Source: Caldanaerobius polysaccharolyticus DSM 13641
Lineage (GTDB): Bacteria > Bacillota > Thermoanaerobacteria > Thermoanaerobacterales > Caldanaerobiaceae
Assembly: GCF_000427425.1 (NCBI RefSeq)
Contig: NZ_KE386495.1
Coordinates: 228,733-292,732, forward strand
Direction: 5' to 3'
Length of the DNA: 64,000 nucleotides
Position 1 is the stretch's first letter. Each line of letters starts with the position of its first letter. The notes below the pieces were generated by a model. It saw nothing but the letters and a program-made list of their open reading frames with translations. It made no database searches and was not told the DNA's origin. The position numbers and the translations under genes were made by a program. Below, in pieces: positions 1 through 64,000 of the stretch.

Positions 1-264
1 GAAGAGAAAAAAGCCGTACAAAGCGGATACTGGCACCTGTACAGATACAATCCTGAGCTCAAAAAGCAAGGCAAAAATCCCTTTATACTGGATTCAAAGG
101 CTCCTACTCAGTCATTTAAGGATTTCCTGCAAGGAGAAATACGCTACTCATCGCTTATGAATGTAGCACCCGACATAGCTCAGCAGCTGTTTGAGCAAGC
201 AGAAAAGCACGCCAGAGCGCGTTATGAAACGTACAAAAAGTTATCAGAACAATCATACATTTGA
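1..264 (+). CDS. Pyruvate:ferredoxin (flavodoxin) oxidoreductase, C-terminal end (5' partial)
   Basis: Only the last 87 residues lie in the window; the reading frame is open from base 1 to the TGA at 262-264. The peptide includes [11 protein letters not shown] and [10 protein letters not shown], the conserved tail of the single-chain enzyme that oxidises pyruvate to acetyl-CoA and CO2 with ferredoxin as acceptor. By eye about two thirds of the residues match the tail of the complete homologue at 15470-18997, which lies on the other strand, so the organism has two distinct paralogues rather than a recent exact duplicate. A hairpin terminator follows within a few bases. Confidence 0.93.
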   Translation, partial: EEKKAVQSGYWHLYRYNPELKKQGKNPFILDSKAPTQSFKDFLQGEIRYSSLMNVAPDIAQQLFEQAEKHARARYETYKKLSEQSYI

Positions 265-267
265 TAT

Positions 268-297
268 AAAAAGTGGGCTATACAGCTCACTTTTTAT
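268..297 (+). terminator. Intrinsic terminator of the first pyruvate oxidoreductase gene
   Basis: A 12-bp stem (AAAAAGTGGGCT at 268-279 with AGCTCACTTTTT at 284-295, one G-T pair) closes a 4-nt loop and ends in a T run. It begins four bases after the stop codon. Confidence 0.85.
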
Positions 298-307
298 ATA
301 CAGATTA

Positions 308-350
308 ATACCGCTAAGACTTAATAAGTCAAAGCGGTATTTTTATTTTC
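308..350 (+). terminator. Second hairpin with T-rich tail, next to the distal end of the CRISPR array
   Basis: ATACCGCT at 308-315 pairs with AGCGGTAT at 333-340, with a second inner pair GACTTA/TAAGTC, followed by TTTTATTTT. It may back up the first terminator. The right arm and tail (AAAGCGGTATTTTTA) recur almost unchanged in the CRISPR leader at about 1177-1191, so it may also be a relic of a duplicated leader or array end. Confidence 0.6.
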
Positions 351-396
351 TAAGTAAGACTATCTAAAACATTTTAAAAAACACTTAACGAGATAT

Positions 397-1160
397 GTTT
401 CAACCCCTCATAGGTAGACTCAAAACTTATTATTTTCTTTATATCTTCAGCTTTTTGGCTTATGTTTCAATCCCTCATAGGTAGACTCAAAACGCTCAAT
501 TCTCAAGGCGGTGTATATTTCAATATTCTGAGTTTCAATCCCTCATAGGTAGACTCAAAACGCACCTTCTCTGCCATCTCCATCCATTTTTGAAGTGAGT
601 TTCAATCCCTCATAGGTAGACTCAAAACTCAGCTTCAATAGGCGTAATAGGGTGAATGTTATTATGTTTCAATCCCTCATAGGTAGACTCAAAACTGACG
701 GCTGCTAGTACCGTTCATCATATCGTTGAGAGTTTCAATCCCTCATAGGTAGACTCAAAACTGCTGGTACTATCGCCTCTCAACTCTGCTGTCATGTGTT
801 TCAATCCCTCATAGGTAGACTCAAAACAAACGGAGTCATTATGTTTGACGACATTGGCATGTGTTTCAATCCCTCATAGGTAGACTCAAAACGTTCATTT
901 AACGCTTTATCTATGTCCCAACCTCTTAAGTTTCAATCCCTCATAGGTAGACTCAAAACCATTTTATACACTCCTTTTTTATTTTTTTGTTTTGCTGGTT
1001 TCAATCCCTCATAGGTAGACTCAAAACCAGCACAAGTTATGGACGTTGAAAAGATAGCAAGTCAGTTTCAATCCCTCATAGGTAGACTCAAAACTTATAT
1101 TTATTCCTGGTATCCTGTTTATGGCTCGGAGTTTCAATCCCTCATAGGTAGACTCAAAAC
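397..1160 (-). CRISPR. CRISPR array, 12 repeats of 30 bp and 11 spacers
   Basis: Repeats start at 397, 464, 532, 599, 666, 732, 798, 863, 930, 998, 1065 and 1131; spacers are 35 to 38 bp. On the plus strand the repeat begins GTTTCAATCCCTC and ends GACTCAAAAC; on the minus strand it ends GGGATTGAAAC, the usual 8-nt crRNA handle of type I-B systems in Clostridia, so transcription is most likely on the minus strand. The only variant repeat is the one at 397 (a C in place of T at base 10), which fits it being the oldest, leader-distal end. No cas gene is present within the window on either side. Confidence 0.98.
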
Positions 1161-1345
1161 CCGTACAGAGCACTTAAAGCGGTATTTTTACGCCAACGCA
1201 ATAATAATAATCAAACATCCCAATTATCATTTGCAATTCAATGATATTATAATTTTTCTTTTAAATCAAGGTTTTTGATATAAAAAAATGTGTCGTCTAA
1301 CCCCCGCTGTTTTTACGCTACCGCAGGTCGACGACATTGAAAACT
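1161..1345 (-). promoter_or_regulatory. CRISPR leader
   Basis: This AT-rich stretch abuts the last perfect repeat on the side expected from repeat orientation. On the minus strand it carries two related elements, GGTAGCGTAAAAACAGCG (about 1305-1323) and GGCGTAAAAATACCG (about 1180-1194), an inverted repeat TGTCGTC/GACGACA (1291-1297 and 1330-1336), and a TATAAT-like -10 at 1246-1251 without a good -35. ATCATT/AATGAT arms lie between 1225 and 1246. Leader identity is inferred from position and structure. Confidence 0.7.
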
Positions 1346-1656
1346 TAAAATCTATATGATTATGTCATCTCCAATTTTACTCCCACAGCATTTCCTATTT
1401 TCCCACTGTACTCAAGTCTAATCTTAAGAAACCAATTAAGTATTCCCTCGCCTCATCTCATCTTATATAACTCTCTAGATAAGCACCGATTATAATAACA
1501 AGAGAAATTATTTATCACGCGCACCAGGCGCCTAGGATTTGAGAGTCGAGGCGATCATCAGTTAGATATCAAAAGGCTACTGGAGAATATCCAATAGCCA
1601 GATTTTATTCACTGCCAAGGCCAATGAATACTTAAAAGAACAGTGCGTTGTTTTAA
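1346..1656. other. Gene-poor stretch with short coding relics
   Basis: No intact gene is seen. On the minus strand, about 1360-1455 encodes a short open piece ending in GNAVGVKLEMT and a stop, preceded closely by another stop and without a start or ribosome site; it looks like the tail of a lost gene that I cannot identify. On the plus strand, about 1550-1595 encodes a piece ending KRLLENIQ and a stop, which matches the tail of another relic near 58061. Confidence 0.4.
1569..1600 (-). terminator. Hairpin terminator downstream of the small DUF3787-like gene
   Basis: On the minus strand GGCTATTGGA (1599-1590) pairs with TCCAGTAGCC (1584-1575) around a 5-nt loop, followed by TTTTGAT. The sequence recurs with two changes at 58059-58087, again 3' of a gene in the same relative orientation. 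Confidence 0.6.
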
Positions 1657-1827
1657 TTATTTTTGATTAGCATCTACCCAGTCTTTTGCATCTCTTACAG
1701 CAGCCTCAGAAGGTATAGCCACATTGGAGACAGGTTTCACCTTGTGTATGTCGGCCCATGCGGCTGTTTCATGTTTTTCAATCACTTTATAAGGATGGAC
1801 TCGCTTATCTTTCTCTTTTTTGCCCAT
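1657..1827 (-). CDS. Small conserved protein, DUF3787-like (56 aa)
   Basis: A 56-codon gene with an ATG at 1827-1825, a strong GAGGAGG at 1844-1838 and a TAA at 1659-1657. The protein is very hydrophilic, starts MGKKEKDKRVHPYK and contains EKHETAAWADI and AKDWVDANQK. The TAAWADI core and the WVDxNQK end recall the DUF3787 family of short clostridial proteins of unknown function; that family call is from memory of the motif. The gene lies directly after a decayed glgB and before a hairpin terminator, so it may be transcribed alone or from the remnants of an older operon. Start, ribosome site, charge pattern and terminator make it a convincing real gene. Confidence 0.8.
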   Translation of the reverse strand: MGKKEKDKRVHPYKVIEKHETAAWADIHKVKPVSNVAIPSEAAVRDAKDWVDANQK

Positions 1828-1837
1828 AAGAATTCAA

Positions 1838-1844
1838 CCTCCTC
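1838..1844 (-). promoter_or_regulatory. Ribosome binding site fixing the start of the small DUF3787-like gene
   Basis: GAGGAGG on the minus strand, ten bases before the ATG at 1827. It is the main evidence that this short frame is translated. Confidence 0.75.
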
Positions 1845-1858
1845 AAAGAATATTATCT

Positions 1859-2232
1859 TCAGATACACCATATTTCATCCGCATATCTCCTGTCAGAATT
1901 ATACTGGAGTTCTGCTCCCATAAATAACTTTAAATTTAAAAATTTTTGGTTATAATCTCCCAGCATTTTACCTGACAGGGATTTTTTCTCATAAACTACT
2001 TTTTTCTGATTTCAGGAGTGTATTGCAATCCAGCCCATATTCCATTTGTACATTTGTAATTAAAACCCATTCCGGCATGCATAAGTAGGATTACTGCCAT
2101 AGATGTCGGTCACCACCGATGCCGTTTGGTGCAGATCTCGTATTTGTACATATCACCTTCCTTGACACCCTCTACAAAAAGCCACCAGATCCCCACACCT
2201 TTTACTCCGAGCATCCTGTGGTTTCTGGAATC
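1859..2232 (-). pseudogene. glgB: Decayed 1,4-alpha-glucan branching enzyme (glgB) remnant
   Basis: Pieces of a GlgB protein appear in order but in shifting frames, with large parts missing. About 2115-2228 encodes GVKGVGIWWLFVEGVKEG followed by DMYKYEI, matching the N-terminal CBM48 region; then, after a frame change, TASVVTDIYG; then AGMGFNYKCTNGIW, matching the GLGFDYKWNMGW block; then VVYEKKSLSGKMLGDYNQKF, matching the VVHGKKSL-KMPGDYWQKF block of the catalytic domain. An intact enzyme has over 600 residues; here some 370 bases remain. The remnant begins right after the stop codon of the oxidoreductase gene upstream. The enzyme made branch points in glycogen; this copy cannot. Confidence 0.8.
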
Positions 2233-2234
2233 AT

Positions 2235-3515
2235 CTAGGCAAAATGAAAAGCTCCATCTTCACTTTCACTGAAAAAATCTCCATAAGTCAAGCTAAACAC
2301 ACTATCCCATCTTCCTCGTTGCAATTTGCGTGAAACGTCATACCTGTTCTGGATAAGCTTACCCAACACACCCGCTCCTGCTATATCTCCCTGTATTATA
2401 GCTCCATAGATAATATTTCCCTTATACACCACCTTATAATAATACCCAGGACCATCGCATACCGCGACATCGTAGCTACTATCAGGGGGTTCAGCATAAC
2501 CATAGCTTATGGTGGGCAGGCCAAAAAACTTCATGGAATTTTTAAAAGCAAAGTTATCTTCAAGGACCTTATTTATCCCTACCATATTGTATGCCGCCAC
2601 CTCCCCTTGCCTTACAGCCACAGGCCAGATCGGCGTTAGCGCGTATTGTCTTATGAACATCTCATAAGACTGACATACATCACCAGCTGCGTAAACATCC
2701 TCTATAGAGCTTCTCTGATGTTCGTCTACCAAAATGCCTTTTTGAGTTTTAAGCTGTCCCCCTTCCACCTCGGGAAAACTGGGCTTTACACCTACCGCCA
2801 CGATTATCATATCGGCATCAATTGTGCTTCCGTCAGATAAGGCAACTCCTTTCACATCCCCCGTAGTGCCATAAATCACTTTTGAAATGGCCTTACCCGT
2901 CACAATATCTATCCCCTCTTCTTTAAAAAGCCCCTGGTAGTTCTCAGCCGCCTTTTGGTCCAGTTGTTGAGGTAATATATGCTCTTTCATCTCCACTACA
3001 ATCACTTTAATTCCGCGTCTATTAAGGCTTACTGCCACGTCCAGCCCTATAAGTCCTCCACCGATCACCACAGCGCGCTTGCACGCCTTAGACGCTTCTT
3101 TGATCTCCTGGGCATCGCCTATGTTTTTTAACGTAAAGATGTATCTGCCCTTCTCTATTCCTTCACGTAACCCTTCCAAAGGCGGAACAACAGGTGTAGA
3201 ACCGGTGGCTATAAGGAGCTTATCGTATGTATACTCTTTTCCATCAGAAGTGACAACGCGTTTTTCATAAGGCTGAACCTTTACTACCTCGGTGCCCTTT
3301 ATCCACTGTATCCTATTCCTCTCAAAAAAATCGCCTTCCACAAATCTCATTTCATCCAAAGACCTGTCGCCGCTGATAAAAAGGTGAAGCATACAGCGGG
3401 AATATACCATCTGATCCTTTGAAATTAAGGTTATATCTCCTTCGCGGTCTAATTTCCTAAGATTTCTCGCGCAACTTATTCCAGCAGCGCTGGCACCTAT
3501 AACCACATACCTCAT
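2235..3515 (-). CDS. FAD/NAD(P)-dependent oxidoreductase of the CO-dehydrogenase operon
   Basis: The 426-residue protein belongs to the pyridine-nucleotide-disulphide oxidoreductase fold. The N-terminal FAD site is VIGASAAGISCARNL (residues about 4-18), the NAD(P) site AVVIGGGLIGLDVAV lies near residue 150, and the second FAD motif VYAAGDVCQ near residue 275. It most likely passes electrons between reduced ferredoxin and NAD(P) or oxygen/peroxide species. The start ATG at 3515 has AGGGGA just upstream. It is the last gene of a cooS-cooF-oxidoreductase set, an order also known from other CO-oxidising or acetogenic clostridia. The substrate is not fixed by sequence: NADH oxidase or ferredoxin:NAD+ reductase are both possible. 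Confidence 0.85.
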   Translation of the reverse strand: MRYVVIGASAAGISCARNLRKLDREGDITLISKDQMVYSRCMLHLFISGDRSLDEMRFVEGDFFERNRIQWIKGTEVVKVQPYEKRVVTSDGKEYTYDKLLIATGSTPVVPPLEGLREGIEKGRYIFTLKNIGDAQEIKEASKACKRAVVIGGGLIGLDVAVSLNRRGIKVIVVEMKEHILPQQLDQKAAENYQGLFKEEGIDIVTGKAISKVIYGTTGDVKGVALSDGSTIDADMIIVAVGVKPSFPEVEGGQLKTQKGILVDEHQRSSIEDVYAAGDVCQSYEMFIRQYALTPIWPVAVRQGEVAAYNMVGINKVLEDNFAFKNSMKFFGLPTISYGYAEPPDSSYDVAVCDGPGYYYKVVYKGNIIYGAIIQGDIAGAGVLGKLIQNRYDVSRKLQRGRWDSVFSLTYGDFFSESEDGAFHFA

Positions 3516-3525
3516 GAATATCCCC

Positions 3526-3972
3526 TCACTTTAAAGCTACATCGATAAGGCGAATAGCCTCTGTAGGACAGCTTTGCACGCAGGCAGGGGCCTCCTCTCC
3601 CACGCACATATCGCACTTTACAGCAGCAGTCCCATCCCAGTTAGGTTTGATCATGCCATAAGGGCACGACATAACGCACATAAAGCAACCAGCGCATATT
3701 TCTTGATCGCAGATTACATATCCCGTTTTCTCATCCTTTTTCAAGGCGCCGGACATACACGCTTTTACGCACTCTGGATCATCACAATGGCGGCAGAAAA
3801 TAGGTATAATCCTCCCTTGATCATCTAAAACAATCTGGTTGGTAAACTCATTGACCTCATCCAAAAGGTCCAACTCCAACACCGAGCGGACGCCTGCATG
3901 GTGGGCCATACATGCCAGGACGCAGTTCATGCAACCCTGGCATGCATCTGGCTGTACATATATCCTCTTCAT
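3526..3972 (-). CDS. cooF: CooF-like ferredoxin with four [4Fe-4S] motifs
   Basis: This is a polyferredoxin electron carrier of the kind that accepts electrons from Ni-CODH. Four cysteine groups are visible in order: CQGCMNCVLAC near the N-terminus, CRHCDDPECVKAC, CAGCFMCVMSCP and CDMCVGEEAPACVQSCP, enough for four clusters. A GTG at 3981 is in frame, but the ATG at 3972 is the better start because GAGGTG lies six bases upstream, giving 148 residues. The stop of cooS is 14 bases upstream of this ATG, so translation is tightly linked. The next gene, an FAD oxidoreductase, follows after ten bases. Cytoplasmic, no signal peptide. Confidence 0.88.
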   Translation of the reverse strand: MKRIYVQPDACQGCMNCVLACMAHHAGVRSVLELDLLDEVNEFTNQIVLDDQGRIIPIFCRHCDDPECVKACMSGALKKDEKTGYVICDQEICAGCFMCVMSCPYGMIKPNWDGTAAVKCDMCVGEEAPACVQSCPTEAIRLIDVALK

Positions 3973-3985
3973 CTCTAACACCTCT

Positions 3986-5869
3986 TTACAGCCCTAGCTG
4001 TTTCCTGCGTTCCAAGATAATAGCCTCGAGCTTATCGGCAGAGGACTTTACGTCGCCATCCACTATCAGTCTTCCTCCGGTAATGTCAGGTAATTGCTCT
4101 GTCAAAATCTCTGTCACCAGCTTGCTTCCCGTTATAAAAGGAGGAAGGGCTAGATGCAAAGGCAATCCCAGCGCCAACCCGAAAGCGCCGTCTGCCAACG
4201 CCTGCTCTTCTAACCATTGAGGAGCTGATAACACCAGTGGCAACTGGGGAATATCTATATTCAGCATTTGAGCTAGCTCCGCTGCCACCATCTCCAGCCT
4301 ACCTATAGCCAGACACGGCCCGAAATTTAATACAGGAGGAATGCCCAAAGACCTGCAAACCTCTTTTAGACTATCGCCAGCAAGTTCCACTGCGTCAGGT
4401 GACATAAACCCGCAGTTTTCCAGGCCTCCACTGGTGCATCCTGCAGACAAAACCAGTACATCTCGTTTTATAAGTTCCTTGGTCAGCTCTACTGTGAAAA
4501 CGTCGTGGCCTATGGCGGTCAAATTGGAACACCCTACGATTCCCGCTATCCCCTTAATCCTGCCGGAGGCGACGAGATCAATAAGGGGCTTATAGCTTCC
4601 GCCCAAAAATTCTTTAAGCGACATCTCGCTTACCCCTGTCAGGGAGTTTTCATAACCGTGATCAGCAGGTACATCTATGCTTACCCTGCCTCTCCTGGAC
4701 TTGTAACTGGCCACGGCTTCTTTGATAATCCTATCAGCTATTTCCAGCGCCTTTTCGGGGCTGTACTGAATCAAATCCGCATTGGCCTTTTTAGCCACGT
4801 CGTCTACGCATATCTGCTTTACCATGTACTTATCAGCAACAGCCTCCAGACCGGGTATGGTACAATTAAATTCAGACACCACCAGGTCTATCGCTCCTGT
4901 GGCCAGCACCGCTTCGCTGGTAAAGTTGTTGCCGGCATGCCCTGCAAATATTTCCTCAGCGTGCTCACCCCTTAACTGGAAGTCCTGGCCCACGCACGTG
5001 CAACCTATAAGCCTGAACCCCTTAGCCCCGGCCTCCGTGGCCATTTTCTTTACGTCTTCATCGCTCAACCGCTTCAGCAAAACGCCAAAGAGCGACTGTT
5101 GATGGCCTGTAGGCATTATGTTTATGTAATCAGGATCTATAACCCTGAATCCTACAGCTGCCGACCTCAATACAGGTTCTCCCATCATTATATCGTTAAG
5201 CTTGTTGGTCAGTGCCAAACCATAAATCCCTGTCGCTATGCCCAGCCTCAGCACATGCATCAGCATATCCACAGGGTCGCTGGACAGATTGGTGCTGCTC
5301 TTAACCACAGCGTCAAAGACCTCTGACTTAGCACCGCCCGGCAGAATGCCTAGCTTACTCCACTTCTCATACCTCATCTCAGGTGCCATATACTTTAGCA
5401 TTTCCATCTCTTGCTCCCTGGGCTTATAGAGATCTGCCATCACCATATCTGCCAACCTCGATGCCCTTTCACTTTCGCTATGGGCTTCAATTCCTAATTT
5501 TTCCGAAAGCATTTGCAGCGTCCTGATTCCTTTTAATTCCATATCCATCTGCCCTGTAGCTATCTTTTTGAGGTTGTTGGCCGCATTTTCTACCACGTGT
5601 AGATAACATCCTGCACCTGCGGCTACCGCCCTCAGGAAATTGCGCGCTACAATAGTATCTGCGTCAGCCCCGCATACGCCTCTTTGGTGTTTAGGTGTAA
5701 TCCTACAAGGGCCGTTGGCACACAGCCTGCAACATACCCCTTGAAGGCCAAACCCGCACTTCACATTCTGGCGCGGCTTTCGATGAAACGACGTCTCTAG
5801 GTCCTTTTTACTCCTGATAAACTCGCCTAATCTTTCATCAGCTGTTTCACAAAGTGTGCAAATTTCCAT
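3986..5869 (-). CDS. cooS: Ni-Fe carbon monoxide dehydrogenase catalytic subunit
   Basis: The 627-residue protein is the monofunctional CODH (CO + H2O to CO2 + 2 electrons). Cysteines for the surface D cluster (C38, C46) and the B cluster (C47, C50, C55, C66) are in CGFGLQGVCCRLCANGPC and the following HQRGVC. C-cluster motifs are present: IGCTCVGQDFQLRG, HAGNNFTSEAVLATGAID, GIVGCSNL, SAGCTSGGLENCGF and FGPCLAIGR. The ATG at 5869 follows AGGAGGAGAT. No acetyl-CoA synthase or hydrogenase genes are adjacent, so a role in redox balance or CO detoxification with the downstream ferredoxin and flavoprotein is more likely than an energy-conserving CO-hydrogenase. A palindromic Rrf2-type operator lies in the 77 bases upstream. 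Confidence 0.95.
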   Translation of the reverse strand: MEICTLCETADERLGEFIRSKKDLETSFHRKPRQNVKCGFGLQGVCCRLCANGPCRITPKHQRGVCGADADTIVARNFLRAVAAGAGCYLHVVENAANNLKKIATGQMDMELKGIRTLQMLSEKLGIEAHSESERASRLADMVMADLYKPREQEMEMLKYMAPEMRYEKWSKLGILPGGAKSEVFDAVVKSSTNLSSDPVDMLMHVLRLGIATGIYGLALTNKLNDIMMGEPVLRSAAVGFRVIDPDYINIMPTGHQQSLFGVLLKRLSDEDVKKMATEAGAKGFRLIGCTCVGQDFQLRGEHAEEIFAGHAGNNFTSEAVLATGAIDLVVSEFNCTIPGLEAVADKYMVKQICVDDVAKKANADLIQYSPEKALEIADRIIKEAVASYKSRRGRVSIDVPADHGYENSLTGVSEMSLKEFLGGSYKPLIDLVASGRIKGIAGIVGCSNLTAIGHDVFTVELTKELIKRDVLVLSAGCTSGGLENCGFMSPDAVELAGDSLKEVCRSLGIPPVLNFGPCLAIGRLEMVAAELAQMLNIDIPQLPLVLSAPQWLEEQALADGAFGLALGLPLHLALPPFITGSKLVTEILTEQLPDITGGRLIVDGDVKSSADKLEAIILERRKQLGL

Positions 5870-5892
5870 ACATATCTCCTCCTACGGCGTAT

Positions 5893-5920
5893 TTAAGTAT
5901 ACTATTTTAGTATACTATTA
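5893..5920 (-). promoter_or_regulatory. Rrf2-type operator upstream of cooS
   Basis: Two copies of the palindrome AGTATACT at 5896-5903 and 5909-5916, 13 bp apart, flanked by TTA/TAA. The same arrangement recurs at 6385-6405 before the Rrf2 gene. The minus-strand copy of AGTATACT could also act as a -10 (TATACT). Confidence 0.7.
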
Positions 5921-5946
5921 TTTATAAATAAAGACAGAAACCGAAA

Positions 5947-6360
5947 TCAGTTTCCATCCATCTTCGCTAGCGTAGCAAAATCGTATTTTTCAAACTCTTT
6001 AGATACCACATCCATAACCGAGCAAAAAGCCCTGTGTATGGCACAGTAACCTGTAGCGTTTTTATTACAAGCAGCAGGATCTATCTGACACCGGGTCAGC
6101 GCCATAGTGCCTTCTACTGCCAGAATTACGTCTTTCATGGTGATATTTTCAGGATTGTTTGCCAGCCTGTATCCTCCGTTTTTACCGCGAGATGACTCAA
6201 TAATACCTGCCTTTATTAGGTCCCTGCATATCTTCAGCAAAAACCTCTTAGGTATTTTCTCCGCATCCGAAATGGCGTCAGCTTCTACCACCTCGCCTTT
6301 TTTCCTCGAAAGGTGAAGGACAATTCTCAATGCATAATCCGATGCCTGCGTAAGCCTCAT
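5947..6360 (-). CDS. Rrf2-family transcriptional regulator
   Basis: This 137-residue protein starts MRLTQASDYALRIVLHL, the hallmark of Rrf2/IscR/CymR winged-helix repressors, followed by the recognition helix region DAEKIPKRFLLKICRDL and the wing SSRGKNGGYRLA. Its C-terminal part has cysteines in RCQIDPAAC, GYC and AFC, spaced like the ligands of Fe-S-sensing relatives, so it may bind a cluster and sense redox or iron-sulphur status. It is the first gene of the CODH set and has its own sigma-A promoter overlapped by an operator, so it probably represses itself and cooS. The signal is inferred, not shown. Confidence 0.9.
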   Translation of the reverse strand: MRLTQASDYALRIVLHLSRKKGEVVEADAISDAEKIPKRFLLKICRDLIKAGIIESSRGKNGGYRLANNPENITMKDVILAVEGTMALTRCQIDPAACNKNATGYCAIHRAFCSVMDVVSKEFEKYDFATLAKMDGN

Positions 6361-6383
6361 CTGTTCACCCTTATCTACTTATA

Positions 6384-6405
6384 AAGTATACTAAATTAGT
6401 ACACT
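6384..6405 (-). promoter_or_regulatory. Rrf2-type operator upstream of the rrf2 gene
   Basis: AGTATACT at 6385-6392 and AGTACACT at 6398-6405, the same 13-bp period and flanks as the site before cooS. It lies immediately downstream of the -10 of the rrf2 promoter, the right place for autorepression. Confidence 0.7.
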
Positions 6406-6408
6406 ATT

Positions 6409-6437
6409 ATTTTACCCCATTGTCGTCTATTTGTCAA
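6409..6437 (-). promoter_or_regulatory. Sigma-A promoter of the rrf2-cooS operon
   Basis: On the minus strand TTGACA (6437-6432) and TAAAAT (6414-6409) are separated by 17 bases. The operator follows within a few bases. Confidence 0.8.
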
Positions 6438-6468
6438 CATTTCCAAAGAGAAATTGCTGTAGCTTTCA

Positions 6469-6477
6469 TGTTATAAT
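6469..6477 (+). promoter_or_regulatory. Extended -10 promoter of the nitrilase-family gene
   Basis: TGTTATAAT, a TGn-extended -10, 41 bases before the start codon. No good -35 is visible at the right distance. Confidence 0.55.
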
Positions 6478-6517
6478 CATCTTAGCAGTCTAAATATAAA
6501 AGCAGGGGGTAAAATTT

Positions 6518-7438
6518 ATGAATACCATTAGAGTCGCATTGTTGCAGATGTTTCCCCATGGGAATGATCAGAGAAAAAACCTTGAAAAGGGTGATGAATT
6601 TTGCCGTAAAGCAAGCAAATTAGGTGCTGACATAGCCCTTTTCCCCGAGATGTGGAATATCGGTTACACACCTTATCATACCGAAGTTTGGGACCACAAC
6701 TATAATCCTTTAAATCCTAAATACCCGGAATTGAGAGAAAAATGGAAGGAACAAGCTATAAGCCAAAATGACGATTTTATTATACACTTTATCAATCTGG
6801 CCAGAGAATTAGACATGGCTATCGCGATTACTTATTTGGAAAAATGGCCTGGCTCGCCGAGGAACTCAATGGCGCTCATAGATAGGCACGGCAAAATCGT
6901 TATGACGTATGCCAAAGTCCATACATGCGATTTTTCTTTAGAGGCAGCGTGCACACCAGGGGAAGATTTCTATGTATGTGATCTAAATACAAAAAGCAGC
7001 AATATAAAAGTCGGAGCCATGATATGCTACGACAGAGAATTCCCCGAAAGCGCAAGGATACTTATGTTAAAAGGAGCTGAACTTATATTAATACCTAACG
7101 CCTGTGAAATGGACATTAACCGGGCTGCTCAACTAAGGGCGAGAGCTTTTGAAAATATGGTGGCAGTTGCCCTGGCAAATTACGCCGGTGAAGAACAGGG
7201 AAATTCCATGGCGTACGATGGAATGGCGTATGACGAAAATGGCAAATCAAGGGATATGCTCGTCATCAAAGCCGGAAAAAGCGAAGGGATATATATAGCA
7301 GAGTTTGATATCGACAAATTGCGAGAGTATAGAAGCCGGGAAACATGGGGAAATGCATTCAGAAAGCCCGATCGATATGCAATGCTTATATCACCCGAGG
7401 TAAATGAACCTTTCATAAGAAAAGAAGCGCGAAGATAA
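6518..7438 (+). CDS. Carbon-nitrogen hydrolase (nitrilase superfamily)
   Basis: The 306-residue protein shows the Glu-Lys-Cys triad of the nitrilase superfamily: Glu in LFPEMWNIGY (near residue 45), Lys in YAKVHTCDF (near 127) and Cys in GAMICYDREFPESAR (near 172). Members hydrolyse non-peptide C-N bonds such as amides or N-carbamoyl groups in the cytoplasm. The closest-looking groups are omega-amidase and N-carbamoylputrescine amidase types, but the substrate cannot be read from the sequence. AGGGGG lies before the ATG. It stands alone between the divergent CODH operon and the metal ATPase, with its own extended -10 promoter. Confidence 0.9.
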   Translation: MNTIRVALLQMFPHGNDQRKNLEKGDEFCRKASKLGADIALFPEMWNIGYTPYHTEVWDHNYNPLNPKYPELREKWKEQAISQNDDFIIHFINLARELDMAIAITYLEKWPGSPRNSMALIDRHGKIVMTYAKVHTCDFSLEAACTPGEDFYVCDLNTKSSNIKVGAMICYDREFPESARILMLKGAELILIPNACEMDINRAAQLRARAFENMVAVALANYAGEEQGNSMAYDGMAYDENGKSRDMLVIKAGKSEGIYIAEFDIDKLREYRSRETWGNAFRKPDRYAMLISPEVNEPFIRKEARR

Positions 7439-7466
7439 AAAGGAAACATCAAATTTCCGTTCTATA

Positions 7467-7495
7467 TTGACATATTTAACTTTACACCATATAAT
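7467..7495 (+). promoter_or_regulatory. Sigma-A promoter of the metal ATPase gene
   Basis: TTGACA at 7467-7472 and TATAAT at 7490-7495 with a 17-base spacer, a consensus match. Confidence 0.85.
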
Positions 7496-7505
7496 TAGAA
7501 TTGAT

Positions 7506-7533
7506 ATATGAATGATTATTCAATTGTTCATAT
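7506..7533 (+). promoter_or_regulatory. ArsR/SmtB (CadC-like) operator
   Basis: ATATGAA (7506-7512) and TTCATAT (7527-7533) form a perfect inverted pair, and TGAATGATTATTCA (7509-7522) is a second one nested in it. This is the TGAA-N-TTCA pattern recognised by metal-sensing ArsR/SmtB repressors. It lies just after the -10, where a bound repressor would block initiation. No arsR/cadC-like gene is in the window. Confidence 0.65.
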
Positions 7534-7594
7534 AATACATACGTAAAAGGGTTAATCCATATAAATGAAAAGTTTTGAAAGGAATGGTTGTAAA

Positions 7595-9733
7595 ATGAGC
7601 CAAAAGACAACAATGGAGCTAATCCTTGAAGGATTGGAATGTGCAAACTGTGCTATGAAAATTGAAGCAAAGGTAAATGAACTAAAGGGTGTAAAGCATG
7701 CAAGCCTAAACTTCGCTACGAAAGCACTGTCTGTTGAAATAGATGATACGATTAATAGCAATGATATTTTCTCTTTGGTGAAAAAAATAGTAAAAGATAT
7801 TGAGCCAGAGGTTGAGGTTGTAGACAACAAAGAACGGGATGCAAAGTGTGCTTGTGAGGATGATAGCAGTAACGCAGCTTCAAACATTGAAGCAAATAAC
7901 AGGAAGAAGGCTATACGATTTGGCATTTCGGCATTATTTTTTGCCGCTGCCCTTTTGATTGAGTTTCCTTACTGGATAGATTTTACGCTCTTTTTAATCA
8001 GCTATATCCTATCAGGTGGCGAAGTAGTGCTAAAAGCTTTTAAGAACATTACAAAAGGTCAGGTATTCGACGAAAATTTCTTAATGACCATTGCTACGGT
8101 AGGTGCATTTATTATTCATGAATTCCCCGAAGGCGTAGCTGTTATGCTTTTCTTCCAGGTCGGCACGTTATTACAGAATATAGCTGTAAACCGTTCCAGA
8201 AAATCTATTGTAGCACTTATGGATATTCGCCCCGATTTTGCTAACCTAAAAGTAGGTGACGAAATTAAGAAAGTATCGCCCAAAGATGTTAAAACTGGCG
8301 ATATTATCGTGGTTAAGCCTGGTGAAAAAATACCTTTGGACGGTAAAATAATTGAAGGAAAATCAATGGTAGATACCTCTGCATTAACCGGCGAATCTGT
8401 ACCAAGAGAGGTCGAGATCGGAAATGATGTTTTAGCTGGCTTTATCAATAAAAACGGTCTTTTAACGGTCGAAGTTTCTAAAGAGTTTGGTGAGTCTACC
8501 GTATCCAAAATACTCGATCTGGTGCAGAACGCAAGCAGCAGGAAATCCCCGACCGAAAACTTTATCACTAAATTTGCAAGCCGTTATACTCCTGTTGTAA
8601 CAATAGCAGCAGCACTTATCGCTATCGTCCCCCCTCTTATTATCCCAGGTGCTACCTTTACAGATTGGTTTTACAGGGCAATGGTATTTTTGGTAATCTC
8701 CTGCCCATGTGCGCTGGTCATTTCAATCCCGTTGGGCTTCTTCGGTGGTATCGGTGGAGCCTCTAAAAACGGTGTGCTTGTAAAGGGTAGTAATTATCTT
8801 GAAGCGTTAAATGATGTGGATACGGTTGTATTTGATAAAACCGGTACTTTGACCAAAGGTGTGTTTAAGGTAACACAGGTAAACCCGCAAGGCAATGTAT
8901 CAAAGGACGAACTATTAGAATACGCTGCTTTTGCCGAAAGCTATTCAAACCACCCTATTGCCCTTTCGATTTTGAAGGCTTATGGTAAGGAAGTAGATAA
9001 AAACGAGATTGAAAATTATGAAGAAATTTCAGGCCACGGAATAAAGGTAAAGGTAAGAGGAAGAACAGTCCTTGCAGGAAATGCAAAGCTTATGGCACAG
9101 GAAAATATCGCCTATGTTAATACCGACGCTGTAGGTACAGTCGTACACATAGCGGTAGACGGCGTATATGCCGGATTTATAGTAATATCCGACGAAGTAA
9201 AAGAGGACTCCGCCAATGCCCTGAAAGCCTTAAAAAGCATCGGCGTAAGAAAGCTCGTCATGCTTACAGGTGACAGTAAGGCAGTAGCTGAAAAGATTGG
9301 CAACCAGTTAGGGCTTGATGAAGTCCATGCCGAACTTCTCCCCGACCAAAAGGTCGAAAAGCTTGAAATGCTGGAAAAGCAGAAATCACCTAAAGGGAAG
9401 CTTGTATTCGTTGGGGATGGTATCAACGACGCCCCCGTGTTAGCCCGTGCAGATGTCGGGGTAGCAATGGGCGGTTTAGGCTCTGACGCAGCAATTGAAG
9501 CTGCTGATGTGGTATTAATGACTGACGAACCTTCAAAGCTTGTGAGCGCTATAAAGATTGCCAAAAGGACACGCCGTATTGTATGGCAGAATATAATATT
9601 TTCACTGGGCGTAAAGATTATCGTACTGGCGTTAGGTGCTGGCGGTATAGCCACCATGTGGGAAGCGGTATTTGCCGATGTTGGTGTCGCACTTATAGCA
9701 GTAGTTAACTCAATGCGGGTTCAATACCAATAA
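7595..9733 (+). CDS. cadA: Heavy-metal translocating P1B-type ATPase (Zn/Cd/Pb class)
   Basis: A membrane pump exporting soft divalent metals. In order: a heavy-metal-associated domain with LECANCAMKIE near the N-terminus, a His/Cys-rich linker (DAKCACEDD), membrane helices, the actuator motif TGESVPRE, the metal-site helix VISCPCALVIS (near residue 370), the phosphorylation site DKTGTLTKG (near 414) and the hinge GDGINDAPVLARADVGVAMG (near 606). The CPC motif with a downstream Asp in the last helices (FADVGVALIAV) points to Zn/Cd/Pb rather than Cu. An ATG at 7565 is in frame, but the one at 7595 (MSQKTTMEL) has AAAGGA upstream and fits family starts. It overlaps the convergent rluA-type gene by 29 bases. 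Confidence 0.93.
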   Translation: MSQKTTMELILEGLECANCAMKIEAKVNELKGVKHASLNFATKALSVEIDDTINSNDIFSLVKKIVKDIEPEVEVVDNKERDAKCACEDDSSNAASNIEANNRKKAIRFGISALFFAAALLIEFPYWIDFTLFLISYILSGGEVVLKAFKNITKGQVFDENFLMTIATVGAFIIHEFPEGVAVMLFFQVGTLLQNIAVNRSRKSIVALMDIRPDFANLKVGDEIKKVSPKDVKTGDIIVVKPGEKIPLDGKIIEGKSMVDTSALTGESVPREVEIGNDVLAGFINKNGLLTVEVSKEFGESTVSKILDLVQNASSRKSPTENFITKFASRYTPVVTIAAALIAIVPPLIIPGATFTDWFYRAMVFLVISCPCALVISIPLGFFGGIGGASKNGVLVKGSNYLEALNDVDTVVFDKTGTLTKGVFKVTQVNPQGNVSKDELLEYAAFAESYSNHPIALSILKAYGKEVDKNEIENYEEISGHGIKVKVRGRTVLAGNAKLMAQENIAYVNTDAVGTVVHIAVDGVYAGFIVISDEVKEDSANALKALKSIGVRKLVMLTGDSKAVAEKIGNQLGLDEVHAELLPDQKVEKLEMLEKQKSPKGKLVFVGDGINDAPVLARADVGVAMGGLGSDAAIEAADVVLMTDEPSKLVSAIKIAKRTRRIVWQNIIFSLGVKIIVLALGAGGIATMWEAVFADVGVALIAVVNSMRVQYQ

Positions 9734-10574
9734 GCCTTTTCATATCCTGGGGCAGCGGCGCTTCAAAACGCACTCTTTCGCCCGTGCGGGGATGCGAAAA
9801 GGACATCTCGCAACAATGCAACGCTTGCCTTATTATGCGTTCATCTTCATGGCCGTAAAGGGTATCCCCTACTATGGGATGCCCTGCATAACTTAAATGT
9901 ACCCTTATCTGGTGAGTACGCCCTGTTTCCAGCTTAAGTAAAAGCGCCGTCATGTCCTCGAGCCTTTTCAACGTGCGGTAATGAGTAACCGCCCTCTGGC
10001 CGTCTTGAGAAACCCACCTTTCAATGACGCTGCCTGGTTTGCGGGCTATAGGCGCATCAATGGTACCCTCGTCTTTTTCCATTACGCCCTCTACTATAGC
10101 TATATAAGCCTTCTCCATGTGACCGTACTGCTGTATCGCGTTGTGGGCGTATTGATTTAAGGCGATTATCAGAACCCCCGACGTGTCCCTATCAAGGCGG
10201 TTTACGGGATGGAATCCTCTCTTTAAGCCCTTTTTACTAAAATAGTAAATCACTCCATTGCCTATGGTGTCATCGTAATGATACGCCGTGGGATGGACGA
10301 CCACCCCGGCTTGCTTGTTCAGCACCAGTATATCCTCATCTTCGTACATAATATCCAGAGGTACAGGCGATGGCACTATGTCGCAGTCTTCCGCAAGGTC
10401 TATGTCCACTACATCGCCGCATTCCACTCGATCCCACGGATGCGCTATCTCGCCGTTTAAAAATATCTTACCTGTGGATTTTAACCTGTGTAAAGCCCTC
10501 TTGGAAAACCTCATGTGCTTTAAAAATTCCCCTACGCTCATACCGGCGCATTCGGCATCAACTTTAAGCCTCAT
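9705..10574 (-). CDS. RluA/RluD-family pseudouridine synthase
   Basis: This 289-residue enzyme converts uridines in rRNA or tRNA to pseudouridine. It has an N-terminal S4-like RNA-binding part (GEFLKHMRFSKRALHRLK), the catalytic motif HPVNRLDRDTSGVLI with the active-site Asp, and the C-terminal GRTHQIRVHLSYAGHPIVGD. The start ATG overlaps the stop TGA of the upstream radical SAM gene (ATGA), so the two are translationally coupled. Its 3' end overlaps the end of the convergent metal ATPase gene. The exact target nucleotide cannot be given from sequence alone. Confidence 0.93.
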   Translation of the reverse strand: MRLKVDAECAGMSVGEFLKHMRFSKRALHRLKSTGKIFLNGEIAHPWDRVECGDVVDIDLAEDCDIVPSPVPLDIMYEDEDILVLNKQAGVVVHPTAYHYDDTIGNGVIYYFSKKGLKRGFHPVNRLDRDTSGVLIIALNQYAHNAIQQYGHMEKAYIAIVEGVMEKDEGTIDAPIARKPGSVIERWVSQDGQRAVTHYRTLKRLEDMTALLLKLETGRTHQIRVHLSYAGHPIVGDTLYGHEDERIIRQALHCCEMSFSHPRTGERVRFEAPLPQDMKRLIGIEPALS

Positions 10575-11473
10575 TCAAGCCCCTCCAGATCAAAATCGGG
10601 TATAAATTCCTCACAGGCCGCTTCTCCTTCCTGAACAAACCCATTTTCCAATCCTATATTGAAAAAATATTCGATAAGATCTTGGTACTCTTTTTCACTT
10701 ACCTTTTTATTGAGCTCAGGGTAATTCACCGCTTTATAATACGGCGTGTACTGAGACATCAAATTTACGTATACACCTGAAGGGAGGTTATCCCTTATCC
10801 AATCCAGCACTTTTTTAGAATCCTCTACCTTACCCGGCAACAGGAGATGTCTTATCATAAGCCCACCTGTCATAATACCATCGCTGTCAAACCTAGGCTC
10901 ACCTACCTGCCTGAACATCTCCATAATAGCCCTGGTGGCGTAAAAGAAATAATCCTTAGCCCCTGAATACCTGGTTGCCAGTGTATCATCATAGTACTTC
11001 AAATCGGGAAGGTAAACGTCCACCAGGCCATCTAGCATTTCAAGGGCTTCCACGTTTTCGTATGCGCTGGTATTGTACACCACAGGCAATTTAAGCCCTT
11101 TTCCCCTGGCTAATATAATAGCGTCCTTTATCTGGGGAATATATACCGTAGGTGTTACCAGATTCACGTTGTGAGCCCCCATATCCTGCAGGTGCACAAA
11201 GATATCGGCCAGCTTTTCCACGGAAATCACCCGCCCGTAATTTTCCTGGCTTATCCTGTAATTCTGGCAAAAAAGACACTTTAAATTGCAATGAGAGAAA
11301 AAAACCGTGCCAGAACCGCGGGTACCGCTTATAGGGGGCTCCTCCCATCGATGCAGGTATGCCTTTGCCACCACGATATCACTGGTGGCACCACAAAATC
11401 CCTTTTCTCCCATGTTTCTGTCTACCCCACACCTTCGTGGGCAAAGCTCGCATTTATAAAGTTCTTTCCACAT
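10571..11473 (-). CDS. Radical SAM protein, PflX/COG1313 type
   Basis: The 300-residue protein begins with a cysteine-rich segment (CELCPRRCGVDR, GFCGA) followed by the radical SAM cluster motif CNLKCLFCQNY near residue 66. It resembles pyruvate formate-lyase activating enzyme but is the shorter PflX-like group, found in many anaerobes and of unproved substrate. No pyruvate formate-lyase gene is nearby. It is coupled to the downstream pseudouridine synthase by a 4-base overlap, which may hint at RNA-related work or simply be operon packing. The ATG at 11473 is followed by WKELYKCELC, as in homologues. Confidence 0.85.
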   Translation of the reverse strand: MWKELYKCELCPRRCGVDRNMGEKGFCGATSDIVVAKAYLHRWEEPPISGTRGSGTVFFSHCNLKCLFCQNYRISQENYGRVISVEKLADIFVHLQDMGAHNVNLVTPTVYIPQIKDAIILARGKGLKLPVVYNTSAYENVEALEMLDGLVDVYLPDLKYYDDTLATRYSGAKDYFFYATRAIMEMFRQVGEPRFDSDGIMTGGLMIRHLLLPGKVEDSKKVLDWIRDNLPSGVYVNLMSQYTPYYKAVNYPELNKKVSEKEYQDLIEYFFNIGLENGFVQEGEAACEEFIPDFDLEGLE

Positions 11474-11506
11474 AGGATTCCTCCACTGAATACCGGTATT
11501 ATAAGC

Positions 11507-13171
11507 TCAAATGTAAACGTCTATATACCTGTTTACTTTTCCGTGAACAAATACTACGTACTTATCCACCTTCTTTTCGCTTGCGGGTACATCATGGTAA
11601 AATCGCTCAAAGGTAACCCATTTTAAAATCTGCCCTAAAGACCTGCCTGTCAACTCGGGTATATGCTCATCCACCCATTTTTTATCTTTTAAGAGGGATT
11701 TTACATACTCCCTATCTCTTTTATCAGACCTTGACGGCATAAAATCGGGAACCGATGCGGTATTATGGTTTAGCATGTAATCAAATTTAACCATATCGCC
11801 TATAAACTCCAGGGCATAAATGCCCTCTTTACACTTTAGGTATTCTAGCAGCAATTTATAGAGATTGACAAGGGATAAATTATGACCATAAAGCCCTTTT
11901 GCTGACCAGAATCTTTTAAAGTCTTCGTAAAAAGCGAAAGGGCTTTTATAGCGCGATACGGCGTAATCCAGGGTGTATTTAAATTTGCCCGTGTTATAAT
12001 ATTTGTTTACAAGGAATGCAATGCCTTTTAAGGCGCATAGGTCTTCATAGCTCATCCACCTATTGTACAGTATTTCATAAGGTGGCTGAGACCTGTAAAC
12101 AATACCGTATTCCCCTGCCATATCCCTGAGAGCCGTGCCCTTTAATAGCTTGAGAAACCCTAGCTGTATCTCATGGGGTCTGCACATGTACAGATCGTCA
12201 AATGCCCTGGCAAAGGTCTCGTAAGTATCATAAGGAAGCCCTGCGATCAAATCAGCGTGTACCTTTACCCCTGAATCCACCAGACGCCTTATTTCGCCCA
12301 AAGCCCTGTTTACGTTGGGATTTCTTCCTACTGCCCTTAGCGAATCGGGATTTGTGGTCTGCAAGCCAGCCTCAAATTGAAGCCTGTGCTCTATTCCTTT
12401 CATGGCCTCTATAAACTCATCGGAGATCAGCTCAGGGTTTACCTCGCACTGAAATACCACATCTCTGGGCAACCCTCGAATGATGTTAAATATCTCCACA
12501 GCCCGCTCGGTGTCGCAGTTAAATGACCTGTCCACTAACTTGACGACACCTACATTGGATTGAGCTATCCTGTAGAGGTCCTCCTTTACCTTGTCTAAAC
12601 TGGCGTACCTCACGCCATTATCCCGTGAGGACAGGCAGTATTTGCACCCAAAAGGGCATCCCCTTGACGTCTCATAGTAAATGTATCGGTTGCTGTAATC
12701 CTCGTCCACGTCATAGGCAAAAGGCAGCATATTCATATCCACGGGTTGGGCCGGCGGTTTAACCACGCACCTTTTTACATCTCCACGGGCTATGCGCCTA
12801 ATAAGCTGCCTAAAGCTCTCTTCCCCTTCGCCCATGACCACGAAGTCCACAAAATTCCACTGAGACAAAATCTCTTCTGCACTGTAGGATACTTCAGGCC
12901 CTCCCAACACTATTTTTACCCGTGGTCTCACCTTTTTCAGGTTTTCACAAAGGTACATGGTCTGCTGGATATTCCATATATAACACGAAAACCCAACCAC
13001 ATCAGCATCGTACGACGCTATCCGCTCAAGGACAAGATCCATGCTGTCGTTTATAGTATACTCCTGGTATTCCACATCTACGCCGTCTTGCTGGCAATAA
13101 CGCGCCAGAAGCCTTACAGCAGGACTTGTGTGACAATAACTGGCGTTTAACGCCACTAACAGCACTTTCAT
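11507..13171 (-). CDS. B12-binding-domain radical SAM protein
   Basis: A 554-residue protein of the COG1032 type. The N-terminal cobalamin-binding-like Rossmann domain spans MKVLLVALNASYCHTSP to GGPEVSYSAEE; the radical SAM motif is SRGCPFGCKYCLSS, near residue 185; a C-terminal DUF4080-like tail follows. A longer frame opens at 13195, but the ATG at 13171 has AGGAGG at 13183-13178 and starts the conserved MKVLLVALN, so that start is chosen. The DxHxxG cobalamin loop is not clear, so B12 may not be bound tightly. Its substrate is unknown. Gene order places it between the PflX-like gene and phosphoglucomutase on the same strand. Confidence 0.85.
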   Translation of the reverse strand: MKVLLVALNASYCHTSPAVRLLARYCQQDGVDVEYQEYTINDSMDLVLERIASYDADVVGFSCYIWNIQQTMYLCENLKKVRPRVKIVLGGPEVSYSAEEILSQWNFVDFVVMGEGEESFRQLIRRIARGDVKRCVVKPPAQPVDMNMLPFAYDVDEDYSNRYIYYETSRGCPFGCKYCLSSRDNGVRYASLDKVKEDLYRIAQSNVGVVKLVDRSFNCDTERAVEIFNIIRGLPRDVVFQCEVNPELISDEFIEAMKGIEHRLQFEAGLQTTNPDSLRAVGRNPNVNRALGEIRRLVDSGVKVHADLIAGLPYDTYETFARAFDDLYMCRPHEIQLGFLKLLKGTALRDMAGEYGIVYRSQPPYEILYNRWMSYEDLCALKGIAFLVNKYYNTGKFKYTLDYAVSRYKSPFAFYEDFKRFWSAKGLYGHNLSLVNLYKLLLEYLKCKEGIYALEFIGDMVKFDYMLNHNTASVPDFMPSRSDKRDREYVKSLLKDKKWVDEHIPELTGRSLGQILKWVTFERFYHDVPASEKKVDKYVVFVHGKVNRYIDVYI

Positions 13172-13196
13172 TGTTTTCCTCCTGAATTTAAACAAT

Positions 13197-13229
13197 GTAA
13201 AACAGCCGCATTATCAGCGGCTATTTTAC
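13197..13229 (-). terminator. Hairpin at the 3' end of phosphoglucomutase
   Basis: On the minus strand GTAAAA-AGCCGC pairs with GCGGCT-TTTTAC around TGATAAT; the stop codon of the phosphoglucomutase gene lies in the stem. It ends in a T run and lies 26 bases before the next start, so it may end or attenuate transcription. Confidence 0.65.
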
Positions 13230-14915
13230 CAGATCCAGTATCGCGTCTTTTATCTTGTTGACTTTCTCCTCCGATTTTTCCTTGCTGCTATCCACAGCGG
13301 AAATGTATATCTTTATCTTGGGCTCGGTGCCCGACGGCCTTACCAGTAGGTAGCCACCCCCTTTGAAGTTATACCTGAGCACATTGGACTTAGGTAACCT
13401 CAACCTGGCCTGACCTGTCAGGTAATCGTCCCTCCACTCCACCTCATATCCTGCAAAATCCTTTATGTCCATCTCCCTCAGCTTTGACATGATGCCGTTA
13501 ATCCTCTCCATACCCTCTTTGCCTTCCATCACGATGGACTTGAGGTACTCGGTATAATACCCGTATTTCTTATAGAGCTCCTCCATGACGTCTAACAGCG
13601 TCATGCCTTTCATCTTGTAATACAAAGCCATTTCACTGAAAAGCGCTGATGCGATTACCCCGTCTTTATCCCTTACCTGCGTACCTCTTAGATAACCATA
13701 GCTTTCCTCAAAGCCGAATACAAACTCTTTACCGGTGCTCTCGTATTCTTTTATCTTCTCTCCGATAAACTTAAAACCTATAAGGGTGTTCTCTACTTCA
13801 ACGCCAAAATCCTTGGCAATAGGTTCTAGCATATCCGTCGTAGCAATGGTCTTGATGACAACGCCGTTTTTGGGTATCTGCCCTCTCTCCTTCAACTGGC
13901 TCAAAATATAGTATGTCAAAAGTATACCCTGTTGATGACCTGTTAGGGCAACGTATTGCCCTTGTCTATCCCTCACTATCACACCTACCCTGTCGCTATC
14001 AGGGTCTGTCCCCAGGATTATATCGGCACCTCTCTCCTTGGCCATGCTGAGGGCCAGCTCAAAGGCATCGTGTTCTTCCGGGTTGGGAGACCTGACTGTG
14101 GAAAAATCAGGATCCGGCACCTCCTGTTGGGGTACAACCCTTACATCGGTAAAGCCGAGCTCTTTAAGCACCCTGCGCACAGGAACATTGCCCGTACCGT
14201 GCAAAGGCGTATAAATTATGCTCAGCTCTCCACCTTTTTCTTTTAAAAGCTGGGGATTTAAAACCTGGGATTTCACCATATCCACGTACTGGTCGTCTAT
14301 GCTCTTATCCAGGATTACAAACAGGCCCTTTTCTCTGGCCTCTTTTTCTTCCATCACTTTTATTGCCGTTATATCTTTTATCTTTTTAATCCTTTCCATA
14401 ATCTCATTGACATAAGGGGAAACGGCCTGTCCCCCATCTTCCAGGTAAACCTTGTAGCCGTTGTACTGCGGTGGATTATGGCTCGCCGTAATCACTATCC
14501 CGGCCGCCGCCTTTAATTTCCTTACGGCAAAAGACAGCTCAGGCGTGGGCCTCAATCCATCAAATACGTAAGCTTTTATACCGTTGGCGTTAAGCACCCC
14601 AGCGCTCTCTAAAGCAAATTCCCTGGAACCGTGCCTTGAATCATGGGCGATAACTACTCCCCTGGCTTTATAGTCCTCCCCTAGTGAAGTTATGTAATCA
14701 GCTAACCCCTGGGTGGCTTTCCTGACCGTGTATATATTCATGCGATTGGTTCCAGCGCCGATCTTACCTCTTAGTCCCCCTGTGCCAAATTCCAGCTCCT
14801 TGTAAAATCTGTCTTCTATCTCCTTCTCATCTCCGGCGATAGCCCTCAATTCTTTTTTAGTAGCCTCATCAAAATAATCAGAGTTCAACCAGAAATTATA
14901 TTCATCTTTGTACAT
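13221..14915 (-). CDS. pgcA: Alpha-phosphoglucomutase / phosphomannomutase
   Basis: The 564-residue enzyme interconverts glucose 1- and 6-phosphate (possibly mannose phosphates too). The phosphoserine loop TASHNPPQYNGYKVY is near residue 145, the metal loop GTDPDSDRVGV near 310, the sugar loop GFEESYGYL near 405 and the phosphate-binding RPSGTEPKIKIY near 520. The in-frame GTG at 14921 lacks proper spacing; the ATG at 14915 has AAGGAGG at 14930-14924. Length fits the long bacterial PgcA group. With a lost glgB nearby it may have served glycogen metabolism once; it now likely feeds cell-wall sugar nucleotides or glycolysis. Confidence 0.93.
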   Translation of the reverse strand: MYKDEYNFWLNSDYFDEATKKELRAIAGDEKEIEDRFYKELEFGTGGLRGKIGAGTNRMNIYTVRKATQGLADYITSLGEDYKARGVVIAHDSRHGSREFALESAGVLNANGIKAYVFDGLRPTPELSFAVRKLKAAAGIVITASHNPPQYNGYKVYLEDGGQAVSPYVNEIMERIKKIKDITAIKVMEEKEAREKGLFVILDKSIDDQYVDMVKSQVLNPQLLKEKGGELSIIYTPLHGTGNVPVRRVLKELGFTDVRVVPQQEVPDPDFSTVRSPNPEEHDAFELALSMAKERGADIILGTDPDSDRVGVIVRDRQGQYVALTGHQQGILLTYYILSQLKERGQIPKNGVVIKTIATTDMLEPIAKDFGVEVENTLIGFKFIGEKIKEYESTGKEFVFGFEESYGYLRGTQVRDKDGVIASALFSEMALYYKMKGMTLLDVMEELYKKYGYYTEYLKSIVMEGKEGMERINGIMSKLREMDIKDFAGYEVEWRDDYLTGQARLRLPKSNVLRYNFKGGGYLLVRPSGTEPKIKIYISAVDSSKEKSEEKVNKIKDAILDLVK

Positions 14916-15011
14916 CAGCACAACCTCCTTCTACTGGATTTAAAAAACGATCACACCCTACAGCAAGTATTGTAACAACAAAACGGTCAGGATACAAGAG
15001 GTGCACCGCTA

Positions 15012-15040
15012 TTGTATTTCTCACTACCTTATTATAGAAT
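15012..15040 (+). promoter_or_regulatory. Promoter of the MIF-like gene
   Basis: TTGTAT at 15012-15017 and TAGAAT at 15035-15040 with a 17-base spacer, 46 bases before the ATG. Confidence 0.6.
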
Positions 15041-15086
15041 AATGGTATAGAATATATTACTAAATACATCGGAAAGGAGCAGTATT

Positions 15087-15437
15087 ATGCCACTTGTAAC
15101 ATCCATAACGCCAAAAGCGCTAGATGAAAGCACTAAAGACGCGCTTAAGTCAGGTATAGGCGAAATAATGAACAGGGTCGCAGGCAAAAGCGAATCATGG
15201 CTTATGGTGCGGTTTAGCGAAGACGACACGCTGTACTTCAGAGGTGAAAAAGTACAAGACGGCGCCCTGGTAGACATAAAACTCATCGGCTCCTTAAGCC
15301 CCGATCAGAAAAAAGCCTTAGTCAAGGAGATATGCGACCTGTACTCTGAAAAAGCCTCTTTTAAAGGAGAAAACATATACGTCACCATTGAAGAATACCA
15401 GGGTTCCAACTGGGGCTGGAACGGCTCAACGTTTTAA
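15087..15437 (+). CDS. MIF-like tautomerase (macrophage migration inhibitory factor family)
   Basis: The 116-residue protein has the length and layout of MIF/phenylpyruvate tautomerase: the catalytic N-terminal Pro after the initiator Met (MPLVTSITPK), the strand WLMVRFSEDDTLYFRG, an IKLIGSLS strand near residue 68, and the C-terminal NWGWNGSTF, close to the VGWNxSTF ending of animal MIF. It should form a trimer and catalyse keto-enol tautomerisation, the natural substrate being unknown. AAAGGAG lies before the ATG. It is a single-gene unit with its own promoter and a shared bidirectional terminator. Such homologues occur in scattered clostridia, so recent capture from an animal is not implied. 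Confidence 0.88.
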   Translation: MPLVTSITPKALDESTKDALKSGIGEIMNRVAGKSESWLMVRFSEDDTLYFRGEKVQDGALVDIKLIGSLSPDQKKALVKEICDLYSEKASFKGENIYVTIEEYQGSNWGWNGSTF

Positions 15438-15463
15438 AAAAGGGCCTTAAAAGGCCCTTTTTT
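15436..15463. terminator. Bidirectional terminator between the MIF-like gene and the pyruvate oxidoreductase
   Basis: AAAAAAGGGCCTT (15436-15448) and AAGGCCCTTTTTT (15451-15463) form a near-perfect stem with A and T runs on both sides, so it can stop the plus-strand gene ending at 15437 and the minus-strand gene ending at 15470. Confidence 0.9.
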
Positions 15464-15469
15464 ATTTCC

Positions 15470-19039
<3,570 letters not shown>

Positions 19040-19078
19040 TCACAACAACCCGACAAAATAAACCGCTGATTAAATGCC

Positions 19079-19093
19079 TGCATATTGTATGCA
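19079..19093 (-). promoter_or_regulatory. Perfect 15-bp palindrome in the leader of the pyruvate oxidoreductase gene
   Basis: TGCATA-TTG-TATGCA, 26 bases downstream of the -10. Its place in the early transcribed region suggests an operator for an unidentified repressor; it does not match the Rex consensus. Confidence 0.45.
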
Positions 19094-19118
19094 AAATAAT
19101 AATTCTACAACCGAATAT

Positions 19119-19147
19119 ATTATAGCACAAATGCATAAAAAAGTGAA
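19119..19147 (-). promoter_or_regulatory. Promoter of the pyruvate oxidoreductase gene
   Basis: On the minus strand TTCACT (19147-19142), 17 bases, then TATAAT (19124-19119), preceded by TG one base upstream (extended -10). It starts right after the stop codon of the SPL-like gene. The leader to the ATG is about 115 bases. Confidence 0.75.
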
Positions 19148-20173
19148 TTAATTCACAAAAACTTTTTCACTACCCAGGTATTTAGACAGTTGATCGCACA
19201 CAAAACCCCTCATGATTTCATAGCTCTTGTAAGTGACCACGCCATCCTTTTTTGCCATAGGATAGCAAAAAACAGCAGGTTTGCGCCTTTTATTAAACCT
19301 CTTAGCCTGTACCTCGCTCATGCGAAATATCCCTGCATTTACATCTCTTATGCCATGCAGAGGTATGGCATTAAATACTTTTTCAAAAAAATTAGAATAG
19401 ACCTCCTCAAAGTTGTCTATCATCATTATAGGTTCAAAGGATAGTCTCACTTTCAGTCCACCTGCTATGGCCTTCCGGATATTTTCTATCCTTATATCCA
19501 GAGAGGGAGTAAGTCTTTCGTATCGGTCTATTACCTCATCTGGCGACAGCGTCCAAGCCAGTACCACGTTTTGCGGTATATTCATGTCAGAAATAGAGCT
19601 GTAACAGCCGCTTTTCGTCTTTATCTCCACCAACAAATTTTCATTAGATCCGGCATACTGTATCCATCGCGTGGCAAGTCCTGTTAATCGTTCAAGGGCC
19701 AAAAGATCCGAATCATAGGAAATAGACAGGTATATAAATTTATCTCGCGTAAGCGAGGAAACCGCGTGGAAAAAATCCTCTACGTTGACAAAGACCACGA
19801 TGTTTGAAGATGGGTACACGCCCTGCAAATAACAATAATCGCAATCGTAAATGCAATTGAGCACACTGGACGAGTAGTAAAAATTTTCATAACCGAAATC
19901 CTCGCAGAGGGTAGAACCTCTGTACACCATATCTCCCCTCTTTTTGGCCAGTATGAGCTTCTGAGACTTCTTCTGAGCTTCAAAATCCTGAGAAGCCTTG
20001 TTAAACACGTCTTTGTAGTTTTTAACCGTAATCACCCTTGCTTTAGGCAATTTTTGCAATATATCGCTGGATACCGGATATCCTATCGCGTCCTCTTCCA
20101 CGTAAACATGGGAAAATCTGCTAAAAAGATCCAAGCCTTGCGAGCAATGAGTGAAACACTCTTTTTCTTTCAT
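19148..20173 (-). CDS. Spore photoproduct lyase-like radical SAM protein
   Basis: The 341-residue protein has the length and layout of SPL (SplB): the radical SAM motif CIYDCDYCYLQ near residue 108, followed by VVFVNVEDFF as in SPL (TYVNVEE). The CYLQ tyrosine is kept. However, where Bacillus SPL has the hydrogen-donor cysteine in SCTSD, this protein reads SISYDSDLLALE, with no cysteine at that place. SPL repairs UV-made thymine dimers in spores; loss of that cysteine suggests a related but different radical reaction or another donor. It overlaps the upstream nucleoside phosphorylase gene by about 50 bases, and AAGGTG precedes the ATG at 20173. Confidence 0.8.
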   Translation of the reverse strand: MKEKECFTHCSQGLDLFSRFSHVYVEEDAIGYPVSSDILQKLPKARVITVKNYKDVFNKASQDFEAQKKSQKLILAKKRGDMVYRGSTLCEDFGYENFYYSSSVLNCIYDCDYCYLQGVYPSSNIVVFVNVEDFFHAVSSLTRDKFIYLSISYDSDLLALERLTGLATRWIQYAGSNENLLVEIKTKSGCYSSISDMNIPQNVVLAWTLSPDEVIDRYERLTPSLDIRIENIRKAIAGGLKVRLSFEPIMMIDNFEEVYSNFFEKVFNAIPLHGIRDVNAGIFRMSEVQAKRFNKRRKPAVFCYPMAKKDGVVTYKSYEIMRGFVCDQLSKYLGSEKVFVN

Positions 20174-20933
20174 CTTTGGTCATCACCTTTAAATTCGCGT
20201 ATTCTCGCAAAAAATCTATATCATTGCCTGTTCTGGATTTGTACCCCATACAGGCTTTAAGAAGCTGCGCTTTCTGACTTTCGGTCAAGCGAATATTTAA
20301 AGCTATATCTTCTATGGTCTGAATTTCATCGCTACTGAGAATCGGCTTAACGATAGATGTATCTTTTAAACGCGATAAAAATACCGCAATATCCGCCATT
20401 TTTTCGCCAACCAGTGACTCTACAAATTTCTCATCTGAGATGCCGTCGAGCTTACCCGCAGCGATTTTTATAAGCCACACTCTGTGAACATCTGCATATC
20501 TGGACGCCGCCATAAAAAAACCGCTGCTCTCCATATCCCACAGCTCTTCTGACAACTGGCTGTCTCTCAAAGGATGTGAAGAAGCCTCTATTGAGGCTTC
20601 TTCAAAAGGATGCTTTAACAAGATATCCGGGTAAAAATCCCTCAAGGTATCGTGATCCCTGATTTTATTTACAATATAAATAGTCCCCCTATCGCTGCAC
20701 AAAGATCCACATACCCCTATGTTGACGATATAATCCGCCTCTTGCACCGGATTTGTCGCCAACATGTGTGCTACCCCTATAGCGCTATTCGCATTACCTG
20801 TGCCCGTAATTACCAGCTTAATATCATCATTGCTAAATATCTGAAACCTATTCTCGCTCATATCCCTTTTTAACCTGTAATGCTTTATCAAAGGCTTCGC
20901 TCCGGCATGTAAAGCTGTAGATATATAAAGCAT
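20121..20933 (-). CDS. Nucleoside phosphorylase / nucleosidase superfamily protein, paired with the SPL-like gene
   Basis: The roughly 270-residue protein begins MLYISTALHAGAKPLI and carries the purine-nucleoside phosphorylase/MTA nucleosidase signs: TGTGNANSAIGVAHML, NIGVCGSL and the catalytic-glutamate region WDMESSGFFMAA. About 90 C-terminal residues (from about FVESLVGEKMADI) are extra and predicted helical. A longer frame reaches 20966, but the ATG at 20933 has AGGGGG at 20946-20941, so this start is chosen. The end overlaps the SPL-like gene by some 50 bases, so the two products are made together. The substrate is unknown; a modified nucleoside or SAM by-product (5'-deoxyadenosine, MTA) is a reasonable guess. 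Confidence 0.75.
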   Translation of the reverse strand: MLYISTALHAGAKPLIKHYRLKRDMSENRFQIFSNDDIKLVITGTGNANSAIGVAHMLATNPVQEADYIVNIGVCGSLCSDRGTIYIVNKIRDHDTLRDFYPDILLKHPFEEASIEASSHPLRDSQLSEELWDMESSGFFMAASRYADVHRVWLIKIAAGKLDGISDEKFVESLVGEKMADIAVFLSRLKDTSIVKPILSSDEIQTIEDIALNIRLTESQKAQLLKACMGYKSRTGNDIDFLREYANLKVMTKDERKRVFHSLLARLGSF

Positions 20934-20965
20934 CCAAAAGCCCCCTGGATTATCTATTCTCATCA

Positions 20966-20974
20966 ATTATACCA
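20966..20974 (-). promoter_or_regulatory. Extended -10 promoter of the phosphorylase/SPL-like operon
   Basis: TGGTATAAT on the minus strand, 33 bases before the ATG at 20933; the -35 region (TTTCTA at 17 bases) is weak. Confidence 0.5.
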
Positions 20975-21085
20975 TAGGTCATAAACCATAGAAAATTATT
21001 AACCTTAAATTTGTTTGCGCTTTATTTAACCTATTTTCATATATTATATTGAAAAAAATCTAATTGTCAAAAGGCAGGGAATATT

Positions 21086-21346
21086 ATGGAAATATACAAT
21101 TTGCCCATAATACCCCTTATAGTAGGCGTTGTTGAAGTCCTCAAACGACTGGGCTTACCAGAAAAATGGTCCGCCTTAGCCTCCGCAATTATTGGCATTA
21201 TAATAGGGATATTTTATATCGCCCCAGGAGACATATTAAAAGGAATTTTAGAAGGATTAGCTATTGGATTAGCAGCAACAGGGCTATACAGCGGTACAAA
21301 AAATACCATAGAAATTTTCAGAAGCAATAAGGCAGGAGGTAAGTAA
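21086..21346 (+). CDS. Small membrane protein, holin-like
   Basis: The 86-residue protein has two hydrophobic segments (IIPLIVGVVEVL and SAIIGIIIGIFYIAP, with a third weaker one GLAIGLAATGLYSG) and a short charged tail ending RSNKAGGK. Size and pattern recall phage holins and small clostridial membrane proteins of unknown role. There is no endolysin or other phage gene beside it, so a lysis function is unproven. AGGCAGGG lies upstream of the ATG. The stop codon sits in the loop of a perfect 10-bp hairpin. Confidence 0.65.
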   Translation: MEIYNLPIIPLIVGVVEVLKRLGLPEKWSALASAIIGIIIGIFYIAPGDILKGILEGLAIGLAATGLYSGTKNTIEIFRSNKAGGK

Positions 21347-21362
21347 TTGTTAACCTCCTGCC
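21331..21362 (+). terminator. Perfect 10-bp hairpin spanning the stop codon of the holin-like gene
   Basis: GGCAGGAGGT (21331-21340) and ACCTCCTGCC (21353-21362). It lacks a T tract, so it may stabilise mRNA or block convergent read-through rather than terminate. The left arm includes an AGGAGG sequence. Confidence 0.5.
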
Positions 21363-21390
21363 TACATCGCGGTATCAAAATACGACTGTA

Positions 21391-22695
21391 TCAGTTTATT
21401 ATTCCTTTATCAATCAACAACCTATACAATACAGTAATCGCCTGCTCCCTCGTAGCATAACTTTGAGGAGCAATAATACTCCCCGACCCTTTAATTATAC
21501 CTACTTTATATGCGTACATTATATCTTTTTTAGCCCAACTTGATATTTTATTACCATCTTTAAATGCTATATTTGGTACATTATCATAATCTTCATCAGG
21601 ATACAGAAGTTTTAACATTCTCACAATTGTCACAACCATCTGTTCCCTCGTAACTGGTTCACAGGCCCCAAATCTATTGTTATCGTAACCATTCATTATT
21701 CCAAGGTAACTGACTTTTATTATATAATCTTTATACATTTCATCATAATTATCATAATATGGATAATATGCAAGGCCTACAGGTATTTCTATAAAGCTTT
21801 CTTTTATCTTTTCGTATGTTTTTACAATAAGCATAGCAAGTTCTTCCCGATTTATATAATTTTGATAATCATCCATAAAAAGAGGTTCAGCTAAGTTATA
21901 CAAATTAAAAGCATCAACTGCTTTTTTAGCCCAAGGACTTGGTGTGCTGCTATGTATTTTTACAAAGTCACTTGTTATATCATATGTATCACCACTTAAA
22001 TCTCTTAAATAAATCTTAAAGGGCTTATACTCATTATCTTGCAATTTATATATAGTACTTAATATAGCAATGGTATCTGCATGAGCTACACCGCAAAACC
22101 TTTGTTCTGCATTTATTTCCATTTTTCCATCATTATCTATATCTTTTACCAAATAATTATACACTGGATCTAGCCATGTATCAATTTGAGACAAATACTG
22201 ATAATCTTTGTAATTGTCTGGATTAAGCTGTATTTCATAAGTCTTATCCATTACAGGATTATAAATACTGACTTTAAAACCGCCTACGTAATTTACCTCA
22301 AAATTATATTTATCATAGTCCATCAAATTATTCTCATTAAATATTATCTTAGGCGATAATTTAGAAATGTCGTATATTCTTAAATCCGTAGCACCTGAAC
22401 TTCCCCCAGAGCATAAGTAAACGATAAGATCACTTCTGCCATCGCCATTTACATCATTTAAATCAAAATCTACGTCTACGTACCCACCTTCTTTAATCGT
22501 AAAACCCTTTACTTTAATTTCCCATCCGCTTGGGAAAAAATCATTGGGATTATCAATTACTTCATACAACTTTACTCCGTCATGGGCTTTTACTAGTTTT
22601 TTTTGTACAGCATATGCGGTATTAACAGGAAGAAATGTAAGCAATAATAATGCAGAAATAAAAAGACAAATAATATAGTTTTTCCTATTACACAT
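21391..22695 (-). CDS. S-layer homology (SLH) domain protein with Ca-binding-type repeats
   Basis: A 434-residue exported protein. Residues 1-30 form a signal peptide (hydrophobic LFISALLLLTFLPV, cleavage near AYA). The middle part has two aspartate-rich loops, DVNGDGRSDLIVYL and DIDNDGKMEINAEQ, typical of FG-GAP/VCBS or dockerin-like calcium sites. The C-terminal third carries three SLH motifs (NREELAMLIVKTYE, TREQMVVTIVRMLKLL, TREQAITVLYRLL), which anchor proteins to pyruvylated cell-wall polymer. It is a cell-surface protein of unknown enzymatic role. TTAGGAGG precedes the ATG. It follows the FxLYD gene on the same strand by about 30 bases, so the two are likely cotranscribed. Confidence 0.85.
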   Translation of the reverse strand: MCNRKNYIICLFISALLLLTFLPVNTAYAVQKKLVKAHDGVKLYEVIDNPNDFFPSGWEIKVKGFTIKEGGYVDVDFDLNDVNGDGRSDLIVYLCSGGSSGATDLRIYDISKLSPKIIFNENNLMDYDKYNFEVNYVGGFKVSIYNPVMDKTYEIQLNPDNYKDYQYLSQIDTWLDPVYNYLVKDIDNDGKMEINAEQRFCGVAHADTIAILSTIYKLQDNEYKPFKIYLRDLSGDTYDITSDFVKIHSSTPSPWAKKAVDAFNLYNLAEPLFMDDYQNYINREELAMLIVKTYEKIKESFIEIPVGLAYYPYYDNYDEMYKDYIIKVSYLGIMNGYDNNRFGACEPVTREQMVVTIVRMLKLLYPDEDYDNVPNIAFKDGNKISSWAKKDIMYAYKVGIIKGSGSIIAPQSYATREQAITVLYRLLIDKGIIN

Positions 22696-22724
22696 ATGAA
22701 AGAAAACCTCCTAACACTATGTGC

Positions 22725-23441
22725 TTACTCCACCATACTGTCAATTTGTACTTTTACATTAGCTGCTTTACTATAATCACCACTGCTCATAGCCGTAAAC
22801 GTCTTTGTCGACCCTGCATCCAAATCATTTACTGCTCCAGCAGCGGTTCCAAGAAGTTTGCCATTTCCATCGTAAAAGCCTACCACTAATGTAAATGAGT
22901 GTTTTACGCTATCTCCATTTTTTACTTCACCATCTACCTGGGTGACACCCATTTGTCCTTTAACAACAATGTTTGAGAATTCAATTTTAGGTCTTGTATA
23001 CGATTTAACCGACTGCACCATGGTATCGACTTCTACTTTATAGCTAGCAGCTTTGCTATAATCCTCCGTAGCCATAGCGGTAAAAATCTTAGTATCGCCA
23101 GGCGCAAGTTCATTTACGGCTCCCACGGCTGTTCCCAAAAGTTTTTTGCTTGCGTCATAAAAACTTACCTTTAGTGTAAAACTATGCATTTCATTATCGT
23201 TATTTTTAGCCTCACCATTTACAGTTGTTACACCACCCTCTGTATGCAACACCACATTTGAAAATGTTATCAACTCTTTAGGCTTAACTGTGTCCTTCCC
23301 CGTTTTAGCATCAGAGGAAGCTATGTTACCTGTGGTAACCCTCGCTGATTGATCAGATGCACCACACCCCTCAAAAGCAGCTATGATAGCTATGACAATT
23401 ACCATGGCGACAATCCAAAATCGCCAATTTTTAAGTCTCAT
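22725..23441 (-). CDS. Membrane-anchored protein with two FxLYD domains
   Basis: The 238-residue protein starts MRLKNWRFWIVAMVIVIA, an N-terminal membrane segment; AAFEGCGAS after it is a poor lipobox, so it may be a lipoprotein or a simple anchor. Two tandem domains of about 85 residues are clear homologues of each other: each has an FSN(V/I)V start, HSFTL, a (S/G)FYD strand, LLGTA(V/A)GAVN and a final SKAA(S/N).KV stretch. This is the FxLYD extracellular fold of unknown role. An upstream frame to 23540 has no ribosome site, while AAGGAGG precedes the ATG at 23441. Likely cotranscribed with the SLH protein. Confidence 0.8.
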   Translation of the reverse strand: MRLKNWRFWIVAMVIVIAIIAAFEGCGASDQSARVTTGNIASSDAKTGKDTVKPKELITFSNVVLHTEGGVTTVNGEAKNNDNEMHSFTLKVSFYDASKKLLGTAVGAVNELAPGDTKIFTAMATEDYSKAASYKVEVDTMVQSVKSYTRPKIEFSNIVVKGQMGVTQVDGEVKNGDSVKHSFTLVVGFYDGNGKLLGTAAGAVNDLDAGSTKTFTAMSSGDYSKAANVKVQIDSMVE

Positions 23442-23498
23442 AAAACATACCTCCTTAAATTGTATTATCCACTGCTTTTCTATCCTGTACCTACCCAA

Positions 23499-23507
23499 AT
23501 TATAACA
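23499..23507 (-). promoter_or_regulatory. Extended -10 promoter of the FxLYD-SLH pair
   Basis: TGTTATAAT on the minus strand, 58 bases before the start at 23441, without a good -35. Confidence 0.5.
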
Positions 23508-23591
23508 CCGCGCCATGTCAGGATATTGTCTGTTGCCCAAAACTTTTGAGGGGTTCCGGATCAGGTAAAAAAACGAAGGTACTATATCCCT

Positions 23592-25328
23592 CTATTCAAG
23601 TCCTGCACCTTTTATAGCAGATAAAGCATTATCTGTATAACGTTTAAAAACCCCTTTACGCACTTTCTTGTCAGGAGGTTGCCACCGGGATTTTCTCTCT
23701 GCTAAAACCTTTTCAATCTCTTCATTTGAACAAACTTTCCCAGAAATACCCACTATATTTAATTTCCTGTTTGGTATATCTAATTCGATAATGTCATCAT
23801 CTTCAACCAAAGCTATAGGTCCCCCCACAAAAGCCTCTGGGGATACGTGCCCAACACAAGGTCCTCTGGTAGCACCTGAAAAACGTCCATCTGTGATCAA
23901 CACCGTTGACCCATTTAGCTTCTCATCGTAGACTATAGCTTCGGTCGTCATAAGCATTTCCGGCATTCCAGAACCCCGTGGACCTTCGTAACGAATTATT
24001 AGAACACAGCCAGGTTCTATCTTTCCTTCCACAATCGCTCTATAGCAATCCTCTTCGCAGTCAAAAACTCGAGCTTTCCCTATATGATGCATCATTTTTT
24101 CTTCCACAGCCGAGTACTTTATTACAGCACCTTCTGGTGCTAAGTTACCTTTTAGTATTGCTATAGAACCTTTTTCTCTAGCTTTTTCAACCGGCATTAT
24201 CGCGTCATCCCTTGTAAGCCCGTAATTGCGCAAGTACCCTTCAACCCTTTCAAAAAATCCATCTTCTTCAAGGTCTTTCAGGTTTTGTCTTAACGTCTTG
24301 CCGGTTACCGTAAGCACATCTAGATCAAGATAGTCTCTCAATAGCCATTGCACCATAGGTACTCCACCAGCAAACCAAAACGCCTCTGTAGGATACTTGC
24401 CACTAGGATAGATATTTCCTATATGAGGGATATACCTGTTTATCTTATCAAAAATTTCCAGATCCAAATCAAAATTCATTTCCCTGGCTATCGAGGGTAA
24501 ATGCAACAGCGCATTGGTAGAACCGCCAATAGCTGCATGAACCTTTATGGCATTATAAAAAGCCTCTGGTGTCAGGATATCTTGGACTTTAATGTTATTT
24601 TTAACCAAATCCATTATTTGCCTTCCTGCTTTCCTTGCCATGGCTATAATATCCCTCATTGTAGCCGGCACCAAAGCACTCCCAGGTAAAGCTAACCCCA
24701 GGGCTTCAGCTAAACACTGCATAGTACTAGCTGTCCCTAAAAACTGACATGCTCCTGGCGAGGGGCACCCTGTCAACTTATAATCGCGCACTTCTTTTGA
24801 AGTTATGCTACCTTCCCTTTTTTCTCTAAGAGATATATCACCTGCTTTAATTGAAGTAGACATATCAGGCCCGGGTCGCATACTACCACCTGGTATAAAA
24901 ATTGTTGGCAGATTTAGTCGGGCTGCCACCTTAAGATGTGCAGGAATAGACTTATCGCAGGATGAAATTAAAATAAGACCATCCCAAGGAACAAACGACG
25001 CATGGATCTCCACCATATCCGCAATAATTTCCCTAGAAATCAACACGTAATTCATACCGTCGTGTCCTTGGGCACAGCCATCGCATATATCTGTTACATG
25101 GAAATTAGCTGGCCTACCACCTTTTTCGTATACACCAATACTGGCTTGATGAGCAAGATTCGCGAGGTGTACACTACCTGGGTGGCTATCGCCAAAAACA
25201 TCCTCAATCAATATCTGTGGTTTCTTCAAATCCTCTTCTTCCCAGTCCATACCCAATTGCAAGCAGTCAAACTGAGCCCATAGCTTACGGGCGTACGAAC
25301 TGACTGGATGATTAGTAGAACTGTACAT
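23592..25328 (-). CDS. IlvD/Edd-family sugar-acid dehydratase
   Basis: The 578-residue protein belongs to the dihydroxy-acid dehydratase/phosphogluconate dehydratase family, which removes water from 2,3-dihydroxy acids using an Fe-S cluster. Visible motifs: [11 protein letters not shown] and [10 protein letters not shown] (cluster cysteines and lysine), the [19 protein letters not shown] cluster loop, and the C-terminal [19 protein letters not shown]. Length and the neighbouring DapA-type aldolase point to a pentonate or hexonate dehydratase (for example xylonate or arabinonate) rather than branched-chain amino acid synthesis; no other ilv gene is near. AAGGGAGAGG precedes the ATG. The aldolase gene upstream ends 33 bases before this start. 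Confidence 0.85.
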
Positions 25329-25360
25329 ATGTGCCTCTCCCTTCTCTTTTACCTAAAAAT

Positions 25361-26257
25361 TTATAACAACACTCCTGCACTTAAAAGAATATCTTTAATT
25401 TTTTTAGCCTGTTCATCATTGATTTTGATAGCTGGCTTTCGGGGCGTAGATGATATATCTTTTAAAACCATAGATACAGCAGCTTTTATAGCCGATACAA
25501 AAGGCTGTGATATATCGTAAATATTCATGAGTTTGTTTACTTTTTTTTGCAACAATGACACTGTTTCCATATCATTTTCCCTAAAAGCCTCTAATAGCTT
25601 TGCAAATAGCGCTGGAGCTACATTAGTTAATCCACCAATTACGCCGTCTCCTCCAGCCATCAAATTTGGAATAAAATATTCATCAAAACCTGAAAAAACC
25701 ATAAAGTAATTTACTTCAGATTTTACGGTCTCTATTAATCTCCTTGTATGACTCATGTTGTCCACAGTGTCTTTAATTCCCACAATATTTTTGAAATCTC
25801 TTGCCAATCTTAAAACTAAATGAGGGCTTAAATTTACTGATGTTCTATCAGGAAAGTTATACAAAATAATAGGTATATCTACGCATTTTGCTATTTCAGC
25901 ATAATACCTGTATATGCTTTCTTCGTCCAGTTTAAAATAGTATGGCGATATAACTACAACCCCGTCTACTCCTGATTTCTGTGCGTACTTGGTCAATTCA
26001 ATTACCTCTTCCATTACAGTACCACCTGTACCGATTAAAACTGGTACTCTCTTGTTAACAGATCTAACCGCCAGATCTATAATCTCCTTTTTCTCATGTA
26101 ACGTCATATTAAAAAACTCGCCCATACTTCCTGCAAACAGGATACCGTTTATTTTATTATTTATTAAGTTATTTATCATCATTTCATTACCCTTATAGTC
26201 TATTTTACCATTTTCATCAAAAATCGTTATCATCGGGCAAATAGCACCTTTTAACAT
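25361..26257 (-). CDS. DapA-family aldolase (2-keto-3-deoxy sugar acid type)
   Basis: A TIM-barrel class I aldolase of about 298 residues. The Schiff-base lysine lies in NIVGIKDTVDN (near residue 160), the tyrosine in ILYNFPDRTS (near 132), and the carboxylate-binding GSMGEF (near 43). The family includes dihydrodipicolinate synthase, N-acetylneuraminate lyase and 2-keto-3-deoxygluconate/xylonate aldolases; pairing with a sugar-acid dehydratase argues for the last. A frame opening at 26278 begins MKKDGEIM; the ATG at 26257 (MLKGAICPM) has GGATGGTGA upstream and fits family starts. Together with the dehydratase it would yield pyruvate and an aldehyde. Confidence 0.83.
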   Translation of the reverse strand: MLKGAICPMITIFDENGKIDYKGNEMMINNLINNKINGILFAGSMGEFFNMTLHEKKEIIDLAVRSVNKRVPVLIGTGGTVMEEVIELTKYAQKSGVDGVVVISPYYFKLDEESIYRYYAEIAKCVDIPIILYNFPDRTSVNLSPHLVLRLARDFKNIVGIKDTVDNMSHTRRLIETVKSEVNYFMVFSGFDEYFIPNLMAGGDGVIGGLTNVAPALFAKLLEAFRENDMETVSLLQKKVNKLMNIYDISQPFVSAIKAAVSMVLKDISSTPRKPAIKINDEQAKKIKDILLSAGVLL

Positions 26258-26337
26258 GATCTCACCATCCTTTTTCATTTTCGAACTAATAAAATAGCCT
26301 GACCACGTTTATCCCTTTTTGTTTTGCTTTTATAACC

Positions 26338-26367
26338 AATATACCCCGCTTTAAATGGGTTCTGCAA
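26338..26367 (-). promoter_or_regulatory. Candidate promoter of the aldolase-dehydratase pair
   Basis: TTGCAG (26367-26362), 18 bases, TATATT (26343-26338) on the minus strand, about 80 bases before the aldolase start. Confidence 0.5.
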
Positions 26368-26378
26368 CGCAAACTTAA

Positions 26379-29300
26379 CTACGCCGCATCTTCAAATAAG
26401 GCTACAGCCTGTTCAATGACCATTTTTACTACATTGTCTAGTTCTTCCTGGTCTTTAAAGCCCTTTCGGCGCAGCAATCTCTTGACCGTTGCCCGAATAG
26501 AAGCTTTGATGTTTTCTTTAATCGTCCAATCTACCTGTCCTTCGGTTTTATTCTTTATTATCCTCACCAGTTCCCTGGCAATCTCTTTTGCTTCTTCGTC
26601 ATTTAAAATCGCTTCTTTTCCTTGACTAACAATATCATAAAATGCAACTTCCTCTTCTGTTAAATCCATCTCTTTTGCCCGTTTATCCATGTTCTGCATT
26701 TCTTTGGCTAAATCAATAAGGTGTTTTATAACCTCTGCAGATGTGATTGCACGATTGTGATATTGATTTAAAACCTTTTCTATCATCTCTTTAAAAGAAG
26801 CATACTTTATCTGGTTCTTTCTGCTTTTGGCCTTGACTTCGTCATTAAGTAGTTTGCGCAAAACCTCAATCTGCAGGTTTTTATTTTCATGTCCCATAAG
26901 TTCATCTAGAAACTCATCACTTAAAATAGATAAATCTGGTTTCTTCAATCCAGCTGCATCAAAAATATCAATCGGTTTGTCGCTTGCCGCAACACCTTCA
27001 GAAATGATCTGTTTTACGGCACTATCCAGTTGTTCAATCGACAATCCTTTAGGTGGAGTGTATTTGACGACATTACTCCTTACTGCTTGGAAAAAAGCTA
27101 CATCAGAGCGAATACGCATTGCTTCTTCTCGCGGTACAACAAGGGCAAAAGCCTTACTTAAAGCATTGCACTGATCAAGAAAATCTTTCTTTATGTTTTC
27201 GTCTCTGTTGATTAATTCCATAGCCTGCTTCAGAAGATAAAGCTTATCGTCTGCACTTTTTCCTTCCCATCCTGCAAAATCAATACCGTGGATGTATGAA
27301 CAGACAATATCATACTTTTCCTGCATAATCCTTATGGCTTCATCGATGGGTAAGGTAGCAGACTCCTTGCCTGTACTTATGGTGTAATTCGCCAGTGCCC
27401 GTTTTAAATCATCAGCAATACCGATATAATCTACTACCAATCCCGCTGGTTTATCCTTGAACACCCTGTTGACTCTGGCTATGGCCTGCATTAAATTGTG
27501 CCCCTTCATGGGCTTGTCGATATACATGGTGTGCAAACATGGCACATCAAAGCCTGTAAGCCACATATCCCTGACAATTACCAGCTTAAGAGGGTCTTTG
27601 GGGTCTTTCATCCTCTTTTCGATTTCTTTGATCTGGGACTTGGTATACAGATGGGGCAAAAATTCCTTGGGATCTTTTGATGCATTCCCCGACATTACGA
27701 TTTTAATTACACCTTTGTCTAAATCATCGCTGTGCCAGTGCGGTCTTATTTTTATTATTTCGTTGTAGAGGTCAACACAAATCCTGCGGCTCATACAGAC
27801 TATCATGCCCTTGCCTTCAAGCACTTTGCATCTTTCTTCAAAATGCTCAACAATGTCCCTTGCCACAGTTTCAAGCCTTTCCTGTGTTCCCACCATGGCT
27901 TCTAGAGCTGCCCACTTTGTCTTTAACTTATTCTTTACTTCTTCTTCCTCGCCCTCAGTCACTTCTTCAAAATCTCTGTCAATATCCTCATTTATTAGGT
28001 GAAGTTTTACCAATCTTCCTTCGTAGTAAATGGGTACAATAGCTTTGTCTTCTACTGCCTGTTTCATATCATAAATGCTGATATAATCTCCAAATACCTG
28101 AAGGGTAGATTTGTCCCCCAACTCAATAGGCGTTCCGGTAAAGCCAATAAAGCTGGCGTTAGGAAGTGCCTGTCTTATATTTTTGGCAAGACCATCGATA
28201 AACTCATAGTGCGACCTATGGGCCTCATCAACAATGACAATGATGTTGTTGCGGTCAGAAAGCAGAGGGTAGGTTTTGCTTTTGTTTAAGGCTCTTTTGA
28301 ATTTGGGATCAATAACTTCTAAACCTTCTTCTGCTTCAGCCTGGAATTTCTGAATGGTGGTAAAAAAGATACCACCTGCTGCAACTTGCGAAAGTTTTTC
28401 TTTTAAGTCTTCCACGCTTTCTGCCTGTTTTGGATAAGGAATTAAGTCGCTTGAATTGCAGAAAGTCCCATACAACTGGTCATCAAGATCGTTGCGGTCT
28501 GTAATAACTACAATTGTAGGGTTCTGAAGTTCTTTAAGCTGTATAACCTTCCCTGTATAAAACACCATAGAAAGGCTCTTACCGCTACCCTGCGTATGCC
28601 AGAACGTACCTATTCTCCTATCACCATCAGGAGATGTTGCTTTAATTGTTTCTTCTACTGCCTTATTTACACCGTAATATTGGTGATACATGGCCATAAT
28701 TTTAATTACCTCGTCTTTTGTAGTGGTAAAAGTGACAAAGTTCCTGATGATATCCAGCACCCTGTTTTTATCAAACATACCTTTTATCAATACCTCAAGG
28801 GCTGGCATTCCCTCTACGCTATGTATTCCGTCAATGGACTTCCATGCAGAGAATCTCTCCCATGGTGCAGTAAGCGTTCCTGCTTTTGCTTCCGTCCCAT
28901 CGGATACAACGCAGATCTCGTTATAAGCAAAAAGGTCTGGAATATCCCTTTTATACAATTCAAGCTGTCTATACGCTCCTTCTATCGTAGCTGTCTCATC
29001 CAATGGATTTTTAAGTTCAAATACTCCAACTGGCAGGCCATTGATATAGACGATAATATCAGGAATTCTTACACCTGCACCTTTGATTTTCACCTGATTG
29101 CAGACAAGAAAATCGTTGTTTTCTGGGTTTTCATAATCAAATATCTTTACTATTTCTCCAATTTCTTCACCTTCATTGTTGCGTCTTGTAACCACTGCAC
29201 CATTGCGGTATATTTTGTGTATCTCCTTGTTGTTTAGCTCAATCCTTGGATACTGAAAGTTTTTTAGCTGGCGCATAGCATCTTCAATACAGCTTGATGG

Positions 29301-29480
29301 AAGGAGGGGATTTAATTTTATCAGTGCATTATAAAGCCTATTCTTTAAGATAACCTCCCTGTAGTCTTCCCTATCCTCAATTGGTATTTCGCTGCCGTGC
29401 AGGTATTCATACCCTATGTCTTTAAACCATTTGATGGCTGCTTCCTCTACAACACTCTCGAAATTAGCGTTTAAAGACAT
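26379..29480 (-). CDS. hsdR: Type I restriction enzyme, R (motor/nuclease) subunit
   Basis: The 1033-residue subunit cuts and translocates DNA in the HsdR2M2S complex. An N-terminal nuclease domain shows [18 protein letters not shown] (the D...ExK core, near residue 160), then Walker [16 protein letters not shown] (near 297), DEAHRS (near 418), FTGTP, and the helicase C domain with [11 protein letters not shown]. The in-frame TTG at 29486 is less likely than the ATG at 29480, which has AAGGGGTGA upstream. It is the last gene of the M-S-(DUF262)-R set on the minus strand. The C-terminal region is rich in charged residues. Length is within the usual 950-1100 range. Confidence 0.95.
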
Positions 29481-29516
29481 CGTCAATTCACCCCTTTATA
29501 CCATTCACTATATTGT

Positions 29517-31259
29517 TTAGAACATTAAAATCTGCATAAGCTTATCCTTCATCATTTCTTTGCGCTTATAGAAAAAGTCTTTAAAATTAACAATAGAAAG
29601 ATCCAAACCTCTCAAATAGTGAAGATCTTTATATTGATTTTTGGCAATGTCATCTTTATAGTTTTCATCGAACCATTCGATGAAAGGTTTTGCACTCTTC
29701 GACATATTTACGTTACCTTCTAAAAGCTGTAAATTGGGAATCTTATTATAATTTTCAATGCAAAATTCAATATCTTCTGGTTTCACTCCTAATTTTAGGA
29801 GTTTTTCTCTACTCGTAAAGAAACTTTTGGGATGAATATGGTCCTGATGAAATAGATTGTTATAATTTAGTGTGGGATATAAAAGAGCTAAGACCGAAAA
29901 AGTATATCTTTTGCCGTATTCATATTCCAATAGATTTTCTATTTCATCTTCGCCAAAATCCAACGATTTCGGTGTGCCTTTCAGCCTTTGTTTCATATTG
30001 TCAACTGGGAAACTATTCAAGTTATCTCTTATAACCTCTCTTATAGTCCTTAAAATATTATCTGATTGCCCGCCAAAAATTTGCTTCAAAAGAACAATAT
30101 GAAGCCATTTTTTTATCTTTTCTCTTTCATCCCCAAACTTAACAGAAGTTACAAAACTACCATTTAGACCTTTTTTATACAAATAATAAGCTATTGGTAT
30201 AATTGCATTATTTGAAGTTAAGGTCTGATAATCAAAGCCGAATGTATTTATTAATTCTACGCTTGTCCTTATGCTTTCCTTTATCTTATCCCAGTTATCT
30301 TGAATAACCGCCATATTTTGAGCGTTAAAATTGTCAACTTTAAATCTGATATCACTAATATCGCAGAGGACAAGGCAAGTCTTCAAGACAAAGTCTTTAT
30401 TAAATGTAAATCCTCTTCCAATATCATTAATTTCATCTACGAACTTTATAATTTCCTCTCGTGCATCCCTTTTATACCATTAGGCAGTAGCAATTGAAAG
30501 TAGCAAATCAGAATAACTCAACTCCGTGCCGCCACTATTTACACGTATAAAAATATTCAACACCTTATCAAGTTCTTGATCTTCTTCAAGGTAATAATTT
30601 ATCAATGTTCGCTTAAAAATAACATCTGATAATCTAAAAAGTGTTCTAGATGCAAATTTATTTGTAGCAAGCTGATTTTCAATCAAAAAATCATTAATCA
30701 GTGAAGGATCTTCACGATTAAATTTCTTTTCATCAAGAATATCTCCTACTTTAAACCAAAAAGTGTTTTCATCTCTTTTTTTTGCATCTTCCTCGGTAAG
30801 AAATCTGAAATCATATTTCAAATCTTCATCATCAGCTTCTTTAAGTAAATTCAAATAGAGATATTTCTTCGGAAAAGCAGCAGGATTATCCCATCGCATA
30901 TAAGGAATTTTTGATGCATAACTTCCTTTTAAAGCAATATAAAGGGAAGTAAGTCTCTGTTGTCCATCAAGCACTGATATAATTTCTTCATCACCCATCA
31001 AAACTGCTTTCTGATTGTGGCTTTTGCCCTGATGATAGTGGCAGATAAATTCATAAAACTGATATTTTTTTACGCTTTCCTTTGAAACCTTCCAAAAAAG
31101 AAAAGAACCAATAGGATAACCCCTCATGATTGAATCAAAAAGCCGTTCTATTTGCTCTTCGCTCCAAACAAACTCCCTTTGTATCGCAGGAAGCAGATAT
31201 TTCCTGCTACTTATATTTTTTATGGCATCATATATCGTAATCGGTGTTTGAAATGACAT
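29517..31259 (-). pseudogene. DUF262-DUF1524 (GmrSD-like) nuclease gene with one in-frame stop
   Basis: One continuous reading frame of about 580 codons is broken only by TAA at 30482-30480, codon 260. Before it comes a DUF262 domain with ISVLDGQQRLTSLY (near residue 95) and LSYSDLLLSIATA; right after the stop the protein goes on WYKRDAREEIIKFVDEIND and continues to a DUF1524 domain with the HNH-like DHIHPKSFF (near 470). In intact homologues the junction reads without a break, often with Gln or His at the stop position, so a C-to-T change is likely. GmrSD-type enzymes cleave modified phage DNA. AAGGAG precedes the ATG. The gene lies between hsdS and hsdR and may be dead, read through, or mis-sequenced. 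Confidence 0.85.
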
Positions 31260-31294
31260 GTCTTTATACTCCTTTCAAGGTTGTTAATCAATTT

Positions 31295-32509
31295 TCACAT
31301 TACCCTTATTTCGCCTGATATAAGTTTGGGAAGCAAGGTATCGCGAAGTTGGGATAAAATTTTCACTTCTCTTCCGTTGCTTATATAAAACTCAATTAAA
31401 GGACTTAATATTCTGTCAAATTCCTTCAGCCATTCATCATCTGGTACGATTACTTTTGCCTGACTCAAATGTTCTCGCTTGATGTGACCCATTGTTGTTG
31501 CTTTATCTTCAGCAATTCTTCTAAAATCGTTAAGATGATATTTTATCCAATAATAATAAAACCATTTAGGATACTTCTCAGATGAAACTTTGAATAAATG
31601 CTGATTTAACCCTGCTTTGCCGCCACACCATACTCTTACTTCCAAACTACCTGACCATGAAAAAATTACATCTCCGTCATCTACAATATATCTTGGATCA
31701 ATATCCGTCCTACATTTATCGCTATCGGAAGAGGTTGCACCCTGTTTCAGTTCTCTTATTTTTAATACAGGGAGATAATTATTCTCATCGACGGGGCGAT
31801 ATTTTTGCATTGCTAATCCGTTTAAAAAATCGGCAATTTCATCAAGGGCTTTAACTTCCCACCCCTTCGGTATTGGCCCCAATTCACTATCTACGAACTC
31901 TCCCCCGCTGGATTTATAAGGTTCACCATTTTCGTTTGGAAATTCAAAATCAATAAACCAATGCTTAAATATGGCCTGTGCTATTTCTTCAAGGGTTTTG
32001 TTCATCTCATTATTGAGTTCGATTTTATCGTCGAAAGCTGAAAGGATTGATGCAATTTTTTGTTGTATTTTAATTGAGGGAAGCTTAATCATCATTTTTT
32101 TTAAATGATCCCAATCTGCTCTTGGCATTTTAGTTCCTTTAGAAGAAGCAGTGGCTATATCGATAAATTTTTTTGAAGCTATAACATAAAAAAGAAAACT
32201 TTGATCTGCTATATCGCAATCTTTAGTTCTCAAAACCATTATATCAGTTGAACAAACACCACTAAAGCGTGGTTTATATACCTTCCTAAAATAAGGTCTC
32301 AACTTACCAAATAATATATCATTCGGTTCAAATCTGTATTTATTACTTATAACATCGGTAGACACTCCTATTCCAGAAAGCCTTAAAGTTCCTTGTTCTA
32401 TATGTTCTAATCCTAAATATGGTAAAACCTCATTTTCATTTGGCTTGTATGAGTTTGTTACAACATCTAACACTTGACCTAACTCAACTTCTTTCCACTC
32501 ACTCCCCAT
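31295..32509 (-). CDS. hsdS: Type I restriction-modification, specificity (S) subunit
   Basis: The 404-residue protein has two target-recognition domains separated by conserved helical spacers. The first spacer follows LPSIKIQQKIASILSAFDDK and ELNNEMNKTLEEIAQAIFKHW (residues about 145-190); the second TRD starts at GPIPKGWEVKALDEIADFLNG (near 215), and the last spacer contains QLRDTLLPKLISGEIR at the end. It sets the DNA sequence recognised by both methylation and cleavage. The start ATG lies inside the end of hsdM (11-base overlap), a usual sign of translational coupling. The recognition sequence cannot be deduced by reading. Confidence 0.93.
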   Translation of the reverse strand: MGSEWKEVELGQVLDVVTNSYKPNENEVLPYLGLEHIEQGTLRLSGIGVSTDVISNKYRFEPNDILFGKLRPYFRKVYKPRFSGVCSTDIMVLRTKDCDIADQSFLFYVIASKKFIDIATASSKGTKMPRADWDHLKKMMIKLPSIKIQQKIASILSAFDDKIELNNEMNKTLEEIAQAIFKHWFIDFEFPNENGEPYKSSGGEFVDSELGPIPKGWEVKALDEIADFLNGLAMQKYRPVDENNYLPVLKIRELKQGATSSDSDKCRTDIDPRYIVDDGDVIFSWSGSLEVRVWCGGKAGLNQHLFKVSSEKYPKWFYYYWIKYHLNDFRRIAEDKATTMGHIKREHLSQAKVIVPDDEWLKEFDRILSPLIEFYISNGREVKILSQLRDTLLPKLISGEIRVM

Positions 32510-34067
32510 ATCCCAACTCCTCCAGATTTGCCTTTATGATTTCATCAAGCCTTCTTGCTTCTTTCATTTGTTGATAAAGTTTCTCGGTTAGTTCTGCCAT
32601 TTTTTCTTCAAAAGGTATACCGTCATCTTCTGCATCTTCTATACCCACATACCTACCTGGAGCCAATACGTAGTCATTTGCGGCAATGACCTCCATTGGC
32701 ACAGCAGCACAGAAGCCCTTGATATCCTCGTAGCCCTTTTTATCCCTCCACTTGTGGTATGTATCAGCAATCTTTTGAATTTCTTCATCTGTAAACTCTC
32801 TATGGGTCCTATCTACCATAACGCCCATTTTCCGTGCATCAATAAAAAGTGTTTCTTTTGTTTCCCTGCTTTTGCGGATAAACCACAAACATGCAGGAAT
32901 TCCTGTTGTATAAAATAGCTGTGGTGGCAGTGCTACCATACAATCCACCAGGTTATCCTCTATAATTCTTTTCCTTATTTCGTATTCCGCATTATTGCTT
33001 GTAGTCATAGAACCGTTGGCAAGTACAAAACCAGCCACACCATTTGGCGCAAGGTGATAAATAAAATGCTGTATCCACGCATAATTTGCATTGGAATCTG
33101 GTGGTAACCCGTATTTCCATCTTACATCATCTGCTACTCTATCTGCTCCCCAAACACTGTCGTTAAACGGTGGATTGGCCAATATGTAATGTGCTCTTAA
33201 ATCCTTGAATTGATCATCTATATATGAATTACCCAGCTTTATATCCGCTTCAATACCTCGAATGGCAAGGTTCATTTTACACAATCTATAAGTAGTCGGG
33301 TTAGATTCCTGGCCATATACCGATATATCTCCTTTTTTACCCGCATGGGCTTCTACAAAGCGCATACTCTGGACAAACATACCTCCAGAACCACAACAGG
33401 GATCAAAAACCCTGCCATGCAAAGGTTGAATCATTTCGACGAGCAATTTAACCACGCTGTGCGGAGTAAAGAATTCGCCGCCACCTTTACCCTCTTTCTG
33501 TGCAAACATAGAAAGGAAATATTCATAAACCCTACCCAAAATATCTTTTTCATCGTCTTTGTTAAAATCAATGCTTCCAATCAAATTAACAATTTCGCCG
33601 AGAGTATGTGGATCCAAAGGTGCTCTGGTATATACTTTAGGTAGAACTCCTCTTAGTTGTTTAGGATTTTCTTTTTCAATCAAATCCATGGCATTATCAA
33701 TGAGCTTCCCAATATCGCTTCGTTGAGCATTGGCCATAATGTACTCATATCGAGCTTCCTGTGGTACATAAAATACATTTACTGCCATGTATTCGTCTTT
33801 ATCTTCCAATATAAATTGTACTTCTTCATCGTTTGTACAATAATATTCTTCGTTGCTTGGGTCTTTTATTAGATACTGTAATTCCTCCTGACGTTGTTTA
33901 AACGCATCGGAAATATATTTCAAAAAGATAAGTCCAAGAACAATATGTTTGTATTCCGAGGGCTCCATATTGTTTCGCAACCTATCAGCAGCTGCCCAAA
34001 GGGTTGAAGCAAAATTTAAAACTCCATCGTTATTTTGACCCACTTCTGTTTTTACCCCTTCCTTCAA
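32499..34067 (-). CDS. hsdM: Type I restriction-modification, methyltransferase (M) subunit
   Basis: The 522-residue N6-adenine DNA methyltransferase has an N-terminal HsdM domain (LWAAADRLRNNMEPSEYKHI), the SAM-binding motif VFDPCCGSGGMFVQS (near residue 222) and the catalytic NPPF in YILANPPFNDS (near 300). The start is uncertain: TTG at 34067 has GGAGG only three bases away, while an in-frame GTG at 34043 has AAGGAAGGGG about 11 bases upstream; both are just before the conserved NNDGVLNFASTLW. It heads the restriction locus and has an extended -10 promoter about 30 bases upstream. The order M-S-(DUF262)-R with R last allows methylation before cutting. Confidence 0.95.
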   Translation of the reverse strand: MKEGVKTEVGQNNDGVLNFASTLWAAADRLRNNMEPSEYKHIVLGLIFLKYISDAFKQRQEELQYLIKDPSNEEYYCTNDEEVQFILEDKDEYMAVNVFYVPQEARYEYIMANAQRSDIGKLIDNAMDLIEKENPKQLRGVLPKVYTRAPLDPHTLGEIVNLIGSIDFNKDDEKDILGRVYEYFLSMFAQKEGKGGGEFFTPHSVVKLLVEMIQPLHGRVFDPCCGSGGMFVQSMRFVEAHAGKKGDISVYGQESNPTTYRLCKMNLAIRGIEADIKLGNSYIDDQFKDLRAHYILANPPFNDSVWGADRVADDVRWKYGLPPDSNANYAWIQHFIYHLAPNGVAGFVLANGSMTTSNNAEYEIRKRIIEDNLVDCMVALPPQLFYTTGIPACLWFIRKSRETKETLFIDARKMGVMVDRTHREFTDEEIQKIADTYHKWRDKKGYEDIKGFCAAVPMEVIAANDYVLAPGRYVGIEDAEDDGIPFEEKMAELTEKLYQQMKEARRLDEIIKANLEELGYGE

Positions 34068-34094
34068 CTTCCTCCGTTTTCTTTAGATACTTCA

Positions 34095-34103
34095 ATTATA
34101 ACA
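34095..34103 (-). promoter_or_regulatory. Extended -10 promoter of the restriction-modification locus
   Basis: TGTTATAAT on the minus strand, 28 bases before the hsdM start region. Confidence 0.5.
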
Positions 34104-34198
34104 CATCATTTTGCTAAAACACATTCAATCTATTGCTGTTATACCATATTTTCTCGTCAAAACTAAAATAAATACTCCCACATAAAACCGCATAAAAC

Positions 34199-34235
34199 AA
34201 GCCCCACTTCCTACATACATTAAAAAGTGGAGCTT
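34199..34235 (-). terminator. Terminator after the lyxose isomerase gene
   Basis: On the minus strand AAGCTCCACTT pairs with AAGTGGGGCTT (one mismatch) around a 15-base loop, followed by TGTTTTATG. It closes the mannoside block. The rest of 34104-34312 holds nothing recognisable. Confidence 0.65.
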
Positions 34236-34312
34236 ATCTTAATTTATTTACTTTACTAAAACATCAGCAATGTATGCTATATGCTACACCGACTTTTGAT
34301 AAAAGTATTACT

Positions 34313-36041
<1,729 letters not shown>

Positions 36042-36074
36042 TACTTTCCTCCCTTCATGTTTTAAATTTAGTTT

Positions 36075-36935
36075 TTAATAGCTTTTCATGGCGAAAATTT
36101 TCATGACTTTCATAGCGTGTTGTTTCATAGAATCAATAGCCCAACTTGTAATATCGTGATAAAATACCGGACCTCTTAACTCAGTTAACTTTTCCCGGAT
36201 AGTCTCACCAGCATCTCTGGCCATATAAGTATAGTAATTAATTTTCCTTACACCATTAACAATTGCCTTATGGTAATCCTTTTCGCCAAGTCCAGATCCA
36301 CCGTGCATTACAATTGGTACCATGGTTTTTTTATAAATTTCACTCAATCTTTGAAAGTCCAACTTAGGAGATGTTAAATACAAACCATGAACAGTTCCAA
36401 AAGACGCTGCTAATGCATTTATACCAGTCCTCTGAACAAAGTCGGCAGCCAAATCTGGATCAGTATAAATATAATTAATATCACTTTTTGAACTTGTAAT
36501 CTCAGTGCTATGCTCAGACTCAATCATTGTTCCAAGTTCAGCCTCTACAGAAATACCCTTATGATGAGCATCCTTAACTATTTGACAAGTCACTTCAATA
36601 TTTTTTTCATAGGGTAAATTCGATCCATCAAACATCACCGAGGTAAAACCCATATCCATAGCTTTATAAATTAACTCAAGGCTTCGGCCATGATCCAAAT
36701 GGACACAAACAGGAACTTCCGCTGATTTTGCTGCTGCCAACATAATTGGACCTATTATTTCAATAGGCACAAACTTTTGATGCACTTCAGCATGAGAAAT
36801 GATTACTGGCAATGATAATTCTTCTGCAGCGGCAATAACAGCCCTAATTGCCTCCAATGAAGGTGTATTAAAAGCTCCGATTGCATATTGCTTTTTTTGA
36901 GCCTCATAAAGCAATTCAGCAAGACTTACAAGCAT
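36075..36935 (-). CDS. Class II ketose-bisphosphate-type aldolase
   Basis: The 286-residue enzyme has the zinc site and glycine loops of the FBA/GatY/KbaY family: PVCVHLDHGRS (near residue 80), the EAELGTM acid (near 135), ASFGTVHGLY (near 180), VMHGGSGL (near 207) and INYYTYMARD. It cleaves a phosphorylated ketose to dihydroxyacetone phosphate and an aldehyde. A longer frame to 37001 has no ribosome site; AGAAGG before the ATG at 36935 and the usual MLVSLAELLYEA start favour the shorter form. It lies in one block with a PfkB kinase and the lyxose/mannose isomerase, so its substrate may be a ketose 1-phosphate or 1,6-bisphosphate. Confidence 0.87.
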   Translation of the reverse strand: MLVSLAELLYEAQKKQYAIGAFNTPSLEAIRAVIAAAEELSLPVIISHAEVHQKFVPIEIIGPIMLAAAKSAEVPVCVHLDHGRSLELIYKAMDMGFTSVMFDGSNLPYEKNIEVTCQIVKDAHHKGISVEAELGTMIESEHSTEITSSKSDINYIYTDPDLAADFVQRTGINALAASFGTVHGLYLTSPKLDFQRLSEIYKKTMVPIVMHGGSGLGEKDYHKAIVNGVRKINYYTYMARDAGETIREKLTELRGPVFYHDITSWAIDSMKQHAMKVMKIFAMKSY

Positions 36936-37001
36936 TTTCACATACCTTCTCTCTATATCTTTTATTTTAGGCAAGAACAAATCTACTTCTCCATAGAACA
37001 C

Positions 37002-38006
37002 TTATAATTTAACTTTTCCCCTCTTCAGATAATCTATATAAACAGCAATCAAAATCACAACACCTTTGGCTACATATTGCCAAAAAGAGTTGACGTTCAT
37101 CAAATTCAATCCATTACTCAACACACCAATTATAAGCGCCCCGATTATAGTTCCACCTATGGTTCCATACCCTCCGCTCATACTAGTACCACCAAGAACA
37201 ACAGCGGCTATAGCGTCCATTTCTGCTCCTTGACCAGCTGTTGGCTGCCCTGAGAACATACGAGAAGCTAATACAACTCCGGCAATAGCCGCCATTAAGC
37301 CACTGTAAGCATAAGCGAAAAAGAGTACTCTCGGAATTTTTATTCCTGAAAATCTCGCAGCTTCACGATTTCCTCCCACAGCGTACATATACCTTCCTAG
37401 TTTTGTGTTATTTAGTATTAGCATCGAAATAATTACTATGACAATCAAATATATAACTGGGGTAGGGATAACATCCCACAAATAACCGGCGCCAATAAAA
37501 GTAAATTGATCAGACATAACGCGTATGGGTTGCCCTCCGGTATAGATATAGGCAAGGCCACGAGCGATATTCATAGTTGCAAGGGTAACTATAAAAGGTG
37601 GTATAGTAGTTTTAGCAACAACAATTCCGTTAAACACGCCAATTAACAAGCCTACCAATAGTCCGATACATACCGCCACTGGAACAGAATATCCATTAAA
37701 AGCAATCATGCCACCGGTAATAACACCTGATAAGGCTATGATAGATCCTACTGATAGATCAATGCCTCCCAAAATAATTACCATGGTCATAGCACAAGCA
37801 AGATACAAATTTGTAGATACTTGACGAAGTACATTCATTATATTAGTTTGAGTAAGAAACGATGGTGATATAAATGATAAAAAAATGCACATAGCAATAA
37901 ACCCAACTAAAATTCCTAGATTATCTTTTAAATATTGAAGAACAGGATTTAAAAAGCGAATAACTAAATTCTCATTTTTTTTCGTTACGTCAGTTTGTGC
38001 GTACAT
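37002..38006 (-). CDS. RbsC-type sugar ABC transporter permease
   Basis: The 334-residue membrane protein has about nine to ten hydrophobic segments and the family signs IDLSVGSIIALSGVITGG and VLGGTSMSGGYGTIGGT, typical of ribose/xylose/galactose importers of the BPD_transp_2 family. It forms the membrane channel with the ATPase gene just upstream, whose end overlaps its start by 17 bases. AGGGAGG precedes the ATG. The specific sugar is unknown; context (alpha-mannosidase, lyxose/mannose isomerase) suggests mannose, lyxose or a related monosaccharide. Confidence 0.92.
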   Translation of the reverse strand: MYAQTDVTKKNENLVIRFLNPVLQYLKDNLGILVGFIAMCIFLSFISPSFLTQTNIMNVLRQVSTNLYLACAMTMVIILGGIDLSVGSIIALSGVITGGMIAFNGYSVPVAVCIGLLVGLLIGVFNGIVVAKTTIPPFIVTLATMNIARGLAYIYTGGQPIRVMSDQFTFIGAGYLWDVIPTPVIYLIVIVIISMLILNNTKLGRYMYAVGGNREAARFSGIKIPRVLFFAYAYSGLMAAIAGVVLASRMFSGQPTAGQGAEMDAIAAVVLGGTSMSGGYGTIGGTIIGALIIGVLSNGLNLMNVNSFWQYVAKGVVILIAVYIDYLKRGKVKL

Positions 38007-39501
38007 ATTCTTTCCTCCCTATCGCGTAATGCATTATTGACTCTTGTGAAAATTCATTTCGTTCTAAAATGCCGGTAATAGTCCCATTACACATAACCAC
38101 AACGCGATCACACATGTTAATAATCTCGGGCAACTCAGAAGATATCATAATAATGGATACTCCAGATGCAACAAGTCTATTCATAATTGCGTAAATTTCA
38201 GCTTTCGCGCCTACATCCACACCTCGAGTCGGTTCATCCAAAATTAAAATATCAGGCTTAGTTGCTAACCATTTAGCAATGACGATTTTTTGCTGGTTGC
38301 CACCACTAAGATCTCCTACTTTCTGCAATAGTGACGATGCTTTGATGGATAAACTATCTACGTATTTACTGGCAATCTTATCTTCCAATTTTTTATTTAC
38401 TTTAATAAATTTTATAAATTCTTGCAATACTTTTATAGTAATATTAAATTTTACACTATCAATGAGAAAAAGCCCCTCTTCCTTTCTGTTCTCAGGAACC
38501 AAAGCGATTCCCATTTGCATCGCTTGGTTCGGATCTTTTATATTTACCTTTTTCCCTTTAATGAAGATTTCTCCAGAATCTATAGGATCAAGGCCAAATA
38601 TGGCTCGCATAACTTCCGAACGACCAGCTCCCATCAAACCGGCGAAACCCAAAATTTCACCTTTTTTAAGACTGAAAGATATATCATTAAATACTCCTTT
38701 TCTTGTCAGGTGCTTAACTTCCAAAATAGTTTCACCAGGTTTATTGTAGGTTCTTACATAATAATTGGTAAGTTCACGACCAACCATCATCGAAACCAAT
38801 TCATCAACCGTAGTTTGCTTGGTAACTTTTGTACCTATGTAATGACCATCTCTCATAACAGTTATCCTGTCGGATATTTCAAATAGCTCCGACATTCTAT
38901 GAGATATAAATATAATTCCAACACCTTGTCTTTTTAGGGTTCTCATTATTTCAAAAAGAAATTTAACTTCCCTTTCAGTTAAATACGATGTTGGTTCATC
39001 CATAACAAGAATCTTTGCATTAAAAGCAATCGCTTTGATTATTTCAACAATCTGCTGTTGTGCGCCTGTTAGATTAGCAACCAAGGAAGTCGCATCTATA
39101 TTAACTTTAAAATTGTCTAATAGTTTCTGGGCTTCTTGTATCATTGCCTTTTTATTAACCAATTTTGCAAAGCCAACAAGTTCTCTTCCTAAAAAAATAT
39201 TTTCTGCTACCGTCATATATGGAACTAACGCCAATTCTTGATGAATAATACTTATCCCATATGCACGAGCATCTTCAACTGACTTAATCTCTACTTTTTT
39301 ACCGCAAATATAAACTTCGCCTTTATCCATACTATATATGCCACCTAAAATCTTCATTAAAGTAGACTTTCCTGCTCCATTTTCTCCTAGGAGAGCGTGT
39401 ATTTCGCCTTCCTGAAGTTCAAAATCAACATCCACCAAAGCGTTAACACCCGGGAAATGTTTACTAACATTTTTTAATTGTAGCAAAGAAGAAGCACTCA
39501 T
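37990..39501 (-). CDS. RbsA-type sugar ABC transporter ATPase (two nucleotide-binding domains)
   Basis: A tandem ATPase of about 503 residues that drives the RbsC-type permease. The first half has LLGENGAGKSTLMKILGG (Walker A) and ILVMDEPTSYLTERE (Walker B); the second half starts near GEILGFAGLMGAGRSEVMRA, with LSGGNQQKIVIAKWL (signature) and LILDEPTRGVDVGAK. Frames open further up (TTG at 39534, ATG at 39513), but the ATG at 39501 (MSASSLLQLKNVSKHF) fits family starts; ribosome-site spacing does not decide this cleanly. A strong 18-bp hairpin lies between it and the binding-protein gene. Confidence 0.92.
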   Translation of the reverse strand: MSASSLLQLKNVSKHFPGVNALVDVDFELQEGEIHALLGENGAGKSTLMKILGGIYSMDKGEVYICGKKVEIKSVEDARAYGISIIHQELALVPYMTVAENIFLGRELVGFAKLVNKKAMIQEAQKLLDNFKVNIDATSLVANLTGAQQQIVEIIKAIAFNAKILVMDEPTSYLTEREVKFLFEIMRTLKRQGVGIIFISHRMSELFEISDRITVMRDGHYIGTKVTKQTTVDELVSMMVGRELTNYYVRTYNKPGETILEVKHLTRKGVFNDISFSLKKGEILGFAGLMGAGRSEVMRAIFGLDPIDSGEIFIKGKKVNIKDPNQAMQMGIALVPENRKEEGLFLIDSVKFNITIKVLQEFIKFIKVNKKLEDKIASKYVDSLSIKASSLLQKVGDLSGGNQQKIVIAKWLATKPDILILDEPTRGVDVGAKAEIYAIMNRLVASGVSIIMISSELPEIINMCDRVVVMCNGTITGILERNEFSQESIMHYAIGRKEYVRTN

Positions 39502-39571
39502 TAGGCTTGCCATCTCCCTCTCAAAATTTAACAACAGCTATAACATTGGAATATATATGTTTCCTATCTTA

Positions 39572-39620
39572 TTTAGGCTTTTAGTACTAAATATGTCTTA
39601 TCTAGTACTAAAAGCCTAAA
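39572..39620 (-). terminator. 18-bp perfect intercistronic hairpin after the binding-protein gene
   Basis: TTTAGGCTTTTAGTACTA (39572-39589) is perfectly complementary to 39603-39620, with a 13-base loop. It begins two bases after the stop of the binding protein and lies before the ATPase. Such structures usually protect the upstream mRNA part or attenuate, giving excess binding protein. Confidence 0.8.
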
Positions 39621-39622
39621 CT

Positions 39623-40591
39623 TCACTGCCATCCTGTTATGCCATATTTATCAACATTGTCTTTATTTATAAGAAAAGTTGGAACCGGAGTCCTTTTTTG
39701 GTAAGGCTCACCTTTAAGAATTTTATATGCCACTTCTACAGATTTAATAGCTATCTGTTTTGGAGACTGTGCACCGCTCCCTACAAACTGTCCACCCTTT
39801 GCAATCTCAGATTTAGCATCAGGAGACCCATCAACACCGTAAATTAAAATATCAGTTCTATGGGCAGCTTTAGCTGCCGCTAAAGCACCTAAAGCTGTGG
39901 GATCATTCCCACCCATTATAGCTACAATATCAGGATGAGCCTGAAGTATATCCTCCGTTAATTGCATGGCAGTTTGCAAATCGCCTTTAGCATCCTGCTG
40001 AGCAACAATTGTAAAACCCTTTCCTTTAATTGCACTCATAAAACCAGCAATTCTGTCATTTATAGAATTCATCGTAGGAGAATCGAGTATGGCAATCTTA
40101 CCACCTTTAGGAAACCTCTTTACAAGATCTTCTCCACAAACTTTGCCCGCATTCTTATTATCCGAACCGACATAAGCAGTAACGTAATTAAAATCTTTAA
40201 CCTCTGTATCAAAATTAATAATTGGAATACCAGCTCTTTTAAGTTCAACAAGAGCAGGCCTAATTCCCTCCCAATCAACAGGATTTAATAAAATTGCATC
40301 GATACCTTGAGCAATCATGTCTTCGATTTGATTTATTTGTTTGGAAACATCCATTGCTGGATCTGTAATAATCAATTCATCACCATTCTTTTCTATTTCG
40401 CTTTTCATGGTTTTCGCAATAACTTGGAAAAATGGATTGTTCATCGTCATACATGTATAGCCAAATTTATAATGTTTTTTTGTATTTGATTTGGATGTTT
40501 GTGAAGATTTACTAGAATTACACCCCACAAATAATATAGCTACCAGGAAAATTGTTAATAAAATAGTTAACAATTTTTTAACTTTTTTCAT
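39623..40591 (-). CDS. RbsB-type sugar-binding lipoprotein
   Basis: The roughly 322-residue protein starts MKKVKKLLTILLTIFLVAILFVGC, a lipoprotein signal with the lipobox LFVGC, then a Ser/Thr-rich linker and a periplasmic-binding-protein type I fold (ITDPAMDVSKQINQIEDMI, GIDAILLNPVDWEGI, AYVGSDNKNAGKVCGE, IMGGNDPTALGALAAAKAA). It captures a monosaccharide outside the membrane for the RbsAC pair downstream. The start at 40591 is chosen because GGAGGG precedes it; an in-frame TTG at 40606 is not needed. Confidence 0.92.
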   Translation of the reverse strand: MKKVKKLLTILLTIFLVAILFVGCNSSKSSQTSKSNTKKHYKFGYTCMTMNNPFFQVIAKTMKSEIEKNGDELIITDPAMDVSKQINQIEDMIAQGIDAILLNPVDWEGIRPALVELKRAGIPIINFDTEVKDFNYVTAYVGSDNKNAGKVCGEDLVKRFPKGGKIAILDSPTMNSINDRIAGFMSAIKGKGFTIVAQQDAKGDLQTAMQLTEDILQAHPDIVAIMGGNDPTALGALAAAKAAHRTDILIYGVDGSPDAKSEIAKGGQFVGSGAQSPKQIAIKSVEVAYKILKGEPYQKRTPVPTFLINKDNVDKYGITGWQ

Positions 40592-40658
40592 TTTAATTCC
40601 CTCCAATAATATGGTCTTTACAATTTTTCATTTAAATTCCTACCAAGGAGGAGAAGCT

Positions 40659-43367
40659 TTACTTAGTTATTTTAAATGTCTTTATTTCATATGGCTTAAA
40701 CACAGCACTTAAGATGCCATTATTGATTTTAAGGGTATCACCTATGGGTTTTTCCAGTAAATCCGTTTCCACTGCCTCTTTTACAGGAAGAAGTACATTT
40801 ATATTCGCATTTGCCTCAACACCATCGGTTTCAAACATTCTAATTACAATTGAGTCATCATCTTCGGCTTTCTTAATAGCTGAAGGTACAATATTCTTTG
40901 GTATGACTTCAACAACAGACAAAACATCATCCAGTATACCCTCATGAGGATCATCATAATGAGCTTCCAATCTGTTATTAAACTCATAACCACACCTGGT
41001 CGAATCAGAATCTTTCCACTGCCCTCCATGTGGGTATACGGCAAACTCTATTTCATGTTTACCCAATTCAGGTAACGGATCAGGGTTAAATGTGCTCCTT
41101 ATTAACGACATCCTTAGGGCATCATCAATATGGTCAAAACCGTATTTACAGTCATTGACGATACACAATCCGAGCCTACCGCCTTTATCATCCTTACCCA
41201 TTATGTCAACCCATTTTTGCGCTGGTACATCCTCTCCTTTATCCCTCTTTATGCTACCAAAGGGTATTTCATATGTAGCACAGGTACTACTGGCGTTAAT
41301 AGGAAATGCTATTTTCAAAAACGGCGCACCATAGTTTTTATCACCTATCTCCAGCCAGTTTACATCGAGCTTAAAATCCACTCTAGGTATACCTGTGTAT
41401 AATGATATATCCATAATGATCTCTGATTTGTTGTATTTCCTCCTAGTTCGGATCGTCGCCTTAACCGGCCCTCTTTCTACGATCTCCAAATAAGCATCTT
41501 TATCCAGATCTGTGGTCCCCAGAATTTGACCTATAACCCATGCTGACATGTTATTAGGAGCCTCATGCAACACCTGTAGAATGCCCAATTTTTTGCCCTG
41601 GGGTACATATTCTACATTTGACTTCTTATCGACAAGGCTTACTATAGCGCCTGAACCTGACTCCACACGTAATTTCAAGTATTCATTCTCTATTACCTTC
41701 TCATTCATGCCGTCAAAGGCCACCCTTGCACCACCTACATCAGAAGGTGAAATAGTCTTCTTTAAGTAATAAGTTTTATAACCGCAGCCTGGAACATTCT
41801 CTGCTGTAAACGTTATAGTGTGAAAGTTAAATCCAAACCAACTGTTAAAAGTATACTGAACAGGTATTTGCTTGTCTTTATTATCGACAAGAATAAATTT
41901 AACATCCTTGTCGAATTTCTCGTAGACATTTACCGTAACCATGTCAGTTCTGGTCCATGCCAAGGGGTTGAAAACCGTAATAGCCACATCGCCTTTTCCT
42001 TTTGTATTGATACGATTGGAAATAGCCCTAATTGATCGTTCTTTTACCATATCTGTATGTGCCTTGGTATCCTGGTACAGACCCTGGGAATACTCATATG
42101 TAGCATGAATACCGGAGCCCGGGAGTATATCGTGAAATTGATTAAACATAGTATTGACCCAGCCCTTGTAAATCTGCTTTTCAGGATATGGCAGTGAAAC
42201 TATCTTGTTAGCTAGTAAAGCGTAGACCTCAGCTTGGCCTAACATATTCTCTGAAAATCTGTTAGCCTTCTTTATATTGCTCTGAGATGTGTAACAGCCC
42301 CTAAATGTAAAGTTAAGTTCATCATTTACCACGGGGAGATTATCGATATAGCGTTCAGCAATAGTAAAGTATTCGTCTGTGGTGCTGAATTTTACCTTAG
42401 GGAATACAGGCCATTTTTCCATCTCTTTTATTGTATCAAGATGTTTTCTGGTCGGTCCACCTCCATGATCGCCTACACCATAAACTATCATATAATCTTT
42501 CATGCCGGTGGCTTTATAATGATCTACCGCTTCCACCACATCCTCGGGTTTGACAGCTCCTAGATACCATAGTTTTTCGTCGTTCCATGCCAAAACTTTT
42601 GACCCATCAGGCGCTTGCCATAAGAATAACCTATAGCCTTTCCCTGCTCTGCAGAAGTAATACCTTTTTATACCTGCCTTTACCAGTATCTGAGGATATG
42701 TCCACGCATGGCCGAATGTATCTGGTTCCCAATCTATTTTTACTGCATCATAGGGCAAACCAAACTTCTCCTTAAAATACCTCTTAGTATAGAGTATCTG
42801 GCGAACCAATGCTTCACCTGATGCCATGTTTTTATCGCCTTCTACCCATGTGTTGGCAGTTATTTCCCATTGGCCGCTTTTGACTCTCTTTCGGATCATC
42901 TCATAGGTATCGGGGCTGTAATCTTCCATGGCTTTGTATACAGAAGTCTGGCTCTGTGAAAATTTAAAATCGGGATATTCATTCATGAGTTTATCTGCTG
43001 TATTAAAGGTTTTATAGCAGGTATCTACCGTTTCCTGCCATGGCCAGAGCCAGTTCATATCAATATGTGCGTGACCCACATAGTGAATGGTAAACTCCTT
43101 GGCCACCACTGCAATAGGTTTTAGATAATCCTCAGCTTTAGTAACAGCATCTTTTACAGAGATACCTCTTTCTAGATCTCCTCTTAAACCTTTAACGGCT
43201 TCCTCCACTAAATTTGCCCATTCTTCTTTTTTATCAGGATATGCTTCCATTAATTTTTCCACAAACCTTATTTCATAAGAAAAACGCTTTAAATCCTTTT
43301 GCATATCGTCAATAGTACCTTCTAAAGTCGACAGATATTTACTTACACTTTCCAATGATATATCCAC
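40659..43367 (-). CDS. GH38 alpha-mannosidase
   Basis: The 902-residue glycoside hydrolase removes alpha-linked mannose from oligosaccharides. The zinc-binding start HYVGHAHIDMNWLWPWQET (near residue 88), the catalytic nucleophile region KIDWEPDTFGHAWTYPQI (near 210), and MFNQFHDILPGSGIH (near 400) are clear GH38 signs; the C-terminal half is the beta-sandwich region. No signal peptide is seen, so it works inside the cell on sugars imported by the ABC system directly upstream. Start is a GTG with AGGAGGG upstream. It lies 22 bases after the second permease gene and 67 bases before the RbsB-type gene, linking both transporters in one block. Confidence 0.95.
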   Translation of the reverse strand: MDISLESVSKYLSTLEGTIDDMQKDLKRFSYEIRFVEKLMEAYPDKKEEWANLVEEAVKGLRGDLERGISVKDAVTKAEDYLKPIAVVAKEFTIHYVGHAHIDMNWLWPWQETVDTCYKTFNTADKLMNEYPDFKFSQSQTSVYKAMEDYSPDTYEMIRKRVKSGQWEITANTWVEGDKNMASGEALVRQILYTKRYFKEKFGLPYDAVKIDWEPDTFGHAWTYPQILVKAGIKRYYFCRAGKGYRLFLWQAPDGSKVLAWNDEKLWYLGAVKPEDVVEAVDHYKATGMKDYMIVYGVGDHGGGPTRKHLDTIKEMEKWPVFPKVKFSTTDEYFTIAERYIDNLPVVNDELNFTFRGCYTSQSNIKKANRFSENMLGQAEVYALLANKIVSLPYPEKQIYKGWVNTMFNQFHDILPGSGIHATYEYSQGLYQDTKAHTDMVKERSIRAISNRINTKGKGDVAITVFNPLAWTRTDMVTVNVYEKFDKDVKFILVDNKDKQIPVQYTFNSWFGFNFHTITFTAENVPGCGYKTYYLKKTISPSDVGGARVAFDGMNEKVIENEYLKLRVESGSGAIVSLVDKKSNVEYVPQGKKLGILQVLHEAPNNMSAWVIGQILGTTDLDKDAYLEIVERGPVKATIRTRRKYNKSEIIMDISLYTGIPRVDFKLDVNWLEIGDKNYGAPFLKIAFPINASSTCATYEIPFGSIKRDKGEDVPAQKWVDIMGKDDKGGRLGLCIVNDCKYGFDHIDDALRMSLIRSTFNPDPLPELGKHEIEFAVYPHGGQWKDSDSTRCGYEFNNRLEAHYDDPHEGILDDVLSVVEVIPKNIVPSAIKKAEDDDSIVIRMFETDGVEANANINVLLPVKEAVETDLLEKPIGDTLKINNGILSAVFKPYEIKTFKITK

Positions 43368-43389
43368 AATAACTCCCTCCTAAATATTT

Positions 43390-44274
43390 CTATGCTTTCA
43401 TACCTGTCAATACAACACCTTCGATAAACCTTCGCTGTCCCAGGAAAAAGAATATAATAACAGGTATTACCATCAGTGTAGTAGCCGCCATCATCATACC
43501 AAATTCTGTTTGTGAACTACTTGTTTGTTGTTGAAATAATCTCAAGCCAAGAGATAAAGTGTATTTGGCTTGATCGTTTATATAAATTAATGGTCCCATA
43601 AAGTCATTCCATGCACCCATAAATTGAAATATAGCTATTGTAGTAAGCACAGGTTGTATCAACGGAAGCATTATTTTAGCATAAATTTGCCAATAGTTTG
43701 CACCATCGATAATAGCGCTTTCCTCCAGTTCTTTTGGTATCGTTAATAAAAACTGACGAATAAGGAATATATAAAATGCTCCTCCGCCAAACCACGCCGG
43801 TACCCACAAAGGCAAAAAAGTATCTACCCAGCCTAATCTACGAAACAATATATATAATGGAATCATTGTTACTTGTCCAGGCAGCATCATTGTTGCAAGT
43901 ACGATCATAAAAAATATATCTCGACCTGGCCACTTTAAACGAGCAAATGCATACGCTACTAAAGGTGCTGTTATCAAAACCCCAGCCATGCTCAAAATAA
44001 CGACTATTAATGTATTTTTTAAAAATTGCATAAACGGAAAATATATCCACATATCTACATAATTTTTCCATACGAAAGGTTTTGGAATCAATTCAGGAGG
44101 TACCTTAAATATCTGTGTATCAGGTTTGAGTGATGTTGATACCAGCCATAATAAAGGAAAAATAAATACGACGCTTCCAGCAATTAATATTAAATGATTT
44201 ATTACCTTTAATACCATTTTTCTTGCCTTTGCACGTCTTTTCCACGCCGTTTCACTGTATAAATGTACAGACAT
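43390..44274 (-). CDS. Sugar ABC transporter permease, MalG type
   Basis: The 294-residue membrane protein has six hydrophobic segments and the EAA loop ELEESAIIDGANYWQIYAKI (near residue 190), the contact point for the ATPase. It is the second permease of a CUT1 oligosaccharide importer together with the gene upstream. The ATPase of this importer is not in the operon; CUT1 systems in Firmicutes often share a distant MsmX-type ATPase. AAGGGAG precedes the ATG. Followed closely by the alpha-mannosidase, which suggests mannose-containing oligosaccharides as cargo. Confidence 0.93.
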   Translation of the reverse strand: MSVHLYSETAWKRRAKARKMVLKVINHLILIAGSVVFIFPLLWLVSTSLKPDTQIFKVPPELIPKPFVWKNYVDMWIYFPFMQFLKNTLIVVILSMAGVLITAPLVAYAFARLKWPGRDIFFMIVLATMMLPGQVTMIPLYILFRRLGWVDTFLPLWVPAWFGGGAFYIFLIRQFLLTIPKELEESAIIDGANYWQIYAKIMLPLIQPVLTTIAIFQFMGAWNDFMGPLIYINDQAKYTLSLGLRLFQQQTSSSQTEFGMMMAATTLMVIPVIIFFFLGQRRFIEGVVLTGMKA

Positions 44275-44289
44275 ATCATTTCACTCCCT

Positions 44290-45183
44290 TTATGTCTGAT
44301 CATAAAACACCCAATATTTTGACATTTTAAAGTTCACCCATGTAAAGAACATAATAATTGCAAATAATACCCATGCTAACGCTGAAGCATAACCCATTTT
44401 CCAAAAGCGAAAAGCATTGTTAAATAGATAGAATACATAAAAGAGAGTCGCATCGTTTGGTCCTCCATTTGTCATAATAAAAGCTTGCGTAAATACTTGA
44501 AATGATCCAATAATGCCCATAATCAATTGAAAAAATAATGTAGGGCTTAACATAGGTAAGGTAATATAAAAGAATTTCCGTAAGGTCCCTGCTCCATCTA
44601 ACTCAGCTGCTTCATAATAAACTCGTGGAATATTTTTTAGCCCTGCCAGATAAATTATCATACCGCCACCAGCGCCCCACAAAGACATGAGTATTAATGA
44701 TGGTTTTGCCCATGCAGGATCTGAAAGCCAGCCCGGAGCCTCTATTCCAAATGATTCAACTAGATTAGTCAATATCCCAAAATTTGGATTAAATATCCAT
44801 GCCCACAATATGGAACCAGCGACTAGCGGAACAATAGACGGCATATAATAAAGTGTACGATAAACTGCTATCCCTTTTATATCGTTATTTAGTAGAAGTG
44901 CTATTGCCAAACCTATTATTATTGTCAAAGGTACACTAAACACCACATAATAAAAAGTATTGCCCAATGATTTCCAGAATAAATCATCATGGAACATGTC
45001 TATATAATTTTTAATCCCAATCCAGGAAGGCGTTTCTAATATATTATAATCCATAAAGCTATATACTATGGAAGCAATAATTGGGTATATAGTAAAAAGA
45101 ATTACGCCTATAAACCATGGCGATGCAAACAGATAACCTGCAATCGCTTCTTTACGTGCCATAGTGCTCATATGCTTTTTCAT
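44290..45183 (-). CDS. Sugar ABC transporter permease, MalF type
   Basis: The 297-residue membrane protein, with six hydrophobic segments and the EAA loop YYEAAELDGAGTLRKFFYI (near residue 200), is the first permease of the CUT1 importer. Its stop is 15 bases before the MalG-type gene. GGGGTGAG precedes the ATG. A GC-rich hairpin in the gap upstream separates it from the binding protein gene. Confidence 0.93.
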   Translation of the reverse strand: MKKHMSTMARKEAIAGYLFASPWFIGVILFTIYPIIASIVYSFMDYNILETPSWIGIKNYIDMFHDDLFWKSLGNTFYYVVFSVPLTIIIGLAIALLLNNDIKGIAVYRTLYYMPSIVPLVAGSILWAWIFNPNFGILTNLVESFGIEAPGWLSDPAWAKPSLILMSLWGAGGGMIIYLAGLKNIPRVYYEAAELDGAGTLRKFFYITLPMLSPTLFFQLIMGIIGSFQVFTQAFIMTNGGPNDATLFYVFYLFNNAFRFWKMGYASALAWVLFAIIMFFTWVNFKMSKYWVFYDQT

Positions 45184-45219
45184 ATACTCACCCCAATATT
45201 TTTATTAATAATCAGGATA

Positions 45220-45244
45220 GGGGGACGGTAATTGACCGCCACCC
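45220..45244 (-). terminator. GC-rich intercistronic hairpin between binding protein and permease
   Basis: On the minus strand GGGTGGCGGT and ACCGTCCCCC pair around CAATT with minor mismatches. There is no T tract, so mRNA stabilisation or attenuation is more likely than full termination. A tandem ACCGGC sequence lies just upstream in the transcript (about 45270-45285). Confidence 0.5.
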
Positions 45245-45301
45245 ATTTATATCATCGTCCAGCCGGTCTGAGTTCTGCCGGTTTAGCTATAATTATGAAT
45301 T

Positions 45302-46714
45302 TTATTTATTAAAACTAGACCAGAATTTATCTAATTCTTTCTGAACATTTTGATTTGCTGCATCTAAAGCTTCTTTTGCGCCCATCTCATGATAAATAGC
45401 TTTATCTATAGCCCTACTATGTTCCGTCCATAGGGTTTCTCCTACAGGCGATACAGGACGGGCTCTAGACACACTCATAGCATCCATTCCTACCTTTATT
45501 GCATTTTTTATAGATGGATTATCGATCGGATCAACATATGTTTTAATCAATTCTTCATTTGCTGGCAAATACGCTGCAGGGAAAGGTACATAATATTTTC
45601 TACCCTGGCTCTTATTAAAAGCTGCAGCTCCAGCAGCTTGCTCTTTTATTCCTTCAGTAGTAAGCCATTTAATAACTTCAAAAGCTTCTTTGGGATGTTT
45701 AGCTCCTCTAGGAATAGCCCAGCTCCATCCGCCGCTCCATGTAATCTTTTGCTTACCTTTTGGAGCTGGTGGTAAAGCTGCACCATAATTTAAATCAGGT
45801 TTATATCTCGCATAGCTGGATATTGCATTGTTAACGGTAATCAACATTGCTACCTGTCCAGTCAAAAAAGGATCATTAGCTTCACTCTGAAAAGTAGAAG
45901 CATAAGCATTGATTTTCTTAGCTCCGCCCAATATATCATATCCTTTTACCATAAATTCCAAAGCTTGAACAATCTCAGGTGAGTTTAGAAGTGCGGTTCT
46001 CCCGTCATCACTCAAAAACTTGCCACCATTTTGAAAACCAAATAAATATAACCAACTGTTACCAAAATTAGGTATAAAGCCTATCTGTTTGAAATTGCCC
46101 TTGTTATCCGTTATCGTTAATTTTTTACTATAATCTAGCAATTCATCCCAATCCTGTGGCGGCCTATCTGGATCTAAACCTGCTTTTTTAAATAAATCTT
46201 TATTCCAGAATAGTATTCTTGTATCAGTATCCCAAGGTAATGCCCATATGTTGCCATTAAACGTTACTTCATCTACAGTATATTTAGCATATTGACTCAT
46301 ATCTAAATCACTAGCTTTTATATATTCATCCAGCGGTGTTAAAGCATTTCTAGCCGCAAATTGCGCTGCAGTAAACCTGTCTAGCCATGTAACATCTGGC
46401 GGGGAACCACTCGCTATAGCTGAGAGTAATTTAGTAACATCTTGCGTTGCGTAACCTCCTGTGCCAGGAGTAGACTGGGGTACAATTTGAATATTAGGAT
46501 GAGTTTTATTAAAAGCGTCTATCATTTCTTTATTACCACTGCCAACCGCCATGGGATTAAGTCCCCATACGATTACTTTTACTTTTTCACCTGATGAGAC
46601 ACTATCTGTCTTTGTGCTATTTGCCTTGGATGAGTTCGATGTTTTATTTGAACCGCAACCAATTAATGATATAACAAACACAAATATCAGTAAAAAGGAA
46701 AACAGTTTTTTCAT
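45302..46714 (-). CDS. Oligosaccharide-binding lipoprotein (UgpB/MalE type)
   Basis: The 470-residue extracellular solute-binding protein family 1 member has a lipoprotein signal (MKKLFSFLLIFVFVISLIGC, lipobox SLIGC), a Ser/Thr/Asn-rich linker, then KVIVWGLNPMAVGSGNKEMIDAF and the family block PPDVTWLDRFTAAQFAAR. It delivers an oligosaccharide to the two CUT1 permeases downstream. The ATG at 46714 has AGGGGG upstream; the TTG just before it is not the start. First gene of the mannoside block. Confidence 0.93.
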   Translation of the reverse strand: MKKLFSFLLIFVFVISLIGCGSNKTSNSSKANSTKTDSVSSGEKVKVIVWGLNPMAVGSGNKEMIDAFNKTHPNIQIVPQSTPGTGGYATQDVTKLLSAIASGSPPDVTWLDRFTAAQFAARNALTPLDEYIKASDLDMSQYAKYTVDEVTFNGNIWALPWDTDTRILFWNKDLFKKAGLDPDRPPQDWDELLDYSKKLTITDNKGNFKQIGFIPNFGNSWLYLFGFQNGGKFLSDDGRTALLNSPEIVQALEFMVKGYDILGGAKKINAYASTFQSEANDPFLTGQVAMLITVNNAISSYARYKPDLNYGAALPPAPKGKQKITWSGGWSWAIPRGAKHPKEAFEVIKWLTTEGIKEQAAGAAAFNKSQGRKYYVPFPAAYLPANEELIKTYVDPIDNPSIKNAIKVGMDAMSVSRARPVSPVGETLWTEHSRAIDKAIYHEMGAKEALDAANQNVQKELDKFWSSFNK

Positions 46715-46783
46715 CAATACAATCCCCCTTTTCTTAAATTAATGGGTTTTGTGTTCAGGTTTAAACATTTATCTCTTTACAAT

Positions 46784-46811
46784 ATTTATGACGACTTTAG
46801 GACATTTATGA
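46784..46811 (-). promoter_or_regulatory. Direct repeat ATTTATGA upstream of the mannoside block
   Basis: ATTTATGA at 46784-46791 and 46804-46811, exactly 20 bp apart, about two helix turns. This arrangement is typical of AraC-type or response-regulator sites. No clear -35/-10 pair was settled on here. Confidence 0.4.
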
Positions 46812-46890
46812 TAGCGTTAAAATCCTTTGATTGCTATTATTAATTTCTCAACATAAAAAAAATTCGGTATGTATTTGGAAAGACAAAATA

Positions 46891-46916
46891 TATAAAAACT
46901 GGGCTGTTAAGCCCAG
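46891..46916 (-). terminator. Intrinsic terminator at the end of the second sugar block
   Basis: On the minus strand CTGGGC (46916-46911), loop TTAACA, GCCCAG (46904-46899), then TTTTTATATATTTT. The stop codon of the isomerase gene lies in the loop. Confidence 0.9.
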
Positions 46917-47871
46917 TACATTCCGCCTTTTGCTTCAAAAGGTATGACTTCTTTTAAAAACGCCACGGCCTTTTTAAATCCCTCTTCCGCTGTAAACAAG
47001 CTGTCTTCGTGTTCTATGCTCAGAACATCGTCGTACCCCACCATTCTCAAATTGCTGACGATGTCTTTCCACAACTGATAATCATGTCCATAGCCTACAG
47101 ATCTGAATATCCACGCCCTGTTTACCTCATCACTGTAGTGCTTGGTGTCCAGAACTCCTATCCTTGGCGCATTTATGGGGTCTATCTTGGTGTCCTTGGC
47201 GTGGAAGAAGTATATGGCGTCGCCCAGATACCTTATAGCAGCCACCGGATCTATACCTTGCCAGAAGAGATGGCTGGGATCTAAGTTGGCGCCGATAGTA
47301 GGCCCTACCGCTTTCCTCAGCTTTAGCAGCGTCTCAGGATTGTACACGCAAAAACCAGGATGCATCTCCAGCGCTATCCTCTTTACGCCGTGTTCATTGG
47401 CAAATTTGACCGCTTTCTCCCAGTAAGGAATCAGCACCTCATTCCATTGATAATCCAGTACCTTCAGAAAATCCTCAGGCCACGGACATGTAACCCAGTT
47501 AGGATACTTAGAATTAGGGGAGTCCCCGGGACAACCCGAAAGGTTATAACCCTATCAATTCCCAGCTGTTCTGCCAAAAGCACGGTATTCTTAAAATCCT
47601 CGTCAAATTTCCTGGCGATTTCTTTGTCAGGATGTACAGGGTTGCCATGGGTGCTCAGCGCGCTGATTTCCACCCCTCTGTCATCAAAAGCCTTTTTAAA
47701 CTTCTTTATGCTAGCCGGATCTTTAAGAAGCTCTTCAGGATTGCAATGGGCTTTTCCGGGGTAGCCGCCAGAACCCACCTCTACCACGTTCACACCCAGC
47801 TCCACGATGTGGTCCAGGGCATCCTCCAGCTTTCTGTCCTGAAAAAGCACCATAAAAACGCCTAATTTCAT
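46907..47871 (-). pseudogene. TIM-barrel sugar isomerase/epimerase with a single-base frameshift
   Basis: Two frames together make one AP-endonuclease-2-type (IolE/SIE) protein. The N-terminal part (MKLGVFMVLFQDRKLEDALD to GIDRVITF) shifts near 47539-47541, where a T run on the coding strand has three bases instead of four; adding one restores SGCPGDSPNSKYPNWV, CPWPEDFLKVLDYQWNEV and the C-terminal part LIPYWEKAVKFANEHG to the end. Metal ligands are seen in ALEMHPGF, GANLDPSHLFW, FFHAKDTKID and SIEHEDSLF. The ATG at 47871 has GAAAGGGG upstream. Everything except one base looks intact, so either recent loss or an assembly error. Its partner at 54314 is of the same superfamily. Confidence 0.88.
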
Positions 47872-47979
47872 CAAAAAACCCCTTTCTTTCAGAGACTAAC
47901 GAAGTTCTGCTTATTGTCAACACTGCAGGAAACATGGTATCGCCGAAAAACTTCAGGTGGAAACTGCGATTACTATCCC

Positions 47980-49137
47980 TTATTCAATTTCTATCCACTT
48001 ATTACTCTTAGCTGATTTAACTATCGCTTCACAAAGTAATAATTCTCTATACCCATCTTCGAATGTCGGGAATTCAGGAGGTTCTCCTTTAATGTGACCT
48101 TTTCGTATAATATATTTGTAAAATTTCGCAAACATTTGTTTTAGAGTGTCAGGGAATCCTTCGTTATGACCACCTGGATAACTGACTATCTCCCTTGCAT
48201 ATGGACTCAGTAACGATGGATCCTTAACTAAAACTTCGTTATTCCCATCTCTTTTTCCGATCCAAAGCTCGTTAGGCCTTTCAGAATTCCAACCTATTGC
48301 TTTTTTTGAGCCATAAATTTCAAAGTAGAGCCTATTTTTTCTTCCTGCGGCAACCTGGTTTACGGTCATAGAACCATGAGCTCCATTGTTAAACCTTAGC
48401 AACACTGTTGCATAATCTTCAGTATTAATCTCAATATCCTCGTAATCTTCAGGGCTCAGTATTTTACCAGAGTAAGTTTCAACAGGTTTTAGAGGTTTTT
48501 TTCTTACAGAATGGAATGTTGCAAAATCAGCACATACCGAACTTACATTAATACTTGTTACAAATTCAATCAAGTCTAGCCAATGCGACCCTATATCCGC
48601 AACTGCTCTAGAATCCCCACTAAACTCAGGCTGAAGCCTCCAGTTAAAGTCAGTTTCGTAGAAAAGCCAATCTTGTTGGTAAGAACCGTTCACGGCAAAA
48701 ATCTTACCTAATTCGCCACTCTCAATTATTTTCCTTGCGTGATGCATTAAAGGATAAAACCTTAAATTGAAATTTACTGCATTCACAAGTTTCTTTTCCT
48801 TTGCAATTTTAATAAGTTCAGCTCCTTCAAAAGAATTCATAGCAAGCGGTTTTTCACACACAACATGCTTACCCGCTAGCAAGGCTTCCTTTGATATCTT
48901 GTAATGAAGGTGGTTTGGAGTACATACATGCACTACTTCTATTTCTTTATCGTTTAGTAAGCTTTTATAATCACCATAATACTTTTCTATATTTAGCAAT
49001 TCCGCTTTTTGCTTTGCTACTTCTTCGTTAATGTCCGCAAGAGCTACAATATCTACAAACCCAAGTCTTCTTAGCGCCTCAACATGAGCAGGGCCTATAA
49101 AGCCAGTGCCTATTATGCCTACTTTTATTTTCTGCAT
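47980..49137 (-). CDS. Gfo/Idh/MocA-family NAD(P)-dependent sugar oxidoreductase
   Basis: The roughly 385-residue protein starts [22 protein letters not shown], the Rossmann GxGxxG site; [30 protein letters not shown] contains the conserved EKP lysine (near residue 98), and [13 protein letters not shown] provides the D...H pair (near 185). These enzymes oxidise or reduce a sugar, inositol or glycoside carbonyl/hydroxyl. The ATG at 49137 has GGAGGGGG upstream; the longer frame to 49209 has none. It is the second oxidoreductase of this block, next to an isomerase/epimerase. Substrate unknown. Confidence 0.88.
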
Positions 49138-49254
49138 TTTGTACCCCCTCCGTACATCATTTTTGCACTGTATCTCAATCTTTTTCGATTTTCTGTAATC
49201 TCCATACACTCCTATCCTGTTTCGAAAATAGTATCAATATATCTAACTTTTCTA

Positions 49255-50235
49255 TCAGTCCTTGTTCTGGTATTTATTCCCAAGCGCCACTGCAAGTATA
49301 ATAATAATCCCCCTAACTACCATCTGTTGACTTACATCTAATCCTGCTATAATAAGACCATTATTAATCATTCCCATTAGAAGTGAGCCAATTACTGAAC
49401 CTATAATAGAACCTGTTCCACCTGCCATACTGGTACCTCCGAGTATCACAGCTGCGATAACAGAAAGCTCATCACCATCACCAAAAGAATACCTACCAGC
49501 CTGCATTCTACCTGCGTATAACATTCCGGCGAAACTTGCTGCAATGCCTGAAACCGTCATTACAATAAATTTTATTTTTTGGGTATTGATCCCTGTATAT
49601 TTCGCAGCTATTTCATTACCACCTGTAGCCAGGGTTTGTTTTCCATACGGGGTATGGTTTAAAACAAAGTGCCCAATAATAAGAACAATTATTGTCCATA
49701 TGAAAAGTACAGGAAATCCCCCTATATCACCTGTACCAAAAAGAAAATTATACGTTTCGTTTAAAATCGGTACAGGGGCAGTATTAGTAATCCACATTGC
49801 AAGACCTCTTGCAATTCCCATTGTGCCTAAAGTTGCCAAGAACGCGGGGATGCCGGTCTTAGTTATAAGAAGACCATTAATAGCACCTATAGCAGCACCT
49901 ATTAAAAAACCGCCAAGTACCGCGAGAAAAATGCTGCCATTATGAGCCAGTATCAATGCAGTTACTAAAGAGGTAAGAGCCGTAATGGAGCCTACTGATA
50001 AGTCGATTTGCCCTGCAGCAATTACAAAAGTCATTGCCACAGCCATAATTGAAATCATAGCTGTTTGACGGGTAATGTTTAATAAATTTGTTAAAGTTGT
50101 AAATCCTTCAGAATGCAAAGTAATAGCAAAAAACACGAATACTGCTACAAATGCAATATAAACTATGTATTTTCTCCATTCAATCTTTTTAAAACCACTA
50201 AATGTGTTATTGCTAATATTACTCTTGGATTGCAT
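49255..50235 (-). CDS. RbsC-type sugar ABC transporter permease (second system)
   Basis: The 326-residue polytopic membrane protein has the family signs GQIDLSVGSITALTSLVTA and ILGGTSMAGGTGSIIGSV. It is the membrane channel of the importer formed with the ATPase upstream (17-base overlap) and the binding protein at 53033. GAGGAG precedes the ATG. It resembles but is clearly distinct from the permease at 37002. Confidence 0.92.
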   Translation of the reverse strand: MQSKSNISNNTFSGFKKIEWRKYIVYIAFVAVFVFFAITLHSEGFTTLTNLLNITRQTAMISIMAVAMTFVIAAGQIDLSVGSITALTSLVTALILAHNGSIFLAVLGGFLIGAAIGAINGLLITKTGIPAFLATLGTMGIARGLAMWITNTAPVPILNETYNFLFGTGDIGGFPVLFIWTIIVLIIGHFVLNHTPYGKQTLATGGNEIAAKYTGINTQKIKFIVMTVSGIAASFAGMLYAGRMQAGRYSFGDGDELSVIAAVILGGTSMAGGTGSIIGSVIGSLLMGMINNGLIIAGLDVSQQMVVRGIIIILAVALGNKYQNKD

Positions 50236-51718
50236 ATTGCAACTCCTCCTCTGACTTAATATCTTTTCTAAGTATTTCTCCTGTTATTTTACCTTTCTTC
50301 AATATTAGAATCCTATCGCAAATAGCTAATAACTCCGCTAATTCAGAAGAAACTATAATTACTCCTTTACCCGTATCCGCAAAATTACGGATTATATCAA
50401 TAATTTCACCTTTGGCAGCAACATCAATGCCAGCAGTTGGTTCATCAAGCAATAAAATTTTGGGATTGGTTTCTAACCATTTTGATATAACAACCTTCTG
50501 CTGATTCCCGCCTGAAAGAAATTTAACTTGCTTATTCATATCGTCCGTTTTTATAGCTAGTTTTTTGATATTTTCTTGCACTATAGTACTAGCTTTCTTA
50601 TCATCGATTACTACAAATGCTTTCAATAATTTTTTTAAATTAGGTAATACAATATTTTCCTTAACACTATGCATAAGTACAAGCCCCTGTCGTCTTCTAT
50701 CTTCCGGGACCAGTACTATACCTTCCCTCATAGCGTCTTTAACATTTCTTATTTCAACTTTTTTCCCATCTATAATGATTTCACCTTTTATTTTCTTGTG
50801 AATCCCACAAAGCGACTCTAAAATTTCTGTCCTTCCACTACCCATCAGCCCTGCAATACCTAACACTTCACCTTTTTTCAGATTAAAAGATATATTTTTT
50901 ATTCTAGAATCAACGTCAAGATTTTTGACCTCAAGAATATAAGAACCATCACCATTATAGTTCCTTTCTTTCCACTCAAATGTTTTCTCCACATTTGCTC
51001 CTATCATCAGTTCAATAATTTTTTCCTTGCTGAGATTCTTACTTTCAGTAGTTATCACGTTTTTGCCATCCTTTAGAATAGTTATTTCATCAGCAACTTG
51101 AAATATTTCGTTCATTCTATGCGATATATATACAATAGAAACATCTTTTTGCTTTAGCCTTTTTATAATGTCAAATAGAATAATGGTTTCACCTTCCGAT
51201 AAAGAAGCAGTGGGCTCGTCCATTATAAGTATATTCGCATCCCTTGATAACGCCTTTGCTATTTCAACAAGCTGGCAATAACCTACTCCCAATGTACTTA
51301 CAAGTGTATCAGGAGCTATATTTATACCTAGATCTTGGAGAAGATGCCTTGTTCTTTTTAGCATATTTTTTTTATCAATGACGTACCTTTTTTTAATAGG
51401 TTCATTCATAAGAAAAATATTTTCTGCAACCGTCAATGTAGGAACAAGGCTTAATTCCTGAAAAATCATACGTATGCCGTATTTTTGAGCATCTTTCGCA
51501 TTTTTAATCTCTACTGTTTTTCCATTTATTTTTATGGTTCCTTTATCGAAACTATAAACTCCCATTAAAATTTTCATCAGCGTTGACTTTCCAGCCCCAT
51601 TACTGCCCACCAGAGCATGAACTTGACCTCTTTTAACTTTAAAATTCACATTTTCTAGCACTTTGACTCCATTAAAAGACTTACAAATACCCTCTAATTC
51701 CAATGCATATTGATTCAT
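50219..51718 (-). CDS. RbsA-type sugar ABC transporter ATPase (second system)
   Basis: The 499-residue tandem ATPase has LVGSNGAGKSTLMKILMG and ILIMDEPTASLSEGE in the first half, and GEVLGIAGLMGSGRTEILES, LSGGNQQKVVISKWL and LLLDEPTAGIDVAAKG in the second. It energises the RbsC-type permease that follows. AAAGGTGG precedes the ATG. Gene order is unusual in that an oxidoreductase gene lies between the binding protein and this ATPase. Confidence 0.93.
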   Translation of the reverse strand: MNQYALELEGICKSFNGVKVLENVNFKVKRGQVHALVGSNGAGKSTLMKILMGVYSFDKGTIKINGKTVEIKNAKDAQKYGIRMIFQELSLVPTLTVAENIFLMNEPIKKRYVIDKKNMLKRTRHLLQDLGINIAPDTLVSTLGVGYCQLVEIAKALSRDANILIMDEPTASLSEGETIILFDIIKRLKQKDVSIVYISHRMNEIFQVADEITILKDGKNVITTESKNLSKEKIIELMIGANVEKTFEWKERNYNGDGSYILEVKNLDVDSRIKNISFNLKKGEVLGIAGLMGSGRTEILESLCGIHKKIKGEIIIDGKKVEIRNVKDAMREGIVLVPEDRRRQGLVLMHSVKENIVLPNLKKLLKAFVVIDDKKASTIVQENIKKLAIKTDDMNKQVKFLSGGNQQKVVISKWLETNPKILLLDEPTAGIDVAAKGEIIDIIRNFADTGKGVIIVSSELAELLAICDRILILKKGKITGEILRKDIKSEEELQYAIQE

Positions 51719-51755
51719 TGCCTACCACCTTTACAAAATTGAATATAAACAACTC

Positions 51756-51778
51756 TTAGCCCCCAAAATGGGGGCTAA
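51756..51778 (-). terminator. Perfect 9-bp hairpin between oxidoreductase and ATPase genes
   Basis: TTAGCCCCC and GGGGGCTAA around a 5-base loop, starting four bases after the oxidoreductase stop. With no long T run on the minus strand it likely tunes, rather than ends, transcription into the ATPase gene. Confidence 0.65.
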
Positions 51779-51781
51779 AAT

Positions 51782-52954
51782 TTATTTATTAAAATTTACC
51801 TTAATCCATTTCTGCTTTTCAGATGATTCTATTATTGCATCGCATATCAAAGAAATTTTGTAACCGTCCTCGAAATTCGGTGAAACTTCCGTGTCTTCTA
51901 CTATAGATTTAATAAAATCATGACACTCAATTATCTTAGTTTCACCGTAGCCTATACCTAACGCTGGGATTGGCCACAGAGCTTCTCCGTATGGATGAGC
52001 CGGTCCTGTATATATTGTCCTGAAACCACGCCTATCAGCAGGATCGCTAGCGAAGTACACCTGCAACTCGTCTCTTCTTTCATAGTTGAAGAAAATTGAA
52101 CCTTTTTCACCATGTATTTCAAATGTTATAAAGTTATTTCTTCCCCATCCGTTTCTTGTAGCTTCAATACTCCCTACAGCCCCATTTTTGAACCTTATCA
52201 TGAAAGATACTTCATCATCCACATCAACTGGTGCTTTTTTAACACTATTATCTAATTTTACCGTACCGAGCTTATCAACAGTACCCTGTTGCACTGGTCT
52301 TTCTGTTATATATGTTTTCATCGTAGCCATCACTTCATCAAATTCACCTACAAGATATCTTGCCATATCAATTACATGCGTCCCAATATCACCGAGTGTT
52401 CCAGAACCTGCAATGGCCTTCTGGAATCTCCATGAAAGTGGAGATAACGGATCCGCAGACCAATCTTGTAGATAAGTGCCTCTAAAGTTCAAGATCTTTC
52501 CCAACGAGCCTTCATCAATAAATTTCTTTGCAAGAGCAACAGCTGGAGTCCTTCTGTAGTTAAACGCAAGCATGTTTTTAACACCAGCATTCTTTACTGC
52601 TTCATACATCTTTTTAGCTTCTTCACTAGTCCTAGCTATCGGCTTTTCACAGAAAATGTGCTTTCCGGCCTTTGCAGCAGCAATAGCTATTTCTGCATGA
52701 GTGTCGTTTGGAGTTGCTATATCTACAATATCGATTTCAGGGTCTTCAATAACTTTTCTCCAATCTGAAGTATATTTTTCAAACCCAAACCTTGCTGCAG
52801 CATCTTTAGCAGTTTCTTCTGTAATGTCAGCAATTATTTTCCTCACCGGTATACCTGGCGCCGGCCAGAAAAACATGGGCATAGTAGCGTATGCCATTGC
52901 ATGAGCCTTACCCATAAATCCCGCTCCAATTAAACCAATATTAAATTTCTTCAT
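51782..52954 (-). CDS. Gfo/Idh/MocA-family NAD(P)-dependent sugar oxidoreductase
   Basis: The 390-residue protein starts MKKFNIGLIGAGFMGKAHAMAYATM (GxGxxG), contains IATPNDTHAEIAIAAAKAGK and FCEKPIARTSEEAK (EKP motif near residue 97) and GDIGTHVIDMARYLVG (near 190). Family members act on sugars, inositols or glycosides at the C3 or C1 position. GGAGGGG precedes the ATG. It lies between the binding-protein gene and the ATPase gene, so its substrate is almost surely the imported sugar. It is only distantly similar to the second oxidoreductase at 47980. Confidence 0.88.
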   Translation of the reverse strand: MKKFNIGLIGAGFMGKAHAMAYATMPMFFWPAPGIPVRKIIADITEETAKDAAARFGFEKYTSDWRKVIEDPEIDIVDIATPNDTHAEIAIAAAKAGKHIFCEKPIARTSEEAKKMYEAVKNAGVKNMLAFNYRRTPAVALAKKFIDEGSLGKILNFRGTYLQDWSADPLSPLSWRFQKAIAGSGTLGDIGTHVIDMARYLVGEFDEVMATMKTYITERPVQQGTVDKLGTVKLDNSVKKAPVDVDDEVSFMIRFKNGAVGSIEATRNGWGRNNFITFEIHGEKGSIFFNYERRDELQVYFASDPADRRGFRTIYTGPAHPYGEALWPIPALGIGYGETKIIECHDFIKSIVEDTEVSPNFEDGYKISLICDAIIESSEKQKWIKVNFNK

Positions 52955-53032
52955 AACTTACACCCCTCCACTTGATTTTAATCTTTATTTAAGTTGATTT
53001 TTGCGTCAAATTTAATACCCCTATGCCAAGGA

Positions 53033-54247
53033 TCATTTTGTATTTGACACAGCCTTTATTAAAGCTTCTGGTGGATTCCTATGATAAACTTGCTTATATG
53101 CTTCAAGGACGTTATCTTTAGTTACCGCCAAAGATGGAACAGCAACATATGAAGGAGCTGGTTTCCCTAATAGCGCGAATGCTGCCAATGTAGCTTCAGC
53201 AACACCCTGGTCATAAGGCCGTTGCGCACCAACCCCTTTGACACAGTCATCTTCTGCAATCATCCTAGCAACATTATTTCCCAGGTCAGTTGTTGTCACT
53301 ACGAGGTCTTTCCTGCCAGCTGCCTTAACCGCAGCTACTACACCTTCTGCAGGCACATCCCATACTGCAAAAATACCATTAAGATCAGGGTGTTTTGTTA
53401 GCATCGCATCAGCAACTGAACTTGCCTTGTTAGGATCATTAAATCCACCACGGTCAACTATCTTTATATTAGGATATTTTGCTTTAATAGTCCTTTCAAA
53501 AGCCTGAGTTCTTTGATTAGTTACAAAAAAGTCGGCATCATAGTATATTACGCCAATTTTCCCCTTGTACCCTAACGCCTTTGCCATAATATCTGCAGCT
53601 GCAACACCATTTCCATAGTTATCGGCAGAAACTACACTTACATAGTCCTTACCTGGTTTTAAGCCATTCGGAACATTGTCCATGAACACCAATTTAATTC
53701 CCTTTTCAGCGGCTTTTTTATACGCGGGCGCAGTAGAAACTGGGTCGACAGGAATGCTTACTATTATATTGGGATTTAGTGCTACTACACTCTCTATGTC
53801 AGAAACCTGTTTTTCAGCTTTAAAATTGGCGTCAGTCACTGCCACCACCTTTATTCCTAATTTTGAGAATGTATCCTTTAGACCCTGGACCTGAGCAGTA
53901 GACCAGTCATTACCTGCATAATGAAGCACTATAGCAGCGGTATATTTACCTGCTCTAACTTTTGCAATTTCTTCATCCGTGAGCTTTAAAGACGTTGCTG
54001 GGGTTGCCTTCTCTCCATGAGGTCCAGTACTTAAAATCGCACCATTTAAACTAGCATTGCTATTTGTCGGCTCAGAAGTATTCGCTTGTGTTGCAGGGGT
54101 TTTAGAAGCATTAGCCTCTGACTGCTTATTTTGTACAGATCGCGGTTGACTAGACGACACTCGGGAACTACTTCCACAACCTGCAAACGAGAAGCTAAAT
54201 ATAATTCCTAAGCACAAAGCCATAAATCTAACTTTTCTTTTATACAT
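53033..54247 (-). CDS. RbsB-type sugar-binding lipoprotein (second system)
   Basis: The 404-residue protein has a signal with lipobox FSFAGC (residues about 18-23), a long low-complexity Ser/Asn/Thr linker to about residue 70, and a type I binding fold (YTAAIVLHYAGNDWSTAQVQG, VALNPNIIVSIPVDPVSTAP, NGIFAVWDVPAEGVVAAVKAAG). It is longer than the usual 320 residues because of the linker and N-terminal extension. GGGAGGCG precedes the ATG. It supplies substrate to the RbsAC pair at 50219 and 49255. Confidence 0.92.
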   Translation of the reverse strand: MYKRKVRFMALCLGIIFSFSFAGCGSSSRVSSSQPRSVQNKQSEANASKTPATQANTSEPTNSNASLNGAILSTGPHGEKATPATSLKLTDEEIAKVRAGKYTAAIVLHYAGNDWSTAQVQGLKDTFSKLGIKVVAVTDANFKAEKQVSDIESVVALNPNIIVSIPVDPVSTAPAYKKAAEKGIKLVFMDNVPNGLKPGKDYVSVVSADNYGNGVAAADIMAKALGYKGKIGVIYYDADFFVTNQRTQAFERTIKAKYPNIKIVDRGGFNDPNKASSVADAMLTKHPDLNGIFAVWDVPAEGVVAAVKAAGRKDLVVTTTDLGNNVARMIAEDDCVKGVGAQRPYDQGVAEATLAAFALLGKPAPSYVAVPSLAVTKDNVLEAYKQVYHRNPPEALIKAVSNTK

Positions 54248-54313
54248 TTAAATTCGCCTCCCTTCTTTTAAATTCATAAGCCTCATCTGCTAATAAAAGG
54301 ATAAGACAACAAT

Positions 54314-55126
54314 CTATTTGAATATGCGCGAAAGGTATTTACTCGACTCATTTGCCGCTTCTTCCGGAGCTCCATTGTAACCATCAGCTTCAACAGTGAA
54401 ATCCACTTCATGCCCGCAATTCAACAACGTATTTATTATAGAATCGAAATTTACCTGACCCTTTCCTAAGGGATAGAAACCACCTCTGTAATAATCTTTA
54501 AGATGTATATATTTAATCCTCTCCTTGTATTTTTCCACAACCTTTGCAGAATCTCCTCCACCCGCTTCTATATGACCTGTATCAGGACATAAGTCTATTT
54601 TTGTAAGTGACATAAGCTTGTCGAGTTGATCTGGTCCTTGAGTAATAGTTCCTAAATGTGGATGATAACTTGCAATAAGACCATACTTTTTGGATAATTC
54701 CATCACTCTATCCAGTCCTTCAGCCAGTTTTTTGTAGTCATCCTCTTTGATGCCTTTTGAACGAATTGCACCCCCACCCACAACGAAGTGTTTGGCGCCA
54801 AATTCAGCAGCAAGAGATGCAGCTTTTTCGAGTTTATAAAATTCGTCTTCAAGTATTTCATCAAATATGAAATTTGCACCTGAGTATACTGCTAAAAGCT
54901 TTAAATTCAAACCTTTTAAAAAGTCGTTGAAAACCTTTTTGTTATTAGCATACTTGGCAAGGTTACCATCAAATATCTCGATCATTTCATACCCTGCTCT
55001 TGAAATTGACTTAACAGCTTCTTCTATAGATCCTGTAGAAAGATAAAAGAGATCCTTAACAGATGTAACACCAGCTGGATGTCCTACAACATCTCCCCAC
55101 GCATTAGTCATATAACCTACTTTCAT
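54314..55126 (-). CDS. TIM-barrel sugar phosphate isomerase/epimerase
   Basis: The 270-residue AP-endonuclease-2-fold protein starts MKVGYMTNAWGDVVGHPAGV. Metal-site residues are visible in YEMIEIFDG, ASYHPHLGT, LCPDTGHIEAGG, IKYIHLKDYYRGG and FTVEADGYNG. Family members are epimerases, isomerases or 3-keto-glycoside lyases/hydrolases of the type seen next to Gfo/Idh enzymes. The ATG at 55126 has GGGAGGAA upstream; a longer frame to 55165 has none. It is the first gene of the second sugar block, 440 bases downstream of a consensus promoter. Confidence 0.87.
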   Translation of the reverse strand: MKVGYMTNAWGDVVGHPAGVTSVKDLFYLSTGSIEEAVKSISRAGYEMIEIFDGNLAKYANNKKVFNDFLKGLNLKLLAVYSGANFIFDEILEDEFYKLEKAASLAAEFGAKHFVVGGGAIRSKGIKEDDYKKLAEGLDRVMELSKKYGLIASYHPHLGTITQGPDQLDKLMSLTKIDLCPDTGHIEAGGGDSAKVVEKYKERIKYIHLKDYYRGGFYPLGKGQVNFDSIINTLLNCGHEVDFTVEADGYNGAPEEAANESSKYLSRIFK

Positions 55127-55465
55127 ATTAGGTATTCCTCCCTCATTTTTTTCATCGCAAAGCAAAATAACTTTTCATAGAGTTTTCATATTGTTCGAAA
55201 TACTCTTTTTCCCCATAGTTCATTTGAGCGAGCTTATTTCGGATCTTTATAAATAAACTATGGGAAATATTTTTTATTTGACATCTTATCTAACTTAAAC
55301 TCAACCTCCCTTCTAGAATTTTTATAAGCTTTTACAGAACCTCAAATTTACGATAAAATAAGAGGGTTCTGCTATATAATTTCAAAGGAATTCCTCCAAT
55401 TTTTGTTTAATTTATATATAGTAAATCTAGTGTAATACGGAGGAAATCCTAAGAAAACCAAAGTA

Positions 55466-55479
55466 TGATAACGTTAATT
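55466..55479 (-). promoter_or_regulatory. Candidate LacI/CcpA-type operator in the leader
   Basis: TGATAACGTTAATT, with the central AACGTT typical of LacI-family sites. It lies about 100 bases downstream of the promoter. Confidence 0.35.
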
Positions 55480-55518
55480 CCTTCTTTTACTTTATCTTTT
55501 GTTCATCATAGCTATTTG

Positions 55519-55532
55519 ACTTAACGTTTACC
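55519..55532 (-). promoter_or_regulatory. Candidate LacI/CcpA-type operator near the transcription start
   Basis: ACTTAACGTTTACC, about ten of fourteen positions fitting a cre-like consensus by eye, roughly 40 bases downstream of the predicted start of transcription. Confidence 0.4.
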
Positions 55533-55571
55533 TCGCTTTGTAACTTTTACATATCGTCAATGTCTATTTTT

Positions 55572-55600
55572 ATTATATTTAAACATAATGTTAATGTCAA
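55572..55600 (-). promoter_or_regulatory. Consensus sigma-A promoter of the second sugar block
   Basis: On the minus strand TTGACA (55600-55595), 17 bases, TATAAT (55577-55572), a perfect match. The spacer holds TTAACATTA, related to the AACGTT motifs downstream. Confidence 0.8.
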
Positions 55601-55648
55601 GAGTAATTTTTCATTTTGTTTAATATTTTTAATCTAAACTTATTTTGA

Positions 55649-55657
55649 TGCTATGAT
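55649..55657 (+). promoter_or_regulatory. Extended -10 promoter of the XRE regulator
   Basis: TGCTATGAT, 37 bases before the ATG, with a weak TTAATC at -35. Confidence 0.45.
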
Positions 55658-55694
55658 GATATATAAGGAAAATATAGGAAACGGGTGATCGACT

Positions 55695-56093
55695 ATGGAT
55701 AAAACACTAGGCCAAAAGCTGAGGCGGCTACGAGAAAAAAAAGAATGGACTCAAAAACATGCAGCAAAAGTTTTTGGAATAACAAATGCGGCGCTTTCCA
55801 ACTATGAACGAGGAGAAAGAACACCTGACCCCGACATGCTTAAAAAATTCGCTGAGGTATATGGTGTAAGCATCGATTTCCTCGTCGGTAAAAGAGAAAA
55901 TACCATTGACGAAATGTTAAACGAAAATGTAATTATCAAAGAAAGTGAATTGAAATACATTAATTATTTAATAGGAGAAGATGCTGTCAACATCATTAAA
56001 GATATAGGGAAATTAAACGCCAAAGAAAAGGAACTATTACATCTATTCCTCCTAGGTTTAAAAGCATACCGTGAAATCAATAACAAAAAATAA
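55695..56093 (+). CDS. XRE-family transcriptional regulator
   Basis: The 132-residue protein has an N-terminal Cro/C1 helix-turn-helix (residues about 8-62: LRRLREKKEWTQKHAAKVFG, SNYERGERTPDPDMLKKFAE) followed by VYGVSIDFLVGK, as in SinR/Xre-type repressors, and a C-terminal helical part of about 65 residues for dimerisation. It is divergent from the second sugar block, but its start and the block promoter are only about 95 bases apart, so it could control both. No self-evident operator for it was identified. A good terminator follows. Confidence 0.9.
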   Translation: MDKTLGQKLRRLREKKEWTQKHAAKVFGITNAALSNYERGERTPDPDMLKKFAEVYGVSIDFLVGKRENTIDEMLNENVIIKESELKYINYLIGEDAVNIIKDIGKLNAKEKELLHLFLLGLKAYREINNKK

Positions 56094-56098
56094 GCGCA

Positions 56099-56136
56099 TA
56101 AAAAAGAGCTCACAGCATACTGCAAGCTCTTTTTAT
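56099..56136 (+). terminator. Terminator of the XRE regulator gene
   Basis: AAAAAGAGCT (56101-56110) pairs with AGCTCTTTTT (56125-56134) around a 14-base loop, followed by AT. Confidence 0.85.
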
Positions 56137-56156
56137 CGCGCAAACAACACAAACAA

Positions 56157-56381
56157 TTAAACAAAAGGCTCAGTCAGTATCTCAATGTCGGTATCCACCA
56201 CCATTGGCACTTTAACAGGGCCTACCACTGTAGAAGTAAGGGCATTTGGATATGTCTGATCAAACCTCATCCTATCAAACAGCCGACGAATGGTAAAATC
56301 CGCGGTGCCCACACCGTTGGCATTGCCTCTCCACATATTCTTTCCTATTCCATCCGCGATAAAAACATCAAATTTATCCAC
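56157..56381 (-). pseudogene. LarA/DUF2088-like enzyme fragment
   Basis: A 74-codon frame encodes FDVFIADGIGKN joined to GNANGVGTADFTIRRLFDRM and then ALTSTVVGPVKVPMVVD. In larger nickel-dependent lactate-racemase-like or DUF2088-type proteins a similar IGKN is followed by a longer stretch before GNAxGxGxAD, so this looks like an internally deleted C-terminal piece. There is no ribosome site before the GTG at 56381, and the upstream sequence has stops. Family assignment is from memory and moderate. It lies convergently to the XRE gene. Confidence 0.5.
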
Positions 56382-56494
56382 AAGTATTTTTTACTCTTTT
56401 TTACTATCCATTAGGAATAATTGAGATGGCTTTTTGAAATGCTATCGTCTTTTCATATTTTTTGCTACTGACTATTCCCCTACACAGCCAGAAG

Positions 56495-56503
56495 TGGTAT
56501 AAT
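56495..56503 (+). promoter_or_regulatory. Extended -10 promoter of the amino-acid permease gene
   Basis: TGGTATAAT, about 105 bases before the original start codon. The leader between has a small CTGG/CCAG hairpin (near 56528-56543) and nothing else that I recognise. Confidence 0.5.
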
Positions 56504-56606
56504 AGGCCAAGCGGTGATTATAGGTACACCTGGTTCTAGCCAGATGAATTTTTATACAAAAATTGGACTTGCTATTAGGCAAATTTTCAAAGTAGGGGGC
56601 TTTTTA

Positions 56607-57985
56607 ATGAATATTTTCGGGAAAAAACAGTAGATCAGCTACTTGAAGCAGCGGAACATACTAGTTTAAACAAAAAACTTACAGCAATCGACCTTGCAGC
56701 TTTGGCGATAGGTTCTGTCGTAGGTACCGGAATATTTGTAGCAACTGGTGAAGGAGCATTAAGAGCCGGTCCAGGTGTTATAATTTCGTATGTTATAGGC
56801 GGTATAACTGCTGTTTTGGCTGCATTTATCTTTGCTGAATTGGTCACGATGTTTCCTGTGGCTGGAAGTACCTATACTTACTCTTACGTAGCTTTTGGTG
56901 AAGTTATAGCATGGATTATAGGTTGGGACTTGCTTTTAGAGTATCTAGTGGCAGCCAGCGCGGTGGCCTCTGGCTGGTCAGGTACTTTTGTGGGGCTTTT
57001 AAAATCTTTTGGCATAACTTTACCGGAAATTATAACGAAACCTCCTATATGGGGAGGATTAATGGATTTACCTGCTATTTTAATAACAGCATTTGTCGCC
57101 TGGGTTTTGTATATAGGGGTGAGAGAAAGCGCAACAACTAACAATATAATAGTACTCGCGAAAATCTCTGTAATACTTTTATTCATTTTTTTAGGCTTTA
57201 GCCATGTAAAATTGTCTAACTTAACGCCTTTCGCACCTTATGGTTGGAAAGGTATAATGTCAGCCGCAGCCACCATATTCTTTGCATATATAGGTTTTGA
57301 CGCCGTATCTACCGCCGCAGAAGAGACCAAAAATCCAAGACGTAATGTTCCTTTAGGGCTCATGATTGCTATGGTGTTAATACTAGTATTTTATATATTA
57401 GTTGCCGTCGTTTTAGTTGGCATAGTACCTTATAAGCAAATAATACCAAACGATGCTCTCCCTGGTGCTCTTAGAAGTATTGGAATTAACTGGGGATCCG
57501 CTTTGGTAGCTACTGGCGCTGCTGTTGGTATGATATCTACGCTCCTCGTAACCCTTTACGGTCAAATAAGAATATTTATGGTTATGGCAAGAGATGGACT
57601 TTTACCAGAAGTTTTTTCACATGTCCATCCGAAATATAGAACTCCTCATATTAACACACTTATTACAAGTATAATAGCAGCAATAATTGCAGGTTTTTTA
57701 CCATTGGATATAATAATCGAGCTATGCAATATAGGTACATTGTCTGTTTTCGTAATTGTATCTATAGGTATATTGGTGTTGAGAGTAAAAATGCCAAATG
57801 CTGAGAGAAAATTCAGAGTGCCTTTTGTATGGGTGGTAGCACCTCTTACAATGGCGTTCAGTTTATATCTCATAGCAAGTTTACCTTGGGTTACATGGGC
57901 AAGGTTTGGGATATGGATGCTGGTAGGATTGATAATTTATTTTGCTTATAGCAGATATCACAGCGTATTAAACACGCAAAAATAA
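56607..57985 (+). pseudogene. APC-family amino acid permease with an N-terminal frameshift
   Basis: From the ATG at 56607 (AGGGGGC upstream) the frame reads MNIFGKKQ and stops; in another frame the expected protein goes on KTVDQLLEAAEHTSLNKKL and AIDLAALAIGSVVGTGIFVA to the end, about 459 residues with twelve membrane segments, the usual APC size. One missing T in the run at 56614-56617 explains the shift. The family consensus GSVVGTGIFVATGEGA and AYIGFDAVSTAAEETKNP place it with cationic/broad amino acid permeases (YfnA/CAT type). If the deletion is real, translation could only start inside at 56702, losing the N-terminal tail and part of the first helix. Otherwise the gene is intact. Confidence 0.88.
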
Positions 57986-58058
57986 CATTCCTGGAACAGA
58001 CAACCCTCTGGCCCCATTTTTCTTGAAGCATTCTTTAGTCAGAGTATGTTTAGAATAT

Positions 58059-58088
58059 GGCTATTGGATATCCTCCAGCAGCCTTTTA
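58059..58088 (+). terminator. Repeated hairpin element downstream of the permease gene
   Basis: The 29-base sequence begins GGCTATTGGATAT and ends CAGCAGCCTTTT. It matches the minus-strand element at 1569-1600 except for two positions and lies 3' of a gene in the same relative direction. The stem is imperfect here. It may serve as a terminator, or both copies may be tails of a lost gene family. Confidence 0.5.
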
Positions 58089-58180
58089 TTCGTTTCATAT
58101 TCAGGCAATTACCACAATGACATATATTCAAACTCTTCCATAAGCTGGTTGTAGGTCCCCAGTGGGCAAAATTTGTTTTG
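58061..58180 (-). pseudogene. Short coding relic of unknown origin
   Basis: On the minus strand a frame reads KFCPLGTYNQLMEEFEYMS, LW, a stop, then LPEYETNKRLLEDIQ and a final stop. The strongly protein-like composition and the single internal stop suggest the tail of a decayed gene. The last codons match the relic at 1550-1595. I do not recognise the family. Confidence 0.35.
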
Positions 58181-58204
58181 CTACGTGCTTTACATACTGT
58201 TAGA

Positions 58205-58252
58205 GCCACACCGGCTCTATAGCATTCTAAAAAGCCATAAATTCGGTGTGGC
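58205..58252. repeat. Perfect 9-bp inverted repeat
   Basis: GCCACACCG (58205-58213) and CGGTGTGGC (58244-58252), 30 bases apart, just downstream of gnd. On the minus strand the second arm is reached after TTTTTAG, so it is not a plain terminator. The rest of 57986-58286 holds only the relic and the repeated hairpin. Confidence 0.55.
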
Positions 58253-58286
58253 CTAATACTTGAGAGCCCTCTCCCTTTATTTTTTT

Positions 58287-59687
58287 CTACCACTGTGTAT
58301 GAAATACGCCCTCTTTGTCGATCCTCTCATAAGTGTGGCTTCCGAAGTAATCCCTTTGAGCCTGTATCAGGTTAGCAGGCAACCTGTCTCTTCGATAAGA
58401 ATCATAATATCCCAAAGCCGATGCAAAGGACGGCACAGGGATTCCATTCTGCACCGCTAAAGCCACTACCCTTCTCCAGCCATCCATGGCCTTCTCAATC
58501 GACTCCTTAAAATAGGGATCTAGAAGCAGGTTATCCAGGTCCGCATTTCTATCATAGACTTGTTTTATCCTGTCCAAAAACTGTGCCCTTATGATGCATC
58601 CTCCCCGCCACAACAGCGCAATATTCCCCAGGTTTAAATCCCATTTGTACGTTTCAGAAGCCAGCTTTAATATGTCAAAACCCTGGGCATAAGAGCATAT
58701 CTTAGAAGCATACAGCGCTTTTTGTATATCATCGATAACCCGCTCTTCATCGCCATCAAAAGAAGGCTGCACACCTTTTAACACCTTAGATGCCTTTACC
58801 CTTTCGCTTTTTCTCGCTGAAATAAACCGTGCAAACACGGCCTCAGCTATAGTGGGCGCCAGCGCCCCTATCTCTAAAGCCTCCTGGGACGTCCACTTGC
58901 CTGTACCTTTTTGCTGAGCGGTATCCAAAATCACGTCTATAAGAGGCAATCCTGTCTCTTCATCTATTTTGCTCAGTACATCTGCTGTGATCTGTATAAG
59001 GTAAGAATTTAATTCTCCTTCATTCCACTTAATAAACACATCCCGTATGCGGTCTACAGGCATTTTAAGCAATTCTCTCATGAGGAAATAGGCTTCACTT
59101 ATAAGCTGCATATCGCCGTACTCTATGCCGTTGTGTACCATCTTAACGTAATGACCGGCCCCATCAGGCCCTATGTAGTCACAGCACGGGACACCATCTA
59201 CCTTTGCCGCAATGCTTCTCAATATATCCTTGACCTGATCCCAGGCTTCTCTTGAACCCCCTGGCATAATGCTGGGGCCCTTTCTGGCTCCTTCTTCTCC
59301 TCCCGAAATCCCTGTCCCCAGGAACAAAATTCCTTTCTCAGAAAGCTCTCTATACCTTCGAACAGTATCTTTAAAGTAGGAATTGCCACCATCGATGACG
59401 ATATCCCCTTTGTCCAGCAAAGGCACAAGGGATTGTATAACCATATCCACCGGCCCGCCGGCTTTAACCATGAGCAATACTTTCCTCGGCTTTTTAAGAG
59501 AGGCCACAAATTCACTCAAGGTGTACTGAGGCAAAATCCTCTTGCCCTGTCCGAATTTCTCCACAAAATCCTTTGTTACCTCTTCGGTGCGGTTATACAC
59601 CGCCACAGAATAGCCATTCTCCTCGATGTTGAGCGCGAGGTTTTGTCCCATGACGCCAAGTCCAATGACGCCGATATCTGCGTACAT
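58287..59687 (-). CDS. gnd: 6-phosphogluconate dehydrogenase, decarboxylating
   Basis: The 466-residue enzyme oxidises 6-phosphogluconate to ribulose 5-phosphate and CO2. The N-terminal Rossmann site is IGVIGLGVMGQNLALNIE; the signature GPSIMPGGSREAW, the catalytic lysine region GAGHYVKMVHNGIEYGDMQL (near residue 180), and LLDPYFKESIEKA and YYDSYRRDRLPANLIQAQRDYFG at the C-terminus are in order. The N(R)T after the second strand (VAVYNRTEEVTKD) suits NADP+. AAGGAG precedes the ATG. It is the last gene of the gluconate operon, 24 bases after gntP. Confidence 0.96.
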   Translation of the reverse strand: MYADIGVIGLGVMGQNLALNIEENGYSVAVYNRTEEVTKDFVEKFGQGKRILPQYTLSEFVASLKKPRKVLLMVKAGGPVDMVIQSLVPLLDKGDIVIDGGNSYFKDTVRRYRELSEKGILFLGTGISGGEEGARKGPSIMPGGSREAWDQVKDILRSIAAKVDGVPCCDYIGPDGAGHYVKMVHNGIEYGDMQLISEAYFLMRELLKMPVDRIRDVFIKWNEGELNSYLIQITADVLSKIDEETGLPLIDVILDTAQQKGTGKWTSQEALEIGALAPTIAEAVFARFISARKSERVKASKVLKGVQPSFDGDEERVIDDIQKALYASKICSYAQGFDILKLASETYKWDLNLGNIALLWRGGCIIRAQFLDRIKQVYDRNADLDNLLLDPYFKESIEKAMDGWRRVVALAVQNGIPVPSFASALGYYDSYRRDRLPANLIQAQRDYFGSHTYERIDKEGVFHTQW

Positions 59688-59711
59688 CTAAATCACTCCT
59701 TACTGCATTTT

Positions 59712-61028
59712 TTAAATCAACATGTTTAAAAAGAGTACTCCAATCAATCCCGCTACTGATATAATGGTCTCCATGATAGACCATGTGGCAAAGGTCTCAC
59801 CTATGGTTAAGTTAAAAAATTCCTTAAACATCCAGAAACCAGGGTCATTAACATGTGAAAATATCAAGCTCCCTGCTCCTGTAGCCAAGACCATCAATTC
59901 TGGCCTTATATTTGAGGCAGCAACTATAGGGGCCATAATCCCCGCTGCTGTTATAGCCGCTACTGTAGCAGAACCCTGCGCAATCCTCAACGCTGCGGCA
60001 ATAAGCCATGCGAGAAACAGTGGCGAAAAGTTGGATTGCTTTACGACATCTGCTATATATTTACCCACGCCGCTGTCTATCAATACCTGCTTGAACGCAC
60101 CTCCACCGCCTATAATAAGCAGTATCATAGCTATAGAGCTTATCGCCGCCTCCGCAATCTTCATGACCTCATTTATCTTTTTACCTCTATTCAGCCCAAA
60201 AGTAAAGATCGCAATTATCACCGCAATCAATAACGCCATAACAGGATCGCCTATAAAGCTCAAAACCGACCTGATATTTGAATTTTCCGGCAGCGTCAAC
60301 TTGGCGACAGTGGCTAATGCCATCAATATGACAGGTATTAACGCCGTAAATAAGCTAATCCAAAAGCCAGGCAACTCTTCTTCTTTATACGCCTGGGCTT
60401 TATAAAGATTTTCAGGTACACCGCGGCTAAACCTCTTAGCATATGTAGCGAAAACCGGCCCGGCTAATATGACTACAGGTATACCTACTAGTATTCCATA
60501 CAGCAGCGTAAGCCCAATATCAGCTTTATACACCGAAACCACCGCAGTAGCTCCAGGGTGTGGAGGTAAAAATCCGTGGGTTACAGAGAGGGCGGCGGTC
60601 ATAGGCAAGCCTATATATATTAACGGAATATCGGCCGTAGCCGCTAACGTAAATACAAGGGGGATCAAAAGCACCAGCCCTACCTCGTAAAACAGCGCTA
60701 TACCTACAATAAACCCTGTAACCACAATGGCTATTTGAACATTCTTACGCCCAAATTTGTTTATCAATGTATTAGCGATTTTTTGTGCTCCTCCACCTTC
60801 AGCCATGAGTTTACCTAATATAGCGCCTAAGCCCACAACTAATGCGAGAGACCCAAGGGTACTACCCATACCGTTTTCAATAGAAGCGATAACTTTTGTT
60901 ATAGGTATACCCTCTCCTATACCAACTGCCAGCGATACAATTATCAACGAAAGAAAACCGTTAAGCTTAAAGCCCATCATTAAAATCAGCAACAGGACAA
61001 CACCCAGCACAATAACTACTATTGGCAT
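59712..61028 (-). CDS. gntP: Gluconate:H+ symporter
   Basis: The 438-residue membrane protein of the GntP family has some twelve hydrophobic segments and the family blocks GLGAILGKLMAEGGGAQKIA, LPPHPGATAVVSVYKADIG, IGGGGAFKQVLIDSGVG and AAALRIAQGSATVAAITAAG. It imports gluconate or a related sugar acid with protons. GGGGGG precedes the ATG. It lies between gluconokinase (18 bases upstream) and 6-phosphogluconate dehydrogenase, which makes gluconate the most likely substrate. Confidence 0.94.
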   Translation of the reverse strand: MPIVVIVLGVVLLLILMMGFKLNGFLSLIIVSLAVGIGEGIPITKVIASIENGMGSTLGSLALVVGLGAILGKLMAEGGGAQKIANTLINKFGRKNVQIAIVVTGFIVGIALFYEVGLVLLIPLVFTLAATADIPLIYIGLPMTAALSVTHGFLPPHPGATAVVSVYKADIGLTLLYGILVGIPVVILAGPVFATYAKRFSRGVPENLYKAQAYKEEELPGFWISLFTALIPVILMALATVAKLTLPENSNIRSVLSFIGDPVMALLIAVIIAIFTFGLNRGKKINEVMKIAEAAISSIAMILLIIGGGGAFKQVLIDSGVGKYIADVVKQSNFSPLFLAWLIAAALRIAQGSATVAAITAAGIMAPIVAASNIRPELMVLATGAGSLIFSHVNDPGFWMFKEFFNLTIGETFATWSIMETIISVAGLIGVLFLNMLI

Positions 61029-61045
61029 AATAAATCCCCCCTCTA

Positions 61046-62566
61046 TTATTGTAAATTTATAATATTAACAAATTCATCTTTTAGATGATCGTATAAGCGT
61101 TCATATATCTCAAACAGTTTAAAGTAAATATCGTGGATGGCCTTATCAGGATATATCGTCTGCGATACAGGAACCATCTTCTCTACATCTTCAATCGCAT
61201 TTATAAGGCCGAGGGATTTCATGGCTAAAACAGCTGCGCCAAGGCACGAGCTTTCATAGCTCTCTGCTATCAAGACTTCCTTATTAAAAACGTCAGATAA
61301 AATCTTAACCCACAACGGCGATCTCACAAAGCCGCCTGTAGCATAAATCTTCTCTACACTACCTGTAACCTGTTCCAGGGCTTTTCCCACGCTGTATATG
61401 CCGTATACCACTCCTTCCATCAAAGCCCTTAAAAAGTGCTCTCTGGTGTGGGTTATATTTACCCCGAAGAAAACACCTCTCACATTGGCATTCCAGTGAG
61501 GAGCTCTTTCGCCCAGAAGATAAGGCAAAAACACCAATCCACCGGCACCCGGTGAAATACCCCCTGCTTTTTGCGTTAGCACGTCGTAGAAATTCACATT
61601 CTCCTTTTCTGCACTCTTGGCCTCCAGGGGATAAAAATTATCTTTAAACCATTTCAGCGCTATACCCCCGTTATTGACGGGACCTCCCAGTACGTAATGG
61701 TTCTCCGTGAGTATGTAAGAAAATATTCTCTCCTCGGGATCCGATGCCGGCTTTGGGGAAACCACCCTTATCGCACCGCTGGTGCCTATAGTAACCGCAG
61801 CCACACCAGGCTTTACGGCGTTGGTGCCCAGATTGGATAAACATCCATCGCTGGCCCCTACTATAAATGGCACGCCTTTATCTATGTTCAAATAGCGGGC
61901 GTATTCATCTTTTAACCCTTTGACGATATACGTGGGAAGTACAGGTACTGACAACTTATCAGGCGATATACCGATAAGGTTAAGCGCTTCATCGTCCCAC
62001 TTTAGCTTATAAATATCAAACAATCCTGTGGCAGATGCTATGGAATAATCCACTATATATTTAGAAAACAACTTGTAAAAAACGTATTCTTTTATTGATA
62101 TAAATTTATAAGCTTTATCAAAAACTTCCCTGTCATTATCTTTCATCCACAAAAGCTTGCATAGAGGTGACATGGGGTGCACTGGCGTCCCTGTCCTCAT
62201 ATAAATAGAATGACCTGCTCCGCTTTCTTTTATCAACCTTGCATAACTTTCGCTTCTGGTGTCAGCCCAGATTATACACCTTGTCAAAGGGTTTCCCCTA
62301 TGGTCTACGGCCAGCAAGCTATGCATGGCTGAACTAAAACTTATTCCAGCAAGCTTATTTCCAGAATAATCGTTTTCCGCCACCACATCTTTTATGGATT
62401 CTAAAACCGCCTTAAATATTTCTTCAGGATCCTGTTCGCTCCACGTAGGCCTGGGATTGTATATAGGGTATTCAATGACCTTTTTGGAAATAATCACCCC
62501 CTCACGGTTAAACGCTATAGACCTGGTACCTGTCGTACCTATATCTACAGCTACTATATAGTCCAT
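61046..62566 (-). CDS. gntK: Gluconokinase (FGGY family)
   Basis: The 506-residue kinase phosphorylates gluconate to 6-phosphogluconate. The FGGY-family signs are VAVDIGTTGTRSIAFNREG at the N-terminus, ISFSSAMHSLLAVD (near residue 80), VPFIVGASDGCLSNLGTNAV with the catalytic Asp (near 240), and YATGGFVRSPLWVKILSDVF (near 415). It matches the GntK type of Bacillus, not the small P-loop kinase of enteric bacteria. GAGGCGATG precedes the ATG. A promoter flanked by operator arms lies in the 89 bases between it and the regulator gene. Confidence 0.93.
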   Translation of the reverse strand: MDYIVAVDIGTTGTRSIAFNREGVIISKKVIEYPIYNPRPTWSEQDPEEIFKAVLESIKDVVAENDYSGNKLAGISFSSAMHSLLAVDHRGNPLTRCIIWADTRSESYARLIKESGAGHSIYMRTGTPVHPMSPLCKLLWMKDNDREVFDKAYKFISIKEYVFYKLFSKYIVDYSIASATGLFDIYKLKWDDEALNLIGISPDKLSVPVLPTYIVKGLKDEYARYLNIDKGVPFIVGASDGCLSNLGTNAVKPGVAAVTIGTSGAIRVVSPKPASDPEERIFSYILTENHYVLGGPVNNGGIALKWFKDNFYPLEAKSAEKENVNFYDVLTQKAGGISPGAGGLVFLPYLLGERAPHWNANVRGVFFGVNITHTREHFLRALMEGVVYGIYSVGKALEQVTGSVEKIYATGGFVRSPLWVKILSDVFNKEVLIAESYESSCLGAAVLAMKSLGLINAIEDVEKMVPVSQTIYPDKAIHDIYFKLFEIYERLYDHLKDEFVNIINLQ

Positions 62567-62588
62567 AAATCATCGCCTCACTCGACAA

Positions 62589-62602
62589 AAAATATTTTCA
62601 TA
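62589..62602 (-). promoter_or_regulatory. Operator arm downstream of the gntK promoter
   Basis: AAAATATTTTCATA, perfect inverted match of the arm at 62635-62648, and itself containing the palindrome AAAATATTTT. Confidence 0.65.
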
Positions 62603-62605
62603 ATT

Positions 62606-62634
62606 ATTATATCACTCGGGCTATTTGAAATCAA
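62606..62634 (-). promoter_or_regulatory. Sigma-A promoter of gntK-gntP-gnd
   Basis: On the minus strand TTGATT (62634-62629), 17 bases, TATAAT (62611-62606), about 40 bases upstream of the gntK start. The operator arms touch the -35 and lie just after the -10. Confidence 0.8.
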
Positions 62635-62648
62635 TATGAAAATATTTT
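62635..62648 (-). promoter_or_regulatory. Operator arm upstream of the gntK promoter
   Basis: TATGAAAATATTTT, the perfect inverted partner of 62589-62602; the two centres are 46 bp apart. Confidence 0.65.
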
Positions 62649-62655
62649 TCTTACG

Positions 62656-63513
62656 TTAGTACCTTTTAACCGCTATGCCCTTTCTTATAGAGTAAAGGTT
62701 TTTCAACGTGTCTTCCTTGCGCTTGAGGGCCACACCCACGTACAGGCAATCCACTAAAGCAAGCGCCGAAATCCTGGATTCCATAGCTTCACTCCTAAAC
62801 GCAGATTCTTTTCCATAAGAAATTAATACCACATCTGAAACCTCTGCCAAAGGAGACTTGCTGTTGCCGGTTATAGAGATGATATTTAGGCCATTTTCTT
62901 TCCCTATTTTTACGGATTCAACCAGATCTTTATTGCTGCCCGAATTTGAAAAGGCCACTATCACATCGCCTTGTTGCGCCAAAGAGGCGTACATCGCCTG
63001 CCAGTGCCCATCGCTGCTGGCCTCGCACCTTATTCCCGTCCTTATAAACTTATGATACGCATCGTATGCCAGTACGCCAGAACCGCCCATGCCGAAAAAT
63101 AGTATCTGATTGGCCTGCAACATAAAATCCACAGCTTTTTCCAACACCTTATCATCGTTTAACTTCATCGTCTCTTCCAAGCTGTACAAATTGGAATTTA
63201 AAATCTTTTGCTTTATTATGTACATGTCGTCATCTTCGTTTATCTCCTCATGGATATTTTGCACAGGCTTGACTACCAAATATGCCAGGTTTATTTTTAA
63301 ATCCTGATATCCCTTATATCCCAGCTTTTGGCACAACCTAAAAACAGTGGCTTCGCTTACGCCGCATTTCTCGGCTAAGTCAGTTATGGTAAAATGCACA
63401 ATATCCGCCGTGTTTTCCAGTATGTATGCCGCGGCTTTTTTCTCCGCGGCGTTGAGTTTAGGAAAAATAGCCCTTATCCTCGCCAGACAATCGTATCCTG
63501 TTTTTTCATTCAT
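62656..63513 (-). CDS. MurR/RpiR-family transcriptional regulator
   Basis: The 285-residue protein has an N-terminal RpiR helix-turn-helix (residues about 1-77: IRAIFPKLNAAEKKAAAYIL, FTITDLAEKCGVSEATVFRL) and a C-terminal SIS sugar-phosphate domain (FFGMGGSGVLAYDAYHKFIR, VIVAFSNSGSNKDLVESVKI). The SIS domain should bind a phosphosugar, here most likely 6-phosphogluconate. TTAGGGGG precedes the ATG. It sits directly before gntK, with perfect inverted operator arms in the gap, so it is the likely regulator of the gluconate operon. GntR, the usual regulator of gntKP in Bacillus, is a different family. Confidence 0.93.
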   Translation of the reverse strand: MNEKTGYDCLARIRAIFPKLNAAEKKAAAYILENTADIVHFTITDLAEKCGVSEATVFRLCQKLGYKGYQDLKINLAYLVVKPVQNIHEEINEDDDMYIIKQKILNSNLYSLEETMKLNDDKVLEKAVDFMLQANQILFFGMGGSGVLAYDAYHKFIRTGIRCEASSDGHWQAMYASLAQQGDVIVAFSNSGSNKDLVESVKIGKENGLNIISITGNSKSPLAEVSDVVLISYGKESAFRSEAMESRISALALVDCLYVGVALKRKEDTLKNLYSIRKGIAVKRY

Positions 63514-63540
63514 AAAGCTACAACCCCCTAATCATGCCAC

Positions 63541-64000
63541 CTACGCGCCTTTACTGTCTTCGTCCAGTATATTTATTTCCTCTAAGCAAGGGAATTCATA
63601 AAGATCGAGAGGTATATCCTGTAAAAAGCTTATAGTACCATCAAAATCCCGCTTAAAATCCAGGTCATTCTCCCTTAGCATTCTCTCCAGCGACAGATTT
63701 TCCCATTGTACCCACCTGGCATATCTGGAACGCTCCTCAATGTATTTCCGCATGACATCGCTTTTGTCCACATTATTCATAACCTCGTCGCAGATAAAGA
63801 AATTGCACACGTAATTCCTAAAAGCCGGTGGTAGCGTGCACCCATAACCGCTTTTTACAAAGGGACACGCCCGAAAGAATATGCTTTTATCCTTTACGTC
63901 CACCTCTTCCTGAGCGTTTTTTAAATAATTCAAATAACCTTCCCGATCAAAATACCCTGTTGCGTGCAAATAATAGTTGTAAACCACTGTACCAGGATTA
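63541..64000 (-). CDS. Cysteine-containing protein of unknown function (5' partial)
   Basis: The frame is open to the right window edge, and the GTG at 63987 has no ribosome site, so the start is probably beyond the window. About 153 residues are visible, acidic and soluble. They include CPFVKSGYGCTLPPAFRNYV, CNFF and ICDEV, spaced as in proteins that bind a metal or Fe-S cluster; a YkgJ-like cysteine-cluster protein is possible but not certain because the N-terminal cysteines are outside the window. It ends 28 bases before the regulator gene and may be cotranscribed with it. Confidence 0.6.
   Translation of the reverse strand, partial: NPGTVVYNYYLHATGYFDREGYLNYLKNAQEEVDVKDKSIFFRACPFVKSGYGCTLPPAFRNYVCNFFICDEVMNNVDKSDVMRKYIEERSRYARWVQWENLSLERMLRENDLDFKRDFDGTISFLQDIPLDLYEFPCLEEINILDEDSKGA

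Follow-up and report, generated by a model that had tools for sequence, protein, structure and literature searches.

A spore photoproduct lyase-like radical SAM protein and an MTA/SAH-nucleosidase-fold partner are paired in several bacterial families

A radical SAM protein resembling spore photoproduct (SP) lyase (SPL) and a protein with the MTA/SAH nucleosidase (MTAN) fold are encoded by overlapping genes in Caldanaerobius polysaccharolyticus DSM 13641, and the joint inheritance and fusions of the two across several bacterial families point to an undescribed joint reaction. The best explanation we can offer, and one that we hold tentatively, is that the pair consists of an SPL-fold radical enzyme and a partner that hydrolyses its 5'-deoxyadenosine by-product. 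We found no description of the pair, of the SPL-like clade, or of its association with an SDR oxidoreductase in open-licence papers.

The window analyzed here is a stretch of 64,000 nucleotides from contig NZ_KE386495.1, in which both genes lie on the minus strand, with the nucleosidase gene upstream (20121-20933; 270 aa from an ATG start) and the SPL-like gene downstream (19148-20173; 341 aa). An in-frame upstream TTG at 20966 would lengthen the nucleosidase to 281 aa; the ATG was chosen as the start that fits its homologues. Given this start, the genes share 53 nt (20121-20173, minus strand), bearing out the overlap of about 50 bases in the original prediction. A promoter-like TTGACA-16-TATAAT element that agrees with the consensus at 12 of 12 positions, as a sequence match only, lies upstream of the pair (21043-21070, minus strand). 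Facing the pair is a small ORF encoding an 86-aa membrane-type protein with no Pfam match (21086-21346, plus strand), and in the sister genome (L136) this ORF is likewise a neighbour of the pair.

The two proteins co-occur among 61 relatives. A survey across the phylum (398 genomes) detected the SPL-like gene in 24 genomes, 23 of which also contained the nucleosidase gene; the latter was found in none of the 374 genomes without the SPL-like gene (Fisher p of about 2e-36, with genomes treated as independent and no correction for phylogeny). The overlap of the pair is conserved across many genera and, because of this conservation and the co-occurrence, the pairing is beyond chance. Genus g3 keeps both genes although they are unlinked: in those of its genomes that were checked, they are separated by more than 100 kb or sit on different contigs. 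Among the 250 genera of family f84, probably the Lachnospiraceae, 39 have the SPL-like gene, accompanied by an adjacent or fused nucleosidase gene in 33 and by none in 6; the 33 comprise 27 adjacent cases (a C-terminal piece only in G436) and 6 fusions. Of 34 members of this family without a strong SPL-like gene, none gave a nucleosidase score above the generic level. Fusions of the nucleosidase and the SPL-like protein in one ORF thus occur in six f84 genera, and also in Fusobacterium, e.g. a fused protein of 623 aa in Fusobacterium vincentii. The tight functional pairing that had been proposed from the overlap is upheld by the 23/24 co-occurrence, the retention of unlinked genes, and the fusions, and a gene-neighbourhood survey, suggested along with that proposal, found the pairing conserved in other genomes of several families.

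Loss of one partner has a direction. The SPL-like gene is kept and the nucleosidase lost in the six f84 genomes, the nucleosidase is truncated in G436 and in a fecal contig, and it is interrupted by a stop in G034, whereas the reverse loss, with the nucleosidase kept and the SPL-like gene gone, was not seen in the genomes surveyed. Such a pattern fits a nucleosidase that serves the radical enzyme. A Campylobacterales contig also carries the SPL-like gene with no visible nucleosidase, but only 361 bases of this contig precede the match. Decay of the pair was observed at G034:C1:2266313-2267152, where the stop lies in the nucleosidase gene, and at G010:C1:1277666-1279496, where both genes contain stops.

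The SPL-like protein matches the Pfam SPL family (PF20903) with 73.4 bits (cut-off 27), placing it in the superfamily. Its nearest solved relative is Geobacillus SPL, with a match covering residues 23-308, and SPL structures were also the first matches of a low-confidence structure model (pLDDT 58, three-sequence input). Against the SPL equivalog TIGR04070, however, it scores 80.3 bits where the cut-off is 400, and the SPL-like proteins scored all lie between 73 and 80 bits. They form a clade apart from all other SPLs, with 100% SH-aLRT and a very long branch, and in many genomes they coexist with a second SPL, which in several cases reaches the equivalog level. The gene is also present in Fusobacterium, a non-spore-forming genus. 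The separate clade, the second SPL, and the occurrence in Fusobacterium agree with the earlier view that the protein does not carry out classic spore photoproduct repair.

Like SplB (TIGR04070, PF20903), the protein has the radical SAM fold, an equivalent of Bacillus subtilis (Bs) Y97, an SD motif after the C141 site, and conserved TK and R positions. It also shares the cluster loop CxxxCxxCYLQ, noted previously and seen here as C107-x3-C111-x2-C114-YLQ, whose [4Fe-4S] cluster motif (19832-19855, minus strand) is found in 82/82 homologues. Unlike SplB, it falls far under the equivalog cut-off in a clade of its own, has a tyrosine at the C141 site and an alternative cysteine, Cys90, has a near-constant nucleosidase partner, and occurs outside spore-formers; it has also lost the greater part of the KYGQFGYGKYVY region at the C-terminus of true SPLs. 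The second SPL-related protein of the window genome (L001; G000:C3:828280-829263) scores 228 bits against TIGR04070 and has neither a C141-type nor a C74-type cysteine, reading FEIGSNSD; it represents a further SPL subfamily that we also saw in L019, L020, and L093.

The original prediction described the SPL-like protein as lacking the catalytic cysteine. This holds for the place of B. subtilis Cys141 (Gt C140), which is occupied by Tyr153 (19715-19717, minus strand) in the context YLSISYDSD, with Y in 79 and F in 3 of 82 homologues. Upstream of the cluster, however, is the near-invariant Cys90 (19904-19906, minus strand), a candidate hydrogen donor that is kept in 81/82 homologues and lies at most three residues from the C. 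acetobutylicum-type cysteine position; the lack of a catalytic cysteine is therefore not established, and the conservation suggests that the clade likely has an alternative hydrogen-donor cysteine. The C. acetobutylicum SPL is active and uses its own C74 (PMC5368176). The two types of protein both lack the C141-site cysteine and both conserve a cysteine on the N-terminal side of the cluster, but Cys90 lies 17 residues before the first cluster cysteine instead of 14, and the equivalence depends on gap placement: MAFFT aligns Cys90 with the C74-type column, whereas hhalign sets it three residues off. No conclusion on function follows from the absent C141-type cysteine, since it is equally absent in equivalog-level clostridial SPLs. 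Only 1 (G058) of 16 high-scoring SPLs surveyed has a cysteine at this site, the other 15 having Ala or Ser, and clostridial SPLs with Ala there (two scored) exceed the NCBI SPL equivalog cut-off. Tyr113 is invariant in the 82 distinct SPL-like homologues. Position 115, equivalent to Bs Y99, is Tyr in 65/82 and Phe in 17/82; Bs SPL recycles SAM via C141 and Y99, and C141A and Y99F mutants do not (PMC3742179).

Taken as a family profile, the nucleosidase has MTA/SAH nucleosidases as its nearest solved relatives, with 32 bits at best. The window protein gave no match above cut-off to the MTA/SAH nucleosidase models TIGR01704 and PRK05584; its best model match was the PRK05634 nucleosidase (43.8 bits vs a cut-off of 129). 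Futalosine hydrolase was the second-best family match, with TIGR03664 scores of 29 bits for the window protein and 32 bits for an intact orthologue, both under the cut-off of 124.7. The family resembles MtnN/Pfs (TIGR01704) in its N-terminal core and in where the catalytic E, ME, and D lie, and differs from it in two respects: a loop motif of its own, YPD..H..E..E, and an extra C-terminal domain, helical and about 85 residues long. In a low-confidence model (pLDDT 55, two-sequence input), the C-terminal third of the window protein is predicted to be all-helical. The earlier description as a nucleosidase/phosphorylase with an extra C-terminal helical domain is thus supported with respect to the fold and the predicted helices, but its phosphorylase part has to be abandoned, as the catalytic positions of the family are of the hydrolase (MTAN) type.

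These positions, which we take to correspond to Glu12, Glu174, and Asp197 of E. coli MTAN, read E/E/D in every other full-length homologue aligned and G/E/G in the window copy, which therefore does not have the catalytic residues of an MTA/SAH nucleosidase (76 aligned rows: 2 truncated, 1 from the window, and 73 intact, with one gene present twice). On the minus strand, Gly11 (GGA, 20901-20903) replaces the general-base Glu and Gly160 (GGT, 20454-20456) the general-acid Asp, while Glu135 of the DME motif (20529-20531), the ribose-binding Glu of MTAN, is kept. With glycine at both the base and the acid positions, the window nucleosidase is probably inactive. Its reading frame is intact, and when the genus's two genomes were compared for dN/dS at this gene, the synonymous sites proved to be saturated.

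A third gene accompanies the pair in part of its range. It encodes an SDR oxidoreductase (e.g. at L168:7197-7913 and L127:7430-8122) whose specific profile scores 227-402, vs up to 126 for generic SDRs, and it adjoins the SPL-like gene in 26 of the 39 f84 loci as well as in G286, Fusobacterium, and two fecal contigs. Within f84, the SDR is present in 30 of the 39 genera with the SPL-like gene and in none of the 211 without it; it is unlinked to that gene in 4 of the 30 (G419, G487, G492, and G657). No orthologue was found in the window genome (G000), where the best score was 92 bits, or in its relatives, and we rejected the SDR as part of the system in the window.

On the by-product explanation, the SPL-like protein would use its [4Fe-4S] cluster and SAM to generate a 5'-deoxyadenosyl radical, which would perform an SPL-type hydrogen abstraction and bond cleavage on a substrate that is probably nucleotide-like and not spore-specific. 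We infer that SAM is probably consumed and 5'-deoxyadenosine released, because the protein has no C141-type donor and, in some genera, no SAM-recycling Tyr. 5'-Deoxyadenosine is an inhibitor of radical SAM enzymes that cells must dispose of, for which most bacteria use a nucleosidase (PMC8102628). A dedicated MTA/SAH-type nucleosidase, co-translated or fused with the radical enzyme, would clear this inhibitor, and the SDR of f84 and Fusobacterium could, as a reductase, act on either the freed sugar or the product. Canonical MTAN is missing in most g5 genomes and in all g7 genomes with the pair, and genus g7 combines this absence with Phe at the Y99-equivalent site. The window genome has a separate canonical MTAN (212 bits) that could take over from the probably inactive copy.

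Several observations do not sit well with by-product clearing. G001 and genus g3 keep an intact nucleosidase despite having a canonical MTAN, and G034, a member of g7, has neither an uninterrupted nucleosidase gene nor a canonical MTAN. If Cys90 is a hydrogen donor, SAM might be recycled, with less need for by-product removal. Moreover, the large distance from known MTANs, the loop motif, and the helical domain suggest a nucleosidase substrate other than plain 5'-deoxyadenosine. Hydrolysis of the by-product accounts for more of the overall pattern than do repair or salvage roles and, if correct, would provide an example of a radical SAM enzyme with its own 5'-deoxyadenosine nucleosidase. A vaguely annotated "SPL family" gene becomes a defined unit comprising a clade, Cys90, and a nucleosidase, with a private SDR in f84 and Fusobacterium. 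Each of the folds is already known, and what goes beyond them depends on the substrate.

A less probable alternative, though one to be weighed seriously, is that the radical enzyme makes or releases a nucleoside-type intermediate from which the nucleosidase removes the purine, the SDR then reducing or oxidizing the remainder in a biosynthetic or catabolic pathway. The precedent is the futalosine route, in which MqnE adds a 5'-deoxyadenosyl group to its substrate; MqnE and the futalosine hydrolase MqnB share with our pair the logic of a radical SAM enzyme and a purine-releasing nucleosidase, but the radical SAM family is another one and the sequence match is weak. Futalosine hydrolase as second-best family match, the confinement of the SDR to genera with the SPL-like gene, its retention with that gene in the nucleosidase-less genomes G252, G423, and G487, and a loop motif suggestive of a special 5'-substituent all argue for such a pathway. 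However, two enzymes suffice at least in the order of the window genome, where the SDR is absent; the window genome and several others have no working nucleosidase, which is awkward for an obligate step; and the radical enzyme resembles SPL, which abstracts hydrogen and does not add adenosyl groups. In a related version that we consider similarly doubtful, the nucleosidase, SPL-like protein, and SDR would constitute an undescribed small-molecule or damaged-nucleotide pathway with a two-gene core in thermophiles, the nucleosidase being a non-catalytic partner in one genome; the radical enzyme would produce a nucleoside-type intermediate, the nucleosidase would open it, and the SDR would reduce it. 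Either version would amount to a new metabolic route.

It is rather unlikely that the SPL-like protein serves as an SP lyase in vegetative cells or acts in the repair of some other pyrimidine crosslink, with Cys90 donating the hydrogen by analogy with C74 and the nucleosidase as an accessory. The SPL fold, the conservation of Cys90 and Y113, the clostridial SPLs that have Ala in place of C141 and exceed the NCBI cut-off, the activity of the C. acetobutylicum enzyme with C74 (PMC5368176), and the presence of polA closely 3' of the pair in family f41 are consistent with repair. The scores of 73-80 bits against a cut-off of 400, the long-branched separate clade and its coexistence with equivalog-level SPLs, the loss of most of the C-terminal region, the SDR association, and the hhalign placement of Cys90 off the exact C74-type column weigh against it. 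Genes for polA, coaE, and a lytic transglycosylase follow the pair at the f41 loci L126:2033, L128, L129, and L135, and in G114 they begin 12 bases past the SPL-like gene; being confined to f41, this neighbourhood was rejected as evidence of repair.

Salvage of modified nucleosides, as first suggested for the pair, or tRNA/DNA modification, in which the nucleosidase would release a modified base, agrees with the pairing of a nucleosidase fold and a radical SAM enzyme whose fold acts on nucleic acids but is very improbable, given that no base-salvage, transport, or tRNA-modification gene accompanies the pair and that the hydrolase residues are those of enzymes acting on 5'-substituted adenosines.

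A link to sporulation was set aside as well, since nearly all relatives have SASP and SpoIVA, whether or not they carry the pair, and the two proteins so do not discriminate. We also rejected a mobile or defence role: no relatives were found in viral contigs and there was no PADLOC match. The single plasmid match is a chromosome-sized Fusobacterium record of 2.1 Mb, and the two records labelled "phage" are fecal contigs, unverified, in which bacterial-type genes flank the match. Elsewhere in the window, positions 26379-34067 (minus strand) hold the R, S, and M genes of a type I restriction-modification locus, with an uncharacterised gene between S and R, together with a GmrSD_N gene.
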